A DNA stretch of 64,000 bases, taken from Thiorhodospira sibirica ATCC 700588. GTDB lineage: Bacteria; Pseudomonadota; Gammaproteobacteria; Ectothiorhodospirales; Ectothiorhodospiraceae. The notes under the pieces were generated by a model. It was not told the DNA's origin. It saw only the letters and a list, made by a program, of their open reading frames with translations, and did no database searches. The DNA is taken from positions 2,783,828-2,847,827 of the forward strand of contig NZ_MU255056.1 of the NCBI RefSeq assembly GCF_000227725.2, in the 5' to 3' direction. This document shows positions 1 to 64,000 of the stretch, in pieces. Both the position numbers and the translations under genes were made by a program. Position 1 is the stretch's first letter. Each line of letters opens with the position of its first letter.

Positions 1-4
1 CAAA

Positions 5-28
5 GGTGATGTGCCTTGCCACCTATCA
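5..28 (+). repeat. Left terminal inverted repeat of the IS4-family element
   Basis: Reads GGTGATGTGC followed by CTTGCCACCTATCA. It matches the reverse complement of 1189-1211 apart from a few mismatches and one gap. Confidence 0.75.
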
Positions 29-50
29 CTTTTATGGCAAACTTTGAGGG

Positions 51-1186
51 TTGGCTGAACTGAGGTCATGGGGGAGGGCATGGGAAGCATCAAACGCTTG
101 GCAGAAGAGGTGGAACGTGGACTGCGCAAAGCCGCATCCGGGGCTGCGCCTGACGGTGGTGAGGAAGCTGTCGCTGGCCGTCGGAGCGATGATCGAGGGG
201 CAAACCGCCAACACGGTGGAGTTGAGCCATGTGCTGGTGCTGGAGACCGAGCGCCAAGACATGCGCGAACAGTGGTTGAGACGGTTGCTGAAGAACCCGT
301 TGGTGTGTCCAACCGAGATCATGCAGCCGTTGGCGATGGCCGAACTGGCGCAGGCGGCCCGTCACGATCAGACGGTGTGCCTGAGTCTGGATCAAACCGA
401 TTTGGGGGATCGGATGGCGTTGCTGGTGTTGGCCTTGCGCGTGGGCGAGCGGGCGTTGCCGTTGGTTTGGTGGGCCAGGCAAGGCGCGGCGAACATCGGC
501 TGTGCGGGCCAGAAAGCCCTCCTGGAGACGGTGTTGGCTTGGCTGCCGGCTGGGGCGCGGGTGCTGCTGTTGGCGGATCGGTTCTACCCATCGGCGACGT
601 TGTTCGCGTGGTTGCATGCGCACGAATGGGGCTACCGGTTGCGCTTGAAGGGGAATCTGCGGGTGGACACCGGCGTGGCGGAGACCACGACCGGGGATTT
701 GGCCAAGGGTGTGCGAGAAGCGTATTTTCCGGGTGTGCGCCTGTTCGCCTCTGGGGTGGTGACCCACCTGGGAATTGTGCATGAATCCGGTCATCCGGAG
801 CCGTGGATGATTGCCATGGATGCGGATCCGACCCGTGCGCGCGTACTGGACTATGCCACGCGCTGGGGCATCGAGCCGATGTTCTCCGACTTCAAGGGGC
901 GAGGATTTGGCTTGGGGGATTCGCACCTGCGCCCTGCGGATCGTTTGGAACGCCGGGTGTTGATCATGGCCTTGGCGATGTATGGGTGTGTGCGCATTGT
1001 GCGCGAACAGGCGTGCCACCCTCCGACCCCGCTCGAAAAAAAACCCAAGCACAGGACGATCCGAACCACTGGAGCTTCTGCAAGCTCGCCCGCAGCCTAG
1101 TTTCGTGGTTCACACGTGGCTTGCGTTACCTGATGCGCTGTCTGCAAAACGACCTGCCGCTGCCGGCTTTTCGTGCCCGTGAGTAA
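51..1186 (+). pseudogene. IS4-family transposase, reading frame broken at an A8 run
   Basis: DDE transposase. The first frame runs 51-1100 from a TTG start. Visible catalytic residues are D114 (LSLDQTD), D176 (LLADRFY) and E275, which lies in an exact IS4-family signature Y268-x2-R271-x3-E275-x6-K282. At a run of eight A (1036-1043) the frame leaves the family-like sequence and ends in unrelated residues. Shifting -1 at this run restores a typical IS4 C-terminus (LVSWFTRGLRYLMRCLQ) ending at the TAA at 1184-1186, two bases before the right inverted repeat. The break is either a decay mutation or a slippage site (A AAA AAA) yielding the full enzyme. I list it as a pseudogene because programmed shifting is not typical of this family. 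Family assignment is secure; activity is unknown. Confidence 0.8.
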
Positions 1187-1188
1187 AT

Positions 1189-1211
1189 TGATAGGTGGTA
1201 AGTCTGTCACC
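1189..1211 (-). repeat. Right terminal inverted repeat of the IS4-family element
   Basis: The reverse complement reads GGTGACAGA followed by CTTACCACCTATCA, pairing with the left repeat at 5-28. It begins right after the extended transposase stop codon. Confidence 0.75.
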
Positions 1212-1400
1212 CTGCACCATCTTGCCAAAGCGCAGCATTATCGTATCGCCGACCCTGTCCCGACCTGGCCCGCCCTATTTCCCGTATTGCGCCTGGACAA
1301 CATCCTCGGTAGCGCCCACTGGGAAAGTCGCCACCATCGCGTGGGCCCGGCCCTGGGCTCCGATCACCGCCCCATCAGCGCCGAACTATTCCTGCGTTGA
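1212..1400 (+). pseudogene. 3' remnant of an endonuclease/exonuclease/phosphatase-family gene
   Basis: An open frame continues from the IS right end to a TGA at 1398-1400. Its last residues (FPVLRLDNILGSAHW, then VGPALGSDHRPISAEL) match the C-terminal signature of EEP-superfamily proteins, where the SDHRP motif carries the catalytic Asp and His. Everything upstream is missing, because the IS4-family element begins immediately before. The rest of the gene should lie left of the window. The remnant is convergent with and slightly overlaps the pirin gene. The family call is mine, from the SDHRP motif; the exact member cannot be named. Confidence 0.7.
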
Positions 1401-2363
1401 TGGGCCATGAGGCTTGATCCGTTCCTGCTCCGGGTCGATGGGGATAAACGCCTGATCATCGCCCGGCGGCAGAGAAAATGCGCCATGTTGCCAATCTGCG
1501 GCCTTCCAGGCCGCTTTCGCGGCCTCAATTTTGTCTAGCGAGCTGGAGACGAAATTCCACCAGATATAGCGCGGGCCATCCAGCGTTGCACCACCCAGCG
1601 CCATCAACCGCGCACCGTCAGCACCGGCACGCACCGCAATATGATCACCCGGACGAAAGATCATCATCTGGCCTGCCGCAAACACCTGCCCGGCAACCTC
1701 AAGGCTACCCTGCACAATATGCAACCCGCGATCCTCATGAGTATCCGGTAGCGGCAGAACAGCGCCCGGCGCCAGCGTCACATCAGCATAAAACAGCTCC
1801 GACAACAGGCTCACCGGCGCCTGATACCCCCAGGCATGACCCAGAATCAGCCGCACGGTAACGCCTTGATCGGTAAAATATGGCAAAGCTGCCTGCGCGT
1901 GATGCTCAAAATCCGGCGCCACCTCTTCTTTGTCCTGCGGCAAAGCAATCCAGGTCTGAATACCAAACAGCGGATGCGGGTTAGCACGGGTTGATGCAGA
2001 TGTACGCTCCGAATGGGTCACCCCTCGCCCCGCCAACATCCAGTTCACCTCGCCGGGATAAATCATCTGATGGTTGCCCAGGCTATCGCGATGCTCAAAC
2101 TCCCCCTGATACAAATACGTCACCGTACCCAGCCCAATGTGCGGATGCGGGCGTATATCCACCCCATGACCCTGGATAAATGCCGCCGGACCAATCTGAT
2201 CGAAAAAAATAAACGGCCCCACCATCTGCCGCCGAGGGCTGGGCAAAGCCCGGCGGATTTCAAAGCCACCCAGATCATGGGCACGCGGGATAATCACCGT
2301 CTCCAGATGTTCAGGCGCTGCTGGCACGGTATCGTGCGAACTCCAATGAGGATACGAAGACAT
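1386..2363 (-). CDS. Pirin family protein
   Basis: A bicupin protein of about 325 residues. The N-terminal cupin shows the pirin metal-site motifs: PHPHIGLGTVTYL followed about 45 residues later by GVTHSER, which provide the His-His-His-Glu iron ligands. Bacterial pirins are often quercetinase-like dioxygenases or redox-related regulators; the substrate cannot be read here. The ATG at 2363 is chosen because GGAG lies 6-9 bases upstream; a longer frame would need a TTG with no ribosome-binding site. The gene stands alone, divergent from nothing nearby and convergent with the IS-truncated EEP remnant, whose last 15 bases it overlaps. Confidence 0.88.
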   Translation of the reverse strand: MSSYPHWSSHDTVPAAPEHLETVIIPRAHDLGGFEIRRALPSPRRQMVGPFIFFDQIGPAAFIQGHGVDIRPHPHIGLGTVTYLYQGEFEHRDSLGNHQMIYPGEVNWMLAGRGVTHSERTSASTRANPHPLFGIQTWIALPQDKEEVAPDFEHHAQAALPYFTDQGVTVRLILGHAWGYQAPVSLLSELFYADVTLAPGAVLPLPDTHEDRGLHIVQGSLEVAGQVFAAGQMMIFRPGDHIAVRAGADGARLMALGGATLDGPRYIWWNFVSSSLDKIEAAKAAWKAADWQHGAFSLPPGDDQAFIPIDPEQERIKPHGPSTQE

Positions 2364-2553
2364 AAAACACTCCAATACGGAAGGATAATTTTGAACCTAT
2401 CCACAGCTAAGGCCTGAGGATTGATATTCTTGCCAGGTCAGCGTGAACGCAGTGATTTTAGGTGCCCAATTCAGGTCTTGCCCGGTCGCCCGGTCGCCCG
2501 TTCGCCAAATCCTCAATAATGCCGCGTGATACTCGGCGCGTCCTGCGATGACC

Positions 2554-3483
2554 TCACTGGTGGTAATAATCCGGAAGACCTTGCCCGTGGCGGTATTTAA
2601 ATCGCCGATGAGTCCATAAATACTGCTCCGGCGCAGCCAGAATCGCCTGTTCAATCAGCGCATTGATGCGCGCTGCATCGGCGTGCACATCATTTCCCGG
2701 AAACTGGGCCAGCGGGGCACCGATCCGCAAGTGATAGCCACCATTGGGCAGGCGATGCGCAAAAAACGGCAACACCGGCGCGCCGCTGATTTTCGCCAGG
2801 CGCGAGGTGGCGGTATGGGTCGCCGCCGGAACGCCAAAAAACGGCGCCAACACACTATGACGTGCGCGATAGGCCTGATCCGGGGCATACCACACCGCCT
2901 GATTGGCGTTCAGCGCCCGCAATACGCCTTTGGCATCATCCCGACGAATCGCCGCCAGGCAATACTGCCGGCGTTTACGCGCAAACAAACATTCAACCGC
3001 CGGATTTTGATGCTTACGATACATGACCGCGATGGGATGGCGCGCCAATAACAGCCGCCCGGTCAGCTCCAGCGAGGTGAAATGCGCTGACAGCAACAAG
3101 GCCCCTTTGCCGTGTGCCAAGGCGGCCTGCACATGTTCCAGACCCTCAATCTGTGAATGCCTCTCAAGCCATTGATAGGTGCGCGCCGTCCCCCACCACG
3201 CATTTGCCAACTCCAGGCTTGCGATGCCTAGCGCCTGAAAATGGCCGCGCAGCACTTGCTGTCGCGCTGTTTCTGACCATTGCGGAAAGCACAGCGCCAA
3301 ATTGATCTGCGCCACGCGCCGCCGCCTGCGCCCCAGCAGATATAAGCCATCCCCCAGGCGGCGCCCAAGCCACACCTGCATTTGCCAAGGCAAACGGCTT
3401 AACAGCCATAAAAGCCCGGCCAGCGCCCACACCGGGATATAACGCGGATGCCACAGCGCTCGCTGCGAAACTGAATCCGTCAT
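2554..3483 (-). CDS. lpxL: Lipid A biosynthesis acyltransferase (LpxL/HtrB family)
   Basis: A 309-residue inner-membrane late acyltransferase that transfers an acyl chain from acyl-ACP to Kdo2-lipid IVA. An N-terminal hydrophobic segment (about residues 14-32) anchors it. The catalytic dyad appears as HFTSLE, an H-x4-D/E motif, near residue 135. Other family blocks are visible, such as YRKHQNP and the substrate-pocket segment WYAPDQAYRARHSVLAPFFG. Length equals the family norm of about 300-310. The ATG start at 3483 has only weak Shine-Dalgarno character. It follows the permease gene on the same strand by 19 bases and could share its transcript. Whether it is LpxL, LpxM or LpxP cannot be settled from one protein. 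Confidence 0.85.
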   Translation of the reverse strand: MTDSVSQRALWHPRYIPVWALAGLLWLLSRLPWQMQVWLGRRLGDGLYLLGRRRRRVAQINLALCFPQWSETARQQVLRGHFQALGIASLELANAWWGTARTYQWLERHSQIEGLEHVQAALAHGKGALLLSAHFTSLELTGRLLLARHPIAVMYRKHQNPAVECLFARKRRQYCLAAIRRDDAKGVLRALNANQAVWYAPDQAYRARHSVLAPFFGVPAATHTATSRLAKISGAPVLPFFAHRLPNGGYHLRIGAPLAQFPGNDVHADAARINALIEQAILAAPEQYLWTHRRFKYRHGQGLPDYYHQ

Positions 3484-3502
3484 CAGTCAACCCAATCGCT
3501 CA

Positions 3503-4303
3503 TCACGCTAACAAGCGCCGACGCAGTAAATACACCGACAGCATCAGCCCCAACAAACCATAGCCTGCAATCACCGACAGCGACACCCACACCTGCTCCG
3601 GCATCGTCCCCGTCACCAGTGGCCGTACCAGCTCCACCGCATGCGCCAAGGGCAACAGATAGGCCAATTGCACCACCGCCGCCGGTAAGGCATCCAGCGG
3701 AAAAAACACCCCGGAAAATAACATCATGGGGGTCACCAGCAGGGTGAAATAATAAATAAAAAAGTCGTAACTCTTTGCCAAAGCCGTAAAAATCATCGCG
3801 CAAGCGGCAAAACTAAAACTTGCCAGGGCAATCACCGGAATCGCCCACAGGGCCTGCCAGCTGGCAAATAGGCCCAACACCCCAGCAACCACAAAAATAG
3901 CCAGCGTTCCCATCAGGGCCTTACTCGCCGCCCAGATAATCTCTCCCAGCACAATATCATCAATGGTCAAGGGCGCGCCCAGCATGGCATGCCAGGTTTT
4001 TTGCTCAGACATCCGCGTATAGGCCGAGTACATCGCCTCAAAACTGGCGCTGAACATGGCACTTGAACATAAAATCCCCGAGGCCAAAAAAACCATATAC
4101 GGCAAGCTACCCACCGAGCCCACCAACGCCCCCAGACCATAACCAAAGGCCATCAGATACAAAATCGGCTCGCCAAAATTTGCCAAAATCGACGGCACCA
4201 TAATCTTGCGCCACACCCTGAAATTACGCTGCCACACGGGAATAAAACGCAGACTCAACTGCGGCCACACCCCACCCATCGACGTAGAATACAAAAGCCT
4301 CAC
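3503..4303 (-). CDS. ABC-2 type transporter permease (NodJ-like)
   Basis: A 266-residue integral membrane protein with about six hydrophobic segments. It has the ABC-2 permease architecture, including the conserved stretch YDFFIYYFTLLVTPMMLFSG followed by VFFPLDALP and LPLAHAVELVRP, which is typical of NodJ-type exporters of lipo-oligosaccharides and related compounds. The start is GTG at 4303 with AAGGA eight bases upstream. The matching ATPase would normally sit next to it, but none is present on either side; the upstream neighbour is a cysD scrap. The gene may therefore be separated from its partner by rearrangement, or may use an ATPase encoded elsewhere. Substrate unknown. Confidence 0.82.
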   Translation of the reverse strand: MRLLYSTSMGGVWPQLSLRFIPVWQRNFRVWRKIMVPSILANFGEPILYLMAFGYGLGALVGSVGSLPYMVFLASGILCSSAMFSASFEAMYSAYTRMSEQKTWHAMLGAPLTIDDIVLGEIIWAASKALMGTLAIFVVAGVLGLFASWQALWAIPVIALASFSFAACAMIFTALAKSYDFFIYYFTLLVTPMMLFSGVFFPLDALPAAVVQLAYLLPLAHAVELVRPLVTGTMPEQVWVSLSVIAGYGLLGLMLSVYLLRRRLLA

Positions 4304-4372
4304 CGGAAGAATCCTTATTGATCAAAAATACTTAAGGGGCGTTAACCATTAAGCCAGCCCTATGACGGCAGA

Positions 4373-4473
4373 AACGAGACACAGCATCACGGGTTGTCCG
4401 TTTCTGCGACGACTTCGCGCAGGATGTAGATGCTTTCCGCTTCAAGCGGTTGCAGGTGAATTAAGCGGGTCAT
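4373..4473 (-). pseudogene. cysD: 5' remnant of cysD (sulfate adenylyltransferase subunit 2)
   Basis: Starting at the ATG at 4473, the minus strand encodes MTRLIHLQPLEAES, then YILREVVAETDNP and a TGA. This follows the N-terminus of CysD (consensus LTHLxxLEAESIxIxREVAAExxNPVML) almost residue for residue. One base is missing at the last codon; restoring it would extend the match through VML, after which similarity stops. The rest of the gene, including the PP-loop, is absent. It is a scrap of about 33 codons between a permease lacking its ATPase and an SDR gene, marking an old deletion or rearrangement junction. Confidence 0.7.
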
Positions 4474-4528
4474 GGCGTGATTTTCATGGGAAGCTGCGTA
4501 AAGCGACCGCCACATAGTGCCCAAACAC

Positions 4529-5275
4529 TCACAGGCGCACGTTGAGTCCGGTAGTATGACCAGCATCCGGGCCGAGGAAATACAGATAAGGCCAGATGCG
4601 CTCCTCGGGTGAGGGCAGGGCGTCGGCATCTTCGCCGGGGTAGTGTTCGGCGCGCAGGGCGCTTTTAATGGGGCCGGTGTCTACGCCATTGATACGGATG
4701 CGCGGCTGATCCTGATATTCGTGGGCGAGGATTTTCAGTAGTCCGTCCTGGCCCGCCTTGGCCACGCCAAAAGCGCCCCAGTAGGCTTTCTGGCAGTCAT
4801 GGGTGGAGAAAACCATGGCCGGGTCGGCGGCTTTTTCCAGCAGGGGCAGTACCGCCTGCGAGAGTAAAAACGGAGCGTGCAGATTGACCATGAGGGTGCG
4901 CGACCACATTTCTACCTCGTAGAGACGCAGTGGGGTTAGGGCGCCTATCCAGGCGGCGTTATGCACCACGCCATCCAGACGCCCGAATTGCTCGCCCAAG
5001 GTGTTGGCAAGATCCTGGTAGTCTTTGGCGGTCGCGCCTTCAAAATTAAGCGGATAGATGGCCGGTTGCGGTGATCCGGCGACCTCGATGGCGTCGTATA
5101 CCGCCTTGAGCTCCCGAATCACTTTATCCAGCAGGATCACGGTGGCACCCTGGGCAGCACAGGCCAGTGACAGGGCGCGGCCCATGCCCATCGCTGCCCC
5201 GGTAATGAGGATCACCCGGTCTTGCAGCAGCAGGTCTGTAGGGCGGTAGGCGAGTAATTGTTCTGCAGTGATCAT
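4529..5275 (-). CDS. YciK-like short-chain dehydrogenase/reductase lacking the catalytic Tyr
   Basis: A 248-residue SDR resembling YciK in length and layout. The cofactor glycine motif is TGAAMGMG near residue 26, and HNAA replaces the usual NNAG. In the active-site region, where classical SDRs have Y-x3-K, this protein has WGAFGVAKAG: the lysine is kept but the tyrosine is phenylalanine. The usual serine region reads VFSTHDC. Loss of the Tyr hydroxyl normally abolishes hydride transfer, so the protein may bind NAD(P) without classical catalysis, or use a different residue. The ATG at 5275 has AGGA about nine bases upstream. The C-terminal half is otherwise intact, so this looks like a maintained gene rather than a decayed one. 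Confidence 0.8.
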   Translation of the reverse strand: MITAEQLLAYRPTDLLLQDRVILITGAAMGMGRALSLACAAQGATVILLDKVIRELKAVYDAIEVAGSPQPAIYPLNFEGATAKDYQDLANTLGEQFGRLDGVVHNAAWIGALTPLRLYEVEMWSRTLMVNLHAPFLLSQAVLPLLEKAADPAMVFSTHDCQKAYWGAFGVAKAGQDGLLKILAHEYQDQPRIRINGVDTGPIKSALRAEHYPGEDADALPSPEERIWPYLYFLGPDAGHTTGLNVRL

Positions 5276-5325
5276 AAAAATTCCTGATATTTAAGGAGGT
5301 TGTACAGCATCAGGCCAAGGACTCT

Positions 5326-5343
5326 CTCCCCGCTGGCGGGGAG
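5326..5343. other. Perfect hairpin at the left edge of the HEARO-like element
   Basis: CTCCCCGC, loop TG, GCGGGGAG: eight perfect base pairs. The hairpin straddles the left boundary (5340) of the repeated RNA element. No T run follows on either strand, so it is not a clear terminator. It may have been part of the insertion site. Confidence 0.5.
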
Positions 5344-5668
5344 CAAAAAACAGTTCTTGATTTTTTCTTCATTGTTTATCAGAATTCTCCATTGTAGATA
5401 GGTTATCTACAAACGCGAAGGTTTCGCGTTCTATGGTCGGGGTCGAAGTCGAATCGCAAAGTTGTTCTCTGTTCAGGATGAACGCCGAGGCCACTTTTAT
5501 GGCGCAAGCTGGGTTTCGACGGCTGAAACCGCCCATGTTGCCGGTGTTGACCGGCCATTCGGTTGGGACTGCTCAACCAGGACTCCAGTTGCTCGCCCGC
5601 AAGGGTGTTATCAACGGAGAGCGAAGTGCCTAAAAATCGCATCAGCAACTTTGTTTAGGTTTTTAGGA
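5340..5668 (+). ncRNA. HEARO/omega-RNA-like structured mobile RNA element, copy 1
   Basis: This 329-bp segment recurs in inverted orientation at 63240-63569 with about 90 percent identity or better. It contains no plausible gene. It holds consecutive palindromes: GTAGATA-ggt-TATCTAC, AACGCGAA-ggt-TTCGCGTT, GTTCA-gga-TGAAC, GCCGG-tgttga-CCGGC and a GCCC-GCAA-GGGT hairpin. In the other copy the last one has a TTCG loop, as expected if the structure rather than the sequence is conserved. The 3' end has GCGA pairing TCGC and CCTAAAAA pairing TTTTTAGG, a possible pseudoknot. Large, pseudoknotted, mobile, sometimes ORF-less RNAs of this kind are the HEARO class (Weinberg 2009), later recognised as IscB omega RNAs. 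That assignment is from memory of the class, not a search. No iscB is present. An intrinsic terminator follows at 5702-5729. Confidence 0.65.
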
Positions 5669-5687
5669 ACAGGCGTTTGACCACCCC

Positions 5688-5729
5688 GCCCCTACGGGGC
5701 ACCCCTCCTTTTCAAGGAGGGGAGTTTTT
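5688..5729 (+). terminator. Double hairpin with intrinsic terminator
   Basis: First hairpin GCCCC-tac-GGGGC (5688-5700). Second hairpin CCCCTCCTT-ttc-AAGGAGGGG (5702-5722), followed by AGTTTTT. It reads as an intrinsic terminator on the plus strand, about 20-60 bases after the HEARO-like element, so it could end a transcript of that RNA. It also lies just past the 3' end of the minus-strand DUF3683 gene. Confidence 0.7.
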
Positions 5730-5740
5730 ACAGGATGCCG

Positions 5741-8700
5741 CTACAGCAAGACCCGCTCGATGCCACCGGCCAGGACGCGGTCTACAAAGCTGTTTTGCCA
5801 GTGTGCGCCGAGGCGATGTTGCGCCAGTTCGACGACGATGTAGTCGGTTTGCAGGCCCGTATCGTGTCGGTAGCGTGCCAAGCCCTGCTGACAGGCGGGG
5901 CAGGAGGTTAATAGCTTCATCCTGGGCAGCGGTGCGGTGTTTTTGCCAATCTGCGCCATGCCTTGTTTGATGGCTTCTTCCTTGCGAAAGCGTACCTGGG
6001 TAGCAATGTCTGGGCGACTGATGGCAAAGGTTCCGGCCTCGCCGCAGCAGCGATCCGAGAGCATCACCGGCTTGCCAATCAGGGCGCTGGCCACCCGCTG
6101 CGGGGCATAGGTTTTCATCGGCGTATGACACGGGTCATGATAGAGATACTCACAGGCCTCCCGCGCCGCTGCAGGTAACACCACGCCCTTTTCCATCAGG
6201 TATTCATGGATATCGAGCAGGCGGCAGCCCGCAAAGATCTGCTCAAACTCATAGTGCAGGAGCTGATCCATGCAGGTGCCGCAGGATACCAGCACGGTTT
6301 TGATGTCCAGATAATTCAGGGTGTTGGCGAGGCGATGGAACAAAACCCGGTTTTCCATGGTAATCGCCAGTCCCTTGGCCTGATCACCGCTGGCCAGTTG
6401 GGGATTGCCGCAACACAGATAGCCCGGCGGCAATACGGTCTGCACGCCCAGATCATAGAGCATCGCCAGTGTGGCCAAGCCGATCTGGCTGAACAGGCGC
6501 TCGGAACCACACCCCGGAAAATAAAACACCGCCTCGCTGTCTTCGCTAAGCTTATGGCTGTCGCGGATAATCGCCACCTGGCTGGCATCTTCCAGACTGA
6601 GCTGGGCGCGTAAGGTACGCGGCGGTAAATCCGCCGGCATCGGTTTGCCGAGAAAATGCACCACCTGCGCGGGCAAGGGGGCCTTACCGGTGGTGGCCGG
6701 TGGACGTTTGACCACGCCCAGCAGGCGCAGTTGCCGAAACAGATGATGGCCCACACGCTGCCCGGCATAACCCCACTCAATCAGCAGCTTGCGCATAAGC
6801 TTGATGGGCATGGGGGCCTGGATGTTGAGAAAGCTCATCGAGGCATAGGCGGTGGCTTTGAAGTCCCGTTTACCCCGGTTTTTGAGCGCGGTACGTATCT
6901 GGATGGTGACATCCCCAAAATCAATCTTGACCGGGCAGGGCGGTTTGCACTTGTGACAGACCGTGCAATGATCCGCCAGATCATTGAGCGCCTTGAAGTG
7001 CTGGCGCGACACGCCGCGCCGGGTTTGTTCTTCGTATAAAAAGGCCTCGGTGATCATGCCGGAGGCGAGAATTTTGTTGCGCGGGGAATACAGCAGACTG
7101 GCGCGGGGCACATGGGTGGAGCACAGCGGCTTGCATTTGCCGCAGCGCAGGCAGTCCTTGACCTGATTGTTGATCTCGCCCAGGGCGCTTTGCTCCAGAA
7201 TCAGCGCCTCTTGCTGCACCAGACGCAAAGAAGGCGTATAAGCCCGCGCCAGCCCCGAACCGGGCAGCAGCTTGCCCCGATTGAAGTGGCCCTGCGGGTC
7301 GATGCGCTGCTTGTAGCTGACAAAATCGGCAACCCGGTCAGGGCTTTGGTAATGCATTTTGGTCAGACCGATGCCATGCTCGCCAGAGATCACCCCGCCC
7401 AGACTGCGCGCCAGGTGCATGACCCGCTCAACAATGCGCTCAGCCTCTTGCATCATCAGATAATCATTGGAGTTGACCGGGATATTGGTATGTACATTGC
7501 CGTCCCCGGCATGCATGTGCAGCGCCACAAACAGGCGGCTGGTCAAGACCTTGGCATGAATCTCTGCCAGCCGCTGGCGAATCGGGGCCAGGGTCTGGCC
7601 TTCAAACAGATCGGCCAGCACACCCTCGACTTCCTGGCGGTAGGAGATACGCAGGCTACGCCGCAGCAGCAGGTGAATCAGCCGGTCTTGCGGGTGGCGG
7701 TTCTTGAGTTCATAGGCCTGCAAAAGCGTTTCATGGGCATCCGCCGGGGCATCCAGATGATCCAGCACCTCCTGCCAGCGCGCTGCCACCGTGTGCAGAT
7801 GCGCCAAGGCGGCATCCACCTTGGTCTGTAACCAGCGATGATCCTCGGCACTGCTCTCCATGCGCCAGGCGTTGAGTTCAGGGAGTTCGCCGCGTAATGC
7901 GTCTTGCATCTCCGCCAGCATGCGCAATTTATTATGCAGCGACTGCTCAATATTGATGCGCTCAATGCCCTCGCTATATGCCGCCAGCTGTTCCAGCGGA
8001 ATCACCACGTCTTCATTGACCTTAAAAGCATTGGTATGCGCGGCAATCGCGGCGGTGCGGGCGCGTTCGGACCAGAAGCGCTGACGGGCCTCGGGGCTTT
8101 TGGCGATAAAACCCTCGCCATTGCGCGCCTGGGCCAGGGCAACGGTCTGCGCGGCGGCCTGCTCCACCGCCGTTTCATCAGCCGCCGCGATATCCGCCAG
8201 CAAAACCATCTTCGGGCGCTCACCGCGTGCTCCTTTGGGGGTATATTGCACGGCCCGCACATAGCGCTCGTCCAGATGTTCCAGCCCAAACAGCGCCACC
8301 TGCGGATTCTGATCCAGGCTGTTTTTGATCTCGACAATGGCGGGCACAGCCTCATGCAGATCATCCCCATAAAACTCAAGGCAGATGGTGCGTATATGTT
8401 CAGGCAGGGCGTGCAACACAAACACCGCCGAGGTAATCAGGCCGTCACAACCCTCTTTTTGGACCCCCGGCAAATCGCCCAGACGTTTGTCGGTAACATC
8501 CTTGCCCAGCCCAGGATGTCTGAACAGGCTGCCGGGCAACTCCAAAAGCTGCGGGCTGCCTTCTGGCGTGGTGCCATCCGCGCCGTAATGGGTGATGCGA
8601 AAGCGCACCTGGGGCTGTTCGTGAATTTTGCCCAGATTATGCTCCAGGCGCTCGACCTCAATCCATGTGGCCTGCGGCGTCACCATGCGCCAGGACACCA

Positions 8701-9580
8701 GGTTATCCAGCGCCGTTCCCCACATCACCGCCTTTTTACCGCCGGCATTCATGGCGATATTGCCGCCGATGGTTGAGGCCTCCTGTGAGGTGGGGTCCAC
8801 CGCAAAGCTTAATGTATGCTGCGCGGCCAGATCAGCCACCCTGCGCGTGACTACCCCGGCCTCCACGCGCACCGTGGCCACCTGTGTGCTCACGCCCGGC
8901 AGATTCTCCCAGCGCACCGGCCCCAGGGCATCGAGCTTTTCGGTGTTAATCACCGCACTGTGTTCATCCAGCGGCACCGCACTGCCGGTATAGCCAGTCC
9001 CACCCCCGCGTGGAATCACCGTCAGCCCCAATTCAATACAGCCTGCGACCAGCGCCGCCATCTCGGCCTCCGTGTCGGGAGTCAACACCACAAAGGGCAG
9101 CTCCACCCGCCAGTCCGTGGCATCCGTGACATGCGACACCCTCGCAAAGCCATCAAAGCGGATATTATCGCGAGCGGTTGCCCGCGCCAGCCGCCGCAGG
9201 GTACGGATGCGCAAACTGCGCTGCGTGGGAAACCATTCCTCAAAACGGCGCACCGCCGCCCGGGCCTGCTGCGCCAGATCCAGGGCCTGCTCATTGCCAG
9301 CAGCGCGCACCACGATCTGATCCACACGATGATCCATCGCCTCCACCAGCAAGGCCAGACGCTTGCGATCACGCAGCAGATCATCTTGCAGATAGGGGTT
9401 GCGCATCACCGCCCACATATCCCCCAGTACCTCAAATAGCATACGCGCCGAAACCCCGGTGCGACGCTGGGAACGCAGGGCATTGAGCACTTCCCACATC
9501 GGCTCGCCCAGAAAGCGGATGACAATCTCTCGGTCAGAAAACGAGGTGTAGTTATAGGGGATTTCGCGGATACGTGGCAT
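5741..9580 (-). CDS. DUF3683 FAD-linked oxidase / Fe-S (CCG domain) oxidoreductase
   Basis: A 1279-residue multidomain respiratory-type dehydrogenase. The N-terminal DUF3683 region (about 1-150) leads into a PCMH-type FAD domain with [11 protein letters not shown] at 190-200 and [17 protein letters not shown] near 265-281. A FAD-linked oxidase C-domain follows to about 780. Two ferredoxin cysteine clusters come next ([11 protein letters not shown] near 810, [11 protein letters not shown] near 878). Two cysteine-rich CCG domains close the protein (GCGSER/CCGNP near 1023-1056, HDPCH/CCGEAG near 1150-1178), as in GlcF, LldE and heterodisulfide reductase subunits. The family resembles D-lactate or glycolate dehydrogenases that feed quinone, fused into one chain. 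The substrate is not determined. It stands alone, with 147 bases to the next gene. The ATG at 9580 matches the usual family N-terminus. Confidence 0.85.
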
Positions 9581-9727
9581 GGTCAGTGGCTAAGGCTCGT
9601 CTGTGGTAGGAAAAGCGCCTAATAATACCACTTCAAAGCCCGCTTGGCCTTGCCGAGTTTGTGCAAACAGCAATTGCAAACTTGAACGATAAAAATCCTT
9701 TAAGGCTCATCCGCACGCCACCGGTGT

Positions 9728-11262
<1,535 letters not shown>

Positions 11263-11304
11263 GCGTGCGGCGCGGTTTGTGTCCGGCGCTGGGTGCTTTG
11301 ATTG

Positions 11305-13491
11305 ATGTCTCACCAAGGGTTTGCGCAAGTGAGGCTACAGCCCTTGCTGGCTGGGCTGCTGGCCGGGATTGTGGGACTGGTGCTGCTGTTGGGCGGGATT
11401 GAGCAGTGGCGGCATCGTCAGCAGGAGCAGGTGCGCGCCGAGGTGCTTCATGAGCTGTCGCGTATCCGCGCACGCATTGAAGGCGAGATGAATGCCACGG
11501 TGCATCTGACCTCAGCGCTGGCGGCCTATGTCTCGCTGAATCCTGCCTTATCCGTGACTGAATTTGAGCTGATGGCCGCCTATTTGATGCAGCGGCGCCG
11601 CCATGTGATCCGCAATTTCACCCTCGCCCCGGATAATATCATCCGCTATGTCTACCCCTTACAAGGCAATGAGGCCGCCATGGGCCTTGATTTGTTGCGG
11701 CACAGCGAACAATCCTCCTCTGTAGCGCGGGCGATGGCCACGCAGGAAACGGTCCTGGCAGGGCCTTGGTTGCTCGCACAAGGGACGGAGGCGCTGCTGA
11801 TCCGCACGCCGATTTTTTATCTGCCGGAGCCGGGTGCAGACGGTGATGCCGCCCGTCAGGAACACCGTTACTGGGGGCTTGCAAGTGTCCCGGTGGATAT
11901 GCCGACCTTTTATCGGGAGGTGGGACTGGAGCATCTGCCCTTGCGCCTGGCCATTCGTGGACGCGATGGTTTGGGCGAGGATGGCGCGGTGTTTTTTGGC
12001 GAGGCGCGTTTATTCGAGCCACAGGCTAAAAGTCTGCGCCAGAGTGTGGAATTGCTCGGTGGGCGCTGGGAGCTGGCGGCTGAGCCATTGCCCGGCTGGA
12101 AAGAGGCGGTGCGCCAGTATCCGGGCTGGACCGGACCGGCTTTATTGCTGATGGTGATGTGTGGTCTTTTGACCTGGAAGTTTTTTGACCAGACACTGCG
12201 GATTCGCGAGGCCGGGCACAAGTACCGCAGCTTGATTGAGCATCTCAGCGATGGTGCCTGCATCATTCAGGATGGCCGACTGCGCTATGTCAATCCGCGC
12301 ATGAGTGTGATTTCCGGCTATCCGCCCGGTGAGTTGCTGGATCGCCCCTTGCATAATCTGATTGTAGAAGGTGATCGTAACACCTTGAGTCGGGCTGATT
12401 TGACGGCCTTATCCACCAGTCAGCAAGAGGTACGGGAATATGAGCTGCGGCTACGGCGTCGGGATCAGGAACCTTTGTATGTGCGTCTGAATGTGGCCGG
12501 CATCAGCTGGGAGGGGCGCCCTGCGGTGTTGGCCACGGTGACTGATATTGATGATCGCACCCGTTTGTTGCAGATGTTGCACGCCACTACCGAGCGCCTG
12601 CATGCCTTGATCAGTGCGCTGCCGGATGTGGCCTTTGTGGTGGATGAGCAGGGGTGCTATATCGAGTCCTTTGGCGGCCATGAGACTTTGCTGTATCAGC
12701 GTTCGCGCAAGTCATACGGACGCTACATCCGTGATATTTTCCCCGCAGAAACCGCCGAGCGTTTTATGGCGGTGATTCGCAGCGCGCTGGACACCCAAAG
12801 CCTGCAAACCATTGAATATCCGCTGCGCCTGAAGCCTGGAGAGCGCGTGTCCAGCAACGGCCAGGGGGAAGACCTGCAATGGTTTGAGGGGCGTGTGGTG
12901 CCGTTGCAGTATCGTCAATCCAGCGATGTGCAGCTGGTGTTGTGGCTGGCCTTTAATATCACCCAGCGCAAACAGGCCGAAGATCATATCCGCTATATGG
13001 CCTTGCATGATAACCTCACCGGCTTGCCCAACCGGCGTTTGTTCCGTGATTGCTTTGATAAAAGTCTGCACTGCGCCCGTGATAAAGCCAGTGAAATGGC
13101 TTTGATGTTTCTTGATCTGGATGATTTTAAACCGATCAACGACAGCCTTGGGCACGAAGCCGGGGATAAGGTATTACAAGAGATTGCCCGCCGCCTCAAG
13201 GCCCAGTTACACGGCGAGGAGGTGGCCGCCCGCGTCGGCGGGGATGAATTTGTGGTGTTAATCCAGCATCTGCCGCATCTGCAGGCCATCGAGCACCGCG
13301 CCCAGGCCATCGTACAGGCGATAAACACGCCGGTCTGGCTGGATGGGCACTGTTGTCAGGTGGGTGTAAGCATCGGCATCAGCCGCTATCCCTATCATGG
13401 CGAAGATTTTCAGGGCCTTCTGCAAATCGCCGATGAGGCCTTATACCTCGCCAAAGCCCAAGGCAAGAATCATTTCATGGTCGCGCCTTGA
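11305..13491 (+). CDS. CHASE-PAS-PAS-GGDEF membrane diguanylate cyclase
   Basis: A 728-residue sensor. An N-terminal transmembrane helix (about 14-32) and a second one near 275-292 flank a periplasmic CHASE-type domain. Two PAS regions follow (about 300-420 and 430-560). The C-terminal GGDEF domain has an intact RVGGDEFVVL active-site loop and DNLTGLPNRRLF at its start, so c-di-GMP synthesis is likely. No EAL domain is present. The ATG at 11305 is preferred over the TTG immediately before it. The gene follows gmk on the same strand after a short gap and may be cotranscribed. The CHASE ligand is unknown. Confidence 0.88.
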   Translation: MSHQGFAQVRLQPLLAGLLAGIVGLVLLLGGIEQWRHRQQEQVRAEVLHELSRIRARIEGEMNATVHLTSALAAYVSLNPALSVTEFELMAAYLMQRRRHVIRNFTLAPDNIIRYVYPLQGNEAAMGLDLLRHSEQSSSVARAMATQETVLAGPWLLAQGTEALLIRTPIFYLPEPGADGDAARQEHRYWGLASVPVDMPTFYREVGLEHLPLRLAIRGRDGLGEDGAVFFGEARLFEPQAKSLRQSVELLGGRWELAAEPLPGWKEAVRQYPGWTGPALLLMVMCGLLTWKFFDQTLRIREAGHKYRSLIEHLSDGACIIQDGRLRYVNPRMSVISGYPPGELLDRPLHNLIVEGDRNTLSRADLTALSTSQQEVREYELRLRRRDQEPLYVRLNVAGISWEGRPAVLATVTDIDDRTRLLQMLHATTERLHALISALPDVAFVVDEQGCYIESFGGHETLLYQRSRKSYGRYIRDIFPAETAERFMAVIRSALDTQSLQTIEYPLRLKPGERVSSNGQGEDLQWFEGRVVPLQYRQSSDVQLVLWLAFNITQRKQAEDHIRYMALHDNLTGLPNRRLFRDCFDKSLHCARDKASEMALMFLDLDDFKPINDSLGHEAGDKVLQEIARRLKAQLHGEEVAARVGGDEFVVLIQHLPHLQAIEHRAQAIVQAINTPVWLDGHCCQVGVSIGISRYPYHGEDFQGLLQIADEALYLAKAQGKNHFMVAP

Positions 13492-13552
13492 GGGGATGAT
13501 TTAACACACTCGCCTTCTCAATCACACTCAACGGCCTTTGAAAGCACTGCTT

Positions 13553-15094
13553 ATGTCCCTGTCATCGTTGTTATCCCGTTGGCCCTTGCATCCCCTGTAT
13601 CCTGCGCTGCGCTATGTACTGGCGTTAATATGCGGTGTCGGGCTGGTGTTTAGTTTTGCGCCGTATGCGCAGCGTCCCTTGGCGGTGCTGTGTTTATTGC
13701 CGCTGTTTTGGCTGTGGGGGCAGGCACCGCGCCGCCAGGCGATGGGCCTGGGCTATGCCTTTGGCTTAGGATTTTTCGGGGCGGGGGTGTCGTGGGTTTA
13801 TTACAGCCTGCATCTGTTTGGTGAGGCCATCGCGCCACTGGCGGCCCTGCTAACCGCCCTGTTTGTGGCCTTTCTGGCGCTGTATCCGGCCCTGCTGGGA
13901 GCCGTGATTGCCTCTCTGCGTCCGCGCCATCAGGGGCTGACCTGGCTGCTCGTGATCCCCGCCCTCTGGGTCTTATTTGAATGGTGGCGCGGCTGGTTTT
14001 TGACCGGCTTTCCCTGGCTGTTATTAGGACATTCGCAGGTGGATACGCCGTTAGGAGGCTATGCGCCGGTCTTGGGGGTCTATGGGGTCAGTCTGCTGGT
14101 AGCAACCCTGGCCGGGGCGCTGGTGTGGGGACTCAATGATATTAAACGCCGCGCCTTACCCGCAGCGGCGCTGGTGGCGCTGATCTGGGCCGGGGGCTAT
14201 GGCTTGCAGATGCGCGCATGGACACAGCCGGATGCCGTGTCGTTGCAGGTGGCCTTATTGCAGGGCAATGTGGCCCAGGAAACCAAGTGGCAGGCCGAAG
14301 GGCTGGAAATATCCATGGCGGTGTATGCCGAGCTACATCAGCAGGCCCTGGGCAGTGATCTGATTGTGTGGCCGGAAACCGCGATTCCGACCTTTTATGA
14401 TGAAATCCTGGAAGATTATCTGTTGCCGCTGGCTGAACAGGCCCGCGCCCACGGCGGTGAAACGCTGGTCGGCATTTTTGTCTACGAACCGTTACGCCAG
14501 CATATATACAACAGCATCGTGCATCTCGGAGGCAGTCCCTATGTCTATGCCCCACATGCCTATCACAAGCGCCATCTGGTGCCCTTTGGAGAATACCTGC
14601 CGGGGCGCTCGCTGTTAATGTGGCTCAATGCCTGGCTGGAGATTCCGATGTCAGATCTGGATGTCGGAACGGCAGCACCGGTGCTGACGGTGGGCGAGAT
14701 CCCACTCGGTTTGTCGGTGTGCTATGAAGGCGCCTTTGGTGAGCAGGTGATTGAGGCCCTGCCACAGGCCCGTGTGCTGGTTAACGTCAGTAACGATGCC
14801 TGGTTTGGTGATTCCATCGCCCCTCATCAACATCTGGAAATTGCCAGAATGCGCAGCCTGGAAACCGGCCGCCCCATGTTGCGGGCGACCAATACCGGAA
14901 TCTCGGCGGTGATTGATTATGATGGCCGCCTCATCGCCCGCTCACCGCAATTCACCACGCATCTGCTGCAGGCTGAAATTTACCCGCGCCAAGGCGCAAC
15001 GCCCTACAGCAAGCTAAGCAACATGCCGGTGCTTGGCTGGCTGTTTACCGTGCTCGGTGGCTTGCTGTGGTGGCGCTGGCGGCGGGGTCAGTAG
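13553..15094 (+). CDS. lnt: Apolipoprotein N-acyltransferase
   Basis: A 513-residue inner-membrane enzyme that N-acylates the lipid-modified cysteine of lipoproteins, the last step of their maturation. The N-terminal half has about six to eight transmembrane helices. The C-terminal nitrilase domain shows the Glu-Lys-Cys triad: Glu in IVWPETAIP, Lys in YHKRHLVPFGEYLPGR and Cys in LSVCYEGAFG. A final transmembrane segment ends the protein. The usual upstream partner corC/ybeX is not adjacent. The ATG at 13553 was chosen; a TTG 15 bases earlier is an alternative and neither has a clear ribosome-binding site. Confidence 0.94.
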   Translation: MSLSSLLSRWPLHPLYPALRYVLALICGVGLVFSFAPYAQRPLAVLCLLPLFWLWGQAPRRQAMGLGYAFGLGFFGAGVSWVYYSLHLFGEAIAPLAALLTALFVAFLALYPALLGAVIASLRPRHQGLTWLLVIPALWVLFEWWRGWFLTGFPWLLLGHSQVDTPLGGYAPVLGVYGVSLLVATLAGALVWGLNDIKRRALPAAALVALIWAGGYGLQMRAWTQPDAVSLQVALLQGNVAQETKWQAEGLEISMAVYAELHQQALGSDLIVWPETAIPTFYDEILEDYLLPLAEQARAHGGETLVGIFVYEPLRQHIYNSIVHLGGSPYVYAPHAYHKRHLVPFGEYLPGRSLLMWLNAWLEIPMSDLDVGTAAPVLTVGEIPLGLSVCYEGAFGEQVIEALPQARVLVNVSNDAWFGDSIAPHQHLEIARMRSLETGRPMLRATNTGISAVIDYDGRLIARSPQFTTHLLQAEIYPRQGATPYSKLSNMPVLGWLFTVLGGLLWWRWRRGQ

Positions 15095-15145
15095 GGTGAC
15101 CTGAAACACAAGCCGCCCTGTGTGAGAGCTTACACCTAGCAAAAC

Positions 15146-17992
15146 TTAGCCGCAGCTCCCCAGGGCGCCGCAGGCTGTACAAAAATCGCAGCCATCGCGT
15201 TTGATGACGCTGTAATTCCCGCACTCATGGCAGCGCTTGCCGGCGGCCTCGATGGTTTCCATGGCACCGACGGAGCGGCGCATGGGGATGATATTTTCCT
15301 CTTCGTCGATTTCTACGGCGCCCATCGGGTTCACCGGGTAGCCGTCTTCGTCGAGAATGCTCAGCATGGCGTAGCGGTGCATGATCAAACGGGCCATGTA
15401 GGAGACCGTCGAAGGGTAGTTTTCCTGCCGGGATTCACCGGGGACACGGGCCATGAAATCGCCGCGTGACTCGGCATAATCCAGCAATTGGCGCAGCTTG
15501 CCACCCAGCCAGGCCGGATCGATGACCCGCATATCATAGGACAGGCTTTTGCTCAGACCGTCGAGCACATGCGGGTAATGTCCCGATAACCACAGCGAAT
15601 AGGGGCGCCGCTGGCCGGTAGGCAATACCAGCTCTTTGAGTCCCATGACAAAATCATCGCCGGTCACCGGGTTATAGACATCCACCGTCCACGCCAGCGT
15701 GCCATCCGGCCCGGTTTTGGGTTCTTTGAGGCTCATCAGGGCATCCAGTACCGGGGTCTCGCCCATGTGTTCAAAAGAACCCAGCTCATGACAACGCCAT
15801 TTCACCAGTTTGGCAAACCCGGCCACCAGCGAAGGCACCCGCACCTCGCGCCCTTCCGGCGGCATCTGCAGATAAAAGCCGTCATTGCCGTGGGTGCGCT
15901 CCAGGCTTTCCAGCTTGGTTTTCAGCCAGCCCCGATCATTACAGCGCATGTCCATACTCAGCGATTTAGCCAGCGCTCCCAGGCCGCGTGGCTGCTCAGC
16001 GCCATTGACCCAGACCTCGAAGGGATAGCGGTGACTGTTTTCCACATGGCCGATAAACACCGCAAAATGATGCCCGTGCGGATGTTCCACCATATAGGTC
16101 CAGGCCGGATTGCCGGATGGAAAGCTGGGGCGCTTGCGCCAGCGCAGGGTGGCCAGTGCCGGTTCCGGGACTTTTTTCAAAGTGATGCGCCGGTCGGGAT
16201 CGGATTGATCCAGATCTGCAGCGGGCTCCGGGGTATTGGTTGACAGCACCGCGCCGGTGACACTGTTGGGTCTATACGTCGCCAAACCCTTGGCATAGCC
16301 GCCAGCAAAAGCCAGGGTGTAGAGATCCTGAAAATCCTTGAAGGGGTAATTTTCCGGGACGTTGACGGTTTTGCTGATCGCCGTATCAATAAAGGGCGCC
16401 ACCGCCTGCACCATCGCCAGATGATCGCGTGCCGAAATCTCCAAAGCCGAGATAAAGGCATGGGGCAATTTGCTGACATCACCGCCGAGCTGACGATACA
16501 GGCGATAGGCATGATCTTCCACTTCGTACTCTTCCCAGCCGCCATCCTGGCGGCGTTTTTTACGGGTATAACTCCAGGCAAACGGCGGTTCAATGCCATT
16601 GCTGGCATTATCGGCATAGGCCAGACTCACCGTGCCGGTCGGCGCAATGGCGAGCAGATGGCTGTTTCTGATGCCATGCTGGCGGATCATGGCGCGGATA
16701 TCCTCGGGCAGGCGCTGACAAAAGCCGGAAGCCAGATACTTCCCGGCATCAAACAGCGGAAACGGCCCTTTCTCTTGGGCCAGCGCTACCGATGCACGAT
16801 AGGCCGTATCGCGCATCATCTGCGCAATGCGCGCCGCCATTTGCCGACCTTCATCGCTGTCATAGCGCAGCCCCAGCATGATTAGGGTATCTCCCAGACC
16901 CGTAAAACCCAGGCCGATACGACGCTTGGCGCGGGCCTCCTCTTTTTGCTGTGGCAAGGGCCAGAAGGTCACATCCAGCACGTTATCCAGCATCCGTACC
17001 GCCGTTTTCACCACGCCAGTGAACTCATTGCTCATAAAGCGGGCGGCGGAGGTAAAGGGCTTTTCCACGAAACGGGTCAGATTCACAGGCCCCAGGCAAC
17101 AACAGCCATAATCAGGCAAGGGCTCTTCTGCGCAGGGATTGGTGGCCTCGATGGTTTCGCAATAATGCAGATTATTATCCTCATTCATGCGATCGATGAA
17201 CAAAACCCCCGGCTCGGCATGGTCATAGGTGCTTTGCATGATTTTTTGCCACAGCTCCAGCGCGGGCACCGTGCGATAAATCCACAGACCATCTTCACGC
17301 TGTAAGGCCCCCTGCGCTTTGAGGGTTTCATTAGGCTCGGCCTGATGCACCAGCGCAAAGGCGGTCTCATTATGCACCGCCTCCATAAAGGCATTGGTCA
17401 CCCCGACACTGAGATTGAAATTGGTCAGCGCCCCGGCCTGGTCCTTGGCCTGGATAAACTCCTCAATATCCGGATGATCCACGCGCAACACGCCCATCTG
17501 CGCCCCCCGCCGCGCCCCCGCCGATTCCACCGTAGCGCACATCGCATCAAATATTTGCATGTACGACACCGGCCCGGAGGCGCTGGAGCGGGTGCCCTTC
17601 ACCTGCGCCCCGCGTGGCCGGATACGCGAAAAATCATAGCCCACGCCGCCACCCCGGCGCATGGTTTCGGCCGCCTCACGCAAGGCATCCATAATGCCCG
17701 GCTTGCCATCATGCTCGCCGCTCATGGCATCACCCACCGGCTGCACAAAGCAATTGATCAAGGTCGCTTGAATATCCGTGCCTGCCGCCGACATAATGCG
17801 CCCACCGCCGACAAAACCTGCCCGCAGTGCCTCCAGAAAAAGCGGCTCATAGCGCTCAGGCTCACGCTCTGCCGCCGCCAAGGCATGGGCGACGCGATGA
17901 AAAGTATCATCAGCTGTCTTTTCTTTGCCCTTGCAGTATTTTTCGGCAATAACTTCAAGCGAAATACGTTGCAGTTCAGCGGGAGTGTTCAT
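15146..17992 (-). CDS. nrdJ: Adenosylcobalamin-dependent ribonucleoside-diphosphate reductase (class II)
   Basis: A class II ribonucleotide reductase of about 948 residues that makes deoxyribonucleotides with a B12 radical and needs no oxygen. The catalytic barrel is visible in [25 protein letters not shown], the [21 protein letters not shown] region (cysteine site) and the [15 protein letters not shown] segment. A C-terminal TSCPD-type region follows. The protein ends in a cysteine-rich tail ([11 protein letters not shown]...CDFCTACG) typical of the redox-active or zinc-binding end. The ATG at 17992 gives the usual N-terminus; the frame is open upstream to 18202, but that part does not look like the family. 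Two NrdR-box-like sites lie about 215-260 bases upstream, with a long leader between. Confidence 0.93.
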
Positions 17993-18206
17993 TGAGCGCA
18001 GATCATCCATTTGGGTTGAGTTTGATTGAGCGTGTTTACAAGATCGCCCCCTGACAACGACGTGCAAACCAGCAGCCTGGCAAACACAGACAGTCCCGCT
18101 TGCGCATTCATCACGAGGGTATGAGGCCTCGCCATGCAGCGCAAAAGGACACAGGGGTGATCTTTGCAACAGAGGAGTTTTAACGCCCTGAAAAGTGGGC
18201 AAAAAT

Positions 18207-18222
18207 ACAAGATATAGTTATT
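18207..18222 (-). promoter_or_regulatory. NrdR-box-like site, weaker of a pair
   Basis: The plus strand reads ACAAGATATAGTTATT, matching about 10 of 16 positions of the NrdR box (consensus about ACACWATATATWGWGT). It lies 29 bases from a better match, close to the roughly three-turn spacing of paired NrdR boxes. Confidence 0.45.
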
Positions 18223-18235
18223 TGGAACAGTGAAA

Positions 18236-18251
18236 ACACTATATATGGTAC
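18236..18251 (-). promoter_or_regulatory. NrdR-box-like operator upstream of nrdJ
   Basis: The plus strand reads ACACTATATATGGTAC, close to the NrdR consensus. NrdR represses ribonucleotide reductase genes when dATP is high. The position, upstream of nrdJ and paired with a weaker site, supports this role; nrdR itself is not in the window. Confidence 0.65.
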
Positions 18252-18683
18252 TTTAGGCCGAATACTAAATCCAGCCGACACTCGCCGCGTGGACGTGTCA
18301 CATGCCCATGCAGCCTTTGCTTTTCCAACAGATTCCAAACAGATAGCGCGCCTGTATTTAGCGAAAAAAATTAGCCGCACTACGCCGGCTGCTTGGTGCC
18401 AGGCCGATGCCTGGCGCTTCCCATTGGTAAGGGTGGTTGAGTGAGCGTGATGCATCAAGGTACACCCGTGCGCATCACCGAGAAAACCGCATGGAGCCAT
18501 CATGCGGTTTTCTACGTGCAATCCTGCCCAAGACGCCTCAAGGTCATGGTCAAAAAGGCTCCAGCAAGCCCGGTGTGCATCGCACATGTCATGGCCTTGA
18601 TGTGCGGGAATAGGATTTGAACCGTGCGTCGTCGGGCCTCGTTATGGTGAAGTTATGTCTGATAGGGAGACTGACGACACCCT
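18252..18683. other. Intergenic region between nrdJ and fliK
   Basis: About 430 bases without a convincing gene. It holds a hairpin GCCAGGC-cgat-GCCTGGC (18398-18415) and the 13-bp terminator hairpin at 18481-18513. A tRNA-like stretch near 18603-18625 does not fold as a tRNA. Confidence 0.6.
18481..18513 (-). terminator. Intrinsic terminator downstream of fliK
   Basis: AGAAAACCGCATG, loop of seven, CATGCGGTTTTCT: thirteen perfect pairs with a T4 tract inside the stem end on each strand. It lies about 170 bases past the fliK stop on the minus strand and may act in both directions. Confidence 0.6.
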
Positions 18684-20264
18684 CTAAACATAGGCATCCA
18701 CCAAGCCTTGTGCGATATGCACTGCAGGCCGTGAGCTATGCCCTTCCTCGGCAGAGCCACCCTGCGTGTGCGCCGATGATGAATCACTGCCGCGATCCCG
18801 CCCTTGGCCGCCGGTTTGATCCGCCCCTTGATCAGAGACATGCACATCGCCTAAATCAACGCCGCCTTCGGCAAACAGCTCGCGCAATCTTGGCATACTG
18901 GCATCAATGGCCTCACGGGTCAGGCTATGTGATGCCGTAAACTGAATATGTGCGCGCTGATCCTGATCCATACGAATGCGGATCTCGATGGGGCCAAGTT
19001 CTGGCGGATTCATCCGCAGCTCGGCGGACTGCATCCCTTGATTGACCATCCACATCAACCGTTGCCCCATCTGCTCACCCCACAAGGCTTGCTGCTGCAA
19101 CGGGGTGTTTAACTGAAAGACCGGCATTGATGGCGGGGTATTGAGTGAGCTGGTCTGCTGTGCGTTTAAAGTGGCGGCCTGGCTCAATGCAGCCAGTTCA
19201 TTAAAGCGCAGGATCATATTGCCTTGGGAGCGCTCTTGGGGGTCACGCTGGCTATCGGCATCCGTTTGACTGGAAAGATTTGCGGTGAGCATCATTTTGG
19301 ACAAATCCATCATGGCCGCTTTACTGGCCTGGGCGGGTGTCTCGGTCATGGTCAGTGGCGTTGCCGCCAGAGATAATCCATCACGCGCAGGCTGCCTGAG
19401 CAGGCCATCCGCATCCGCAGTGGCAGGCGCCGTTTGCGCCTGTGTACTGGCCTGATTTGCCAGCTGTGCGGCCAGCATGGCCTTGCTGATGTCCATCAAG
19501 GATACGTTTTTGTTGGTCGGCGCTGCCTCGGTTTCACCCAAGGCAAGGTAGCTCACCTGTCGAGGATCGATGACGGCCAACTCAGGCCGATTGAGCCCTG
19601 CCTGGCTACTGGCCTGGGCGGGTGTCTCGGTCATGGTCAGTGGCGTTGCCGCCAGAGATAATCCATCACGCGCAGGCTGCCTGAGCAGGCCATCCGCATC
19701 CGCAGTGGCAGGCGCCGTTTGCGCCTGTGTACTGGCCTGATTTGCCAGCTGTGCGGCCAGCATGGCCTTGCTGATGTCCATCAAGGATACGTTTTTGTTG
19801 GTCGGCGCTGCCTCGGTTTCACCCAAGGCAAGGTAGCTCACCTGTCGAGGATCGATGACGGCCAACTCAGGCCGATTGAGCCCTGCCTGGCCGTTCATCA
19901 ATGCAGTAAGGGCCTCTTGATTGGCTGACAGCAAGGCAGCTACCTCATCAGACCAGGCACCCAAGGGACTGAGCAAAGCCAAGGCATCGTGCAGGGCATG
20001 TGCGTTATCAAGTTCCTCTTGGCTTAATGGCAACTCAGGCGGCAACGCCTTGCCCTCAGGCGGCAAATCCTGACATATGGCTAAGCCCTGCAAGGCAATC
20101 TCTGGCGCCGCAGTGTGCGTTTCCAGGGCCTGCAAGTGGGCGCTGAAGGACAGCAACAGGCTATCATCGCCCTCTGCCGTGAGCGAATCGGATGACAAGG
20201 CCTTGATACCTTGCGGCGTCTGGCCTTGCAGGGCCAGGAAAAGCTGTGTCAGTGGCATGTTCAT
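18684..20264 (-). CDS. fliK: Flagellar hook-length control protein
   Basis: A protein of about 526 residues. The C-terminal Flg_hook domain (about 395-480) has the family core AELRMNPPELGPIEIRI and SLTREAIDASMPRLRELF, followed by a flexible Gly/Ser/Asp-rich tail. FliK is secreted as a molecular ruler and switches the flagellar export gate from hook to filament substrates. Residues about 125-219 and 220-314 are two copies of the same 95-residue segment, from an exact 285-bp tandem duplication, so the ruler region has been lengthened. The ATG at 20264 has GAGAAAG upstream; the frame is open further but unlike the family. No other flagellar gene is adjacent. It is divergent from gspK. Confidence 0.85.
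   Translation of the reverse strand: MNMPLTQLFLALQGQTPQGIKALSSDSLTAEGDDSLLLSFSAHLQALETHTAAPEIALQGLAICQDLPPEGKALPPELPLSQEELDNAHALHDALALLSPLGAWSDEVAALLSANQEALTALMNGQAGLNRPELAVIDPRQVSYLALGETEAAPTNKNVSLMDISKAMLAAQLANQASTQAQTAPATADADGLLRQPARDGLSLAATPLTMTETPAQASSQAGLNRPELAVIDPRQVSYLALGETEAAPTNKNVSLMDISKAMLAAQLANQASTQAQTAPATADADGLLRQPARDGLSLAATPLTMTETPAQASKAAMMDLSKMMLTANLSSQTDADSQRDPQERSQGNMILRFNELAALSQAATLNAQQTSSLNTPPSMPVFQLNTPLQQQALWGEQMGQRLMWMVNQGMQSAELRMNPPELGPIEIRIRMDQDQRAHIQFTASHSLTREAIDASMPRLRELFAEGGVDLGDVHVSDQGADQTGGQGRDRGSDSSSAHTQGGSAEEGHSSRPAVHIAQGLVDAYV
19322..19891 (-). repeat. Exact 285-bp tandem duplication inside fliK
   Basis: Copy one spans 19322-19606 and copy two 19607-19891. I see no base difference between them. 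The unit is 95 codons, so the frame is kept. Identity at silent positions points to a recent event or ongoing gene conversion. Confidence 0.92.
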
Positions 20265-20368
20265 GATACACTTTCTCGTTGAAGTGAAACGGTGACTTGC
20301 AGCACTACCAAGCAAGATATGTACCCGATCAATCACCATATAACTCGCCCACACCAGCCTGCCCGACC

Positions 20369-21184
20369 ATGCCATTGCCCCACGCATCACGAACCAAACA
20401 ACATGGCGTTGCCCTCCTCTTGGCGCTATTGGTCGTGGCTCTGGCGACCATTGCAGCGGTGGACATGACCCTGCGCCAGCAGCTCGATATCCGCCGTGCG
20501 GGCAATGTGTTGCTCAATGATCAGGCCTACCTGTATGCCCTGGCTGCGGAAAGCTACGCCTTGCACTTGCTCGGCCGACCGGGGCCGGATCGCGAATTAC
20601 CCTGGGACGACTGCGTGTCGCCGACCCTGCCGGTAGCGCTAGATGATGCCCTGCTGGAAGTCTGGGTGGAGGATCTGCACTGCCGCGTTAATCTCAATGC
20701 GCTGGCTGGTTCAGATGTGATCATGCAAAGTTTTGTGCGCTGGCTGTCTTTGATGAATGCCGAACATCCCGAGCTTTACCTGCAACCTGAATCCCTTGCC
20801 CGGGCGATCAAGGATTGGCTCAATCCGCAAACGGATGAGCCTTATTACCGCCTGCAGAACCCGCCTTACCTGAGCGCCAATCAAGCGATGCTCAGCCCCA
20901 CGGAATTGCGTTTGGTGCAGGGCGTCAATGACGACATCTGGCAGGCGCTTGCACCCTATGTGACCGCACTGCCAGGCACAGATCTGGCGCTCAATCTGGA
21001 ATATGCTGACGACACCCTGCAAATCGCCTTCAGCGACCTGCCCCAGCAAGAGGCCGGCGCCTCAACCTATTATCGCTTGAATGTCAGTGTATCTCTGGCC
21101 GATAAACGCCTTTTTTTATGCAGCGTACTGGATACCCAGCAAGGACGGGTATTATTGCGCGAACAGCAGCTCTGCGGGCTGTAG
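20369..21184 (+). CDS. gspK: Type II secretion minor pseudopilin GspK
   Basis: A protein of about 271 residues. Its N-terminal prepilin signal reads KQHG followed by VALLLALLVVALATIAAVDM; prepilin peptidase would cut after the Gly. Glu at mature position 5 is absent, a known GspK trait. The body fits GspK, with LHCRVNLNAL, RAIKDWLNPQTDEPYYRLQNPPYLSAN and LSPTELRLVQGVNDDIW. GspK caps the pseudopilus tip with GspI and GspJ. The ATG at 20369 was chosen because it puts the signal sequence 12 residues from the start; the longer frame needs TTG. No other gsp gene is in the window, so it is an orphan here. It is divergent from fliK. Confidence 0.85.
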   Translation: MPLPHASRTKQHGVALLLALLVVALATIAAVDMTLRQQLDIRRAGNVLLNDQAYLYALAAESYALHLLGRPGPDRELPWDDCVSPTLPVALDDALLEVWVEDLHCRVNLNALAGSDVIMQSFVRWLSLMNAEHPELYLQPESLARAIKDWLNPQTDEPYYRLQNPPYLSANQAMLSPTELRLVQGVNDDIWQALAPYVTALPGTDLALNLEYADDTLQIAFSDLPQQEAGASTYYRLNVSVSLADKRLFLCSVLDTQQGRVLLREQQLCGL

Positions 21185-21202
21185 AAGGTGTCGTCAATCG
21201 CC

Positions 21203-21469
21203 ATGATGACTCCTCACACCCATCAAATCCCCGCGCACCGACGCCACGACATCCCTGACCGAATCTGGCGATTGCTTGAACCGTGATGCCCCGGACGCCG
21301 TGGCACCTGGGGCGGGGTTGTCAAAGACAACCGCCTGTTTATCCATGCGGTCTTCTGGATCATCCGCACCGGCGCGCCGTGGCGCGATCTGCCCCTGGAC
21401 CAGGGTGACTGGAAAAACACCCCGCGGCGCATTTGCCACTGGCGCGACAAGGGCGTATGGGAGCATTAA
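21203..21469 (+). pseudogene. IS5-family transposase remnant
   Basis: The frame from the ATG at 21203 reads like the N-terminus of an IS5-type transposase (HRRHDIPDRIW, then LFIHAVFWIIRTGAPWRDLP, GDWKNTPRRICHWRDKGVWE). It has an in-frame TGA after about 26 codons and a TAA at 21467-21469. The catalytic DDE part is missing entirely. It is a dead fragment lying 18 bases after gspK. Confidence 0.8.
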
Positions 21470-21696
21470 CTGTAAGCACCGGTTTCCGGAATTTTAAAAT
21501 AATTTTAAATAATCTAAAATCAATCGCTTACCGTTCAGTGTAACGCTAGTATCTGCCATAAGTTATTGACCCGGTAGCGTTGCGGTGTTTGGCCTTTTAA
21601 GCGCGGGGCATCTGACCGGCCGCAAAGACGGGCCCGGTGCCGCGTTTCAGTCAGCCAGCCTTGGCTTGCTGCTCTCATTTAAACCTGGATCATGAT

Positions 21697-22521
21697 GTGT
21701 CAATAAGTTTTATTCAACAACTGCGCGAAGATATTCACTGTGTTTTTGACCGCGACCCGGCGGCGCGCAATACCTTTGAGATTCTAACGACCTATCCCGG
21801 CATTCACGCGATGCTTTTGCACCGCTTTAGTCATGCGCTGTGGCGTCGCGGCTTGCGCTGGCTGGCGCGGTTTTTATCCTATTTTGCGCGCTGGCTGACG
21901 GGCATTGAGATCCATCCGGGGGCGTGTATCGGTCGGCGGTTTTTTATTGATCATGGGATGGGGGTGGTCATCGGGGAAACGGCGGAAATTGGTGATGATT
22001 GCACGGTGTATCATCAAGTTACCCTGGGCGGGACCACATGGCAGAAAGGCAAGCGCCATCCCACGCTGGAGAATCATGTCGTGGTGGGGGCCGGGGCGAA
22101 GATTTTAGGGCCGATTACCATTGGCAGCGGGGCGCGGGTAGGCTCGAATGCGGTGGTTTTGAAATCGGTCCCGGCCAATGCCACCGTGGTGGGAATTCCG
22201 GGGCGGATTCTGGTGCGTGAGGCCGATGAGCAAACGCCTGCGCATAATCTGCAAAGTCAGACTAAATTTGCTGCATACGGTATCAGTCAGGAGATGCCAG
22301 ACCCCATTGCCAATGCCATCAGCCTGATTCTGGATCATCTGCATACGCTAGATCAGCGCGTTGATGAAACCACCCATGCCCTGAAAAAGCTGGGCGCTGA
22401 GGTTGATGATTCACGCTTGCCGGAAATCTCTGCGGAAGCTATTGAAGGGCTGGAATCCTTGCCGAGCGGGCGTGAGCGCGGCGAACCGTTTACACACTCC
22501 GCCCACCGTCCACCGGAATGA
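21697..22521 (+). CDS. cysE: Serine O-acetyltransferase
   Basis: A left-handed beta-helix acetyltransferase of about 274 residues, catalysing acetyl-CoA + L-serine to O-acetylserine, the committed step of cysteine synthesis. Family blocks are [45 protein letters not shown] and [11 protein letters not shown]. The tail ([19 protein letters not shown] and onward) matches the gammaproteobacterial form often found ahead of iscR, though iscR is not here. The GTG at 21697 was chosen from the family N-terminus; another GTG at 21637 would add 20 unlike residues. The last 32 bases overlap the convergent pteridine reductase gene. Confidence 0.9.
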
Positions 22522-23233
22522 TCTGGCCGGTGATGTAATCGGCGTCATGGATTAAAAAGCTGACGGTGCGGGCGATGTCCTGCGGGCTACCTTCACGCTT
22601 GAGCAAGGTCTGCTGGATCATCTCGGCATGGCTGGCGGTGTTTTCGTCGGCCTCGGGCCATAAAATTGCGCCGGGTGCGACCCCATTGACCCGCACCTGT
22701 GGCCCGAGTTCACGCGCCAGGGCTTTGGTCAGTGTCCACAAACCGGCCTTGGCGATGCTGTAGACGGCATAATCCTTGAGCGGCTTGAGGGCATGAATAT
22801 CCACGATGTTGACGATGCAGCCGTGACGCTGTGCCAACACCGGGGCCAGGGCCTGGGCGAGAAATAACGGCGCTTTGAGATTGGTGCCGAGCAAGTCTTC
22901 CCAATGCGCACTGCTGATCTCGCCTAAGCGCGTAGGATAAAAGGTGGAGGCATTGTTGATCAGCACATCCACGCCGCCAAAGTGCTGCACCACCGCCGCT
23001 GCCAGCGCGTGCAGTTCGTTCAGCGCGCATAAATCCGCACGGAATATGGCGACAGAATCAGGTCGCTGGGCATTGAGTTCTACAGCCAGTGCCTCCGCCG
23101 CTGCCGCAGAACCGCGATAATGCAGTGCGATGTTCAGGCCAGCGTGATGCAGATAACGGCTGATCTGCGCCCCGATGCGCCGTGCCCCGCCAGTGATCAG
23201 GACGGTTTTGACGAAGCGCTGCGGGGGCGTCAT
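22490..23233 (-). CDS. Pteridine reductase (SDR family)
   Basis: A 247-residue NADPH-dependent SDR. The cofactor motif is TGGARRIG; arginine in place of the usual glycine (TGxxxRxG) marks pteridine reductases such as PTR1 and FolM. Catalytic residues are in VYSIAKAG, with the classical Tyr and Lys, and NNAS is at the usual site. It likely reduces dihydrobiopterin or dihydrofolate-type pterins. Its ATG overlaps the stop of the glycosyltransferase gene (ATGA), showing translational coupling. The 3' end overlaps cysE in the convergent sense. Confidence 0.86.
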
Positions 23234-24453
23234 GCACCGTGCCCTGGTGCCACGGATGGCGATGTGTCAGCGCCGGCGAGAAGCCCCAGCACCTGCAGAT
23301 AGCCGTTGGCACTGGAGGCCGCCTGATACGCCTGCACGGCGGCCATCAGCTCGCCGGGCGTTTGCGGTGCATATAAGGTTGCCAGCATTGCCATCGCCAG
23401 ATCTTCGTTATCGCCGGGGCGCACCAGACGCCCCAGGCGCCCGTCCTGCAGCAATTCACGCGGGCCACTGGGGCAATCGGTGGCCACTACCGGAACGCCC
23501 AACGCCAGGGCCTCCGTGAGCACATTCGGTGAACCTTCCCAGCGCGAAGACAGCACAAATAATCGGGCACGGGCAAGCCAGGCATAGGGATTTTGCGCAA
23601 AGCCAGGGAACTGGACATGCTCGGCCACGCCCAGCTGTAGCGACAGATGCTGCAGGGACTGTCGCTGTGCCCCTTCACCCAGAATCAGCAGGCGGGCGGG
23701 ATGCTGCTGGCGCACATGCGCAAAAGCGCGCAGCAGGGTGGCAAAATCTTTTTGCCGGGTCAGCCGCCCGATGCCCATGATCACCGGCAGCGCGGCATCT
23801 TCCAGCCAGGGATGTGGACAGGGCGCCTTGGCCAGATCCAGCATGGTCGGGGTAATCACCGGATTGGGCAGGCAGTGAATCCGCGCCGTCTCCAGCCCGG
23901 TCAGCGCGCTGACATCTTCACCCACCCCCGCAGAGACGGCAATGACGCCATCGGCTTGGGCATACAGGCGGCGCATCGGAAAAATGCGCAGCCAGCGCAG
24001 CCAGGCTGCCTTGTCTGCCAGTGCCGCCGACAGATGCGTACCTAGCCGAATATAGATACGGGTGGTGACTCTGGCCTTGGCACGAGCCTTGAGCGCCACC
24101 CGCCCGGCGCGATCCTTGGCGGCCAGCAATACCGGCGGTTGACAGCACTGCAGATAATCACGCAAGCGCCCCACACTCAGGGCATGGTGCTGCACCCCCA
24201 GGGCAATCACCCGCACCCCGGCGGGCAATGCCCCCAGATGCGGGCTATGTTCGCGCAGCAACACCAGATCAATCCGCAGCCCGCAATGCGCCCATTCATG
24301 CAGCAGATGAAACACCATCTTCTCCACCCCACCGGCACCTGACAGCGAGATGAACACCGCCAGATCGGGCGGGGCCTCGTGCGCCAGGCGGGCACAGCGC
24401 TCAGACCAGGGGAGCGCTACGGGTGGGGTCAGTGAAGTCACAACAGGGAGCAT
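23230..24453 (-). CDS. Glycosyltransferase family 4 protein
   Basis: A GT-B glycosyltransferase of about 407 residues. The N-terminal acceptor domain has the glycine-rich GAGGVEKMVFHLLHEW. The C-terminal donor domain has IMGIGRLTRQKDFATLLRAF, LLILGEGAQRQSL and the retaining GT4 motif SSRWEGSPNVLTEALALGVPVVATDCPSGPRE (the E-x7-E region, here FVLSSRWEG...TEALA). It probably adds a sugar to a surface glycan; acceptor and donor are unknown. The ATG at 24453 is used; a TTG two codons upstream is possible. It overlaps the next gene by four bases and is 32 bases after lpdA, so the three may be cotranscribed. Confidence 0.87.
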   Translation of the reverse strand: MLPVVTSLTPPVALPWSERCARLAHEAPPDLAVFISLSGAGGVEKMVFHLLHEWAHCGLRIDLVLLREHSPHLGALPAGVRVIALGVQHHALSVGRLRDYLQCCQPPVLLAAKDRAGRVALKARAKARVTTRIYIRLGTHLSAALADKAAWLRWLRIFPMRRLYAQADGVIAVSAGVGEDVSALTGLETARIHCLPNPVITPTMLDLAKAPCPHPWLEDAALPVIMGIGRLTRQKDFATLLRAFAHVRQQHPARLLILGEGAQRQSLQHLSLQLGVAEHVQFPGFAQNPYAWLARARLFVLSSRWEGSPNVLTEALALGVPVVATDCPSGPRELLQDGRLGRLVRPGDNEDLAMAMLATLYAPQTPGELMAAVQAYQAASSANGYLQVLGLLAGADTSPSVAPGHGA

Positions 24454-24485
24454 GGGCAAATCGCAGCAGTTGAGCCAGACAGGGC

Positions 24486-25943
24486 CTAGCGTTTAGGCGC
24501 CAGAATATCGGTGACGGTGCCTTCTGCCACCTCGGCGGCAAAGCCCAAGGTTTCGCACAGGGTCGGATGTGGGTGGATGGTCAGGCCCAGATCCTGGGCA
24601 TCCGCGCCCATTTCCAGGGCCAGATTGGCCTCACCGATCAGCTCACCGGCATGGGGGCCGACAATACCGGCACCAATGACCCGCCCCTGGGGATCAAACA
24701 GCAGCTTGGTATGTCCGCTTTCGCCGCCTTGGGTCAGGGCGCGGGCACTGGCGGCCCAGGGGAAAACCCCCTTGGTGTATGCAATACCCTGTTCCTTAGC
24801 CTGATTTTCGGTCAATCCCGTCCAGGCAATCTCGGGGTGGGTATAAGCCACCGAGGGAATGGCACGGGCATCAAAAAAGGCCTTATGCCCGGCAGCTACC
24901 TCAGCGGCAATCTTGCCCTCATGCGCCGCTTTATGTGCCAGCATCGGCTGGCCGACGATATCGCCAATGGCGAAAATATGCGCGACATTGGTGCGACCCT
25001 GGCGATCCACCGCAATAAAGCCGCGCTCGTCCACCTTGACCCCTGCCGCTTCGGCATTGATGCGCAGGCCGTTAGGACTGCGTCCCACCGCGACCAGCAC
25101 CCGATCAAAACAGGCCGTTGCCGGGGCTTTGTCGCCCTCGAAATGGACCTCAATGCCCTCTGGCGTGGCCTTGGCGGCGGTGACTCGCGTCTTGAGATAA
25201 ATATTTTCATAGCGGCCCTTGATGCGCCGTTCCAGCGGCTTGAGCAAATCCCGATCCGCGCCCGGAATCAGCTCCGGCTGCAGTTCCACCACACTGACCC
25301 GACTGCCCAGCGCATCATACACACAGGCCATTTCCAGGCCGATAATGCCACCGCCCACCACCAGCAAGCGCCCCGGCACCTCCGGCAGGCGCAAGGCATC
25401 GGTGGAGTCCATCATGCGCCGATCTTCCCATGGAAAAATATCCGGCCTGACCGGCTGTGAACCGGCGGCGATGATGGCCTGCTCGAAATGTACCGTATGC
25501 GTCCCGGCCTCACTGTGTACGCTCAGAGTGTGTGCGCCGCTGAAAGTCCCAACACCCTGCAGTACGCGCACCTTGCGCTGCTTGGCCAGTTGCTTGAGGC
25601 CGCCGGTGAGTTTGCTGACAATGCCGTCTTTATAGGCCACCAGCTTGGGCAGATCGAGGGCAAGTTTGCCAAAACTCAGGCCATGACGCGCAAACTGATC
25701 AACATCATCAATCACCTGCGCCGCCTGTAACAGCGCCTTGGACGGGATACAGCCCACATTCAGACAGACCCCGCCCAGGGTGGGGAAACGCTCAACCAAA
25801 ATCACCTCAAGCCCCAGATCGGCGGCGCGAAAGGCCGCTGTATATCCGCCGGGCCCGGCACCCAGGACCAGTAATTGACAACGGCTTTCGGTCTCACTGC
25901 CCGGTGGGGGGCTCGAAGGGTTTGCCTGTGGGGCACGATTCAT
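24486..25943 (-). CDS. lpdA: Dihydrolipoyl dehydrogenase
   Basis: A 485-residue FAD/NAD-dependent disulfide oxidoreductase, the E3 component of 2-oxoacid dehydrogenase complexes. The FAD motif is GAGPGGYTAAFRA near 29-41, the redox disulfide is GGVCLNVGCIPSKAL, the NAD motif is GGGIIGLEMACVYDALG, and the C-terminal active-site HPHPTLCE supplies the His-Glu pair. The first 20 residues are Pro/Ser-rich and are not lipoyl domain. The ATG at 25943 has AGGAG eight bases upstream. No E1 or E2 genes adjoin it here, so its partner complexes must be encoded elsewhere. Confidence 0.94.
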   Translation of the reverse strand: MNRAPQANPSSPPPGSETESRCQLLVLGAGPGGYTAAFRAADLGLEVILVERFPTLGGVCLNVGCIPSKALLQAAQVIDDVDQFARHGLSFGKLALDLPKLVAYKDGIVSKLTGGLKQLAKQRKVRVLQGVGTFSGAHTLSVHSEAGTHTVHFEQAIIAAGSQPVRPDIFPWEDRRMMDSTDALRLPEVPGRLLVVGGGIIGLEMACVYDALGSRVSVVELQPELIPGADRDLLKPLERRIKGRYENIYLKTRVTAAKATPEGIEVHFEGDKAPATACFDRVLVAVGRSPNGLRINAEAAGVKVDERGFIAVDRQGRTNVAHIFAIGDIVGQPMLAHKAAHEGKIAAEVAAGHKAFFDARAIPSVAYTHPEIAWTGLTENQAKEQGIAYTKGVFPWAASARALTQGGESGHTKLLFDPQGRVIGAGIVGPHAGELIGEANLALEMGADAQDLGLTIHPHPTLCETLGFAAEVAEGTVTDILAPKR

Positions 25944-26092
25944 ACAATCACTCCTGCAAATGCTTTTGTTTTATTTTGTGTTAAATGAGCAGCAAATCGT
26001 GGCGATTTCGCCCAAGAGGGGCTTATTGGACAATATTTTAAGCCCAAGTGCCAGCTTTTGCGCCATATAAGGTCAGGCAAAGCCCGCCTCAT

Positions 26093-29032
26093 CTAAAATG
26101 CCGACAGCAATAGCACAAAGCGGGTGCCCTTTGGATAGCGGCGTTCGGCATAGATCAGGCCGCCGTGATCCTCAATGATGCTATACACCACCGACAAGCC
26201 CAAGCCCGTGCCCTCGCCCGGCGGTTTGGTGGTAAAAAACGGCTCAAAAATCCGATCCAGCAACATCTCCGGAATGCCGCTGCCTTCATCCTCGACTACA
26301 ATCCGCACCTTGCCGCTGCGCCGCTGCGCATCAATCTGAATGGTATCGCCGGGCTGGGAGGCCTGCGCGGCATTGTTGATCAGATTGACAAACACTTGCA
26401 GCAGCCGCTGCGGATCACCGCGTACCTGTAAACTTTCTGGCACCTGATTGCGGCAATCAATCTGCGGCCAGCGATCACTGAGCTGCACCAGCTGCACCGC
26501 CTCAGCGACACAGCGGTGGAGCTGGGTGGGCTGGTGGGTGTGACTACGGGCATCCCCGGCATGACTGAAGGTGATCAAAGACTGCACGATATTATTGATG
26601 CGCCGGGTCTGTTCGAGAATCTGCAGCGCCGTGAGCCGCTGTTCTGCCGGGTCTGTCTCAAATTGCAGATTTTGCGCCAGCGAGGCAATACCGGTCAGCG
26701 GATTCCCGATCTCATGCGCCACCCCGGCAGCGAGACGGCCAATGGAAGCCAGCCGATCATTATGCGCAACCTCGCTTTCCAGGGTATGCAGCTCGCTCAT
26801 ATCCTCAATCAGCAACACCGTTCCTCCCAAGGCAGCGGTGGCAGTATCCAGAGACTGTGGCTCAATCGCCGCCTTGTGCAGATTGATCCAGCGCATCCGC
26901 CCCTGCACCTGAATCTGTACCTTATACAAATGGCGATCCTGGCCGTTGACAAAGGCGCGCAGGATACCTTCCCAGGGATCGTACAGATGATACAGGGTGC
27001 GATTGGTCGCCACCTCCGCCGGAATCCCGGAAATCGTCGCCAGCGCGGTATTCCAGATCAAAATCTCGCCATCCGGGGCCAGCGCACACACCCCCAGCGG
27101 CAGCTCATAGAGCACCTGGCGATGGTAGCGGCGCAGGGTATCCAGCTCAGCCACCAGCCCCTGCAGGCGCAGATTGGAATGCGCCAGGCGCTGCTCAATA
27201 AAGCGCAGACTATCTGCCAGTGCCAGCCGGGCATGAGGGTCTACACTGAGCTGATGGTCGACAATCATGCGCGCCAGCAATGGCCCCAGCAAACCCGAGA
27301 GATTGCGCTCCAGACATTCACGCAAGCGCCCCAGCTCATGGGGACGGGTTTCCTGTGCAGACATCTCCAAATCGGCCAGCGCCCGCTGTACCTCCAGACG
27401 GGCAGTATGCGGGCCAAGAATATCCGCCAGTCGCGCCTCAAACTGGCTGACGCTGAGCGCATCCAGCAGCCCCCGCGGCGGCTCAGGCCGATCCAGCTGA
27501 CAGGCCAGAATCGCCCGTTGTCCCTGCGCACCCGCAGGGCTCAACAAAGAACCCAGCACAAACAACAGGCTATTGACGCTCAGAGTCCAGAAGGTCGCAA
27601 AAACCCAGCGATCCTGAGCCTCGGCGCCCAGCCATTGCTGCATATCAAAGGCGGTCACGCTCAAACCGGAGCTATGTAACAGCGGCAAAATCAGCGTCAC
27701 CGTCCACACCGCAATGCCGCCCGCCAGCCCTGCGATAAAACCGATATGCGTGGCCCGTCGCCACCACAAAACCCCCACCAGGCCGGGTAAAAACTGTGCC
27801 ACCGCCACAAAAGAAATCAGGCCGATCTGCACCAGCCCTTGATGCACCTCTAAAATCCAGTAAAAACCATAGCCCAGCGCGATAATCACCGCGATCAAGA
27901 TGCGTCGCCCCCACAAAAGCCAGGCATACAGATTGCGTTGTGGCAAGGCGGCGCGCTGGGTGAAGTGCGCGGGTAAAACCAGATAATTCAGACACATCGC
28001 CGCCAGCGACAAGGTGGTGACAATCATCATCGCACTGGCGGCAGACAACCCGCCAATAAACGTAAACAAGGCCAGCCAGGCCGGTCCATGCGCCACCGTC
28101 AGCCCCAGCACATAATAATCAGCAGGTGTGCTCAGCGCGCTGGCCTGTCCAGCCCACAAAATCAGGGGAATCGGCAGATTCAGCAGCAGCAAAAACAGCG
28201 GAAAAGCCCAGGCCGCCGTATGCAAAGCCTGTGGATTGATATTTTCCACAAAAATCATATGAAACTGACGCGGCAGCAAAAACGCCGCCGCAAAGGCCAG
28301 CACTAACAGCGTCAGCCAAGCATCTTGATGCACCGGCGCATACAAAGCCTCCAGCGTGTGCGGATGTGCTGCCAGCCAAGCATTCAAGCCACGAGGCCCA
28401 TCGAAGACAAAAAACAGGGCAAAACCGCCCACCAGTAACAGCGCCAGCAGTTTGACCGCCGATTCAAAGGCAATCGCCACCACCAGCCCCTCATGCTTTT
28501 CGCGGGGGCTGATATGGCGCGCCCCGAATAAAATCGCAAATAAAACCAGCGTCAGGCAAAACACCAGGGCCAGCAAATGCGGGGCCGGCTGTTGCGTGAT
28601 CACCGTGACCGATTCGGTAATCGCCTTGATCTGCAAGGCGATATAGGGCATCAAGCCCACCAGCATGAACAGCGTGACCAGCACCCCGGTCCACGGGCTG
28701 CGATAACGAAAGGCAAACAGATCGGCAATGGAGGTTAGCTGATAATCGCGCACCAGGCGCAGAATCGGCGCCAATAGCACCGGGGTGAGAATAAAAGCCA
28801 GGGTTACGCCCAGATAAATGGTGAGAAACAGATAGCCCTGAGACTGGGCAAAGCCCACACTCCCATAAAAGCTCCAGGAGGTCGCATACACCCCCAAGGC
28901 CAGGGCATACACCAGCGGATGATGAATCAGGCGGCTGGGCAGCCAGCCGCGTTCGGTGGCATGGGCAATAAAAAACAACACCGCCAGATAGCCCACCCCG
29001 GCAGCGTACAGCCAGATAACCTCAAAGTGCAT
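26093..29032 (-). CDS. CbrA-like sodium:solute symporter / sensor histidine kinase
   Basis: A 979-residue fusion. The first 500 or so residues have about 13 transmembrane helices of the SSS (PutP) type, including YLGVTLAFILTPVLLAPILR. A PAS domain lies near 640-750 (LPLGVCALAPDGEILIWN). The kinase core follows: H-box GVAHEIGNPLTGIASLAQNL, N-box VFVNLINNAAQAS, and DEGSGIP, EPFFTTKPPGEGTGLGLS. This layout matches CbrA of Pseudomonas and related kinases that control carbon-nitrogen use. In CbrA systems the response regulator CbrB is next door; here it is not, although the NtrB/NtrC pair lies about 4 kb away. The start overlaps the stop of a small membrane protein gene by 11 bases, so they are coupled. 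Confidence 0.87.
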   Translation of the reverse strand: MHFEVIWLYAAGVGYLAVLFFIAHATERGWLPSRLIHHPLVYALALGVYATSWSFYGSVGFAQSQGYLFLTIYLGVTLAFILTPVLLAPILRLVRDYQLTSIADLFAFRYRSPWTGVLVTLFMLVGLMPYIALQIKAITESVTVITQQPAPHLLALVFCLTLVLFAILFGARHISPREKHEGLVVAIAFESAVKLLALLLVGGFALFFVFDGPRGLNAWLAAHPHTLEALYAPVHQDAWLTLLVLAFAAAFLLPRQFHMIFVENINPQALHTAAWAFPLFLLLLNLPIPLILWAGQASALSTPADYYVLGLTVAHGPAWLALFTFIGGLSAASAMMIVTTLSLAAMCLNYLVLPAHFTQRAALPQRNLYAWLLWGRRILIAVIIALGYGFYWILEVHQGLVQIGLISFVAVAQFLPGLVGVLWWRRATHIGFIAGLAGGIAVWTVTLILPLLHSSGLSVTAFDMQQWLGAEAQDRWVFATFWTLSVNSLLFVLGSLLSPAGAQGQRAILACQLDRPEPPRGLLDALSVSQFEARLADILGPHTARLEVQRALADLEMSAQETRPHELGRLRECLERNLSGLLGPLLARMIVDHQLSVDPHARLALADSLRFIEQRLAHSNLRLQGLVAELDTLRRYHRQVLYELPLGVCALAPDGEILIWNTALATISGIPAEVATNRTLYHLYDPWEGILRAFVNGQDRHLYKVQIQVQGRMRWINLHKAAIEPQSLDTATAALGGTVLLIEDMSELHTLESEVAHNDRLASIGRLAAGVAHEIGNPLTGIASLAQNLQFETDPAEQRLTALQILEQTRRINNIVQSLITFSHAGDARSHTHQPTQLHRCVAEAVQLVQLSDRWPQIDCRNQVPESLQVRGDPQRLLQVFVNLINNAAQASQPGDTIQIDAQRRSGKVRIVVEDEGSGIPEMLLDRIFEPFFTTKPPGEGTGLGLSVVYSIIEDHGGLIYAERRYPKGTRFVLLLSAF

Positions 29033-29186
29033 CGCGACAGCGCCGACACCCGATCAGCAGGCCGATCAATACCCCCCACAACACATACGGCAAAAACCAC
29101 GGCATCTGCGGCGCCGCCCACCACTGCAACAGCGGCGAGGCAAAAAAGAACACCGCCAGCAAAAAAATCAGCAGCGTCTTATCCAT
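29022..29186 (-). CDS. Small inner-membrane protein coupled to the CbrA-like kinase
   Basis: A 54-residue protein with two hydrophobic segments (residues about 4-16 and 28-45) separated by WWAAPQMPW and ending in a short basic tail. The ATG at 29186 has GGGAG six bases upstream. Its end overlaps the CbrA-like gene start by 11 bases. Small hydrophobic genes are commonly found just ahead of SSS-type transporter or transporter-kinase genes, so it may be a partner subunit; that role is inferred from position only. Confidence 0.65.
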   Translation of the reverse strand: MDKTLLIFLLAVFFFASPLLQWWAAPQMPWFLPYVLWGVLIGLLIGCRRCRDAL

Positions 29187-29204
29187 CGGCGCTCCCATCG
29201 TGTG

Positions 29205-29225
29205 GCGACACCTTCCAGGTGTCGC
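29205..29225. repeat. REP-like hairpin, copy A
   Basis: GCGACACCT-tcc-AGGTGTCGC, nine perfect pairs, followed by A5 and later by GCTAAAAGCCGCCGC. The same arrangement occurs at 45921-45941. Sits between rlmH and the small membrane protein gene. Confidence 0.55.
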
Positions 29226-29287
29226 ATAAAAATCAGCGAAGGCAAGATGCGTCCGCCACCACTCGCGACGGCTAAAAGCCGCCGCCA

Positions 29288-29761
29288 TCAAGCCCGATGA
29301 TAAGGATGCTGACGCAGCACCGCCCAGGCACGATACAGCTGCTCAGCCACCACCACCCGCACCAAAGGATGCGGCAAGGTCAGCGGAGACAAAGACCACT
29401 GCCAACTGGCCCGCTCGCGGCATTGCGGCGCCAGGCCCTCCGGCCCACCGACCAGCAAGGCCACATCCCCGCCCTGCCCCATCCAGCCCTGCAGATGCTC
29501 TGCCAGCGCGGGCGTATCCAGCAAACGCCCCCGCTCATCCAGCGCAATCACCATCGTACACTGCGGCGGAATAGCACCCAGCATCCGCGCCCCTTCATCC
29601 TCGGCAATACGGCGCAGATCGGCCTGCTTACCCCGCTTCAGGGCCGGAATTTCCTTGAGCAACAACGCGCATTCCGGCGGCAGGCGTGTGGCATATTCTG
29701 CATAGCCCTGCACCACCCAGCCCGGCATCTTCGTACCAACCGCCAGCAGATGAATCTTCAA
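29288..29761 (-). CDS. rlmH: 23S rRNA pseudouridine-1915 N3-methyltransferase
   Basis: A 157-residue SPOUT-class methyltransferase acting on helix 69 of the assembled 70S ribosome. The trefoil-knot motifs are LLVGGPEGLAPQCRERA and SLSPLTLPHPLVRVVVAEQLYRAW, and the N-terminus MKIHLLAVGTKMPGW is typical. The start is TTG at 29761, fitting the family; no in-frame ATG lies nearby. It follows rsfS by five bases, the usual pairing. Confidence 0.94.
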   Translation of the reverse strand: MKIHLLAVGTKMPGWVVQGYAEYATRLPPECALLLKEIPALKRGKQADLRRIAEDEGARMLGAIPPQCTMVIALDERGRLLDTPALAEHLQGWMGQGGDVALLVGGPEGLAPQCRERASWQWSLSPLTLPHPLVRVVVAEQLYRAWAVLRQHPYHRA

Positions 29762-29766
29762 GACAC

Positions 29767-30141
29767 TCAGCCACGCAGCCGCTTAAGCACCGCCACCGGC
29801 TCGCTTTCCGTGGACGCACCCTCGGTCAGCCACAGCTTTTCCAAATTATAAAAATCCCTGGTTTGGGGCAGCATCACATGCACTACCACATCATTTAAAT
29901 CCACCAACACCCACTCATTATCCCGCTCACCCTCCATCCCCACCGGCATCACCCCGGCCTCCTTGGCCTTCACCAGCACACTATCCGCCAGGGCCTTGAC
30001 ATGCCGGTTAGACGTTCCACTGGCAATAATCATCATATCCGTAATCGCCGTCTTCCCGCGCACATCCACACAGCTAATATCCTGTGCCTTCATCGCCTCC
30101 AGCGCATCAACCACCAGGGCCGTCAATTCTTCAGTTTGCAT
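29767..30141 (-). CDS. rsfS: Ribosomal silencing factor RsfS
   Basis: A protein of about 124 residues of the Iojap/RsfS family. It binds uL14 and blocks subunit joining in starving cells. Visible family blocks are [36 protein letters not shown] and [19 protein letters not shown]. The ATG at 30141 is chosen over the TTG immediately before it. Normally nadD (and often holA) precede it; here the upstream side is the decayed restriction-modification island, so the usual operon is broken at this point. Confidence 0.93.
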
Positions 30142-30620
30142 CAATACACTCAGCGCTCAATTATCAATACCATCGGGATACATCTACTTGACAGGCAGTA
30201 TATTGAAAGCCAGGCAACAGCGCAAAACTTACCCAGGGAGGAACTGCTGTCGAGCACCGGAAAGCCCTGGTGTGGACGCGTGTCGAACCTCCGTTTCACC
30301 TCGGACCTGTTTGGGTACCGCACGGTGGTAACAAAGGGATGGCCATGAACCGCGCTCAACTCCACACCTTGTTTCTGCTGGCGAACTGAGTACGCGCCAG
30401 ATTGGCGCTTTCACCCGCATGCGATGGCGCTCGCGTACCGCATCGAGTAAGATGGCCAGCTACACGCGCCCGAAGTGGGTCAAGCGGGCAACTGAACACT
30501 ATGCGAAGCACTTATGCCGTTTGTGAAAAATGACACTTTAAGTGTTAACAATTTAAAAACAGATTTTTATAAAAATTTTCTTTAAATTAAATCCAAAAAA
30601 AATACATACATAAAAGTTTT
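30142..30620. other. Region without a recognisable gene beside the R-M island
   Basis: About 480 bases. The part 30170-30530 has the GC content of the chromosome and short open frames, but none resembles a family I know and none has a good start. From 30535 the sequence becomes sharply AT-rich, marking the edge of the imported island. Confidence 0.55.
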
Positions 30621-30937
30621 TTATTTGCACAATGAAGACAAATTTAATATTTTAATAAAATCTAAAATATCACGGAATAATTTGTCATTTTGATCTTCTT
30701 TTGTTTTCTTTATCAAAAAATATTCATGCCAGCCGTGATCCAATTCTTCGTCAAATTTTTCAAAATATAAAGTTGGTAATCCAACTTCTTATTCAACAAA
30801 AAATTCACCATCTATAAGTGAATTTTTTATATAAATATCTAATTCAGAAATTTCAATATTCATTTTTTTTTTGAAAAAATCACATCACCATATTTTTTAT
30901 TGTTTCCTGTATCTCTATAAAGGTACTCTAATAACAT
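30621..30937 (-). pseudogene. Third gene of the R-M island, small protein, broken
   Basis: The minus strand from the ATG at 30937 reads MLLEYLYRDTGNNKKYGDVIF. It then runs into a stretch of ten A where one base appears to be missing. In the shifted frame it continues with LIDGEFFVE, a TAA at 30789-30791, then EVGLPTLYFEKFDEELDHGWHEY and a TAA at 30621-30623. These pieces look like one protein of about 105 residues carrying one frameshift and one nonsense codon. I do not know its function; it trails the HNH gene and is as AT-rich. Confidence 0.6.
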
Positions 30938-30958
30938 GTTTATAATTAATAATGAATT

Positions 30959-31732
30959 TTAACCTTTGAATATATTTTCTCTGTGGTAAGAAAGAAATTC
31001 TTTATGAGGGGTAAATTTTTCAGGAAAAATAATTTATTTTTTTTCATAACTCTTAAGCGCAATTTGAAAAAAATAATCATCTTCAGAAATTTGTGTGTTT
31101 GAAATCCGTAGTGTCATATCTTCATTTATTTTAATAATACCAAGATCGAAAGCTTTGTCGTGCAGCATAGATAATGACAGCCCATTTCTTGGATTTAATC
31201 TATTCGTTGGGTCTTACCTCCATGGAATAATGTGACTCGCAACTAATAATTTTTGAACAGCAAGCCCTGTTATACAGCATTTATAATTATAAGCGCTAAG
31301 CGCCGATTGACGAAAAAAGCTCTGACCAATTCGTGCTTTTGTTTTAATCTTTTTATCCATTACAGTATAATCTTCTTTTTCCAAATATTCGGATTCTATT
31401 TTAGCAGAGTCTTCCTTTTTTTGTATAATTATATCTATTGTCATCTCTAACTAAAGTGCAAAGATTTCCCAATCATTTTGCATTTCTTTCAACATTTTTT
31501 TGTCGGCAAAAGATGCACCAGAAAGACCTTTTCGACCAGTAGATGTTATTGCAGGATCGAGGCTTGAAATATTTGTTAACTTCATAGCTAATGCTGAAGG
31601 CGTTTTCCAGATCTGCTCAGCATGCTTAATAATTTCTGGATTTTTTGAGTGCAATTTTCCAAAAGGCATTTGGCAATAAATTCCAAACGCAACCAATAAC
31701 TCCTGTCGAGTCCATCCTTTATTGCTAGGCAT
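30959..31732 (-). pseudogene. HNH restriction endonuclease with three in-frame UAR codons
   Basis: One continuous frame of 257 codons, without any indel, resembles HNH-type restriction enzymes. The N-terminus is WTRQELLVAFGIYCQMPFGKLHSKNPEI. The central part holds YNYKCCITGL and ASHIIPW, followed by RLNPRNGLSLSMLHDKAFD, which carries the H-N-H residues. The end reads FPEKFTPHKEFLSYHRENIF. The frame is interrupted by TAG at 31451-31453 (codon 94), TAA at 31214-31216 (codon 173) and TAA at 31034-31036 (codon 233). The first and third sit where glutamine would fit, so each could be a CAR-to-TAR transition. Its start overlaps the stop of the methyltransferase gene by eight bases. Almost certainly inactive. 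Confidence 0.78.
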
Positions 31733-32252
31733 AAATAACTCTCTTATTATTCAAATTCCATAGTTCGACTAGATGTGTAACCATTTTTTCTGCAACTAAA
31801 TTAATAAGAAGCACTATAACAGTATCTCCAAATAAGTTGATAGACTTTTGTGTATCACTGACCGAAATTACATCTTCAGCTGGATACGGCACAATGTCAC
31901 CAATGAAGAGGGGATTGTCGCTGTAGTTCTCAAGATGGGTCTTTTTCGAGAAGTCATTCCATTCACTGGTAAATACGCATTTGCCGCCGTGGGCCTCAAA
32001 GCCCATACGGATGCCGCCAATGCCTGCGAATAGATCAATGAACCTGAAGCTGTTGCCACCTTCCGTTGTGTTGGCTGCTGGTTGTTGCAGGAGGTCGCGC
32101 AACGCGGGTTCAAGCATTGCCGGACATGGCGTTTCGCCCTTTTCCCAACTCCTCACGGTCTTGATGTCCTTGCCAACCTGCGTGGCAATTTCGCGCTGCG
32201 TGAATCTATTACGAGCCTGCTTAAGCAGCCCAAACGGTTGGGTATGAGTCAT
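31725..32252 (-). pseudogene. C5-cytosine DNA methyltransferase with internal deletion
   Basis: The 175-residue open frame joins two ends of a cytosine-5 methyltransferase. Residues 1-60 form a helix-turn-helix (FTQREIATQVGKDIKTVRSWEKGE) as in self-regulated methylases. Residues 69-128 carry SAM motif I (FIDLFAGIGGIRMGFEAHGG) and the following region to PYPAEDV. Near residue 128 (about 31868) the sequence jumps to a motif X-like end (LFGDTVIVLLINLVAEKM). Motif IV with the catalytic PCQ cysteine, motifs VI and VIII, and the target-recognition domain are gone. It cannot methylate DNA. The ATG at 32252 has GGGAG about nine bases upstream, and the helix-turn-helix could still bind DNA. Confidence 0.82.
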
Positions 32253-32351
32253 CTTGCTTCTCCCGCATCACTGGTGGTGAAATGGGGGCTTGCATATGCT
32301 GATAATATAAATAATAATTAGTCTCGTTTATATCTTTGGGAGCATTAAATC

Positions 32352-32726
32352 GTGAAAAACGTACTCAGTCTTGGCATCCTGCTGCTTGTCTTGGCATTCT
32401 CCACACATAGCATGGCCTCCGAAGAGCGTGCGCAACACTTCAAGGGCAAGCCCTCCGAAACCCTGGAGCAGGCTTTGGAAAATTTTAGCAGTGGCAATCA
32501 GGAATTGGCTAAATTGCTGCAAGGAACGCTGGATAATGCCAAAATCACGCAAATTCACGAGTTGACCTACACCCTGGAAAATGCGCTGGAAATGCTCAAT
32601 GAGCAGATGCAGGCGCTGGCCGAAACCCTCGAAGAGCTGCATGTCGCCTCGGAGCATTACGATCCCGCCAAGGTATCCAGCAAGGGTCAGGAATATTTAT
32701 CTGTGGCGCAACAGATTGTAAAATAA
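32352..32726 (+). CDS. Periplasmic DUF6746-family protein
   Basis: A 124-residue protein with a Sec signal peptide (MKNVLSLGILLLVLAFSTHSMA, cut likely after SMA). The mature part is helical, with HFKGKPSETLEQALENFSSG and IHELTYTLENALEMLNEQM, ending VSSKGQEYLSVAQQIVK. These blocks match the family I know as DUF6746, whose function is unknown. It stands alone, 60 bases ahead of ntrB, and marks the return to normal chromosomal composition after the R-M island. Confidence 0.75.
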   Translation: MKNVLSLGILLLVLAFSTHSMASEERAQHFKGKPSETLEQALENFSSGNQELAKLLQGTLDNAKITQIHELTYTLENALEMLNEQMQALAETLEELHVASEHYDPAKVSSKGQEYLSVAQQIVK

Positions 32727-32786
32727 TCGACACCCACGAGGCAGCGTGATTTTACCGCTGCCTTTGAATGTTGTGTATGTCGATGC

Positions 32787-33884
32787 ATGGTCAAACCCCT
32801 GAAAAACGCCACTAAATACCCCATCCCCCCGCTAAGTCTGCACCGCTATCTGGTCGAAAATCTGACCACTGTCGTCTTGTTGTTAGATGCCCAAGGCTGT
32901 CTGATGTATATGAACCCCGCCGGGGAGATGCTGCTTGAGGTCAGCCTGCGCCGTGTGCGGGGCTTTCCCATCAGGGAGTTGGTGCCGGGCGATGCGCGTT
33001 TTCAGGAAAATCTGCAACAATCCCTGGCCAGCGGTCATCCCTTTACTGAACGCGAGCGTGAGCTGAAATTGCCGCATGGTCGGCATATTACGGTGGATAT
33101 CGGCGTCTCGCCTTTGTCGGAAACCAATCAGCCACGTTCGCTGTTGATTGAGATGGTGCAAATCGACCGCCAGTTGCGCATCAGCCGTGAAGAGCATCTG
33201 TTGCAGCAACAGGCGGCCACACGGGCGCTATTGCGTGGCTTGGCGCACGAGATTAAAAATCCGCTGGGCGGTTTGCGCGGCGCGGCGCAATTGCTGGAAC
33301 GCGAACTGCCCAGTGCCGAGCTGATGGAGTTTACCCGCATCATCATCGGTGAGGCGGACCGTCTGCAGAATCTGGTGGATCGGATGCTGGGTCCCAACAG
33401 TCTGCCGCGCAAGGGACTTCTGAATATCCATGAGGTGCTCAGCCATGTGTATCAGCTGATCCAGGTCGAGGCCCCGCCGGGTATCTGCCTGCACACCGAC
33501 TATGATCCAAGTATTCCAGATATTCGCGCTGACCGGGATTTGTTGGTGCAGGCGGTGCTCAATATCGCCCGCAATGCCCTGCAGGCCTTGGAAAGCCAAG
33601 GGCGTTTGCTGTTACGCACGCGCATTTTGCGCCAATATACCTTGGGGCAGGTGCGTCATCGCCTGGTGGCCATGATTCAGGTGGTGGATGATGGCCCCGG
33701 CATTCCTGAAAACATCCGTGATAATATTTTTTATCCGATGGTATCGGGCCGCACCGGCGGTACCGGCCTGGGGCTTTCCATCGCCCAGTCTTTGCTGCAT
33801 CAACACGGCGGTTTGATCGAATTTCGCTCCCGCCCCGGCAAGACGGTTTTTTCCCTGCTTATCCCCGTAGAGCCAAACCCATGA
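32787..33884 (+). CDS. glnL: Nitrogen regulation sensor histidine kinase NtrB
   Basis: A 365-residue cytoplasmic kinase/phosphatase. An N-terminal PAS domain (about 25-130) precedes the H-box RGLAHEIKNPLGGLRGAAQLL near 145-165. The ATP-binding domain has NIARNALQAL, DDGPGIP and the G-box SGRTGGTGLGLSIAQSLL. It has no membrane segments, as expected for NtrB, which responds to PII. The gene overlaps ntrC by four bases (ATGA), so the two are translated in a coupled way. glnA, often upstream, is absent. Confidence 0.93.
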   Translation: MVKPLKNATKYPIPPLSLHRYLVENLTTVVLLLDAQGCLMYMNPAGEMLLEVSLRRVRGFPIRELVPGDARFQENLQQSLASGHPFTERERELKLPHGRHITVDIGVSPLSETNQPRSLLIEMVQIDRQLRISREEHLLQQQAATRALLRGLAHEIKNPLGGLRGAAQLLERELPSAELMEFTRIIIGEADRLQNLVDRMLGPNSLPRKGLLNIHEVLSHVYQLIQVEAPPGICLHTDYDPSIPDIRADRDLLVQAVLNIARNALQALESQGRLLLRTRILRQYTLGQVRHRLVAMIQVVDDGPGIPENIRDNIFYPMVSGRTGGTGLGLSIAQSLLHQHGGLIEFRSRPGKTVFSLLIPVEPNP

Positions 33885-35299
33885 GTCATGCGAGTCACGC
33901 TGAAACCATCTGGGTCATCGACGATGATCACGCCATTCGCTGGGTTTTGGAGCGCGCCCTGAACAAAGCCGGTCTGAAGGTGATCACCTTTGCCACCGCG
34001 ACCGAGGCCCTCAAGGCCCTGCTTCAGGAAGTCCCCGATGCCCTGATTACCGACATTCGTATGCCCGGCATGGATGGGCTTACGCTGCTTGATCAGTTGC
34101 GGCAAAGCCATCCGGCATTGCCGGTGATCATCATGACCGCGCATTCCGATCTGGAGAGCGCGGTAAGTGCCTATCAGGGCGGTGCCTTTGAATACCTGCC
34201 CAAGCCCTTTGATATCGACGAGGCGGTTGAGCTGGTGCGGCGTGCCTGTTTATCGGCGCGGCAGGTCAGCGCCCACAGCCAGGCGGTGCGTGATCAGGCG
34301 CCTGACATCATCGGCGAAGCCCCGGCCATGCAGGAGGTTTTTCGTGCCATCGGGCGCCTGAGCCGTTCCAATATCACCGTCTTGATCAATGGCGAATCCG
34401 GCACCGGCAAAGAACTGGTGGCGCGGGCCTTACATCGCCACAGCCCCCGGGCGCAGATGCCGTTTATCGCCCTTAACACCGCCGCTATCCCCAAGGATTT
34501 GCTGGAGTCTGAGCTGTTTGGTCATGAAAAGGGGGCCTTTACCGGCGCGCAACAGGCCCGCTGCGGGCGCTTTGAGCAGGCCAATGGGGGTACCCTGTTT
34601 CTTGATGAAATCGGCGACATGCCCGCTGAATTGCAAACCCGGCTATTGCGGGTGCTGGCGGATGGGGAATTTTACCGCGTCGGCGGACATACCCCGCTTA
34701 AAGTAGATGTGCGTATCATCGCGGCCACGCATCAGGATTTGCAACACCATGTCAGCAAAGGGCTGTTTCGCGAGGATTTATTTCACCGGCTCAATGTGAT
34801 CCGCATCCAGATTCCCTCACTGCGGGCGCGGCGTGAAGACATCCCGCTCTTGCTGGATCACTTTCTCGCCGCCGCCGCCCAGGAACTTAACACCGACTGT
34901 AAACAGCTGCGCCCCGACGCCCGCGCCTACCTGATGCACCTGGACTGGCCGGGCAATGTGCGGCAACTGGAAAATGTCTGCCGCTGGCTGACCGTTATGG
35001 CCTCCGGGCGCGAGATTCATCTTCATGACCTGCCCCAGGAATTGCGCAGCCATCACAGCAGCCCGAAAAACCACCCCGAAGACTGGGAGGAAGCGCTCAG
35101 CCGCTGGACCGAGCGTGAATTGGAACAGGGCACCAGCAATCTGTTGGAGCGCGCCACCCCGGCCTTTGAACGCATCCTCATCCAGGCCGCCCTGAAAAAA
35201 AGTACCGGCCACCGTCAGGAAGCCGCCCGCCTGCTCGGCTGGGGCCGCAACACGCTCAGTCGCAAGATCAATGAGCTTAAACTCGATCTGGAAGAATAA
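33881..35299 (+). CDS. glnG: Nitrogen regulation response regulator NtrC
   Basis: A 472-residue sigma-54 activator. The receiver domain (1-125) has DDDHAIRW and the phospho-acceptor in [12 protein letters not shown]. The AAA+ domain (about 145-375) has Walker A GESGTGKE, the sigma-54 contact loop GAFTGA and Walker [14 protein letters not shown]. The C-terminal Fis-type helix-turn-helix reads [19 protein letters not shown]. It activates nitrogen-assimilation promoters. It is the only visible partner of NtrB and, in principle, of the orphan CbrA-like kinase. It converges with rpoS over 57 bases. Confidence 0.95.
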
Positions 35300-35356
35300 A
35301 CCCACGCGCTGGATGGAGTACTTTGATAGGGACACTGTGAACATGCCGCGATGAGG

Positions 35357-36397
35357 CTAATCGTTTAATAGCGCTTCTTCGGAGAGACCATGACCCTCAA
35401 GGATGTGGCGCAGTTGCTGGAGGGCGTCATTTTGAATCTGGCGCACGCGCTCGCGGGTCAGTCCCAGCATCTGGCCGATTTCTTCGAGGGTGGCAGGTTC
35501 GCAGCCATACAGGCCAAAGCGGTGGATGATGACCACGCGCTGCTTTTTGTTGAGTTCGGCCAGCCAGGCGTCCATGCCGTGGCGGATATGATCCGTGTGC
35601 ACCAGTTGGCTGGGTTGCTGTGCCTCTTCATCAGGCAGCACCTCTTGCAACGGGCGCCCGCCGTCTTTTCCGCTGCTGATATCCATGGAGGTGGCACGTT
35701 CAGCCAGGGCCAGGATGTGTTTAATGCGCGCTAAAGGGCGCCCCAGTGCCTGGGCCAGTTCCTCGGGAGTGGGTTCGTGGTGCAGCGCTTGGGTGAGCTG
35801 GCGGGCACTGCGCAGATAGTGTGAGAGTTCTTTGATGATATGCACCGGCAGGCGCACGGTGCGGGTTTGATTGATCAAGGCCCGCTCAATGGTCTGACGA
35901 ATCCACCAGGTGGCATAGGTGGAAAAGCGAAAGCCCCGCTCCGGATCAAATTTCTCCACGGCATGAATCAGACCCAGGTTGCCTTCCTCGATCAAATCCG
36001 CCAAAGCGAGGCCGCGATGGGTATAACAGCGGGCAATCCGCACGACCAGACGCAGATTGGATTCAATCATCGTTTGCCGGGCACTCACATCGCCGCGTTG
36101 CGCCTGGCGGGCATAATGGCGTTCTTCTTCTGCGCTTAACAAGGCCGACGATTCTATCGCGCTCAAATAAAGCGCTAAGGCCTCCGGCTCACGGCGGCGC
36201 GCTGTCGGTGCGGTGCTGTCATCAACTTCAGCCAGCACGCTCTGGCTTTCATCCTCGGATGGCCCCTGTTCATCGGCCAGTGGCGTGGCGTCATCTCCGT
36301 GGATGTCCGGGTCTACCGAAGGTGCCGGGTCTACCGAAGGTGTCTGAGGATCCTCTTGCCGAGCGCGTGGTCGCGGTTTGCGTTGTCGTCTTTCCAT
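35357..36397 (-). CDS. rpoS: Stationary-phase RNA polymerase sigma factor RpoS
   Basis: A 346-residue sigma-70 group 2 factor. The acidic, Pro-rich N-terminus (1-75) is followed by region 1.2 ([20 protein letters not shown]), region 2 ([55 protein letters not shown]), region 3, and region 4 ([22 protein letters not shown]). Its place behind nlpD, in the surE-pcm-nlpD-rpoS order, confirms RpoS rather than RpoD or RpoH. The ATG at 36397 has no obvious Shine-Dalgarno sequence. The 95-base gap to nlpD holds a palindrome (AAAACGTTTT) just before the start and GC-rich inverted segments, which may form a regulatory leader. Confidence 0.94.
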
Positions 36398-36492
36398 AAA
36401 CCAAAACGTTTTGAGTTAAGCCGCAGGCCATGCGGGCATCAGACATCCGCCGGATGCGTCATGCTTTTTAGAGCATCATGCGCCGATCACGT

Positions 36493-37374
36493 TTAACGCC
36501 GGGGGAGGTGTTGCAGCGGATCAACCGGTTGTCCATCGCGGCGGATTTCAAAATGCAGCATGACGCGATCCGTGCCCGAGTCACCCAGCTGGGCCACCTG
36601 CTGTCCGGCAACGACGTTGGCGCCTTCGTTCACCAATAAGGCATCATTATGCGCATAGGCACTGAGGTAGCGATCATTGTGCTTGATGATGATCAGCTTG
36701 CCGTAGCCCACCAGGCCGCTGCCACTGTAGACCACCCGGCCCGCCGCTGCCGCCCGCACCGGTTGGCCGCGCACCCCGGCAATGGCAATGCCTTTTTTAC
36801 CGGTTGTTTGTGTGGAGAAAGTGCGAATGACCTGACCTTCCGTAGGCCATTGCCAGGTCAGTCCGCCAACGGTGGCGGTTTGACCGGTGGGCGCGCTGGC
36901 GATAACCGGGGCTGCGGGGGCCGTGCGCGCCGGGGCGGGTGTTGAAGCGGCCACGGGCGGGGTTGTGCGTTGGGGCGCGGGCATCGGGGGCGAGGCTTGA
37001 GGTGTGGGGCGGCTGCCTGCCGTGTTGGCGGTTGTTGTTGCCGTCGGGATTCCGGGGCGCGGCGCCGGGGGTGGGGTGGATTCACCACGCGTGGTGCGCG
37101 CTGCAACCGCAGTAGGCGGCGATCCGGGGGGATTCATCCGCAATTGCTGCCCTGGATAAATGGTATACGGGGGGGCAATCTGGTTCCAACTGGCCAAATC
37201 CTGCCAGACCAGATCATACCGCCAGGCAATGGAATACAGGGTATCCTGGGAGCGCACGATATAATGGCCCGAACGAAAGGCCGGATCACCGCGCTGCGGG
37301 AATGAACACGCGCTCAGCAAGGCCGCCACGACCCACAATACACCGCATAATTTCAATAAAGGTAGCATCTTCAT
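36493..37374 (-). CDS. nlpD: Murein hydrolase activator lipoprotein NlpD
   Basis: A 293-residue outer-membrane lipoprotein. The signal peptide ends in the lipobox LLSAC. A LysM domain follows (about 37-80: YIVRSQDTLYSIAWRYDLVWQDLASWNQI), then a long Pro/Ala/Thr-rich linker. The C-terminal LytM domain (about 185-290) lacks metal ligands: the HxxxD site reads KKGIAIAG and the HxH motif is MLHFEIR. Such degenerate LytM proteins activate amidases at the division septum rather than cut murein themselves. The start overlaps the stop of yqaA (ATGA). Secondary rpoS promoters usually lie inside nlpD. Confidence 0.92.
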   Translation of the reverse strand: MKMLPLLKLCGVLWVVAALLSACSFPQRGDPAFRSGHYIVRSQDTLYSIAWRYDLVWQDLASWNQIAPPYTIYPGQQLRMNPPGSPPTAVAARTTRGESTPPPAPRPGIPTATTTANTAGSRPTPQASPPMPAPQRTTPPVAASTPAPARTAPAAPVIASAPTGQTATVGGLTWQWPTEGQVIRTFSTQTTGKKGIAIAGVRGQPVRAAAAGRVVYSGSGLVGYGKLIIIKHNDRYLSAYAHNDALLVNEGANVVAGQQVAQLGDSGTDRVMLHFEIRRDGQPVDPLQHLPRR

Positions 37375-37958
37375 GAGTTAAATACGTGCAAGATGACCAC
37401 AGCGATCACTAAAAGCAGCACCGTCATCCAGCCGAGCCACTCCATATAGGGGCGTAGCTTTGGCACAATGCGTGGCCCAAGCCAGCTGATCAACAATGCC
37501 ACCGCAAAAAAACGCAAGCCACGGCCAATCAATGAGGCGATAATAAACGGCAGCAAAAGCATCGCCATAGCCCCTGCCGTGAACGTGAATAGTTTATAGG
37601 GGATGGGGGAAAACCCCGCGACCAACACCACCCAGACACCCCAGGTATCAAACCACAGCCGCGCCTGCGTCAGGGCATCACCATAGCCGAGACTGATCAC
37701 CCACGGTGCAATCAGGCCATAGGCCAGATAGCCCAGGACATAGCCCAGCAGCCCCCCCAGCACAGAAAACACCGTGGTGATCAGGGCCAGTCGCCAGGCT
37801 TGATCCGGGCGGGCCAGCACTATCGGTGCCAGCATAACATCCGGGGGTACCGGGAAAAAGGAAGACTCGGCGAAGGACAGTCCGGCCAGATAGCGCGGGG
37901 CATGAGGATGCGCACTGTAATGCAAGACCTGATCATACAGCGGTCCGAAAAGCTTCAT
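37371..37958 (-). CDS. YqaA-type DedA/VTT membrane protein
   Basis: A 195-residue inner-membrane protein with about five hydrophobic segments and the SNARE-associated/VTT motif (SFFPVPPDVMLAPIVLARP, then GYGDALTQARLWFDTWGVWVVLVAGFSPIPYKLFTFTAG). DedA-family proteins are linked to membrane homeostasis and lipid flipping. It lies between pcm and nlpD with four-base overlaps on both sides, as in several other gammaproteobacteria. Confidence 0.87.
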   Translation of the reverse strand: MKLFGPLYDQVLHYSAHPHAPRYLAGLSFAESSFFPVPPDVMLAPIVLARPDQAWRLALITTVFSVLGGLLGYVLGYLAYGLIAPWVISLGYGDALTQARLWFDTWGVWVVLVAGFSPIPYKLFTFTAGAMAMLLLPFIIASLIGRGLRFFAVALLISWLGPRIVPKLRPYMEWLGWMTVLLLVIAVVILHVFNS

Positions 37959-38593
37959 GCCAGATCTCCCGGGATCAGGGGGACAAACAAAACCCCATCA
38001 AGCCACTGTTTTACAAACACATCCCCATGCCGAATCACGCAGACCAGGCGCTGCTTTTTGGGCTCCTCTTCAACCGGGGCAATCAGGCACCCCCCCTCTT
38101 TTAGCTGCATCAACAGCACCGGTGGAATCTGGCGGGCCGCTGCCGTGACCATAATGGCATCAAAAGGCGCGCAATCGGGCAGCCCTAAATGCCCATCGCT
38201 GTAGCGCAGGCTCACATTATTCAGGCCCAGGCTGCAAATGATTTCGCGGGCCTGGCGTTGCAGCTGGCGAATCCGCTCCACGCTATAGACCTTGCCGACC
38301 AGCTGCGCCAGAATCGCTGCCTGATAGCCAGATCCTGTGCCGATTTCCAAAACCGTTTCCAGCGGCTCATGCTGCAATAAGGTCTCGGTCATTTTCGCCA
38401 CGATATAGGGCTGGGAAATGGTTTGCCCAAAGCCAATCGGCAGCGCGGTATTTTCATAGCCGCGATAGGCCAGCGCCTCATCCACAAACAAATGGCGCGG
38501 GGTGGAGCGCATCACCGCCAGCACACGCGGATGGGTAATTCCCATCGCCATGAGCGTGGTCAACATGCGGTCGCGAGAGCGCTGATACGTCAT
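37955..38593 (-). CDS. pcm: Protein-L-isoaspartate O-methyltransferase
   Basis: An enzyme of about 212 residues that methylates isoaspartyl residues to begin repair of aged proteins. The SAM motif I is VLEIGTGSGYQAAIL. The family blocks LPIGFGQTISQPYIVAKMTE and PFDAIMVTAAARQIPP are present. The ATG at 38593 gives the standard N-terminus; the frame also opens from a TTG at 38620 that would overlap the surE stop. Part of the surE-pcm-yqaA-nlpD-rpoS run of overlapping genes. Confidence 0.94.
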   Translation of the reverse strand: MTYQRSRDRMLTTLMAMGITHPRVLAVMRSTPRHLFVDEALAYRGYENTALPIGFGQTISQPYIVAKMTETLLQHEPLETVLEIGTGSGYQAAILAQLVGKVYSVERIRQLQRQAREIICSLGLNNVSLRYSDGHLGLPDCAPFDAIMVTAAARQIPPVLLMQLKEGGCLIAPVEEEPKKQRLVCVIRHGDVFVKQWLDGVLFVPLIPGDLA

Positions 38594-38616
38594 GTTGAGC
38601 GAATGCGACGAAAAAC

Positions 38617-39381
38617 TCAAACCTGAGGATCCTCATACACGCCGCTAAGCCAGTTAGCCACCGTATCAATGGCATCATAACGGGTCAGATCCACCTGAAT
38701 CGGCGTGACCGAGACATATCCGGAACGCACCGCGTCAAAATCAGTGCCCGGCCCGGCATCTTGCTCCGGCCCCGCTGGGCCTACCCAATAGATGGTTTTG
38801 CCACGCGGATCGGTGGTGCGCGTGACCGCCTCGGATTTATGCCGATGCCCCAGACGAGTGGCACAAATGCCGCGCAATTGCTCATAGGGCAGATCCGGGA
38901 CATTCACATTCAGGATGGTATTGGCGGGCAAGGGCATAAAACGCAAACGTTCCAATAGCGTCAGCACCACCTGCGCGGCGGTATCATAATGCTTGCAGGC
39001 ATGGCCCTCCAGCGAAACCGCAATCGCGGGAAGACCGAGAAAGCGTCCCTCCATGGCAGCAGCCACGGTACCCGAATACAGCACATCATCGCCCAAATTG
39101 GCACCGGCATTGATCCCCGAAATCACCATATCCGGTTCCTTGTCCAGCAATCCGGTAATTGCCAGATGAACACAGTCAGTCGGGGTGCCATCTACACGGA
39201 TATCCCCGTTTTCCAGGGTAATCGCCCGCAAGGGACGCGACAGCGTCAGGGAATTACTTGCGCCGCTGCGGTCGCGATCTGGTGCCACCACCGCAATCTC
39301 GGCCACCGTCGCCAGGGTTTTGGCCAGACACTGCAGGCCGGGGGCATGTACCCCATCATCATTACTCAGCAAAATGCGCAT
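38617..39381 (-). CDS. surE: 5'/3'-nucleotidase SurE
   Basis: A 254-residue survival protein with metal-dependent nucleoside-5'(3')-monophosphatase and exopolyphosphatase activity. The N-terminal motif is [12 protein letters not shown], whose two Asp residues bind metal. Further ligands are in [13 protein letters not shown] and [24 protein letters not shown]. It is the first gene of the stress operon leading to rpoS. Confidence 0.95.
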
Positions 39382-39877
39382 GGTTCAATGCTTGGTCAAA
39401 GGTCAAGAAAATGAAAGGAGGCCACGCACCAGATCCTTGGTCAAAACAGGCCTGGCGGGGTATCTTCGCGAAGGGATAGCCTGATTAACCCATCAGCCTG
39501 AACCGTTTTTAGATCATGCCTTGGCTTTAGTAAGTACTTACCGCTCATAAATGCTTAGGAAAATCACGAAAATCTATGATGATCTTTGGCATGTTCACGC
39601 CGTCAACGCCAGTGCGGGCGAACCCGTCTTACCTGACTCTTGCGTGCGTTTAAGGTCTCGCCTGAGCGCGTCGCGACCATGATCAGCACTGGGTTATCGT
39701 GCTGGACAAACTCTATATAACCGCTCGGCGGGTTGTCAAGTTATTGAGAAAATAGGAGGTTTTCATAGAAAAACGCATATTATGGCCACCAGTTACAAAC
39801 CCTTCCCGGTCACAGCTTACTATACTGCAAAGCGAATATGACGCACATGCTTACACAGCTAAGGATATAATATTCAG
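39382..39877. other. Intergenic region between surE and smr
   Basis: 496 bases between divergent genes with no gene that I can support. A perfect 10-base palindrome CTTCGCGAAG occurs near 39464-39473, and a GGG-cgaa-CCC hairpin near 39617-39627. The promoters of both genes must lie here; only the -10 before smr is clear. Confidence 0.6.
39866..39871 (+). promoter_or_regulatory. -10 element directly before the smr gene
   Basis: A perfect TATAAT ends six bases before the ATG at 39878, so transcription would start at or near the first codon. AAGGA also lies 13-17 bases upstream of the ATG, so a normal leader from an earlier promoter is possible too. No clear -35 is seen. Confidence 0.45.
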
Positions 39878-40417
39878 ATGAGTAGACCCGAATCTCCGGA
39901 TGATCTGTCCCTGTTTCGTGCCGCCGTGGGTGAGGTGCGCCCGGTACGCCAGGACACACATCTACCCCAGGTGCCCAGGCCGCCGCCGCATCCGGTACAC
40001 AGCCAAGCCGATGAACGCCAGGCCCTGCAAGATACCCTGGCCGATCCCCAGGAAGTCACTGACGTACAACCCGGCGATGAAGTCGCCTTCATGCGTCCGG
40101 GACTGCAGCGCAGCCTGTTTCGCAAACTCAAGCGTGGTTATTTTCCGGTCAATGCCGAACTGGATTTGCATGGCATGACCAGTCAGCAAGCCAAACAGGC
40201 GCTGATTATCTTTCTGGCCCAAGCCCGGGAATTACGCCTGCGCTGTGTACGCATCATCCACGGCAAAGGCCGCCGCTCCAGTAATCAAGGCCCGGTCCTG
40301 AAACAACGGGTGGTACACTGGCTGACCCAGCGTGACGACATCCTCGCCTTTTGTTCCACGCCCCCCAGCGATGGCGGTACCGGCGCGGTCTATGTCCTGT
40401 TGCGCATCAGCCGCTAA
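39878..40417 (+). CDS. Smr-domain protein (SmrA/SmrB-like)
   Basis: A 179-residue protein. The C-terminal Smr domain (about 90-179) has LDLHGMTSQQAKQAL, the endonuclease motif IIHGKGRRSSNQGPVLK and a final GGTGAVYVLLR. The N-terminal 85 residues are Pro/Asp-rich with FMRPGLQRSLFRKLKRG. Related proteins SmrA and SmrB are nickases or ribosome-collision endonucleases that cleave mRNA. Which one this is cannot be decided from the sequence. It is monocistronic and divergent from surE. Confidence 0.88.
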   Translation: MSRPESPDDLSLFRAAVGEVRPVRQDTHLPQVPRPPPHPVHSQADERQALQDTLADPQEVTDVQPGDEVAFMRPGLQRSLFRKLKRGYFPVNAELDLHGMTSQQAKQALIIFLAQARELRLRCVRIIHGKGRRSSNQGPVLKQRVVHWLTQRDDILAFCSTPPSDGGTGAVYVLLRISR

Positions 40418-40554
40418 AACCCTGGAGGGCGCTTTAGCCCGCACGTCACGTTGCCGTAGCGGTTGCGTTAGCGGCGCAAAAACGGCTAGATTAAGCCACC
40501 TATCAAAACAGCCGCCCAGCCGCTGTGTATCCCTCAACCACGTTGAAACGTAAT

Positions 40555-41514
40555 ATGACACAGGTTCTTGAGCTTTCCATCATCGTTGTCGATGACACGC
40601 GCTACAGCCGCACGGTACTGCAAAACACCCTGCAACGCATTGGCTATACCGACATTCGCCCCGCTGCCTCCGCCAAAGAGGCCCTGGCCATGATGGAAGA
40701 ACGTCTGGCGGATGTGGTCTTGGCGGATTGGTTCATGCCGGAAATGGATGGCCTGGAACTGACACAGGTGATTCGCCAGCGCGACGAAGAGCGCCACCAC
40801 TACACCTCGATTTTGCTGTTTACTGCCGAGGAGGGTGATGCCCAAATGCTCAAAGCCTTCGTACACGGCGTAGATGATTACCTCACCAAGCCGATCAGCG
40901 ATTTACAGCTCACCGCCCGCCTGCATGCCGCCGGACGCATCGCCGCCTTGCAAAACACCCTCCTGGAAACAACCTCTGCCCTGACCTCAGCCAACCGCCT
41001 GCTGGAGCATTTCTCCACCCAAGACCCCTTAACCGGGCTAGCCAACCGCCGGGCGGTCAACAAACGCCTGGAAGCCCTGCTGCTGGAATCCCAGGCCCGC
41101 GAAGGCGGACTGTGCATTGCCCTGGTCGATATCGACCATTTCACGGATGTCAACCGCGAACACGGCCACAGCATCGGTGACGAAGTGCTCAGCGGCCTGG
41201 GCAAACGCCTGCGCCTGGTCGTCCGTCCCACCGACCTGGTTGCCCGACTCAATGGCGGTCAGTTTGCCGTCGTCATGCAAATCCGCGACCCTGAGCAATT
41301 CAACCACGCCGTCTTTGAACGCATCCTCACCTCCATCAGCCGCGAACCCATCCGCACCTCCGAGGCCGACATCCGCATCACCGTCTCCATTGGCGTGCAT
41401 GACTACTACCACGGCCAACCCATGCAAACCATCCACGTCCTGATGAACCACGCCGAGGAAAACCTCAAACGCGCCAAAACCGAAGGCCGCAACCGCATCA
41501 TCGGCCCGGAATAA
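40555..41514 (+). CDS. Response regulator with degenerate GGDEF domain
   Basis: A protein of about 319 residues. The receiver domain (1-120) has VVDDTRYSR, the phospho-acceptor in VVLADWFMPEMDG and the Lys in DYLTKPI. The C-terminal GGDEF-like domain starts at DPLTGLANRRAV, but the active-site loop reads ARLNGGQFAV, so the catalytic GG(D/E)EF is lost (NGGQF). It is unlikely to make c-di-GMP and may bind GTP, c-di-GMP or a partner. The ATG at 40555 is chosen; a GTG 30 bases earlier is possible. The kinase partner is unknown. Convergent with tyrS. Confidence 0.85.
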   Translation: MTQVLELSIIVVDDTRYSRTVLQNTLQRIGYTDIRPAASAKEALAMMEERLADVVLADWFMPEMDGLELTQVIRQRDEERHHYTSILLFTAEEGDAQMLKAFVHGVDDYLTKPISDLQLTARLHAAGRIAALQNTLLETTSALTSANRLLEHFSTQDPLTGLANRRAVNKRLEALLLESQAREGGLCIALVDIDHFTDVNREHGHSIGDEVLSGLGKRLRLVVRPTDLVARLNGGQFAVVMQIRDPEQFNHAVFERILTSISREPIRTSEADIRITVSIGVHDYYHGQPMQTIHVLMNHAEENLKRAKTEGRNRIIGPE

Positions 41515-41559
41515 ACCCGATGACCTGATGGGTTACAGGCGTATGAGTGGATTTCCGGC

Positions 41560-42771
41560 TTATTGTGATTTGATCAGGGTTACGCGGGCAAAGCGGCGCT
41601 TGCCTACTTGACAGATCAGGGGGTTGCCGGGGCTGAATGACTGCTGTGGGTCTTCGGCGCGCTCGTTGTCGATGCGCACAGCACCTTGACGGATCATGCG
41701 CAGCGCCTCGGAGGTGCTGGGAACCAGTCCGGCATCACGCAACAGCGCGGGCAATGACAGATGCCCCGTTTCTCCCACCGCCAGGGTCATCTCAGGCATA
41801 TTGTCTGGCAAGGCGCCTTTCTGGAAGCGGTCGATAAAGGCCTGTTTGGCGGCTTGGGCCTTGTGGCTATCGTGAAAGCGTGTGACCAGTTCTTCACCGA
41901 GCAAAAATTTCACATCACGCGGGTTTTGTCCCTCCTGCACGGACTGCTGCAAGTTTTCAATCTCGTGCATCTCGCGGGCTGACAGTAGCTCAAAATAACG
42001 CCACATCAAGGTGTCTGAAATCGACATCAGCTTGCCAAACATCTCCTCGGGCGCCTCGGTGATGCCGATGTAATTGCCCAGGGATTTGGACATTTTCTGC
42101 ACCCCGTCCAGACCTTCCAGAATCGGCATGGTCAGCACCACCTGCGGGCTTTGGCCGTATTGCTTTTGCAGCTCACGCCCCATCAGCAGATTAAATTTCT
42201 GGTCAGTACCGCCCAGCTCGACATCGGCCTGCAGTGCTACCGAGTCATAGCCCTGAATCAGGGGATACAAAAACTCATGAATGGCAATCGGCTGGCCGTT
42301 GGTGTAGCGCTTGTGAAAATCATCGCGCTCCAGCATCCGGGCGACGGTGTGGCGGGAAGCCAGGCCAATCATGTCCGCCGCGTCCATCTTCCCCATCCAG
42401 TGAGAATTGAAGACCACCTTGGTGCGCTCCGGGTCAAGCACTTTATAGATTTGCGTCTCGTAGGTGCGTGCATTGGCCAGTACCGCCTCACGATCCAGTG
42501 GCGGGCGGGTGGCATTCTTGCCCGAGGGATCACCGATCATCGCGGTAAAATCACCGATCAAGAACAGCACCTGATGCCCCAGGCTTTGAAACTGGCGTAA
42601 TTTATTGAGCAGCACCGTGTGCCCCAAATGCAAATCCGGGGCGGTGGGATCAAAGCCGGCTTTCACCCGCAAGGGTTTGCCCAGCTTGAGTTTTTCCTGT
42701 AATTCCTCGCGTAATAACAGCTCATGCATCCCCCGTTCAATCAGGGCAAGCTGTTTCATAACATCCGTCAT
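41560..42771 (-). CDS. tyrS: Tyrosyl-tRNA synthetase
   Basis: A 403-residue class I synthetase charging tRNA-Tyr. The ATP-site motif HLGH ([13 protein letters not shown]) is near residue 50 and KMSKS ([12 protein letters not shown]) near 230. The C-terminal S4 RNA-binding domain is visible in [21 protein letters not shown]. It is of the longer bacterial TyrRS subtype (TyrZ-like). The gene is divergent from the murein endopeptidase gene, a common gammaproteobacterial arrangement. Confidence 0.96.
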
Positions 42772-42944
42772 TCATGTAACCTTTCGCGCTTTTGCTACCT
42801 CACCCCTGCACATTCAACATCTTGCACTTGGCGGTGATGACAGCGATGATGAGAGAGACTTTATTATGTGATGAATTTCACAAAAAAAAGGTTGACCTTA
42901 GTATTTATACGGGCTATTGTTTAGAAAAAATCGGAATCCAATCC

Positions 42945-44489
42945 ATGCATTATCGCAACTTTCGAACACTTGACTATAAGTATGGGATAGGCAGCAACCG
43001 CCCCCCGCGCCGTCATTGGCGTCTGCGACTGGTGCTACTTATTTCAAGCCTTATCATTCTCAGCGTCGTGCTGGCGAAAACGCAAGAAATGCAGGTGGAT
43101 CTGCGCAGTCCAGACGCTCCCGATCTTGCTGTGAAACGCCAGCATGATACCCAAAATCTCTCCCCTCATGTACCCCCAGAAGCTGACTCCCTACCGCCTG
43201 ATAATCCGGCGTCAAACCTTACAGCATCCGCATTAGCGCTTGAGCAGGCATCCACTGATCAGCCAGTGGCCGAGCGTGTTGAGCCGGCATCAGCACCGCC
43301 CGCTGTGGCGCAAGCAAAGGCCAGCAATCCACCGGCGCCGCCGCAAAGCCGGGTGGTCTTGCGTGATGATGGCTGGCACGAATTAACGATTCAGCCTGGT
43401 GACAGCTTGTCCTTGGTGTTCAGTGAATTATATATCCACAGTCAATTAAAACCGATTCTGGCCCTGGGCCGGGAAACCCGGGTACTGAATGCGATTCATC
43501 CGGGCGAAAAAATCCGCGTCCTGAAAAACGAGGCTGGAGCCTTGCAGGCCCTGGTGTATGAAGGTCAGGGAACGCGCACTCTGAAGGTTCGGCGCACCGC
43601 GCATGGTTATCAAGCGCAAAGCCAGGAGCGTCAATTTGAAACCCGCATTGCGCAAGGCAGCGGGGTCATCACTCACTCGCTGTTTATGGCCGGGATTGAG
43701 GCGGGGCTATCGGATACCCTGATCATGAACATGGCCAAGATTCTGGCCTGGGATATCGACTTTGCCCTGGATATCCGCGAAGGGGATCATTTCACCGTGA
43801 TCTATGAGCGTCAGTATCTTGATAACCAGTATGTGCGTGATGGTAATATCCTCGCCGTGGCCTTTGTCAATCGTGGCCGCGAGGTGCGCGCTTTGCGCTA
43901 TGTCAATCCCGATGGGGATGCGGATTATTACGATCCCAAAGGCCATTTGATGCGCAAAACCTTCTTGCGCACACCGGTGGAGTTTGCCCGCGTCAGCTCG
44001 CATTTCGGCATGCGGCGTCACCCGATTCTGCACACCATGCGTGAACACCGTGGCGTCGATTATGCCGCGCCGACCGGCACCCCGATTCGCGCCGCTGGCG
44101 ATGGGCGCGTAGCCTTTATGGGGGATCGCGGCGGCTATGGCAAAACCGTGATTTTGCAGCACAGCCCGCGTCATCGCACCTTATATGCCCACATGAACAA
44201 TTTTGCGCGCGGTCTGCAGGAAGGCGACCGGGTGCGTCAGGGGGATCTGATTGGCTATGTCGGCATGACCGGCCTGGCCACCGGCCCGCACCTGCATTAT
44301 GAATTCCACGAAGACGGACGGCACATCGACCCGCTGACCGTGACCTCCCTACCCGATGCAGACCGTCTGCCCAGTCGCCAGCTTGCCGAGTTTCAGCGCA
44401 ACGCCACCCCGCTGTTAGCACAGCTGGATACGCTCTCGCCAACCCGCATGGCTCAGCAGCGCGGCCAGGAAAGCACGGCGCTCGACTGA
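42945..44489 (+). CDS. mepM: Murein DD-endopeptidase MepM-like (M23 family)
   Basis: A protein of about 514 residues. One N-terminal membrane anchor (LVLLISSLIILSVVLA) is followed by a Pro/Ala-rich stretch, a LysM/OapA-like segment (LTIQPGDSLSLVFSELYI) and the M23 peptidase domain (about 345-460). The metal ligands are intact: MREHRGVDYAAP provides HxxxD and GPHLHYEF provides HxH. It cleaves D-Ala-mDAP cross-links to allow wall growth. The ATG at 42945 places the membrane segment at the usual distance; an upstream extension of 51 codons is not family-like. Confidence 0.88.
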   Translation: MHYRNFRTLDYKYGIGSNRPPRRHWRLRLVLLISSLIILSVVLAKTQEMQVDLRSPDAPDLAVKRQHDTQNLSPHVPPEADSLPPDNPASNLTASALALEQASTDQPVAERVEPASAPPAVAQAKASNPPAPPQSRVVLRDDGWHELTIQPGDSLSLVFSELYIHSQLKPILALGRETRVLNAIHPGEKIRVLKNEAGALQALVYEGQGTRTLKVRRTAHGYQAQSQERQFETRIAQGSGVITHSLFMAGIEAGLSDTLIMNMAKILAWDIDFALDIREGDHFTVIYERQYLDNQYVRDGNILAVAFVNRGREVRALRYVNPDGDADYYDPKGHLMRKTFLRTPVEFARVSSHFGMRRHPILHTMREHRGVDYAAPTGTPIRAAGDGRVAFMGDRGGYGKTVILQHSPRHRTLYAHMNNFARGLQEGDRVRQGDLIGYVGMTGLATGPHLHYEFHEDGRHIDPLTVTSLPDADRLPSRQLAEFQRNATPLLAQLDTLSPTRMAQQRGQESTALD

Positions 44490-44531
44490 TCCCCTTCTGC
44501 AGCATAAGCCCACGTCACTCCGCCTGGGCGC

Positions 44532-44548
44532 GACACCTGCACGGTGTC
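44532..44548. repeat. REP-like hairpin, copy C (weaker)
   Basis: GACACC-tgcac-GGTGTC, six pairs, downstream of the murein endopeptidase gene. It shares the GACACC/GGTGTC stem of the hairpins at 29205 and 45921 but not their flanks. Confidence 0.35.
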
Positions 44549-44641
44549 ATCGTCTGGGCGGCGGTGTGCACCAAAACATGAGGTCTGACCCTCGCCACCG
44601 CGTTGCTTGGCTTGGACCAATCCGCCCAAAAAAAGTGACAC

Positions 44642-44672
44642 GTTGAAGGGCATCGGTATATCATCCCCATTT
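44642..44672 (+). promoter_or_regulatory. Sigma-32 promoter of hrcA
   Basis: A -35 GTTGAAG (44642-44648; consensus CTTGAAA), 16 bases, then a -10 CCCCATTT (44665-44672; consensus CCCCATNT). It directly abuts the CIRCE operator. This indicates dual control by the heat-shock sigma factor and HrcA. Confidence 0.75.
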
Positions 44673-44699
44673 CTAGCACTCCTAATGCTAGAGTGCCAG
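44673..44699 (+). promoter_or_regulatory. CIRCE operator (HrcA binding site)
   Basis: CTAGCACTC, nine-base spacer, GAGTGCCAG: a close match to the CIRCE consensus TTAGCACTC-N9-GAGTGCTAA. It starts right after the -10 box, so bound HrcA would cover the transcription start. It lies 41 bases before hrcA, indicating autoregulation. Confidence 0.88.
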
Positions 44700-44740
44700 G
44701 CATAGGGTTTGCCCGACAGCGAGAATCAGCGAGACATCTT

Positions 44741-45799
44741 ATGGGTAACAGCGAGCAGCATATCAGTGATCTCAGCGAACGCGCCAAGTGCTTATTGCGC
44801 GCCTTGGTGGAAAGCTATATCCGCGATGGCCAGCCGGTGGGCTCGCGGACCCTGGCGCGCACGGCGGGACTGGATTTAAGCCCTGCCTCGATTCGCAATG
44901 TTATGGCTGATCTGGAAGATATGGGGCTGGTGACCTCGCCGCACACCTCCGCCGGGCGGATTCCGACCCCGCTGGGCTATCGCCTGTTTGTCGATGCCTT
45001 GCTGGAGGTCAAGCCATTGGAAAGCCTGGAAGTGCGCCGCCTCAAGGAGCAATTGAATCCCGATCTGGACACCAAGCATCTGGTCGAATCGGCCTCGGGC
45101 ATTTTATCGGCGATTACCCAGCTTGCCGGGATGGTACGGGTGCCGCGTCAGGAACATGCGGCCTTGCGTCAGATCGAGTTTTTGCGCCTCTCACAGGGTC
45201 ATGTGCTGGTGATTTTGGTGATGAACAAAAACGAGGTGCATAACCGCATCCTGCAACTGGAGCGCGATTATACCCAGGCGGAATTGCAACAGATGGCCGC
45301 CTATCTCAATGAGCATCTGGTCGGGCGGGATCTGCAGGATGTGCGCTCACAAATCCTCAAGGAGATGCGCACCGTGCGCGAACACCTCAACAGCCTGATG
45401 CTGGCCGCCATTGATCTGGGCGAGCGGGCGCTCAGCCCGGATGCAGAAAGCGAGGCGGATGTGGTGTTTGCCGGGCAGGTGCATCTGATGGATTACGCCG
45501 AACTGTGCAGCGTGGATAAATTACGCCAATTGTTTGAGGTGTTCAATGAAAAGCGCGAGCTATTGTCTTTGCTGGATAAGTGCATTGATGCCGAAGGCGT
45601 GAAGATTTTTATCGGTCAGGAATCCGGACAGCGTTTGCTGGATGATTGCAGCATCGTCACTGCACCCTATAGCGTTGCCGGGCGCATCGTCGGCTTTCTG
45701 GGCGTGATTGGCCCCACCCGTATGCCGTATGACCGGGTGATTCCGGTGGTGGACATCACCGCAAAATTATTAGGTGCTGCCTTGAACTCTCGCAATTGA
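44741..45799 (+). CDS. hrcA: Heat-inducible transcription repressor HrcA
   Basis: A 352-residue repressor. The N-terminal winged helix has QPVGSRTLARTAGLDLSPASIRNVMADLEDMGLV with HTSAGRIPTPLGYRLFVD, both strongly conserved. The C-terminal part ends VDITAKLLGAALN. HrcA binds CIRCE and is kept active by GroE; loss of folding capacity releases it. The ATG at 44741 is used; the frame opens 16 codons earlier, inside the operator. It heads the hrcA-grpE-dnaK-dnaJ cluster. Confidence 0.95.
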   Translation: MGNSEQHISDLSERAKCLLRALVESYIRDGQPVGSRTLARTAGLDLSPASIRNVMADLEDMGLVTSPHTSAGRIPTPLGYRLFVDALLEVKPLESLEVRRLKEQLNPDLDTKHLVESASGILSAITQLAGMVRVPRQEHAALRQIEFLRLSQGHVLVILVMNKNEVHNRILQLERDYTQAELQQMAAYLNEHLVGRDLQDVRSQILKEMRTVREHLNSLMLAAIDLGERALSPDAESEADVVFAGQVHLMDYAELCSVDKLRQLFEVFNEKRELLSLLDKCIDAEGVKIFIGQESGQRLLDDCSIVTAPYSVAGRIVGFLGVIGPTRMPYDRVIPVVDITAKLLGAALNSRN

Positions 45800-45870
45800 T
45801 ACCCAACATGGGTTAACTGAGCGTTTTTTTGCGTGGTGTTTTGACCGCGCTCGCCTGCATCCCAAACTAT

Positions 45871-45903
45871 CAGGCCTCGCCCACCCGGACGGGGCCTGTT
45901 TGT
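45871..45903 (+). terminator. Probable terminator after hrcA
   Basis: CAGGCC ... GGCCTG stem with a C-rich/G-rich interior, followed by TTTGTT. Placed 71 bases after hrcA, it would partly separate hrcA from grpE transcription. Confidence 0.5.
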
Positions 45904-45920
45904 TACAGGGGGTGCACATG

Positions 45921-45941
45921 GCGACACCTTCGCGGTGTCGC
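45921..45941. repeat. REP-like hairpin, copy B
   Basis: GCGACACC-ttcgc-GGTGTCGC, eight perfect pairs, followed by A7 and then GCTAAACGCCGCCGC. The same hairpin, A run and GCTAAA(A)xGCCGCC tail occur at 29205. Confidence 0.55.
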
Positions 45942-46032
45942 TGCCAAAAAAATCGACTGCTAAACGCCGCCGCTGTGTTTACAAAGCGCGACGGCGAGAA
46001 GCCACCGCTACATTCTAAGACGGAGCCATAGT

Positions 46033-46650
46033 ATGACTCATCACGAAGCGCCATTCTCTCAGGTCCCTCCCATAGCGCCTAAAAGCCCTGATATCCCGGA
46101 ACCAACGAGCGCGCCCGCCCCCGAGACAGACGCCGAGACGGCCACCCCGCAAGACCTCACCGCCAGCCTGCTCAAACAGCTGGAAGAGGCTCAGGCCCAG
46201 GCCCAGGAGCATTGGGATATGCTGCTGCGCACCAAGGCCGAGATGGACAATCTGCGCAAGCGCTCGGCGCGTGATCTGGAAAACGCGCATAAATATGCAC
46301 TGGAGCAGTTCGTGCAGGAATTGTTGCCGGTCAAAGACAGCCTGGAAATGGGAATTGATGCCGCGCAAGGCGAGGTCAGCGTGGAGAAACTGCGCGAAGG
46401 CAGTGAGATGATTCTGCGCATCTTTAGCCAAGCGATGCATAAATACGGGGTGAGCGAGATCGACCCGCTGGGGGAACGCTTCAATCCGGAATACCATCAA
46501 GCAGTGTCAGTGCAGCCCAAAGCGGATGTAGAACCCAATACCGTCACCGCCGTTATGCAAAAGGGCTATCGGCTCAATGACCGCCTGCTGCGCCCGGCGA
46601 TGGTGATGGTCAGCAAGGCCCCGGATGCCAGCATCAACGAAACCGCTTAG
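46033..46650 (+). CDS. grpE: Nucleotide exchange factor GrpE
   Basis: A 205-residue DnaK cochaperone. The Pro/Glu-rich N-terminus is followed by a long coiled coil (about 45-100: KAEMDNLRKRSARDLENAHKYAL) and the beta domain ending GYRLNDRLLRPAMVMVSK. It releases ADP from DnaK. The ATG at 46033 has GGAG about nine bases upstream. It is separated from dnaK by 246 bases that hold dnaK's own heat-shock promoter. Confidence 0.94.
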   Translation: MTHHEAPFSQVPPIAPKSPDIPEPTSAPAPETDAETATPQDLTASLLKQLEEAQAQAQEHWDMLLRTKAEMDNLRKRSARDLENAHKYALEQFVQELLPVKDSLEMGIDAAQGEVSVEKLREGSEMILRIFSQAMHKYGVSEIDPLGERFNPEYHQAVSVQPKADVEPNTVTAVMQKGYRLNDRLLRPAMVMVSKAPDASINETA

Positions 46651-46814
46651 GGACTGCTGGGTTTACACACCAGACAGCCCACGTGAAGACGCCAGGCCGC
46701 GAAGCGCTATGCTTTTATTGTCGCGGATAGTGCATGACTGTTGCACAACCACTTCGCGCCTTCGTGCTTTTGCGTGCATCACACCGACCGCTTAAGGATT
46801 GCGGGATTCATACA

Positions 46815-46840
46815 CTTGAAAAATTCCGCTCGACCCCCAT
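46815..46840 (+). promoter_or_regulatory. Sigma-32 promoter of dnaK
   Basis: A perfect CTTGAAA (46815-46821), 13 bases, then CCCCAT (46835-46840). It lies 57 bases ahead of the dnaK start. This is as good a sigma-32 promoter as can be read by eye; no CIRCE element accompanies it. Confidence 0.88.
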
Positions 46841-46896
46841 GATGGCGGGTAAGCAAAAAAACTTCAGTATCACTTAACATTTAGGAGTACTTGTAC

Positions 46897-48831
46897 ATGG
46901 GTAAAATCATTGGTATTGACCTTGGCACCACCAACTCGTGTGTAGCGGTCATTGAAGGCGACGGCGCCAAGGTCATTGAAAATGCAGAAGGGACACGCAC
47001 CACGCCCTCCATTGTGGCCTTTGCCGATGATGGCGAAATCCTGGTTGGTCAGTCGGCCAAGCGTCAGGCGGTCACCAACCCCAAAAACACCCTGTTTGCG
47101 GTCAAGCGGCTGATCGGTCGGCGCTTTACTGAAAAGGAAGTGCAAAAAGACATCAAGCTGGTGCCCTACCAGATCATCAAGGCCGACAACGGCGATGCCT
47201 GGGTCGAGGTGCAGGGCAAGAAAATGGCCCCGCCGGAGGTTTCGGCACGGGTGCTGATGAAGATGAAAAAAACCGCCGAGGACTATCTGGGCGAGCCGGT
47301 GACCGAGGCGGTGATCACCGTCCCGGCCTATTTCAACGACTCGCAGCGCCAGGCCACCAAAGACGCCGGGAAAATCGCCGGGCTGGAGGTCAAGCGCATC
47401 ATCAACGAGCCCACCGCAGCAGCCCTGGCCTATGGCATGGACAAAAAGCGCGGAGATCGCAAGGTGGCGGTGTATGACCTGGGCGGCGGCACCTTTGACA
47501 TCTCGATTATTGAGATTGCCGAGGTCGATGGCGAGCATCAGTTTGAAGTGCTGGCCACCAACGGGGATACCTTCCTCGGCGGTGAAGACTTCGATATGCG
47601 CGTGATCGATTACCTGGCCGACGAATTTAAAAAAGAGCAAGGCATTGATCTGCGCGGTGATCCGCTGGCGATGCAGCGCCTGAAGGAAACCGCCGAAAAA
47701 GCCAAGATTGAGCTGTCGTCCAGTCAGCAGACCGAGATCAATCTGCCCTATATCACCGCCGACAGCACCGGGCCCAAGCATCTCAATATCAAGGTCACCC
47801 GCGCCAAACTGGAATCGCTGGTGGATGATCTGGTCAGCCGCACCATCGAGCCGTGCCGCATTGCGCTTAAAGATGCCGGGTTGTCGGCCTCGCAGATCGA
47901 CGATGTGATCCTGGTCGGTGGCCAGACGCGGATGCCCAAGGTGCAAGAAGCGGTGAAGAACTTCTTTGGTCAGGAGCCGCGCAAGGACGTGAATCCTGAT
48001 GAAGCCGTGGCCGTCGGTGCGGCGATTCAGGGCGGGGTCTTGGGCGGTCAGGTGAAAGACGTGTTGCTGCTGGATGTCACGCCGTTATCGCTGGGGATTG
48101 AGACCCTGGGCGGGGTGATGACCAAGCTGATCGAGAAAAACACCACCATCCCGACCAAGGCCAATCAGGTGTTTTCCACGGCGGACGATCATCAGACCGC
48201 CGTCACCGTGCATGTCCTGCAGGGCGAGCGCGAGGTGGCCAGCGCCAACAAATCGCTGGGGCGCTTTGATCTGACCGATATTCCGACCGCACCGCGTGGC
48301 GTGCCGCAGATTGAAGTCACCTTTGACATCGACGCCAACGGCATTTTGCATGTCTCGGCCAAAGACAAGGCCACGGGCAAGCAGCAGTCCATTGTGATCA
48401 AGGCATCTTCGGGACTCAATGAAGACGAAATTCAGCGCATGGTCAAGGATGCCGAGCAACATGCCGAAGAAGACCGCAAATTTCAGGCGCTGGTGGGCGC
48501 CCGTAATCAGGCGGATAACACCATTCACGGTGTGGAAAAAACCCTGAAAGATGCGGCCGAGCAACTCGACAGCGCGGAAAAATCAGGCATTGAGGCGGCC
48601 ATCAGCAGTCTGCGTGAGGCCATGAAGGGCGATGACAAAGATGACATCGAACAAAAAACCCAGCAGCTGACAGAGCTGGCCGGCAAACTGGCAGAACGTA
48701 TGTACAGCCAGGGGGCCGCCCCCGGTGGTGCCGAAACTGCGCAAGACGGCCCAAGCCAAGGCACACAGGAAAAAAGCACCGCCGATAATGTGGTCGATGC
48801 AGAATTCCAGGAAGTCAAAGACAAAAAATAG
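46897..48831 (+). CDS. dnaK: Molecular chaperone DnaK (Hsp70)
   Basis: A protein of about 644 residues. The ATPase domain starts with [13 protein letters not shown] and contains [20 protein letters not shown] and [12 protein letters not shown]. The substrate domain has the linker [21 protein letters not shown], and the C-terminus is the usual acidic tail ([14 protein letters not shown]). It folds and refolds proteins with DnaJ and GrpE. The ATG at 46897 has AGGAG ten bases upstream. Confidence 0.98.
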
Positions 48832-48856
48832 TCGCAGCCATGGGCGGCATTCTCGT

Positions 48857-48908
48857 GGCGGCATCTTCCCTGCCTGCGCCGTGTGCGTCGCGGCAGGCAG
48901 GTGCCGCC
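48857..48908 (+). terminator. Strong nested hairpin after dnaK
   Basis: The outer stem GGCGGCA/TGCCGCC and inner stem CCTGCCTGC/GCAGGCAGG form a 52-base structure starting 25 bases past the dnaK stop. There is no T run, so it may attenuate or stabilise the dnaK message rather than terminate cleanly, lowering dnaJ output. Confidence 0.45.
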
Positions 48909-48917
48909 GTAAACTCC

Positions 48918-48991
48918 ACGGAGCGCCGAGTTGCACTCGGCTGATGTTTTAATCCGTGTCCCGATTGGCCAAGTGCAACTCGGCGCTCCCG
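48918..48991. repeat. Long palindromic element between dnaK and dnaJ
   Basis: GGAGCGCCGAGTTGCACT at 48920-48937 is repeated exactly in inverted form at 48972-48989. With flanking bases the arms reach about 22 pairs with one bulge; the loop is 34 bases. There is no coding content. It resembles a miniature inverted-repeat element or a large processing hairpin, 42 bases before dnaJ. Confidence 0.7.
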
Positions 48992-49032
48992 TGGGGCAAG
49001 GCATTGATATCACGATTTAGATAAAGGCGGAC

Positions 49033-50978
<1,946 letters not shown>

Positions 50979-50996
50979 GCACACACCTTCTTGCCC

Positions 50997-51704
50997 ATGT
51001 TAGCCACCTTCACCCTGCCGCTGGCGCTGTTCAATTTCCTGCCGGTCATCTTTACCGCCATTGGCTTAAGCTTCATTGTGCGCTGGCTGCATCAGTGCCA
51101 GCCCACACACACGCCGCTGGCCATCTTCGCTGTGCTGCTCATCGTGGCCGGCGGTCTGGCCAAGGCCAGCTGGAAACTCATCGCCACCCTCAGCACCGAA
51201 TCCATCCTGTGGCTTTCCAATGCCCTGTTTCCGCTGATCGGGCCGGGTTTTTTTCTGCTGGCGGTGCTCAGCTTTGCCTGCTGGTATCAGCAGCGCAGCG
51301 GCAAAACACTCGTTTACCCGTGGCTGTGGGCGGTGCTGGTCATTGCCGCCGTCTTTATTCTGGCGGCCGTGCGCACCTGGGGGCTTGAAATCCCACGCGG
51401 CTGGTTTATCCCCATCATGAGCCTGACCACCGTCGGCAACCTGGGCTTAAGCATCGTGCTTATCCTCATGGCCCTACGGCTGCGCGCCCGCAGTCTTGCT
51501 GCACTGTTTGCGCTCAACATCTTCATGGTGTTTGCCCTGCAGCCGCTCGCCCTGATTGAACCCAAAACCCTTATGCTGCACTGGAGCGAACAAATCCTCA
51601 CCACGATGGGCACCTTATGCTTCACCGTTGCCGCCTATGGACTGAGCCGATACGCGACACGCCCCGGCGTTCTGGGCCGGAAAGAATCGCCCGCCGGGTA
51701 CTAA
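50997..51704 (+). CDS. Predicted seven-helix membrane protein, function unknown
   Basis: A protein of about 235 residues with about seven hydrophobic segments (near 8-28, 38-55, 73-92, 105-123, 135-155, 162-182 and 195-215) and short loops. I do not recognise the family and see no catalytic motif. It lies 18 bases after dapB on the same strand and may be cotranscribed. A TTG two codons upstream is an alternative start. The ISNCY-like element follows about 95 bases later. Confidence 0.6.
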   Translation: MLATFTLPLALFNFLPVIFTAIGLSFIVRWLHQCQPTHTPLAIFAVLLIVAGGLAKASWKLIATLSTESILWLSNALFPLIGPGFFLLAVLSFACWYQQRSGKTLVYPWLWAVLVIAAVFILAAVRTWGLEIPRGWFIPIMSLTTVGNLGLSIVLILMALRLRARSLAALFALNIFMVFALQPLALIEPKTLMLHWSEQILTTMGTLCFTVAAYGLSRYATRPGVLGRKESPAGY

Positions 51705-51749
51705 CCCCACACCCCGGAAGGATTTCAGGGCACGGCTTGGTGTTGCGGC

Positions 51750-51767
51750 GGTCTGGGGTAATTGCTG
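51750..51767 (+). repeat. 18-bp direct repeat, left copy
   Basis: GGTCTGGGGTAATTGCTG. The identical 18 bases occur at 53210-53227, so the two copies flank the ISNCY-like element at 31 bases (left) and 9 bases (right) from its inverted repeats. Confidence 0.7.
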
Positions 51768-51798
51768 TCAACCCAATTCAGAAAAGTCCCCTTTTGTG

Positions 51799-53200
51799 CA
51801 AAGCAGAAGTGTCCCCCGTAGAATGCGTGGTTATGGTGTTTGGGCTGGTGCCGGAGTGATGTTGCCCCGACCTCTCCAAGGGTGGTCCGGCGCCGGTTTG
51901 TAGGTTGGCTTGGCGGTCTGTTTTGCCTTGGCCTGGTCGACGCTGTGGTGGACACTTTTTTCATCATCCAGCGGTGTGGGCGGTTCGCCCTCAGCCAACA
52001 GACGGTAAGGCATGATGTGCCCCTGGTGCAGGAGGGTGATGGTGCCGTCGAAGGCCTCGCAGACGGTGAGGGTGGCACCCCGCAGGCGGTAGCCCTTGCC
52101 CTGTCCCTGAAGCTGATATTCCCGGTTCTTGAACTGGAAGCAAAGGTTCTTGGAGAGCTTACGGGTATGGTGCAGGCAAAGGATGAGGGCCTGCTCCTCG
52201 GGGCTGTGCAGCACCGGTCGGTGGGCATCCTGGGGGCTTTGTGGCTCGACGGCGAAGCGGGCGTTGAAGTCGGCCATGAAGGTGGGGAGGAAGGCGTTGG
52301 CGGCGTCGATGTCCGAGATCTCACGCAGGCGCAGCTCCTTGACCAAACGGTCTTGCAGGGTCTGGTTGGCCCGCTCCACCCGCCCCTTGGCCTGAGGCGT
52401 GTTGGCATGAATGGCGGCGATGTCGAGGGTCTTGAGGGCGCGGGAAAACTGGGTCAGCTCCCCGTCGTGCTCAGGATGATTGACACGGAAGATGCTGTGT
52501 TTGTCTGAGTAGAGGGCCACCGGACGTCCGTGCTGATCCAGGTATTGCTGTAGGGTCTCCATGTAGGCCTGGGTGGTCTCGGCGGGCACGAAGCGCAGGG
52601 CCATCAGGCGCCCTGTGGCGTCGTCGATGAACACAATCAGGGTACAGCGCGGGCCGCGCACCTCAAACCAGTCATGGGGCGAGCCGTCGATTTGAATGAG
52701 CTCCCCCAGGCAGGGGCGGCGTGGACGGCGCTGATGAATGCGGGCTTGCTTGCGTTGCTTGGGCTGCCATAGCCCATCGGCCACCATCCACTGGCGCAGG
52801 GTCTCGACCGAGAGATGATGACCATGGCGCTCGGCCAGCTTTTCGCAGGCCAGGGTGGGGCCAAAGTCGGTGTAGTGCGTCTTGACCAAGGCGAGCACCT
52901 CCTGGCGTACTGTCTCGGCAATGGCGTTATTGGGACGTCGGCCACGGTGGCCACTGCGTAGCCCTGTCGCCCCATGCTCACGATAGCGGCGAACCAGGCG
53001 CTTGACCTGGCGCACGCTCAACCCCAGGCGCTGGGCCGCCTCGGCCTGCCGCAGATGCTTGTTCGCCACCGCCTGAATCATCTCTAGTCGGTCAATTTCT
53101 TTGTGACTCATCGTAATGTGCTCCTTCGTCATGCGTGCCCCTCCCGCTTAAATATAAAGGGGACATTTTAGAATTGGACGAAGGGGACATTACTGCTTTG
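51799..53200 (-). mobile_element. ISNCY-like insertion sequence
   Basis: About 1.4 kb. The ends read CAAAGCAGAAGTGTCCCC (51799-51816) and, inverted, CAAAGCAGTAATGTCCCC (53183-53200), differing at two bases. Additional TGTCCCC/AGTCCCC motifs near both ends look like repeated transposase sites. The true tips may be further out, at the 18-bp direct repeats. It separates the dapB region from the rimP operon. Confidence 0.7.
51831..53111 (-). CDS. ISNCY-like DDE transposase
   Basis: A protein of about 426 residues. An N-terminal helix-turn-helix (ANKHLRQAEAAQRLGLSVRQVKRLVRRYREHG) and a second DNA-binding region precede an rve-type integrase core. The DDE residues are Asp in LIQIDGSPHDWF, Asp in LYSDKHSIF and Glu in GRVERANQTLQDRLVKELR. 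A C-terminal beta-rich domain (FQFKNREYQLQGQG) follows. The ATG at 53111 has AGGAG about nine bases upstream; a longer frame from 53132 lacks one. The frame is intact, so the element may be active. Confidence 0.85.
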   Translation of the reverse strand: MSHKEIDRLEMIQAVANKHLRQAEAAQRLGLSVRQVKRLVRRYREHGATGLRSGHRGRRPNNAIAETVRQEVLALVKTHYTDFGPTLACEKLAERHGHHLSVETLRQWMVADGLWQPKQRKQARIHQRRPRRPCLGELIQIDGSPHDWFEVRGPRCTLIVFIDDATGRLMALRFVPAETTQAYMETLQQYLDQHGRPVALYSDKHSIFRVNHPEHDGELTQFSRALKTLDIAAIHANTPQAKGRVERANQTLQDRLVKELRLREISDIDAANAFLPTFMADFNARFAVEPQSPQDAHRPVLHSPEEQALILCLHHTRKLSKNLCFQFKNREYQLQGQGKGYRLRGATLTVCEAFDGTITLLHQGHIMPYRLLAEGEPPTPLDDEKSVHHSVDQAKAKQTAKPTYKPAPDHPWRGRGNITPAPAQTP

Positions 53201-53209
53201 GGCTAACAA

Positions 53210-53227
53210 GGTCTGGGGTAATTGCTG
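53210..53227 (+). repeat. 18-bp direct repeat, right copy
   Basis: Identical to 51750-51767 and in the same orientation. Longer than a usual target duplication for such elements. Confidence 0.7.
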
Positions 53228-53244
53228 GACAGGTGTGGCGCTTT

Positions 53245-53274
53245 TTGTTAAAATTTAAAAATTAACCGTATATT
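53245..53274 (+). promoter_or_regulatory. Sigma-70 promoter upstream of the rimP operon
   Basis: TTGTTA (53245-53250), 18 bases of AT-rich spacer, then TATATT (53269-53274). Transcription would begin near 53281. This is the best promoter between the IS and rimP. Confidence 0.55.
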
Positions 53275-53280
53275 TTATTT

Positions 53281-53408
53281 GTCTGCGATGAGTGTATGCC
53301 TCTCGTGTGGCAGGCCGTTGGAAAGATTGCTACAGGGTGGGTTTGATGGCAATACCATGTCAAATCGCAACACTCTAGTTCTCAAAACCCCCGGATAGGG
53401 GGTTTTTT
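53281..53408 (+). ncRNA. Candidate leader RNA or small RNA ahead of rimP
   Basis: A segment of about 128 bases bounded by a plausible promoter (53245-53274) and a strong intrinsic terminator (53384-53408). It includes an imperfect hairpin with arms TTTGATGG and CCATGTCAAA near 53342-53364. Many gammaproteobacteria have a tRNA-fMet (metY) at this place, but this sequence does not fold as a tRNA. It could be an attenuator controlling rimP-nusA-infB or an independent small RNA. No homologue recognised. Confidence 0.45.
53384..53408 (+). terminator. Intrinsic terminator 55 bases before rimP
   Basis: AAAACCCCC, loop GGATA, GGGGG followed by T6. A textbook terminator placed before, not after, the operon, and so a candidate regulatory (readthrough-controlled) site. 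Confidence 0.85.
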
Positions 53409-53462
53409 GTTGCTGACGTTTACATGGGCCATTGGCCCATTTTTTTGTTTGTGGAGTCTGTT

Positions 53463-53921
53463 GTGCAGCGGGATCCTCTTTCTTTAGAAACGCTTTTAAG
53501 GCCGGTGGTTGAAGGGCTGGGTCTGGAACTGTGGGGGCTTGATTATCAGGCCAGCAAAGGCCACGCCCGGCTGTGTATTTATATTGATCATGCCGATGGC
53601 ATTAGCATTGATCGCTGTGCGCGGGTCAGCGAGCAGGTCAGTGCGGTACTGGATGTTGAAGACCCCATCAAGCTGCCCTATACCCTTGAAGTGTCCTCGC
53701 CGGGGGTGGATCGCCCGTTATTTAATCGGGAGCAGTTGCTTCGCTACCAGGGCTGTGAGGTCAGAATCCGCATGGAGTGGCCCGTGCAGGGGCAGCGCCA
53801 TTTTACCGGGACGGTGGCTGACGTGGATGCTGAGCAGGTCACAATTGCGCTGAAGCAAGAGCGCGTTGCGCTTCCACTGGACGCGATTGCCAGCGCGCGT
53901 TTGATACCCAAGAGGGCATGA
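53463..53921 (+). CDS. rimP: Ribosome maturation factor RimP
   Basis: A 152-residue 30S assembly factor. The family blocks [38 protein letters not shown] and a C-terminal Sm-like barrel are visible. The GTG at 53463 has GGAG about seven bases upstream and gives the usual length; the upstream frame overlaps nothing but is not family-like. Its TGA overlaps the nusA start. Confidence 0.93.
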
Positions 53922-55423
53922 TGAATAAAGAAATTTTGCTGGTGGTTGATGCCGTATCCAATGAAAAGGGTGTGGCCAAGGAGATTATCTTTGAGGCCAT
54001 TGAATCTGCCCTGGCCTCGGCCACGCGTAAAAAATACGAAGGCGCGATTGATGTGCGCGTGAACATCAACCGCCTGAGCGGGGATTATGAGACCTTTCGT
54101 CGTTGGTTGGTCGTCGATGATGAAGATCCGGGCTTTGAATCCAATGACCGCCAGATTTTGCTCTCCTATGCGCAGCAAAAAGCGCCCGACTGCGCGGTGG
54201 GTGATTATCTTGAGGAGCCGATGGAGTCGGTGGAGTTTGGACGCATTGCCGCGCAAACCGCCAAGCAGGTGATTGTGCAGAAAGTGCGCGAGGCGGAGCG
54301 CAACAAGGTGGTGGATGAGTACCGTTCCAAGTTGGGGCAGTTGATCATGGGAACGGTCAAAAAGTCTGAGCGCAATGGGGTGTATCTGGATTTGGGGAAT
54401 AATGCCGAGGCTTTTATTCCGCGTGAGGATATGATTGCCCGTGAAACGGTGCGGCCCAATGATCGGCTGCGCGGTTATCTGCGTGAGGTGCGTACCGAGA
54501 TGCGCGGCCCACAGTTGATTGTCAGTCGCACCGCGCCGGAGTTTTTGATTGAGCTGTTTAAGCTGGAAGTGCCCGAGGTTGGTCAGGGTTTGATCGAGAT
54601 CATGGGCGCGGCGCGTGATCCGGGGCTGCGGGCCAAGATTGCGGTGCGCTCGCATGATCCGCGTCTGGATCCGGTCGGCGCGTGTGTGGGGATGCGCGGC
54701 TCACGGGTACAATCAGTTTCCAATGAGCTGGCTGGCGAGCGGATTGATATCATTGTGTGGGACGAACACCCGGCGCAGTTTGTGATCAATGCGATGTCAC
54801 CCGCCGAGGTCTTGTCGATTGTAGTGGATGAAGATCGCCGGGCGATGGATATTGCGGTCACTGAGGAGAAGCTGTCGCAGGCCATTGGCCGGGGCGGGCA
54901 GAATGTGCGTCTGGCCTCGCAGCTCACCGCCTGGGAGCTCAATGTGATGACGCAGACGCAGGCCGAGGAGAAACATCAGGCTGAGGCGGCGGAATTGCAG
55001 CGCCTGTTTGTCGAGCATCTGGGCATCAGCGAAGAGACGGCGAGTATTCTGGTGCGCGAAGGCTTTTCCAGTATCGAGGAAGTGGCCTACGTGCCTTCCT
55101 CCGAGATTATGCAGATTGCGGAATTTGATGAGGCGATGATTGAGAATCTGCGTCATCTGGCACGCGATGCGCTGCTGACCAAGGCGATTGCCAGCGAAGA
55201 AGAGATTCTAGGCCATGAACCGGCAGAGGATTTGTTGAATATGGACGGGATGGATAAAGAACTGGCTTACCGCCTGGCGGCGGAGGGGATTCGCACCATG
55301 GAGGATTTGGCCGAGCAATCGGTGGATGATTTGATGAGCCTGGCCAGGCTTGAGGAGGCCCAGGCCGCACAGTTAATTATGACTGCGCGGGCGCCCTGGT
55401 TTAGCGAAAACAGCCAGGGCTGA
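53918..55423 (+). CDS. nusA: Transcription termination/antitermination protein NusA
   Basis: A 501-residue RNA polymerase-binding factor. In order: the N-terminal domain ([18 protein letters not shown]), S1 (about 135-200, [27 protein letters not shown]), KH1 and KH2 ([46 protein letters not shown]), and two acidic helix-hairpin-helix repeats at the C-terminus as in E. coli. Two adjacent ATG codons (53918 and 53921) are possible starts. Coupled to rimP by overlap. Confidence 0.97.
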
Positions 55424-55514
55424 GCACGTTGAGGTTATCAGTTTAACCAGCAGGTTGACTGTTTGATGGTATGTTAATTGGGTGCAGGATCAGAGTTGCA
55501 CCGGAGGTGACGGT

Positions 55515-58337
55515 ATGACCGATGTAACGGTAAAACAATTATCCGAGGTGGTAGGTACGCCGGTGGAAAAGCTTATAGAACAGCTGGGTGAAGCGGGTGT
55601 GCCCGTCTCCGGCCCCGGTCAGACAGTCACCGAAGAGCAAAAACTGAAATTGCTTGACTATTTGCGCAAGACGCACGGCAAGGAAGTGGCCGAGGCCTCG
55701 GCCCGGCGCATTACCCTGCGGCGCAAGAGCACCTCAGAGATCAAGATCACCAATCCGCAGGGGCGTCCCAAGACGGTGAGTGTGGAGGTGCGCAAGCGGC
55801 GGACCTATGTCAAGCGTGAGGGTGAGGCGCAAGTGGTGCCAACCCCACCGCCGAGTCGGGCGGCCGAGGTTGCCCGTCAGGTGGAAGAGGAGGCGGCCCG
55901 CCGCGCAGAAGAAGCGCGTAAGGCACAGGAAGCACCCAAGAAAGCCGAGCCTGTCATTGCATCGCCCGAGACAGCGGTGGTCACGCCTGAGCAACCCCCG
56001 AGCAGCGCAGCGGCAGAATCAACACCACCAGCACCGCCAGCCCCTGAAGCGCAGGCGATTCCCCCTATTGAAACCAGCACAGCAGAAGCAAGCACGGCGA
56101 ATGCACCACCAGCAGCACACGGTAACCAGCGCGAGGCATCGGGTAAATTGGTAGAACAGGCACGCACAAAAGAACACACTCCCGGCAATAAACCCGCAGG
56201 ACAGCAGCGCAACAAACCGGCTGGCGAGCGCCGGAGTGGTCCTGCTGGAGCCGGGGCCCGCAAGCCCGCTGAGGGCAGCAGCGCAGGCGGACAGGCCGAA
56301 AAGCGCCGCGAACCCAACAAACCCGCAGGCAGTAGCGGCACAGATCCGCGCAAACGTCCCGCCGCTGCCGGTATCGCCCCCGCTGCTGCGCCCGCGACCA
56401 GCGCTGCGGCGGCTGCCGGTAAACGGCGGCGTCCGGGCAGTAAAAATAAAGAGGCCCTCAACGAAAGCCGCCAGCGGCGCGAGGAGTTGCAAGCCAGCAA
56501 TGATCGGCGCGGACGGCGCGGAAAAGGCGGGCGCACGCAACAGGCCGTGGCCAAGCATGGCTTTGAACGCCCCACCGCGCCCGTGGTGCGTGAGGTGGCC
56601 TTGCCAGAAACTATTACCGTCGGCGAATTGGCCCAGAAGATGGCGGTGAAAGCCCCCGAGGTCATCAAGACTTTGATGGGGATGGGGGTGATGGCGACGA
56701 TCAACCAGCCGATTGATCAGGATACCGCGACGCTGGTGGTCGAGGAGATGGGCCATGTCGCCAAAGCGGTGCAGGTGAATGATCTTGAAGATGAGCTTTC
56801 GCTGGCGGTTGCGCAACAAGGGGCCGCGATTTTGCGCCCCCCGGTGGTCACTGTTATGGGGCATGTGGATCATGGCAAGACCTCCTTGCTCGATTACATC
56901 CGCTCCACGCAAGTGGCTTCCAAAGAGGCTGGCGGGATCACCCAGCATATCGGGGCCTATCATGTCAGCACCTCACGCGGTGGCGTCACCTTTCTGGACA
57001 CCCCCGGCCATGCGGCTTTTACCTCGATGCGCGCCCGTGGCGCCAAGGTCACTGACGTAGTGGTATTGGTGGTGGCCGCTGATGACGGCGTGATGCCGCA
57101 AACCATTGAGGCCATTCAACATGCCAAGGCCGCAGAGGTGCCCCTGGTGGTCGCGGTCAATAAAATCGACAAGCCCCATGCCGATCCTGACCGGGTGAAA
57201 AATGAGCTGGCACAGCACAATGTGATTCCTGAGGAATGGGGCGGCGATACCCAGTTTTTATATGTCTCGGCGAAAACCGGCGAGGGCATTGAGGGCCTGC
57301 TAGAAGCTATCAGCCTGCAGTCTGAGCTGATGGAACTCACCGCCCCCAGCGAAGGTCATGCCCAAGGGGTGGTGATTGAATCCCAGCTGGACAAGGGACG
57401 CGGCCCGGTCGCGACCATTTTGGTACAAAGCGGCACTTTGCATCGTGGCGATGTGGTGTTGACCGGGCAGGAATATGGCCGGGTGCGGGCGATGTTTGAC
57501 GAAAACGGCAAGGCCATCAAATCTGCCGGCCCGTCCATTCCGGTGGTGGTGCTGGGGCTGTCTGGCGTTCCCAATGCCGGCGATGATGTGCTGGTCTTGC
57601 AGGATGAGCGCAAGGCGCGGGAAGTGGCCTTGTTCCGTCAGGGCAAATACCGCGAGACCAAGCTGGCCACGCAACAGGCCGCCAAGCTGGAAAACATCTT
57701 CAGCCAGATGCAGGAAGGGGGCGCGGCCTCGGTCAATATCCTGCTCAAGACCGACGTGCAAGGCAGTGCTGAGGCGCTGCGTGATTCTCTGGAAAAACTT
57801 TCCACCGATGAGGTCAAGGTCAAGATCATTGCCGCCGGGGTGGGGGGGATTACCGAATCGGATGTCAATCTGGCCAAGGCCTCCACGGCCATCATCATTG
57901 GCTTTAATGTGCGTGCCGACGCCGCTGCGCGCAAGACCGTCGCTGAGGAAGGCGTCGATCTGCGCTATTACAGCGTGATTTACGAGGCCATTGATGATGT
58001 CAAACAGGCGCTTTCCGGTCTGCTCTCGCCAGAGATGCGCGAAGAGATCATCGGGCTGGCACAGGTGCGTGATGTCTTTAAGTCTTCGCAATTTGGGGCG
58101 GTGGCCGGCTGTCTGGTCATTGAAGGCACGGTCAAGCGCGGTAATCCGATTCGCGTGCTGCGCAATAACGTGGTGATCTATGAGGGTGAACTTGAATCGC
58201 TGCGCCGCTTCAAAGATGATGTGAACGAAGTGCGCAACGGTACCGAGTGCGGTATTGCGGTGAAAAATTACAACGATGTCAAATCTGGCGACCAAATCGA
58301 GGTCTATCAGCGCTTCGAGGTTGCCCGCAGCCTGTAG
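55515..58337 (+). CDS. infB: Translation initiation factor IF-2
   Basis: A 940-residue GTPase that places initiator tRNA on the 30S subunit. The N-terminal IF2 domain (1-50) is followed by a long basic, Ala/Pro/Glu-rich linker (about 100-330) with many Lys/Arg-Pro repeats. The second IF2_N block contains [27 protein letters not shown]. The G domain has [16 protein letters not shown] and NKIDKP. Domains II, III and IV follow. The ATG at 55515 has a perfect GGAGGT ribosome site; the longer frame from 55482 is not needed. Confidence 0.97.
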
Positions 58338-58348
58338 GAGCTCGCCAC

Positions 58349-58756
58349 ATGCCTAGAGATTATGCGCGTACCGACCGGGTCGGTGACCAGATTCAGCGCG
58401 AGCTGGCTGAACTGCTGCGCCATGAGGTCAATGACCCGGGGATCGGCATGATCACCCTGGCCGGGGTTGAGGTATCGCGTGATTTTGCCTATGCCAAGGT
58501 CTATTTTTCGGTGCTGGGGGATGACACCCAGATCAAGGCCAGTCAAGCCGCACTGCAACGGGCCAGCAGTTTTTTGCGCCGCGAGCTGGGGCGGCGCATA
58601 CGCCTGCGTACCATCCCGCAGCTGCGCTTTGTCTATGACGATACACAGCTGCGCGGGGCCAAGATCTCGGCCTTGATTGATCAGGCCATTGCCGAGGATC
58701 GGGCAAAGCACACCCCGGATGACCCACCCGATGGCGAAACGCCGTCTGAGCGCTGA
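58349..58756 (+). CDS. rbfA: 30S ribosome-binding factor A
   Basis: A 135-residue KH-fold protein that helps 16S rRNA maturation at low temperature. The family blocks RVGDQIQRELAELLRHEVNDP, AYAKVYFSVLG and RTIPQLRFVYD are present. The ATG at 58349 has TAGGAG ten bases upstream. It lies 11 bases after infB and nine before truB. Confidence 0.95.
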   Translation: MPRDYARTDRVGDQIQRELAELLRHEVNDPGIGMITLAGVEVSRDFAYAKVYFSVLGDDTQIKASQAALQRASSFLRRELGRRIRLRTIPQLRFVYDDTQLRGAKISALIDQAIAEDRAKHTPDDPPDGETPSER

Positions 58757-58765
58757 GCACAGACC

Positions 58766-59689
58766 GTGAACAGCCCAGCGTCCAAACCCGTGCGTCGAGA
58801 TGTGCATGGCATCGTCTTGCTGGATAAACCGGCGGGGTATTCCTCCAATCAGGCCCTGCAACGGGTCAAACGCCTGTTTCGGGCGCGCAAGGCCGGCCAT
58901 ACGGGTAGCCTTGATCCACTGGCGACGGGGGTGTTGCCCATCTGTCTGGGCGAGGCCACTAAGGTATCGGGCTATCTGCTGGATGCCGATAAATACTATC
59001 AGGCGGTTTGTCGCCTGGGTGAGGCCACCACCACCGGGGATGCCGAGGGCGAGGTGATTGCCCGCTACCCCCTGCCGGCGCTGGAGCCTGCACACGTTGC
59101 CCAGGTTTTTGCCGGGCTACATGGCCCACTGGAACAGATTCCGCCCATGTATTCCGCGCTCAAACACCAAGGCCAGCGGCTTTATACCCTGGCGCGTGCA
59201 GGACGCGAGGTGGAGCGTGCGCCCCGGTGCGTGCAGATTCATGCCTTAACGCTGGAATCTTTGCAGGGTCCGATGTTGAGCTTTAGCGTGCATTGCTCAA
59301 AAGGAACCTATGTGCGCACCCTCGCCGAGGAGATCGGCGCCCGTCTGGGCTGTGGCAGCGCACATTTGACCGCCTTGCGTCGAACCGGCCTGGGACAGCT
59401 GGCGCAGCACACCCTGTACACCCTGGAGGCGCTCACCGCCTTGGCTGAACATGACGATGCCGCCCTGCTGGCAAGCTTGACACCGATGGATGCGGCCTTG
59501 AGTCACTGGCCACAGATTATGCTGGATCAGGCCAGCGCGCATTTTGTGCGCCAAGGGCAGGCGGTGTTTGTGCCCAATGCGCCCACCCACGGCGATTTAC
59601 GCCTATACGATGCGGCGCAGCGTTTCATCGGGCTGGGACAGGTTCTGGAGGATGGGCGTATCGCCCCCAAACGCCTGCTGCAAAGCTGA
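58766..59689 (+). CDS. truB: tRNA pseudouridine-55 synthase
   Basis: A 307-residue enzyme forming pseudouridine 55 in the T-loop of tRNAs. The catalytic Asp is in KAGHTGSLDPLATGVLPI. Other blocks are GIVLLDKPAGYSSNQALQRVKR and SKGTYVRTLAEEIGARLGC, and a C-terminal domain follows. The start is GTG at 58766. In most gammaproteobacteria rpsO and pnp come next; here a TraB-like gene follows after about 106 bases. Confidence 0.96.
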   Translation: MNSPASKPVRRDVHGIVLLDKPAGYSSNQALQRVKRLFRARKAGHTGSLDPLATGVLPICLGEATKVSGYLLDADKYYQAVCRLGEATTTGDAEGEVIARYPLPALEPAHVAQVFAGLHGPLEQIPPMYSALKHQGQRLYTLARAGREVERAPRCVQIHALTLESLQGPMLSFSVHCSKGTYVRTLAEEIGARLGCGSAHLTALRRTGLGQLAQHTLYTLEALTALAEHDDAALLASLTPMDAALSHWPQIMLDQASAHFVRQGQAVFVPNAPTHGDLRLYDAAQRFIGLGQVLEDGRIAPKRLLQS

Positions 59690-59795
59690 TGGAGCATTGC
59701 GACAACGCATCCCATACCGTTAAGCCCGATGCACATGATCGCCCTTAGCCAGCCGTATCCACCACAACCCCTTATCTTCGCTCACGAGTGCTTCT

Positions 59796-61004
59796 ATGGA
59801 TTCAGCTTCCACCCCCCAGACCACCGAACCACACTTTAGCCTCACGCTGCATGATACGCAGATCACGGTATTGGGCACGGCGCACGTTTCCAAAACCTCC
59901 GCCGAGGTGGTGCAGCAGATGCTCGATAGCGGCGCGTATGACGCAGTGGCCGTAGAACTGTGCCCCAGCCGCCATCAATCGCTGGTCAAACCCGATGACA
60001 TGGCGCGCATGGATCTGTTTCAGATTCTGCGCGAGGGCAAGGTCACTATGATTGCTGCCAGTCTGGCATTGGGGGCCTATCAGCAGCGTCTGGCCGAGCA
60101 ATTCGGGATTGAGCCGGGGGCAGAGATGCGCATGGCCTTACAAGGCGCTCGCGAACATCAATTGCCCGTGTTATTGATCGACCGCGAACTGGGAACTACC
60201 CTCAAGCGCAGTTATCGCAATGTGCCCTGGTGGAAACGCTTTAATCTGTTTGCCGGTCTGATGGCCAGCCTGGTGAGTCGGGAAAAAATCAGCGAAAGCG
60301 AAATCGAGGCACTCAAGCAAGGCGATATGCTGGAGACCACCTTTGCCCAGTTTGCCGATGACTCCCGCGAATTATATGAGCCGTTGATTGCCGAGCGTGA
60401 CCGCTATATGGCAGCGCGCCTGCAAAGTATTGCCCGTGACGGCGACTATCGCCATATTCTGGCGGTGGTCGGGGCTGGCCATCTGCAAGGCATTGAGGCA
60501 CATCTGCGCACCCCCTCCAGCGCCCCGGTCGAGGTGATTCGCGATATGGAACAGGTGCCCCCCCCGGCCCGCTGGCCCAAATTCGTGCCGTGGGTCATTG
60601 TCGCCTTGATTCTCACCGGCTTTGCCATTGGCTTTAGTCGCAATCCCGAGCTGGGCATGAGCCTGGTGTTGATGTGGATTTATATCAATGGCGGTCTGGC
60701 AGCCTTGGGCGCCATCATTGCCCGCGCCCATCCCGGTACCGTGCTGGCCGCCGCCCTGGCCGCACCGCTGACCTCGCTCAATCCCACCATTGGCGTGGGC
60801 ATGGTGGCCGCTGCCGTAGAAATCTATCTGCGCAAGCCCAATGTCGGCGATTTTTCCAATCTGCGACGCGACACCATGCGACTGCGTGGCTGGTGGAATA
60901 ATCGTGTTTCACGCGTATTTGTGGTATTTATGCTCACAACCCTGGGTTCAGCCATCGGCACCTACACCGCAGGCTTTACCATTTTTGAGCGCCTGATGAA
61001 TTAA
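59796..61004 (+). CDS. TraB/PrgY-family membrane protein
   Basis: A 402-residue protein. The N-terminal TraB domain (about 15-240) has the motif VLGTAHVSKTSAEVV, the conserved Glu in VAVELCPSRH and the block ILAVVGAGHLQGIEAHL. Three to four transmembrane helices follow (about 262-400), with NPTIGVGMVAAAVEIYLRKP between. TraB/PrgY proteins include the enterococcal pheromone shutdown protein and Tiki-type metalloproteases; the GTAHVS and Glu motifs are the presumed metal site. Its role in proteobacteria is not established. It precedes apaG by 11 bases and may be cotranscribed with it. Confidence 0.85.
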   Translation: MDSASTPQTTEPHFSLTLHDTQITVLGTAHVSKTSAEVVQQMLDSGAYDAVAVELCPSRHQSLVKPDDMARMDLFQILREGKVTMIAASLALGAYQQRLAEQFGIEPGAEMRMALQGAREHQLPVLLIDRELGTTLKRSYRNVPWWKRFNLFAGLMASLVSREKISESEIEALKQGDMLETTFAQFADDSRELYEPLIAERDRYMAARLQSIARDGDYRHILAVVGAGHLQGIEAHLRTPSSAPVEVIRDMEQVPPPARWPKFVPWVIVALILTGFAIGFSRNPELGMSLVLMWIYINGGLAALGAIIARAHPGTVLAAALAAPLTSLNPTIGVGMVAAAVEIYLRKPNVGDFSNLRRDTMRLRGWWNNRVSRVFVVFMLTTLGSAIGTYTAGFTIFERLMN

Positions 61005-61015
61005 AGGAGTACACC

Positions 61016-61399
61016 ATGGACACAGACAAACCGCATGATATTCGTATCCAGGTACAAAGCTTTTTTGTCGAGGCACAATCAGACCCCGAACAAGCGCAAT
61101 ATGTCTTTGCCTACACCGTGACCATCCGCAACGAAGGCAAGGTGGCCGCCCGCCTGTTACGGCGCCACTGGATCATCAACGACGCCAATGGCCAGGTGCG
61201 CGAGGTGCATGGCGAAGGCGTGGTCGGTGAACAGCCTTACTTGCGCCCCGGCGAAGGCTTTCGCTATACCAGCGGGGCGATGATTGAAACCCCGGTGGCC
61301 ACCATGCAAGGCAGCTACGAATGGATCGACGACACGGGCCAAACCTTCAAAGCCCCCATCCCCCGTTTTACCCTCTCGATCCCACGGGTGCTGCACTGA
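61016..61399 (+). CDS. apaG: Co2+/Mg2+ efflux-associated protein ApaG
   Basis: A 127-residue ApaG/DUF525 protein of beta-sandwich fold. The blocks FAYTVTIRNEGKVAARLLRRHWIINDANG, VVGEQPYLRPGEGFRYTSG and MQGSYEWIDDTGQTF are typical. Biochemical function is unsettled; it is nearly always beside apaH. The ATG at 61016 has AAGGAG upstream. Confidence 0.93.
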   Translation: MDTDKPHDIRIQVQSFFVEAQSDPEQAQYVFAYTVTIRNEGKVAARLLRRHWIINDANGQVREVHGEGVVGEQPYLRPGEGFRYTSGAMIETPVATMQGSYEWIDDTGQTFKAPIPRFTLSIPRVLH

Positions 61400-61432
61400 C
61401 TGCAAGCACCCCCCGTCAACCCCTTATTTTTT

Positions 61433-62293
61433 ATGGCCACTTACGCAATCGGCGACCTGCAAGGCTGTCTTGACCCGCTCAAGCAACTGCTTGAGCACAT
61501 CGCCTTTGATCCCGCGCACGACCAACTGTGGTTTGTCGGCGATCTCGTCAATCGCGGCCCGCAATCGCTGGAAACCCTGCGCTTTGTCCGTGGCCTGGGA
61601 GATCGTGCCGTCACCGTGCTGGGTAACCATGACCTGCACCTGCTGGCGATTCACGCCGGCGTCCATCGCGCCCGCCCCAAAGACACCGTGCAAAGCATCC
61701 TGCAAGCGCCAGATCGTGAAGAACTCATGCAATGGCTCCAGCAGCGTCCCTTATTGCACCATGACCCCGCGCTGGACTGGGTCATGATTCATGCCGGTCT
61801 GCCGCCGCAATGGGACCTGCTCACCGCCAAGGCGGCGGCCCAGGAATTTTGCACCACCCTGCAAGGGCCGCAGCAGCGTTTGCTGCTGGAGCGCATGTAC
61901 GGTGACAGTCCGCGCCGCTGGCATTCTCGGCTGTCGTATTGGCAGCGCCTGCGCTTTACCAGCAACTGCCTGACCCGGCTGCGCTACTGCACCCGCAACG
62001 GCCATCTGGATATGCACCACAAAGGCCCGCCCGGTACCCAACCCACCCGACTGGTGCCGTGGTTTGCGGCCCCGCAGCGCGCTCATCACAACCTGCGCAT
62101 CGTCTTTGGACACTGGTCAACCCTGGGCTATTACCAGGATCACAACGCCCGCCTGATCGGCCTGGACACCGGCTGCGTATGGGGCGGCAAGCTCACCGCT
62201 GTGCGCTTAGACGGCCCTGCACCGCAGCGTATCCAGATCAACTGCCCGGCGCAGCAAACCCCCGGCAACCCCGCCGCCACCCTCCAGAACTAG
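61433..62293 (+). CDS. apaH: Symmetrical bis(5'-nucleosyl)-tetraphosphatase
   Basis: A 286-residue metallophosphatase that hydrolyses Ap4A to ADP and removes Np4 caps from RNA. The metal motifs are AIGDLQGC, FVGDLVNRGPQSLETL and LGNHDLHLL, with later ligands in VMIHAGLPPQW and VFGHWSTLGY. It is paired with apaG as usual. Convergent with the CitE-like gene. Confidence 0.95.
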   Translation: MATYAIGDLQGCLDPLKQLLEHIAFDPAHDQLWFVGDLVNRGPQSLETLRFVRGLGDRAVTVLGNHDLHLLAIHAGVHRARPKDTVQSILQAPDREELMQWLQQRPLLHHDPALDWVMIHAGLPPQWDLLTAKAAAQEFCTTLQGPQQRLLLERMYGDSPRRWHSRLSYWQRLRFTSNCLTRLRYCTRNGHLDMHHKGPPGTQPTRLVPWFAAPQRAHHNLRIVFGHWSTLGYYQDHNARLIGLDTGCVWGGKLTAVRLDGPAPQRIQINCPAQQTPGNPAATLQN

Positions 62294-62318
62294 GGTTAGT
62301 TAATGGCCAGTATTGAGA

Positions 62319-63230
62319 TCAGGCCGCTACCGAATTCGCTGTATCGCTTTGTTGCAAGCCAAAGCATGATGCGGTCTTGTGGATGTTTTGTGCCCAATTT
62401 CGATGAGTGGAGGCTTCGCACATCGCATCATGCATTCGGAATACCGCCGGGGCGTCATCACGCAGGATATGCTCGGCCATCTCCATATCCGCCGCATGTA
62501 CGCGGTAGCAGGCATGAATCCATGGCACCTGATCAGGGTGGATTGCGGTTTTACCGACCAAACCATGTGCCAGGTCGTCTTCGACTTCACGCTGCAGAGT
62601 CACAATATCACTCAGGTACTCAAAGACCGGGGCACTGAGGTTAAAGCCGCTGGGCTTGAAGATTGTCACCAAGCGCGCAATCACCGGGCCCAAGGGAGTC
62701 TGGTACAAGGTGCGGCCCCGAGGCCGACGCATCCCCAGAATCGACAGCAGATCGTTGCCACCGATGCGCAGCGCCAGCACGCGCTCCTGCACGCCGTCTT
62801 TTTCCAAGGCACGACGCAGCGCCATCATCTCCTGTTCTTCAAACACCTCGCGGGTTTCGAGCGTGGGCATCAGCAGGTGTCCACTGCCATGCAGCAGATG
62901 CAGGTACTCAGACAGCACGCTACGGGTCACTTTGGGCAGCACGAAGCCATCCAGTTCCTCAATGCCAGGCAGGCACAGCAACTGGCGCATCACGTCCGGA
63001 TTACGCACCCGGACAAAGCGCATTTGCTGTGTTGTGCGGCGCAGCGCCGCCAGGGGGACACGCAGGTTCTCAACGGCAGCACTCAGGTCGCGCTCATTCA
63101 CCGAGTCTTCGGTACAGAAGATGATCGAGCGCACCTGTGTGAGTTTTTCGCCGCGCACGACCTCCAGCAGATCGCCGCGTGTGGCAGGCATGTAAAGGCT
63201 GGCACCCAGTTCATTGGCATCACGCGTCAC
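62319..63230 (-). CDS. CitE-like (HpcH/HpaI aldolase-type) protein of Ter-linked clusters
   Basis: A protein of about 303 residues with a CitE-like TIM-barrel fold: N-terminal ELGASLYMPATRGDLLEVV, a central PGIEELDGFVLPKVTRSVLSEYL, LALRIGGNDLLSILGMRR and IHPDQVPWI. Proteins of this type occur with StiP, phosphoribosyltransferase and ATP-grasp genes in tellurium-resistance-associated (Ter) clusters; no reaction is established. The start is set at the GTG at 63230. AGGAG lies about eight bases upstream and belongs to the 3' tip of HEARO-like copy 2. The ORF would otherwise start with residues encoded by that element. The upstream neighbour is the StiP-like gene. Confidence 0.72.
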   Translation of the reverse strand: MTRDANELGASLYMPATRGDLLEVVRGEKLTQVRSIIFCTEDSVNERDLSAAVENLRVPLAALRRTTQQMRFVRVRNPDVMRQLLCLPGIEELDGFVLPKVTRSVLSEYLHLLHGSGHLLMPTLETREVFEEQEMMALRRALEKDGVQERVLALRIGGNDLLSILGMRRPRGRTLYQTPLGPVIARLVTIFKPSGFNLSAPVFEYLSDIVTLQREVEDDLAHGLVGKTAIHPDQVPWIHACYRVHAADMEMAEHILRDDAPAVFRMHDAMCEASTHRNWAQNIHKTASCFGLQQSDTANSVAA

Positions 63231-63239
63231 AAACACTGC

Positions 63240-63569
63240 TCCTAAAAACCTAAACAAAGTTGCTTATGCGATTTTTAGGCACTTCGCTCTCCGTTGATAG
63301 CGCCCCCGAAGGGCGAGCAACTGGAGTCCTGGTTGAGCAGTCCCAACCGAATGGCCGGTCAACACCGGCAACATGGGCGGTTTCAGCCGTCGAAACCCAG
63401 CTTGCGCCATAAAAGTGGCCTCGGCGTTCATCCTGAACAGAGAACAACTTTGCGATTCGACTTCGACCCCGACCATGGAACGCGAAACCTTCGCGCTTGT
63501 AGATAACCTATCTACAGTAGGGAATTTTGATGAAGAATGAAGAAAAAATCAAGAACTGTTTTTTGCTCC
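63240..63569 (-). ncRNA. HEARO/omega-RNA-like structured mobile RNA element, copy 2
   Basis: The inverted copy of 5340-5668. All palindromes are kept, including GTAGATA/TATCTAC and the 3' CCTAAAAA/TTTTTAGG pair. The hairpin GCCC-GCAA-GGGT of copy 1 here is GCCC-TTCG-GGGGC, a swap between two especially stable tetraloop types. Differences also cluster in a spacer around 63522-63534. It lies between the StiP-like and CitE-like genes in their transcriptional direction. Its 5' end extends the StiP-like frame by about 20 codons, and its 3' end gives AGGAG to the CitE-like GTG. The sequence right after it starts GTGACG; from memory, HEARO elements insert next to ATGA or GTGA. Confidence 0.65.
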
Positions 63570-64000
63570 TGATAATGGAAACTGCGTTGTAGGGTAGGGA
63601 GGGTGTCATTTCGACGGGCACCCCTTTGTCAGCGGCCAATGCCAACAGATGGGCAACCTTGCGATCATGCGTATTGCGTACAATCACGCACTGCGGCATG
63701 CGGCGCAATAACACCCGTGTCGCCTCGCCAATGCCGGGCTTGATGAGGTTTGCATCGGAGATGCCATAGTGCGCCATGGCAGCCTTCATATAGGCCTGCG
63801 AAATCGCCACCTGGGCTTCGCGGCTTCGCACCGGCACACTGGAGATGCCCTCACGTTCAAAAATCGCCATGGCCGCAGCCACCACATCATCGACAAACCA
63901 CCGGGACAGGTCCTCAGCGGCGAACTCGCTAAAGAAAACACAGCCGTGATAATCCTTTGGGCCAATGGCCTCATTGAGGATGGAGCGGCTCAACAGTCCG
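63508..64000 (-). CDS. StiP-like protein with C-terminal PELOTA domain, partial
   Basis: The frame is open to the window edge, so the N-terminus is missing. About 163 residues are visible. LLSRSILNEAIGPKDYHGCVFF and VPVRSREAQVAISQAYMKAAMAHYGI, followed by LIKPGIGEATRVLLRRMP, match the StiP-like proteins of Ter-associated clusters as I remember them. The end, IVRNTHDRKVAHLLALAADKGVPVEMTPSLPYNAVSII, is a PELOTA-type RNA-binding segment. The last 20 or so residues (RSKKQFL onward to the TAG at 63508-63510) are encoded by HEARO-like copy 2 and are not native. The natural stop appears to have been displaced by the insertion. Confidence 0.7.
   Translation of the reverse strand, partial: GLLSRSILNEAIGPKDYHGCVFFSEFAAEDLSRWFVDDVVAAAMAIFEREGISSVPVRSREAQVAISQAYMKAAMAHYGISDANLIKPGIGEATRVLLRRMPQCVIVRNTHDRKVAHLLALAADKGVPVEMTPSLPYNAVSIIRSKKQFLIFSSFFIKIPYCR

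Follow-up and report, generated by a model that had tools for sequence, protein, structure and literature searches.

An AT-rich HNH endonuclease pseudogene with three in-frame UAR stops in Thiorhodospira sibirica ATCC 700588, probably a product of ordinary restriction-modification cassette decay

Organization of the locus

The locus lies in a 64,000-nucleotide stretch (hereafter the window) of the genome of Thiorhodospira sibirica ATCC 700588 (NCBI RefSeq assembly GCF_000227725.2, contig NZ_MU255056.1, positions 2,783,828 to 2,847,827 of the forward strand). Three genes follow each other on the minus strand, namely an HTH-C5 cytosine methyltransferase, an HNH endonuclease and a small companion gene, and the first two overlap in different frames (Table 1). 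The GC content is 33% in the HNH frame and 23% in the small gene, compared with about 55-63% across most of the window. This foreign-looking, AT-rich island is a restriction cassette that probably came from an AT-rich donor. A search for direct repeats flanking the island yielded no convincing pair. DNA matches to the island region were found in 14 of 96 related genomes (counting the window's own, which is the sole member of its genus in this comparison); they covered a small plus-strand gene (32352-32726), the motif I region of the methyltransferase and pieces of the HNH gene, and they did not show an empty site in any of these genomes.

Table 1. Features of the cassette (positions in the window; the limits of the companion gene are approximate)
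Feature	Position	Strand	Evidence or remark
HTH and C5-cytosine DNA methyltransferase remnant	31725..32252	-	Pfam DNA_methylase positions 1-50 of 324 only; alignment to L025, L026, L028 and L029
Methyltransferase deletion junction	31868..31869	-	GC 52% (GC3 59%) on the N side; 31% (GC3 26%) on the C side
HNH restriction endonuclease pseudogene, single frame with three in-frame UAR stops	30959..31732	-	PADLOC PDLC04132 HNH, E 4e-113; Pfam HNH_2
First in-frame stop, TAG, codon 94	31451..31453	-	Homologue column Glu 70/87, Ala 6, Gln 5
Second in-frame stop, TAA, codon 173, HNH core	31214..31216	-	Variable column: Lys 28, Gln 11, Glu 10 of 87
Third in-frame stop, TAA, codon 233	31034..31036	-	Variable column: Pro 15, Lys 12, Ser 10, Gln 10 of 87
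Small companion protein pseudogene, frameshift and one TAA	30621..30943	-	18/80 loci (best 80 of 558); alignment
A10 tract on the coding strand (T-run 30863-30872 on the plus strand)	30863..30872	-	Small gene changes frame at or near the tract

The HNH endonuclease frame

A preliminary description, made from the sequence alone, had reported an HNH frame that is intact except for TAG, TAA and TAA. These three codons were found as described, the frame closes with a terminal TAA (30961-30959), and neither an internal TGA nor a frameshift was detected between its first and last positions. Dinucleotide-preserving shuffles of the same DNA contained 18.1 stops on average, and none of 5,000 had three or fewer, so the frame is a genuine coding frame. 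When read through, it aligns with its homologues over the full length without a change of frame and scores 36.7 bits against Pfam HNH_2 (cut-off 21). The match to PADLOC PDLC04132 is nearly full-length and includes the conserved HNH core; a second type II restriction enzyme model, PDLC03546, was matched with an E-value of 6e-35. The protein is therefore akin to restriction enzymes, but its three in-frame stops make it a pseudogene of the family and not a working member. Among solved structures, the HNH endonuclease 6yex, which we take to be TagI, resembles the C-terminal HNH part (profile positions 109-253, E 1e-19) and leaves the N-terminal part unmatched; that part is matched weakly by two designed proteins (E 0.001-0.002).

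Compared with its homologues, the frame deviates at three of the 51 columns that are conserved at 95% or more, whereas the 12 closest homologue rows (11 distinct) deviate at none or one. Two of these three positions show no variation in 87/87 relatives (the best 80 of 558 plus eight others, deduplicated), which is a further difference from an intact PDLC04132 protein. These departures at conserved columns point to relaxed selection. The HNH core residues are mostly retained, and the decay would therefore be either recent or slow.

Intact and broken relatives

Uninterrupted HNH copies occur in two genomes of the same family, with 56 and 57% identity. A scan of named genomes gave 558 HNH relatives, of which the best 80 were retained under a ranking that favours unbroken copies. 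Within these best 80 of 558, the closest relative is 62% identical, and a single uninterrupted open reading frame (ORF) under translation table 11 covers at least 85% of the query in 79/80 loci. The exception, L127, covers only query residues 27 to 211. In a sample of the class, relatives were found in 9/369 genomes, the window's own included. Two side observations concern the family at large: seven of the 80 loci (best 80 of 558) have an HNH ORF of more than 500 amino acids, and at L032 (8502-9277) the relative lies in two overlapping frames, broken near residue 62, which suggests a frameshifted copy.

The methyltransferase remnant

The C5 gene directly upstream of the HNH frame retains its N-terminal 128 residues or so, joined in frame to the last 45 or so. 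In comparison with L025, approximately 239 internal residues are gone, among them the methyltransferase motif blocks PCQ, ENV and QHRER, which the relatives retain; the lost middle includes the catalytic block. In blastp against L025, the remnant matched residues 12-141 with an E-value of 5e-36 and residues 381-415 weakly (E 0.004). The short C-terminal piece aligns through VSDTQ and beyond in all four relatives used. This large internal deletion was not mentioned in the preliminary description.

Base composition differs between the two sides of the junction, which gives the impression that two different methyltransferase genes each contributed a part, with the seam near 31868/31869. The fall in GC within the remnant is gradual and extends over roughly 31780-31960.

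Pairs and fusions of an HTH-C5 methyltransferase with an HNH nuclease are known in the same order as in the window, the methyltransferase preceding the nuclease. At L028 and L029 both activities reside in one ORF, whereas the window has two overlapping genes, the first without its middle. With two C5 methyltransferases as queries, a relative was found close upstream of the HNH gene in 18/80 loci (best 80 of 558), or in 17/74 when only loci with at least 1,300 bases upstream are considered (same best 80 of 558). The HNH family may often work without an adjacent C5 methyltransferase partner.

Elsewhere in the T. sibirica genome (L025, 2732-6270) a second HTH-C5 methyltransferase is located near an EcoRII-C nuclease (Pfam PF09019, E 2e-68), and a short frame on the other side of this methyltransferase resembles the N-terminus of that nuclease by eye. 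At the locus of the closest HNH homologue (L078, 197-4011), the match to methyltransferase residues 1-35 is separated from the remainder, lying some 2.5 kb further upstream, and LCQ stands in place of the PCQ block; that gene also looks broken, while the HNH gene is open.

The small companion gene

The gene downstream of the HNH frame had been described as interrupted by a TAA in the same way. The TAA is present, yet the gene is also frameshifted at or near an A10 tract, its opening segment (about 30946-30863) being out of frame with the remainder. Homologue matches run in frame -3 from about 30949 to 30863, and in frame -2 from 30896 or further along. The companion ORFs of the five best-scoring relatives are 106-110 amino acids long. 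Using tblastn (E up to 0.05), a companion was found just downstream of the HNH gene at each of the loci counted in Table 1; 13 of these 18 homologues match both parts of the window's copy and five match the second part only. In the column of the TAA, Glu occurs in 14/18 relatives (2/6 of the best-scoring) and Gln in 0/18. The companion of the HNH family is a conserved small protein with YLYRDAGN near its start (18 of the loci L078-L157). None of the four companion copies scanned matched a Pfam family over its cut-off, the window copy had no match in NCBIfam, and no relatives were found in plasmids at an E-value of 0.01. In the class sample the companion was found in 4/369 genomes; one of these is the window's own, and the remaining matches are weak (E 3e-4 to 7e-4).

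Residues opposite the stops

Residues in the stop columns were counted in the best 80 of 558 relatives plus eight others, a set whose ranking favours unbroken copies. L083, identical in sequence to L023, was removed for the counts over 87 homologues and retained in the counts over 88 rows. L031 and L032 were part of the initial alignment and are absent from both counts, the more distant L017 and L018 were omitted throughout, and L127 was retained in the alignment although its best ORF covers less than 85% of the query.

According to the preliminary description, at least two of the stops sit where glutamine fits, and an alignment with intact homologues was proposed as a check. This alignment does not bear the statement out: Gln accounts for 5, 11 and 10 of the 87 homologues at the three HNH columns and is the commonest residue at none, that place being taken by Glu, Lys and Pro, respectively. 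Among the 20 closest homologues, the first column holds Glu in 13 and Ala in five, and Gln occurs 0, 1 and 2 times at the three columns. Both relatives from the same family carry Gln at the third site. From the alignment, Gln at the variable second and third columns would be possible but is not indicated. A uniform reading of UAR as Gln is accordingly weakened by the column counts. A reading as Glu suits the first HNH stop and, across the 18 relatives though in just 2/6 of the best-scoring, that of the small gene; at the second and third HNH columns Glu occurs in 10/87 and 3/88.

As a control, three Gln positions were drawn at random from the window, and the fit of Gln was as poor or worse in 55% of draws; the corresponding values for other meanings were 53% for Lys and 14% for Glu. 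Taken alone, the three columns therefore do not speak statistically against a single meaning of UAR, whether Gln, Lys or Glu. The commonest residue changes from one HNH column to the next and is again Glu in the small gene.

The absence of UGA had been regarded as worthy of note. Of the one-step nonsense changes available to the codons of the HNH gene, 24-28% yield TGA, so the probability of no TGA is 0.37-0.44 for three stops, and 0.27-0.34 for four (nine mutation weightings). A missing UGA is thus to be expected, and the AT-rich codons of the gene account for UAR outnumbering UGA. The preliminary description had attributed the stops to independent C-to-T changes in a dying gene. The dying gene stands; C-to-T changes are not needed to explain the missing UGA, and an origin of this kind is doubtful at the first HNH stop if nowhere else, since that stop lies in a column dominated by Glu.

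Genetic code of the resident genome

The genome of T. sibirica has a gene for release factor 1 (prfA) that scores over the curated cut-off and has no internal stop. RF00005 detected 43 tRNAs, and ARAGORN reads a tRNA at 43/43 of these places. The search for UAR-reading tRNAs that had been proposed earlier found none: the anticodons CTA, TTA and TCA are absent from the 43 tRNA places, in a list that is probably incomplete since it includes neither tRNA-Ile (GAT) nor tRNA-Ala (TGC) (the assembly is 98% complete). The tRNA evidence against a reading of UAR by the resident genome is strong, not absolute. Of 39 long ORFs in the window (picked mechanically, without overlaps and with a minimum length of 200 amino acids, and not checked individually as genes), 15 terminate in TGA, 13 in TAG and 11 in TAA, i.e., 24/39 in UAR.

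Interpretation

The locus is, with high confidence, an acquired type II restriction-modification cassette that is decaying as a set of pseudogenes by ordinary processes and with no altered code. Because small indels are common in bacterial pseudogenes, three nonsense codons without a frameshift in 771 bases are a little unusual. The absence of indels stressed in the preliminary description, however, is confined to the HNH frame. The cassette as a whole combines nonsense changes, a frameshift in the small gene and the methyltransferase deletion, which is the mixture expected of ordinary decay.

We suggest that the methyltransferase, the endonuclease and the companion were probably acquired together from an AT-rich source and are now non-functional. 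When intact, the cassette would have acted as an ordinary restriction-modification system. Once the nuclease had been inactivated, methylation would no longer have been needed and all three genes would have been free to decay, and anything still translated would be no more than short pieces without activity. The nuclease should have lost its activity before the methyltransferase was lost or at the same time, unless the sites had protection from another methyltransferase; the second C5 methyltransferase of the genome, near the EcoRII-C nuclease, is a candidate for such a protector.

Decay of restriction-modification loci is on record in Mycoplasma agalactiae, where indels in poly(A) tracts or repeats have inactivated such genes, with premature stops (PMC9465063). 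The systems and the host differ from those considered here: in M. agalactiae, the insertion sits in a poly(A) stretch and disrupts the gene for a type I nuclease subunit.

It is very unlikely that sequencing or assembly errors created the stops and that the living strain carries an intact HNH gene, although an assembly error at an individual site is conceivable. Homopolymer tracts are present and could favour such errors, but three separate stops in a 2.9 Mb contig, together with the departures at invariant columns and the deletion of about 239 residues in the neighbouring gene, are atypical of random error. Moreover, unless some other enzyme gave protection, an HNH nuclease still active in the absence of its partner methyltransferase would be expected to be harmful to the cell.

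The preliminary description had also offered, as its less favoured alternative, a donor in which UAR encodes an amino acid. In such a donor, with Gln, Glu or Lys as the meaning, the frame would be an intact gene. We consider this exceedingly improbable, although the HNH frame is interrupted by UAR only and the random draws are compatible with any of the three residues. An intact gene of such a donor would be expected among intact neighbours, but the small gene has changed frame and the methyltransferase has lost its catalytic middle. The commonest residue is not constant between the stop columns, and the relatives are uninterrupted under the standard table in 79/80 cases (best 80 of 558). The resident genome, for its part, encodes release factor 1, shows no UAR-reading anticodon among the 43 tRNAs found and uses UAR to end most of the long ORFs in the window. 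As stated in a 2021 paper, every code change then known in bacteria reassigns UGA (PMC8629427); a change of TAG to Gln is reported for phages (PMC9523058). A modified version, in which the AT-rich part of the cassette came from a UAR-reading element, with Glu the best meaning for the first HNH stop and the small-gene stop, and later decayed further, has scarcely any more to recommend it; the reading as Glu is rejected mainly because the same cassette carries a frame change and a deletion.

It is hardly credible that the stops delimit several short genes that each function, as in a split endonuclease: an ATG-started frame of 76 amino acids does follow the first stop (31444..31214), but the HNH_2 domain is itself divided by the second stop, its two halves match HNH_2 positions 1-20 and 40-65 of 66 separately and each below the cut-off, one ORF covers the protein in 79/80 relatives (best 80 of 558), and the breaks in L127 and L032 do not coincide with the stops of the window.

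With ordinary decay of an acquired cassette as the preferred reading, a false lead for a recoded gene is removed: no special code has to be invoked for a frame in AT-rich DNA whose only interruptions are a few UAR codons. The companion protein, found in 18/80 loci (best 80 of 558), provides a modest lead on the intact systems.
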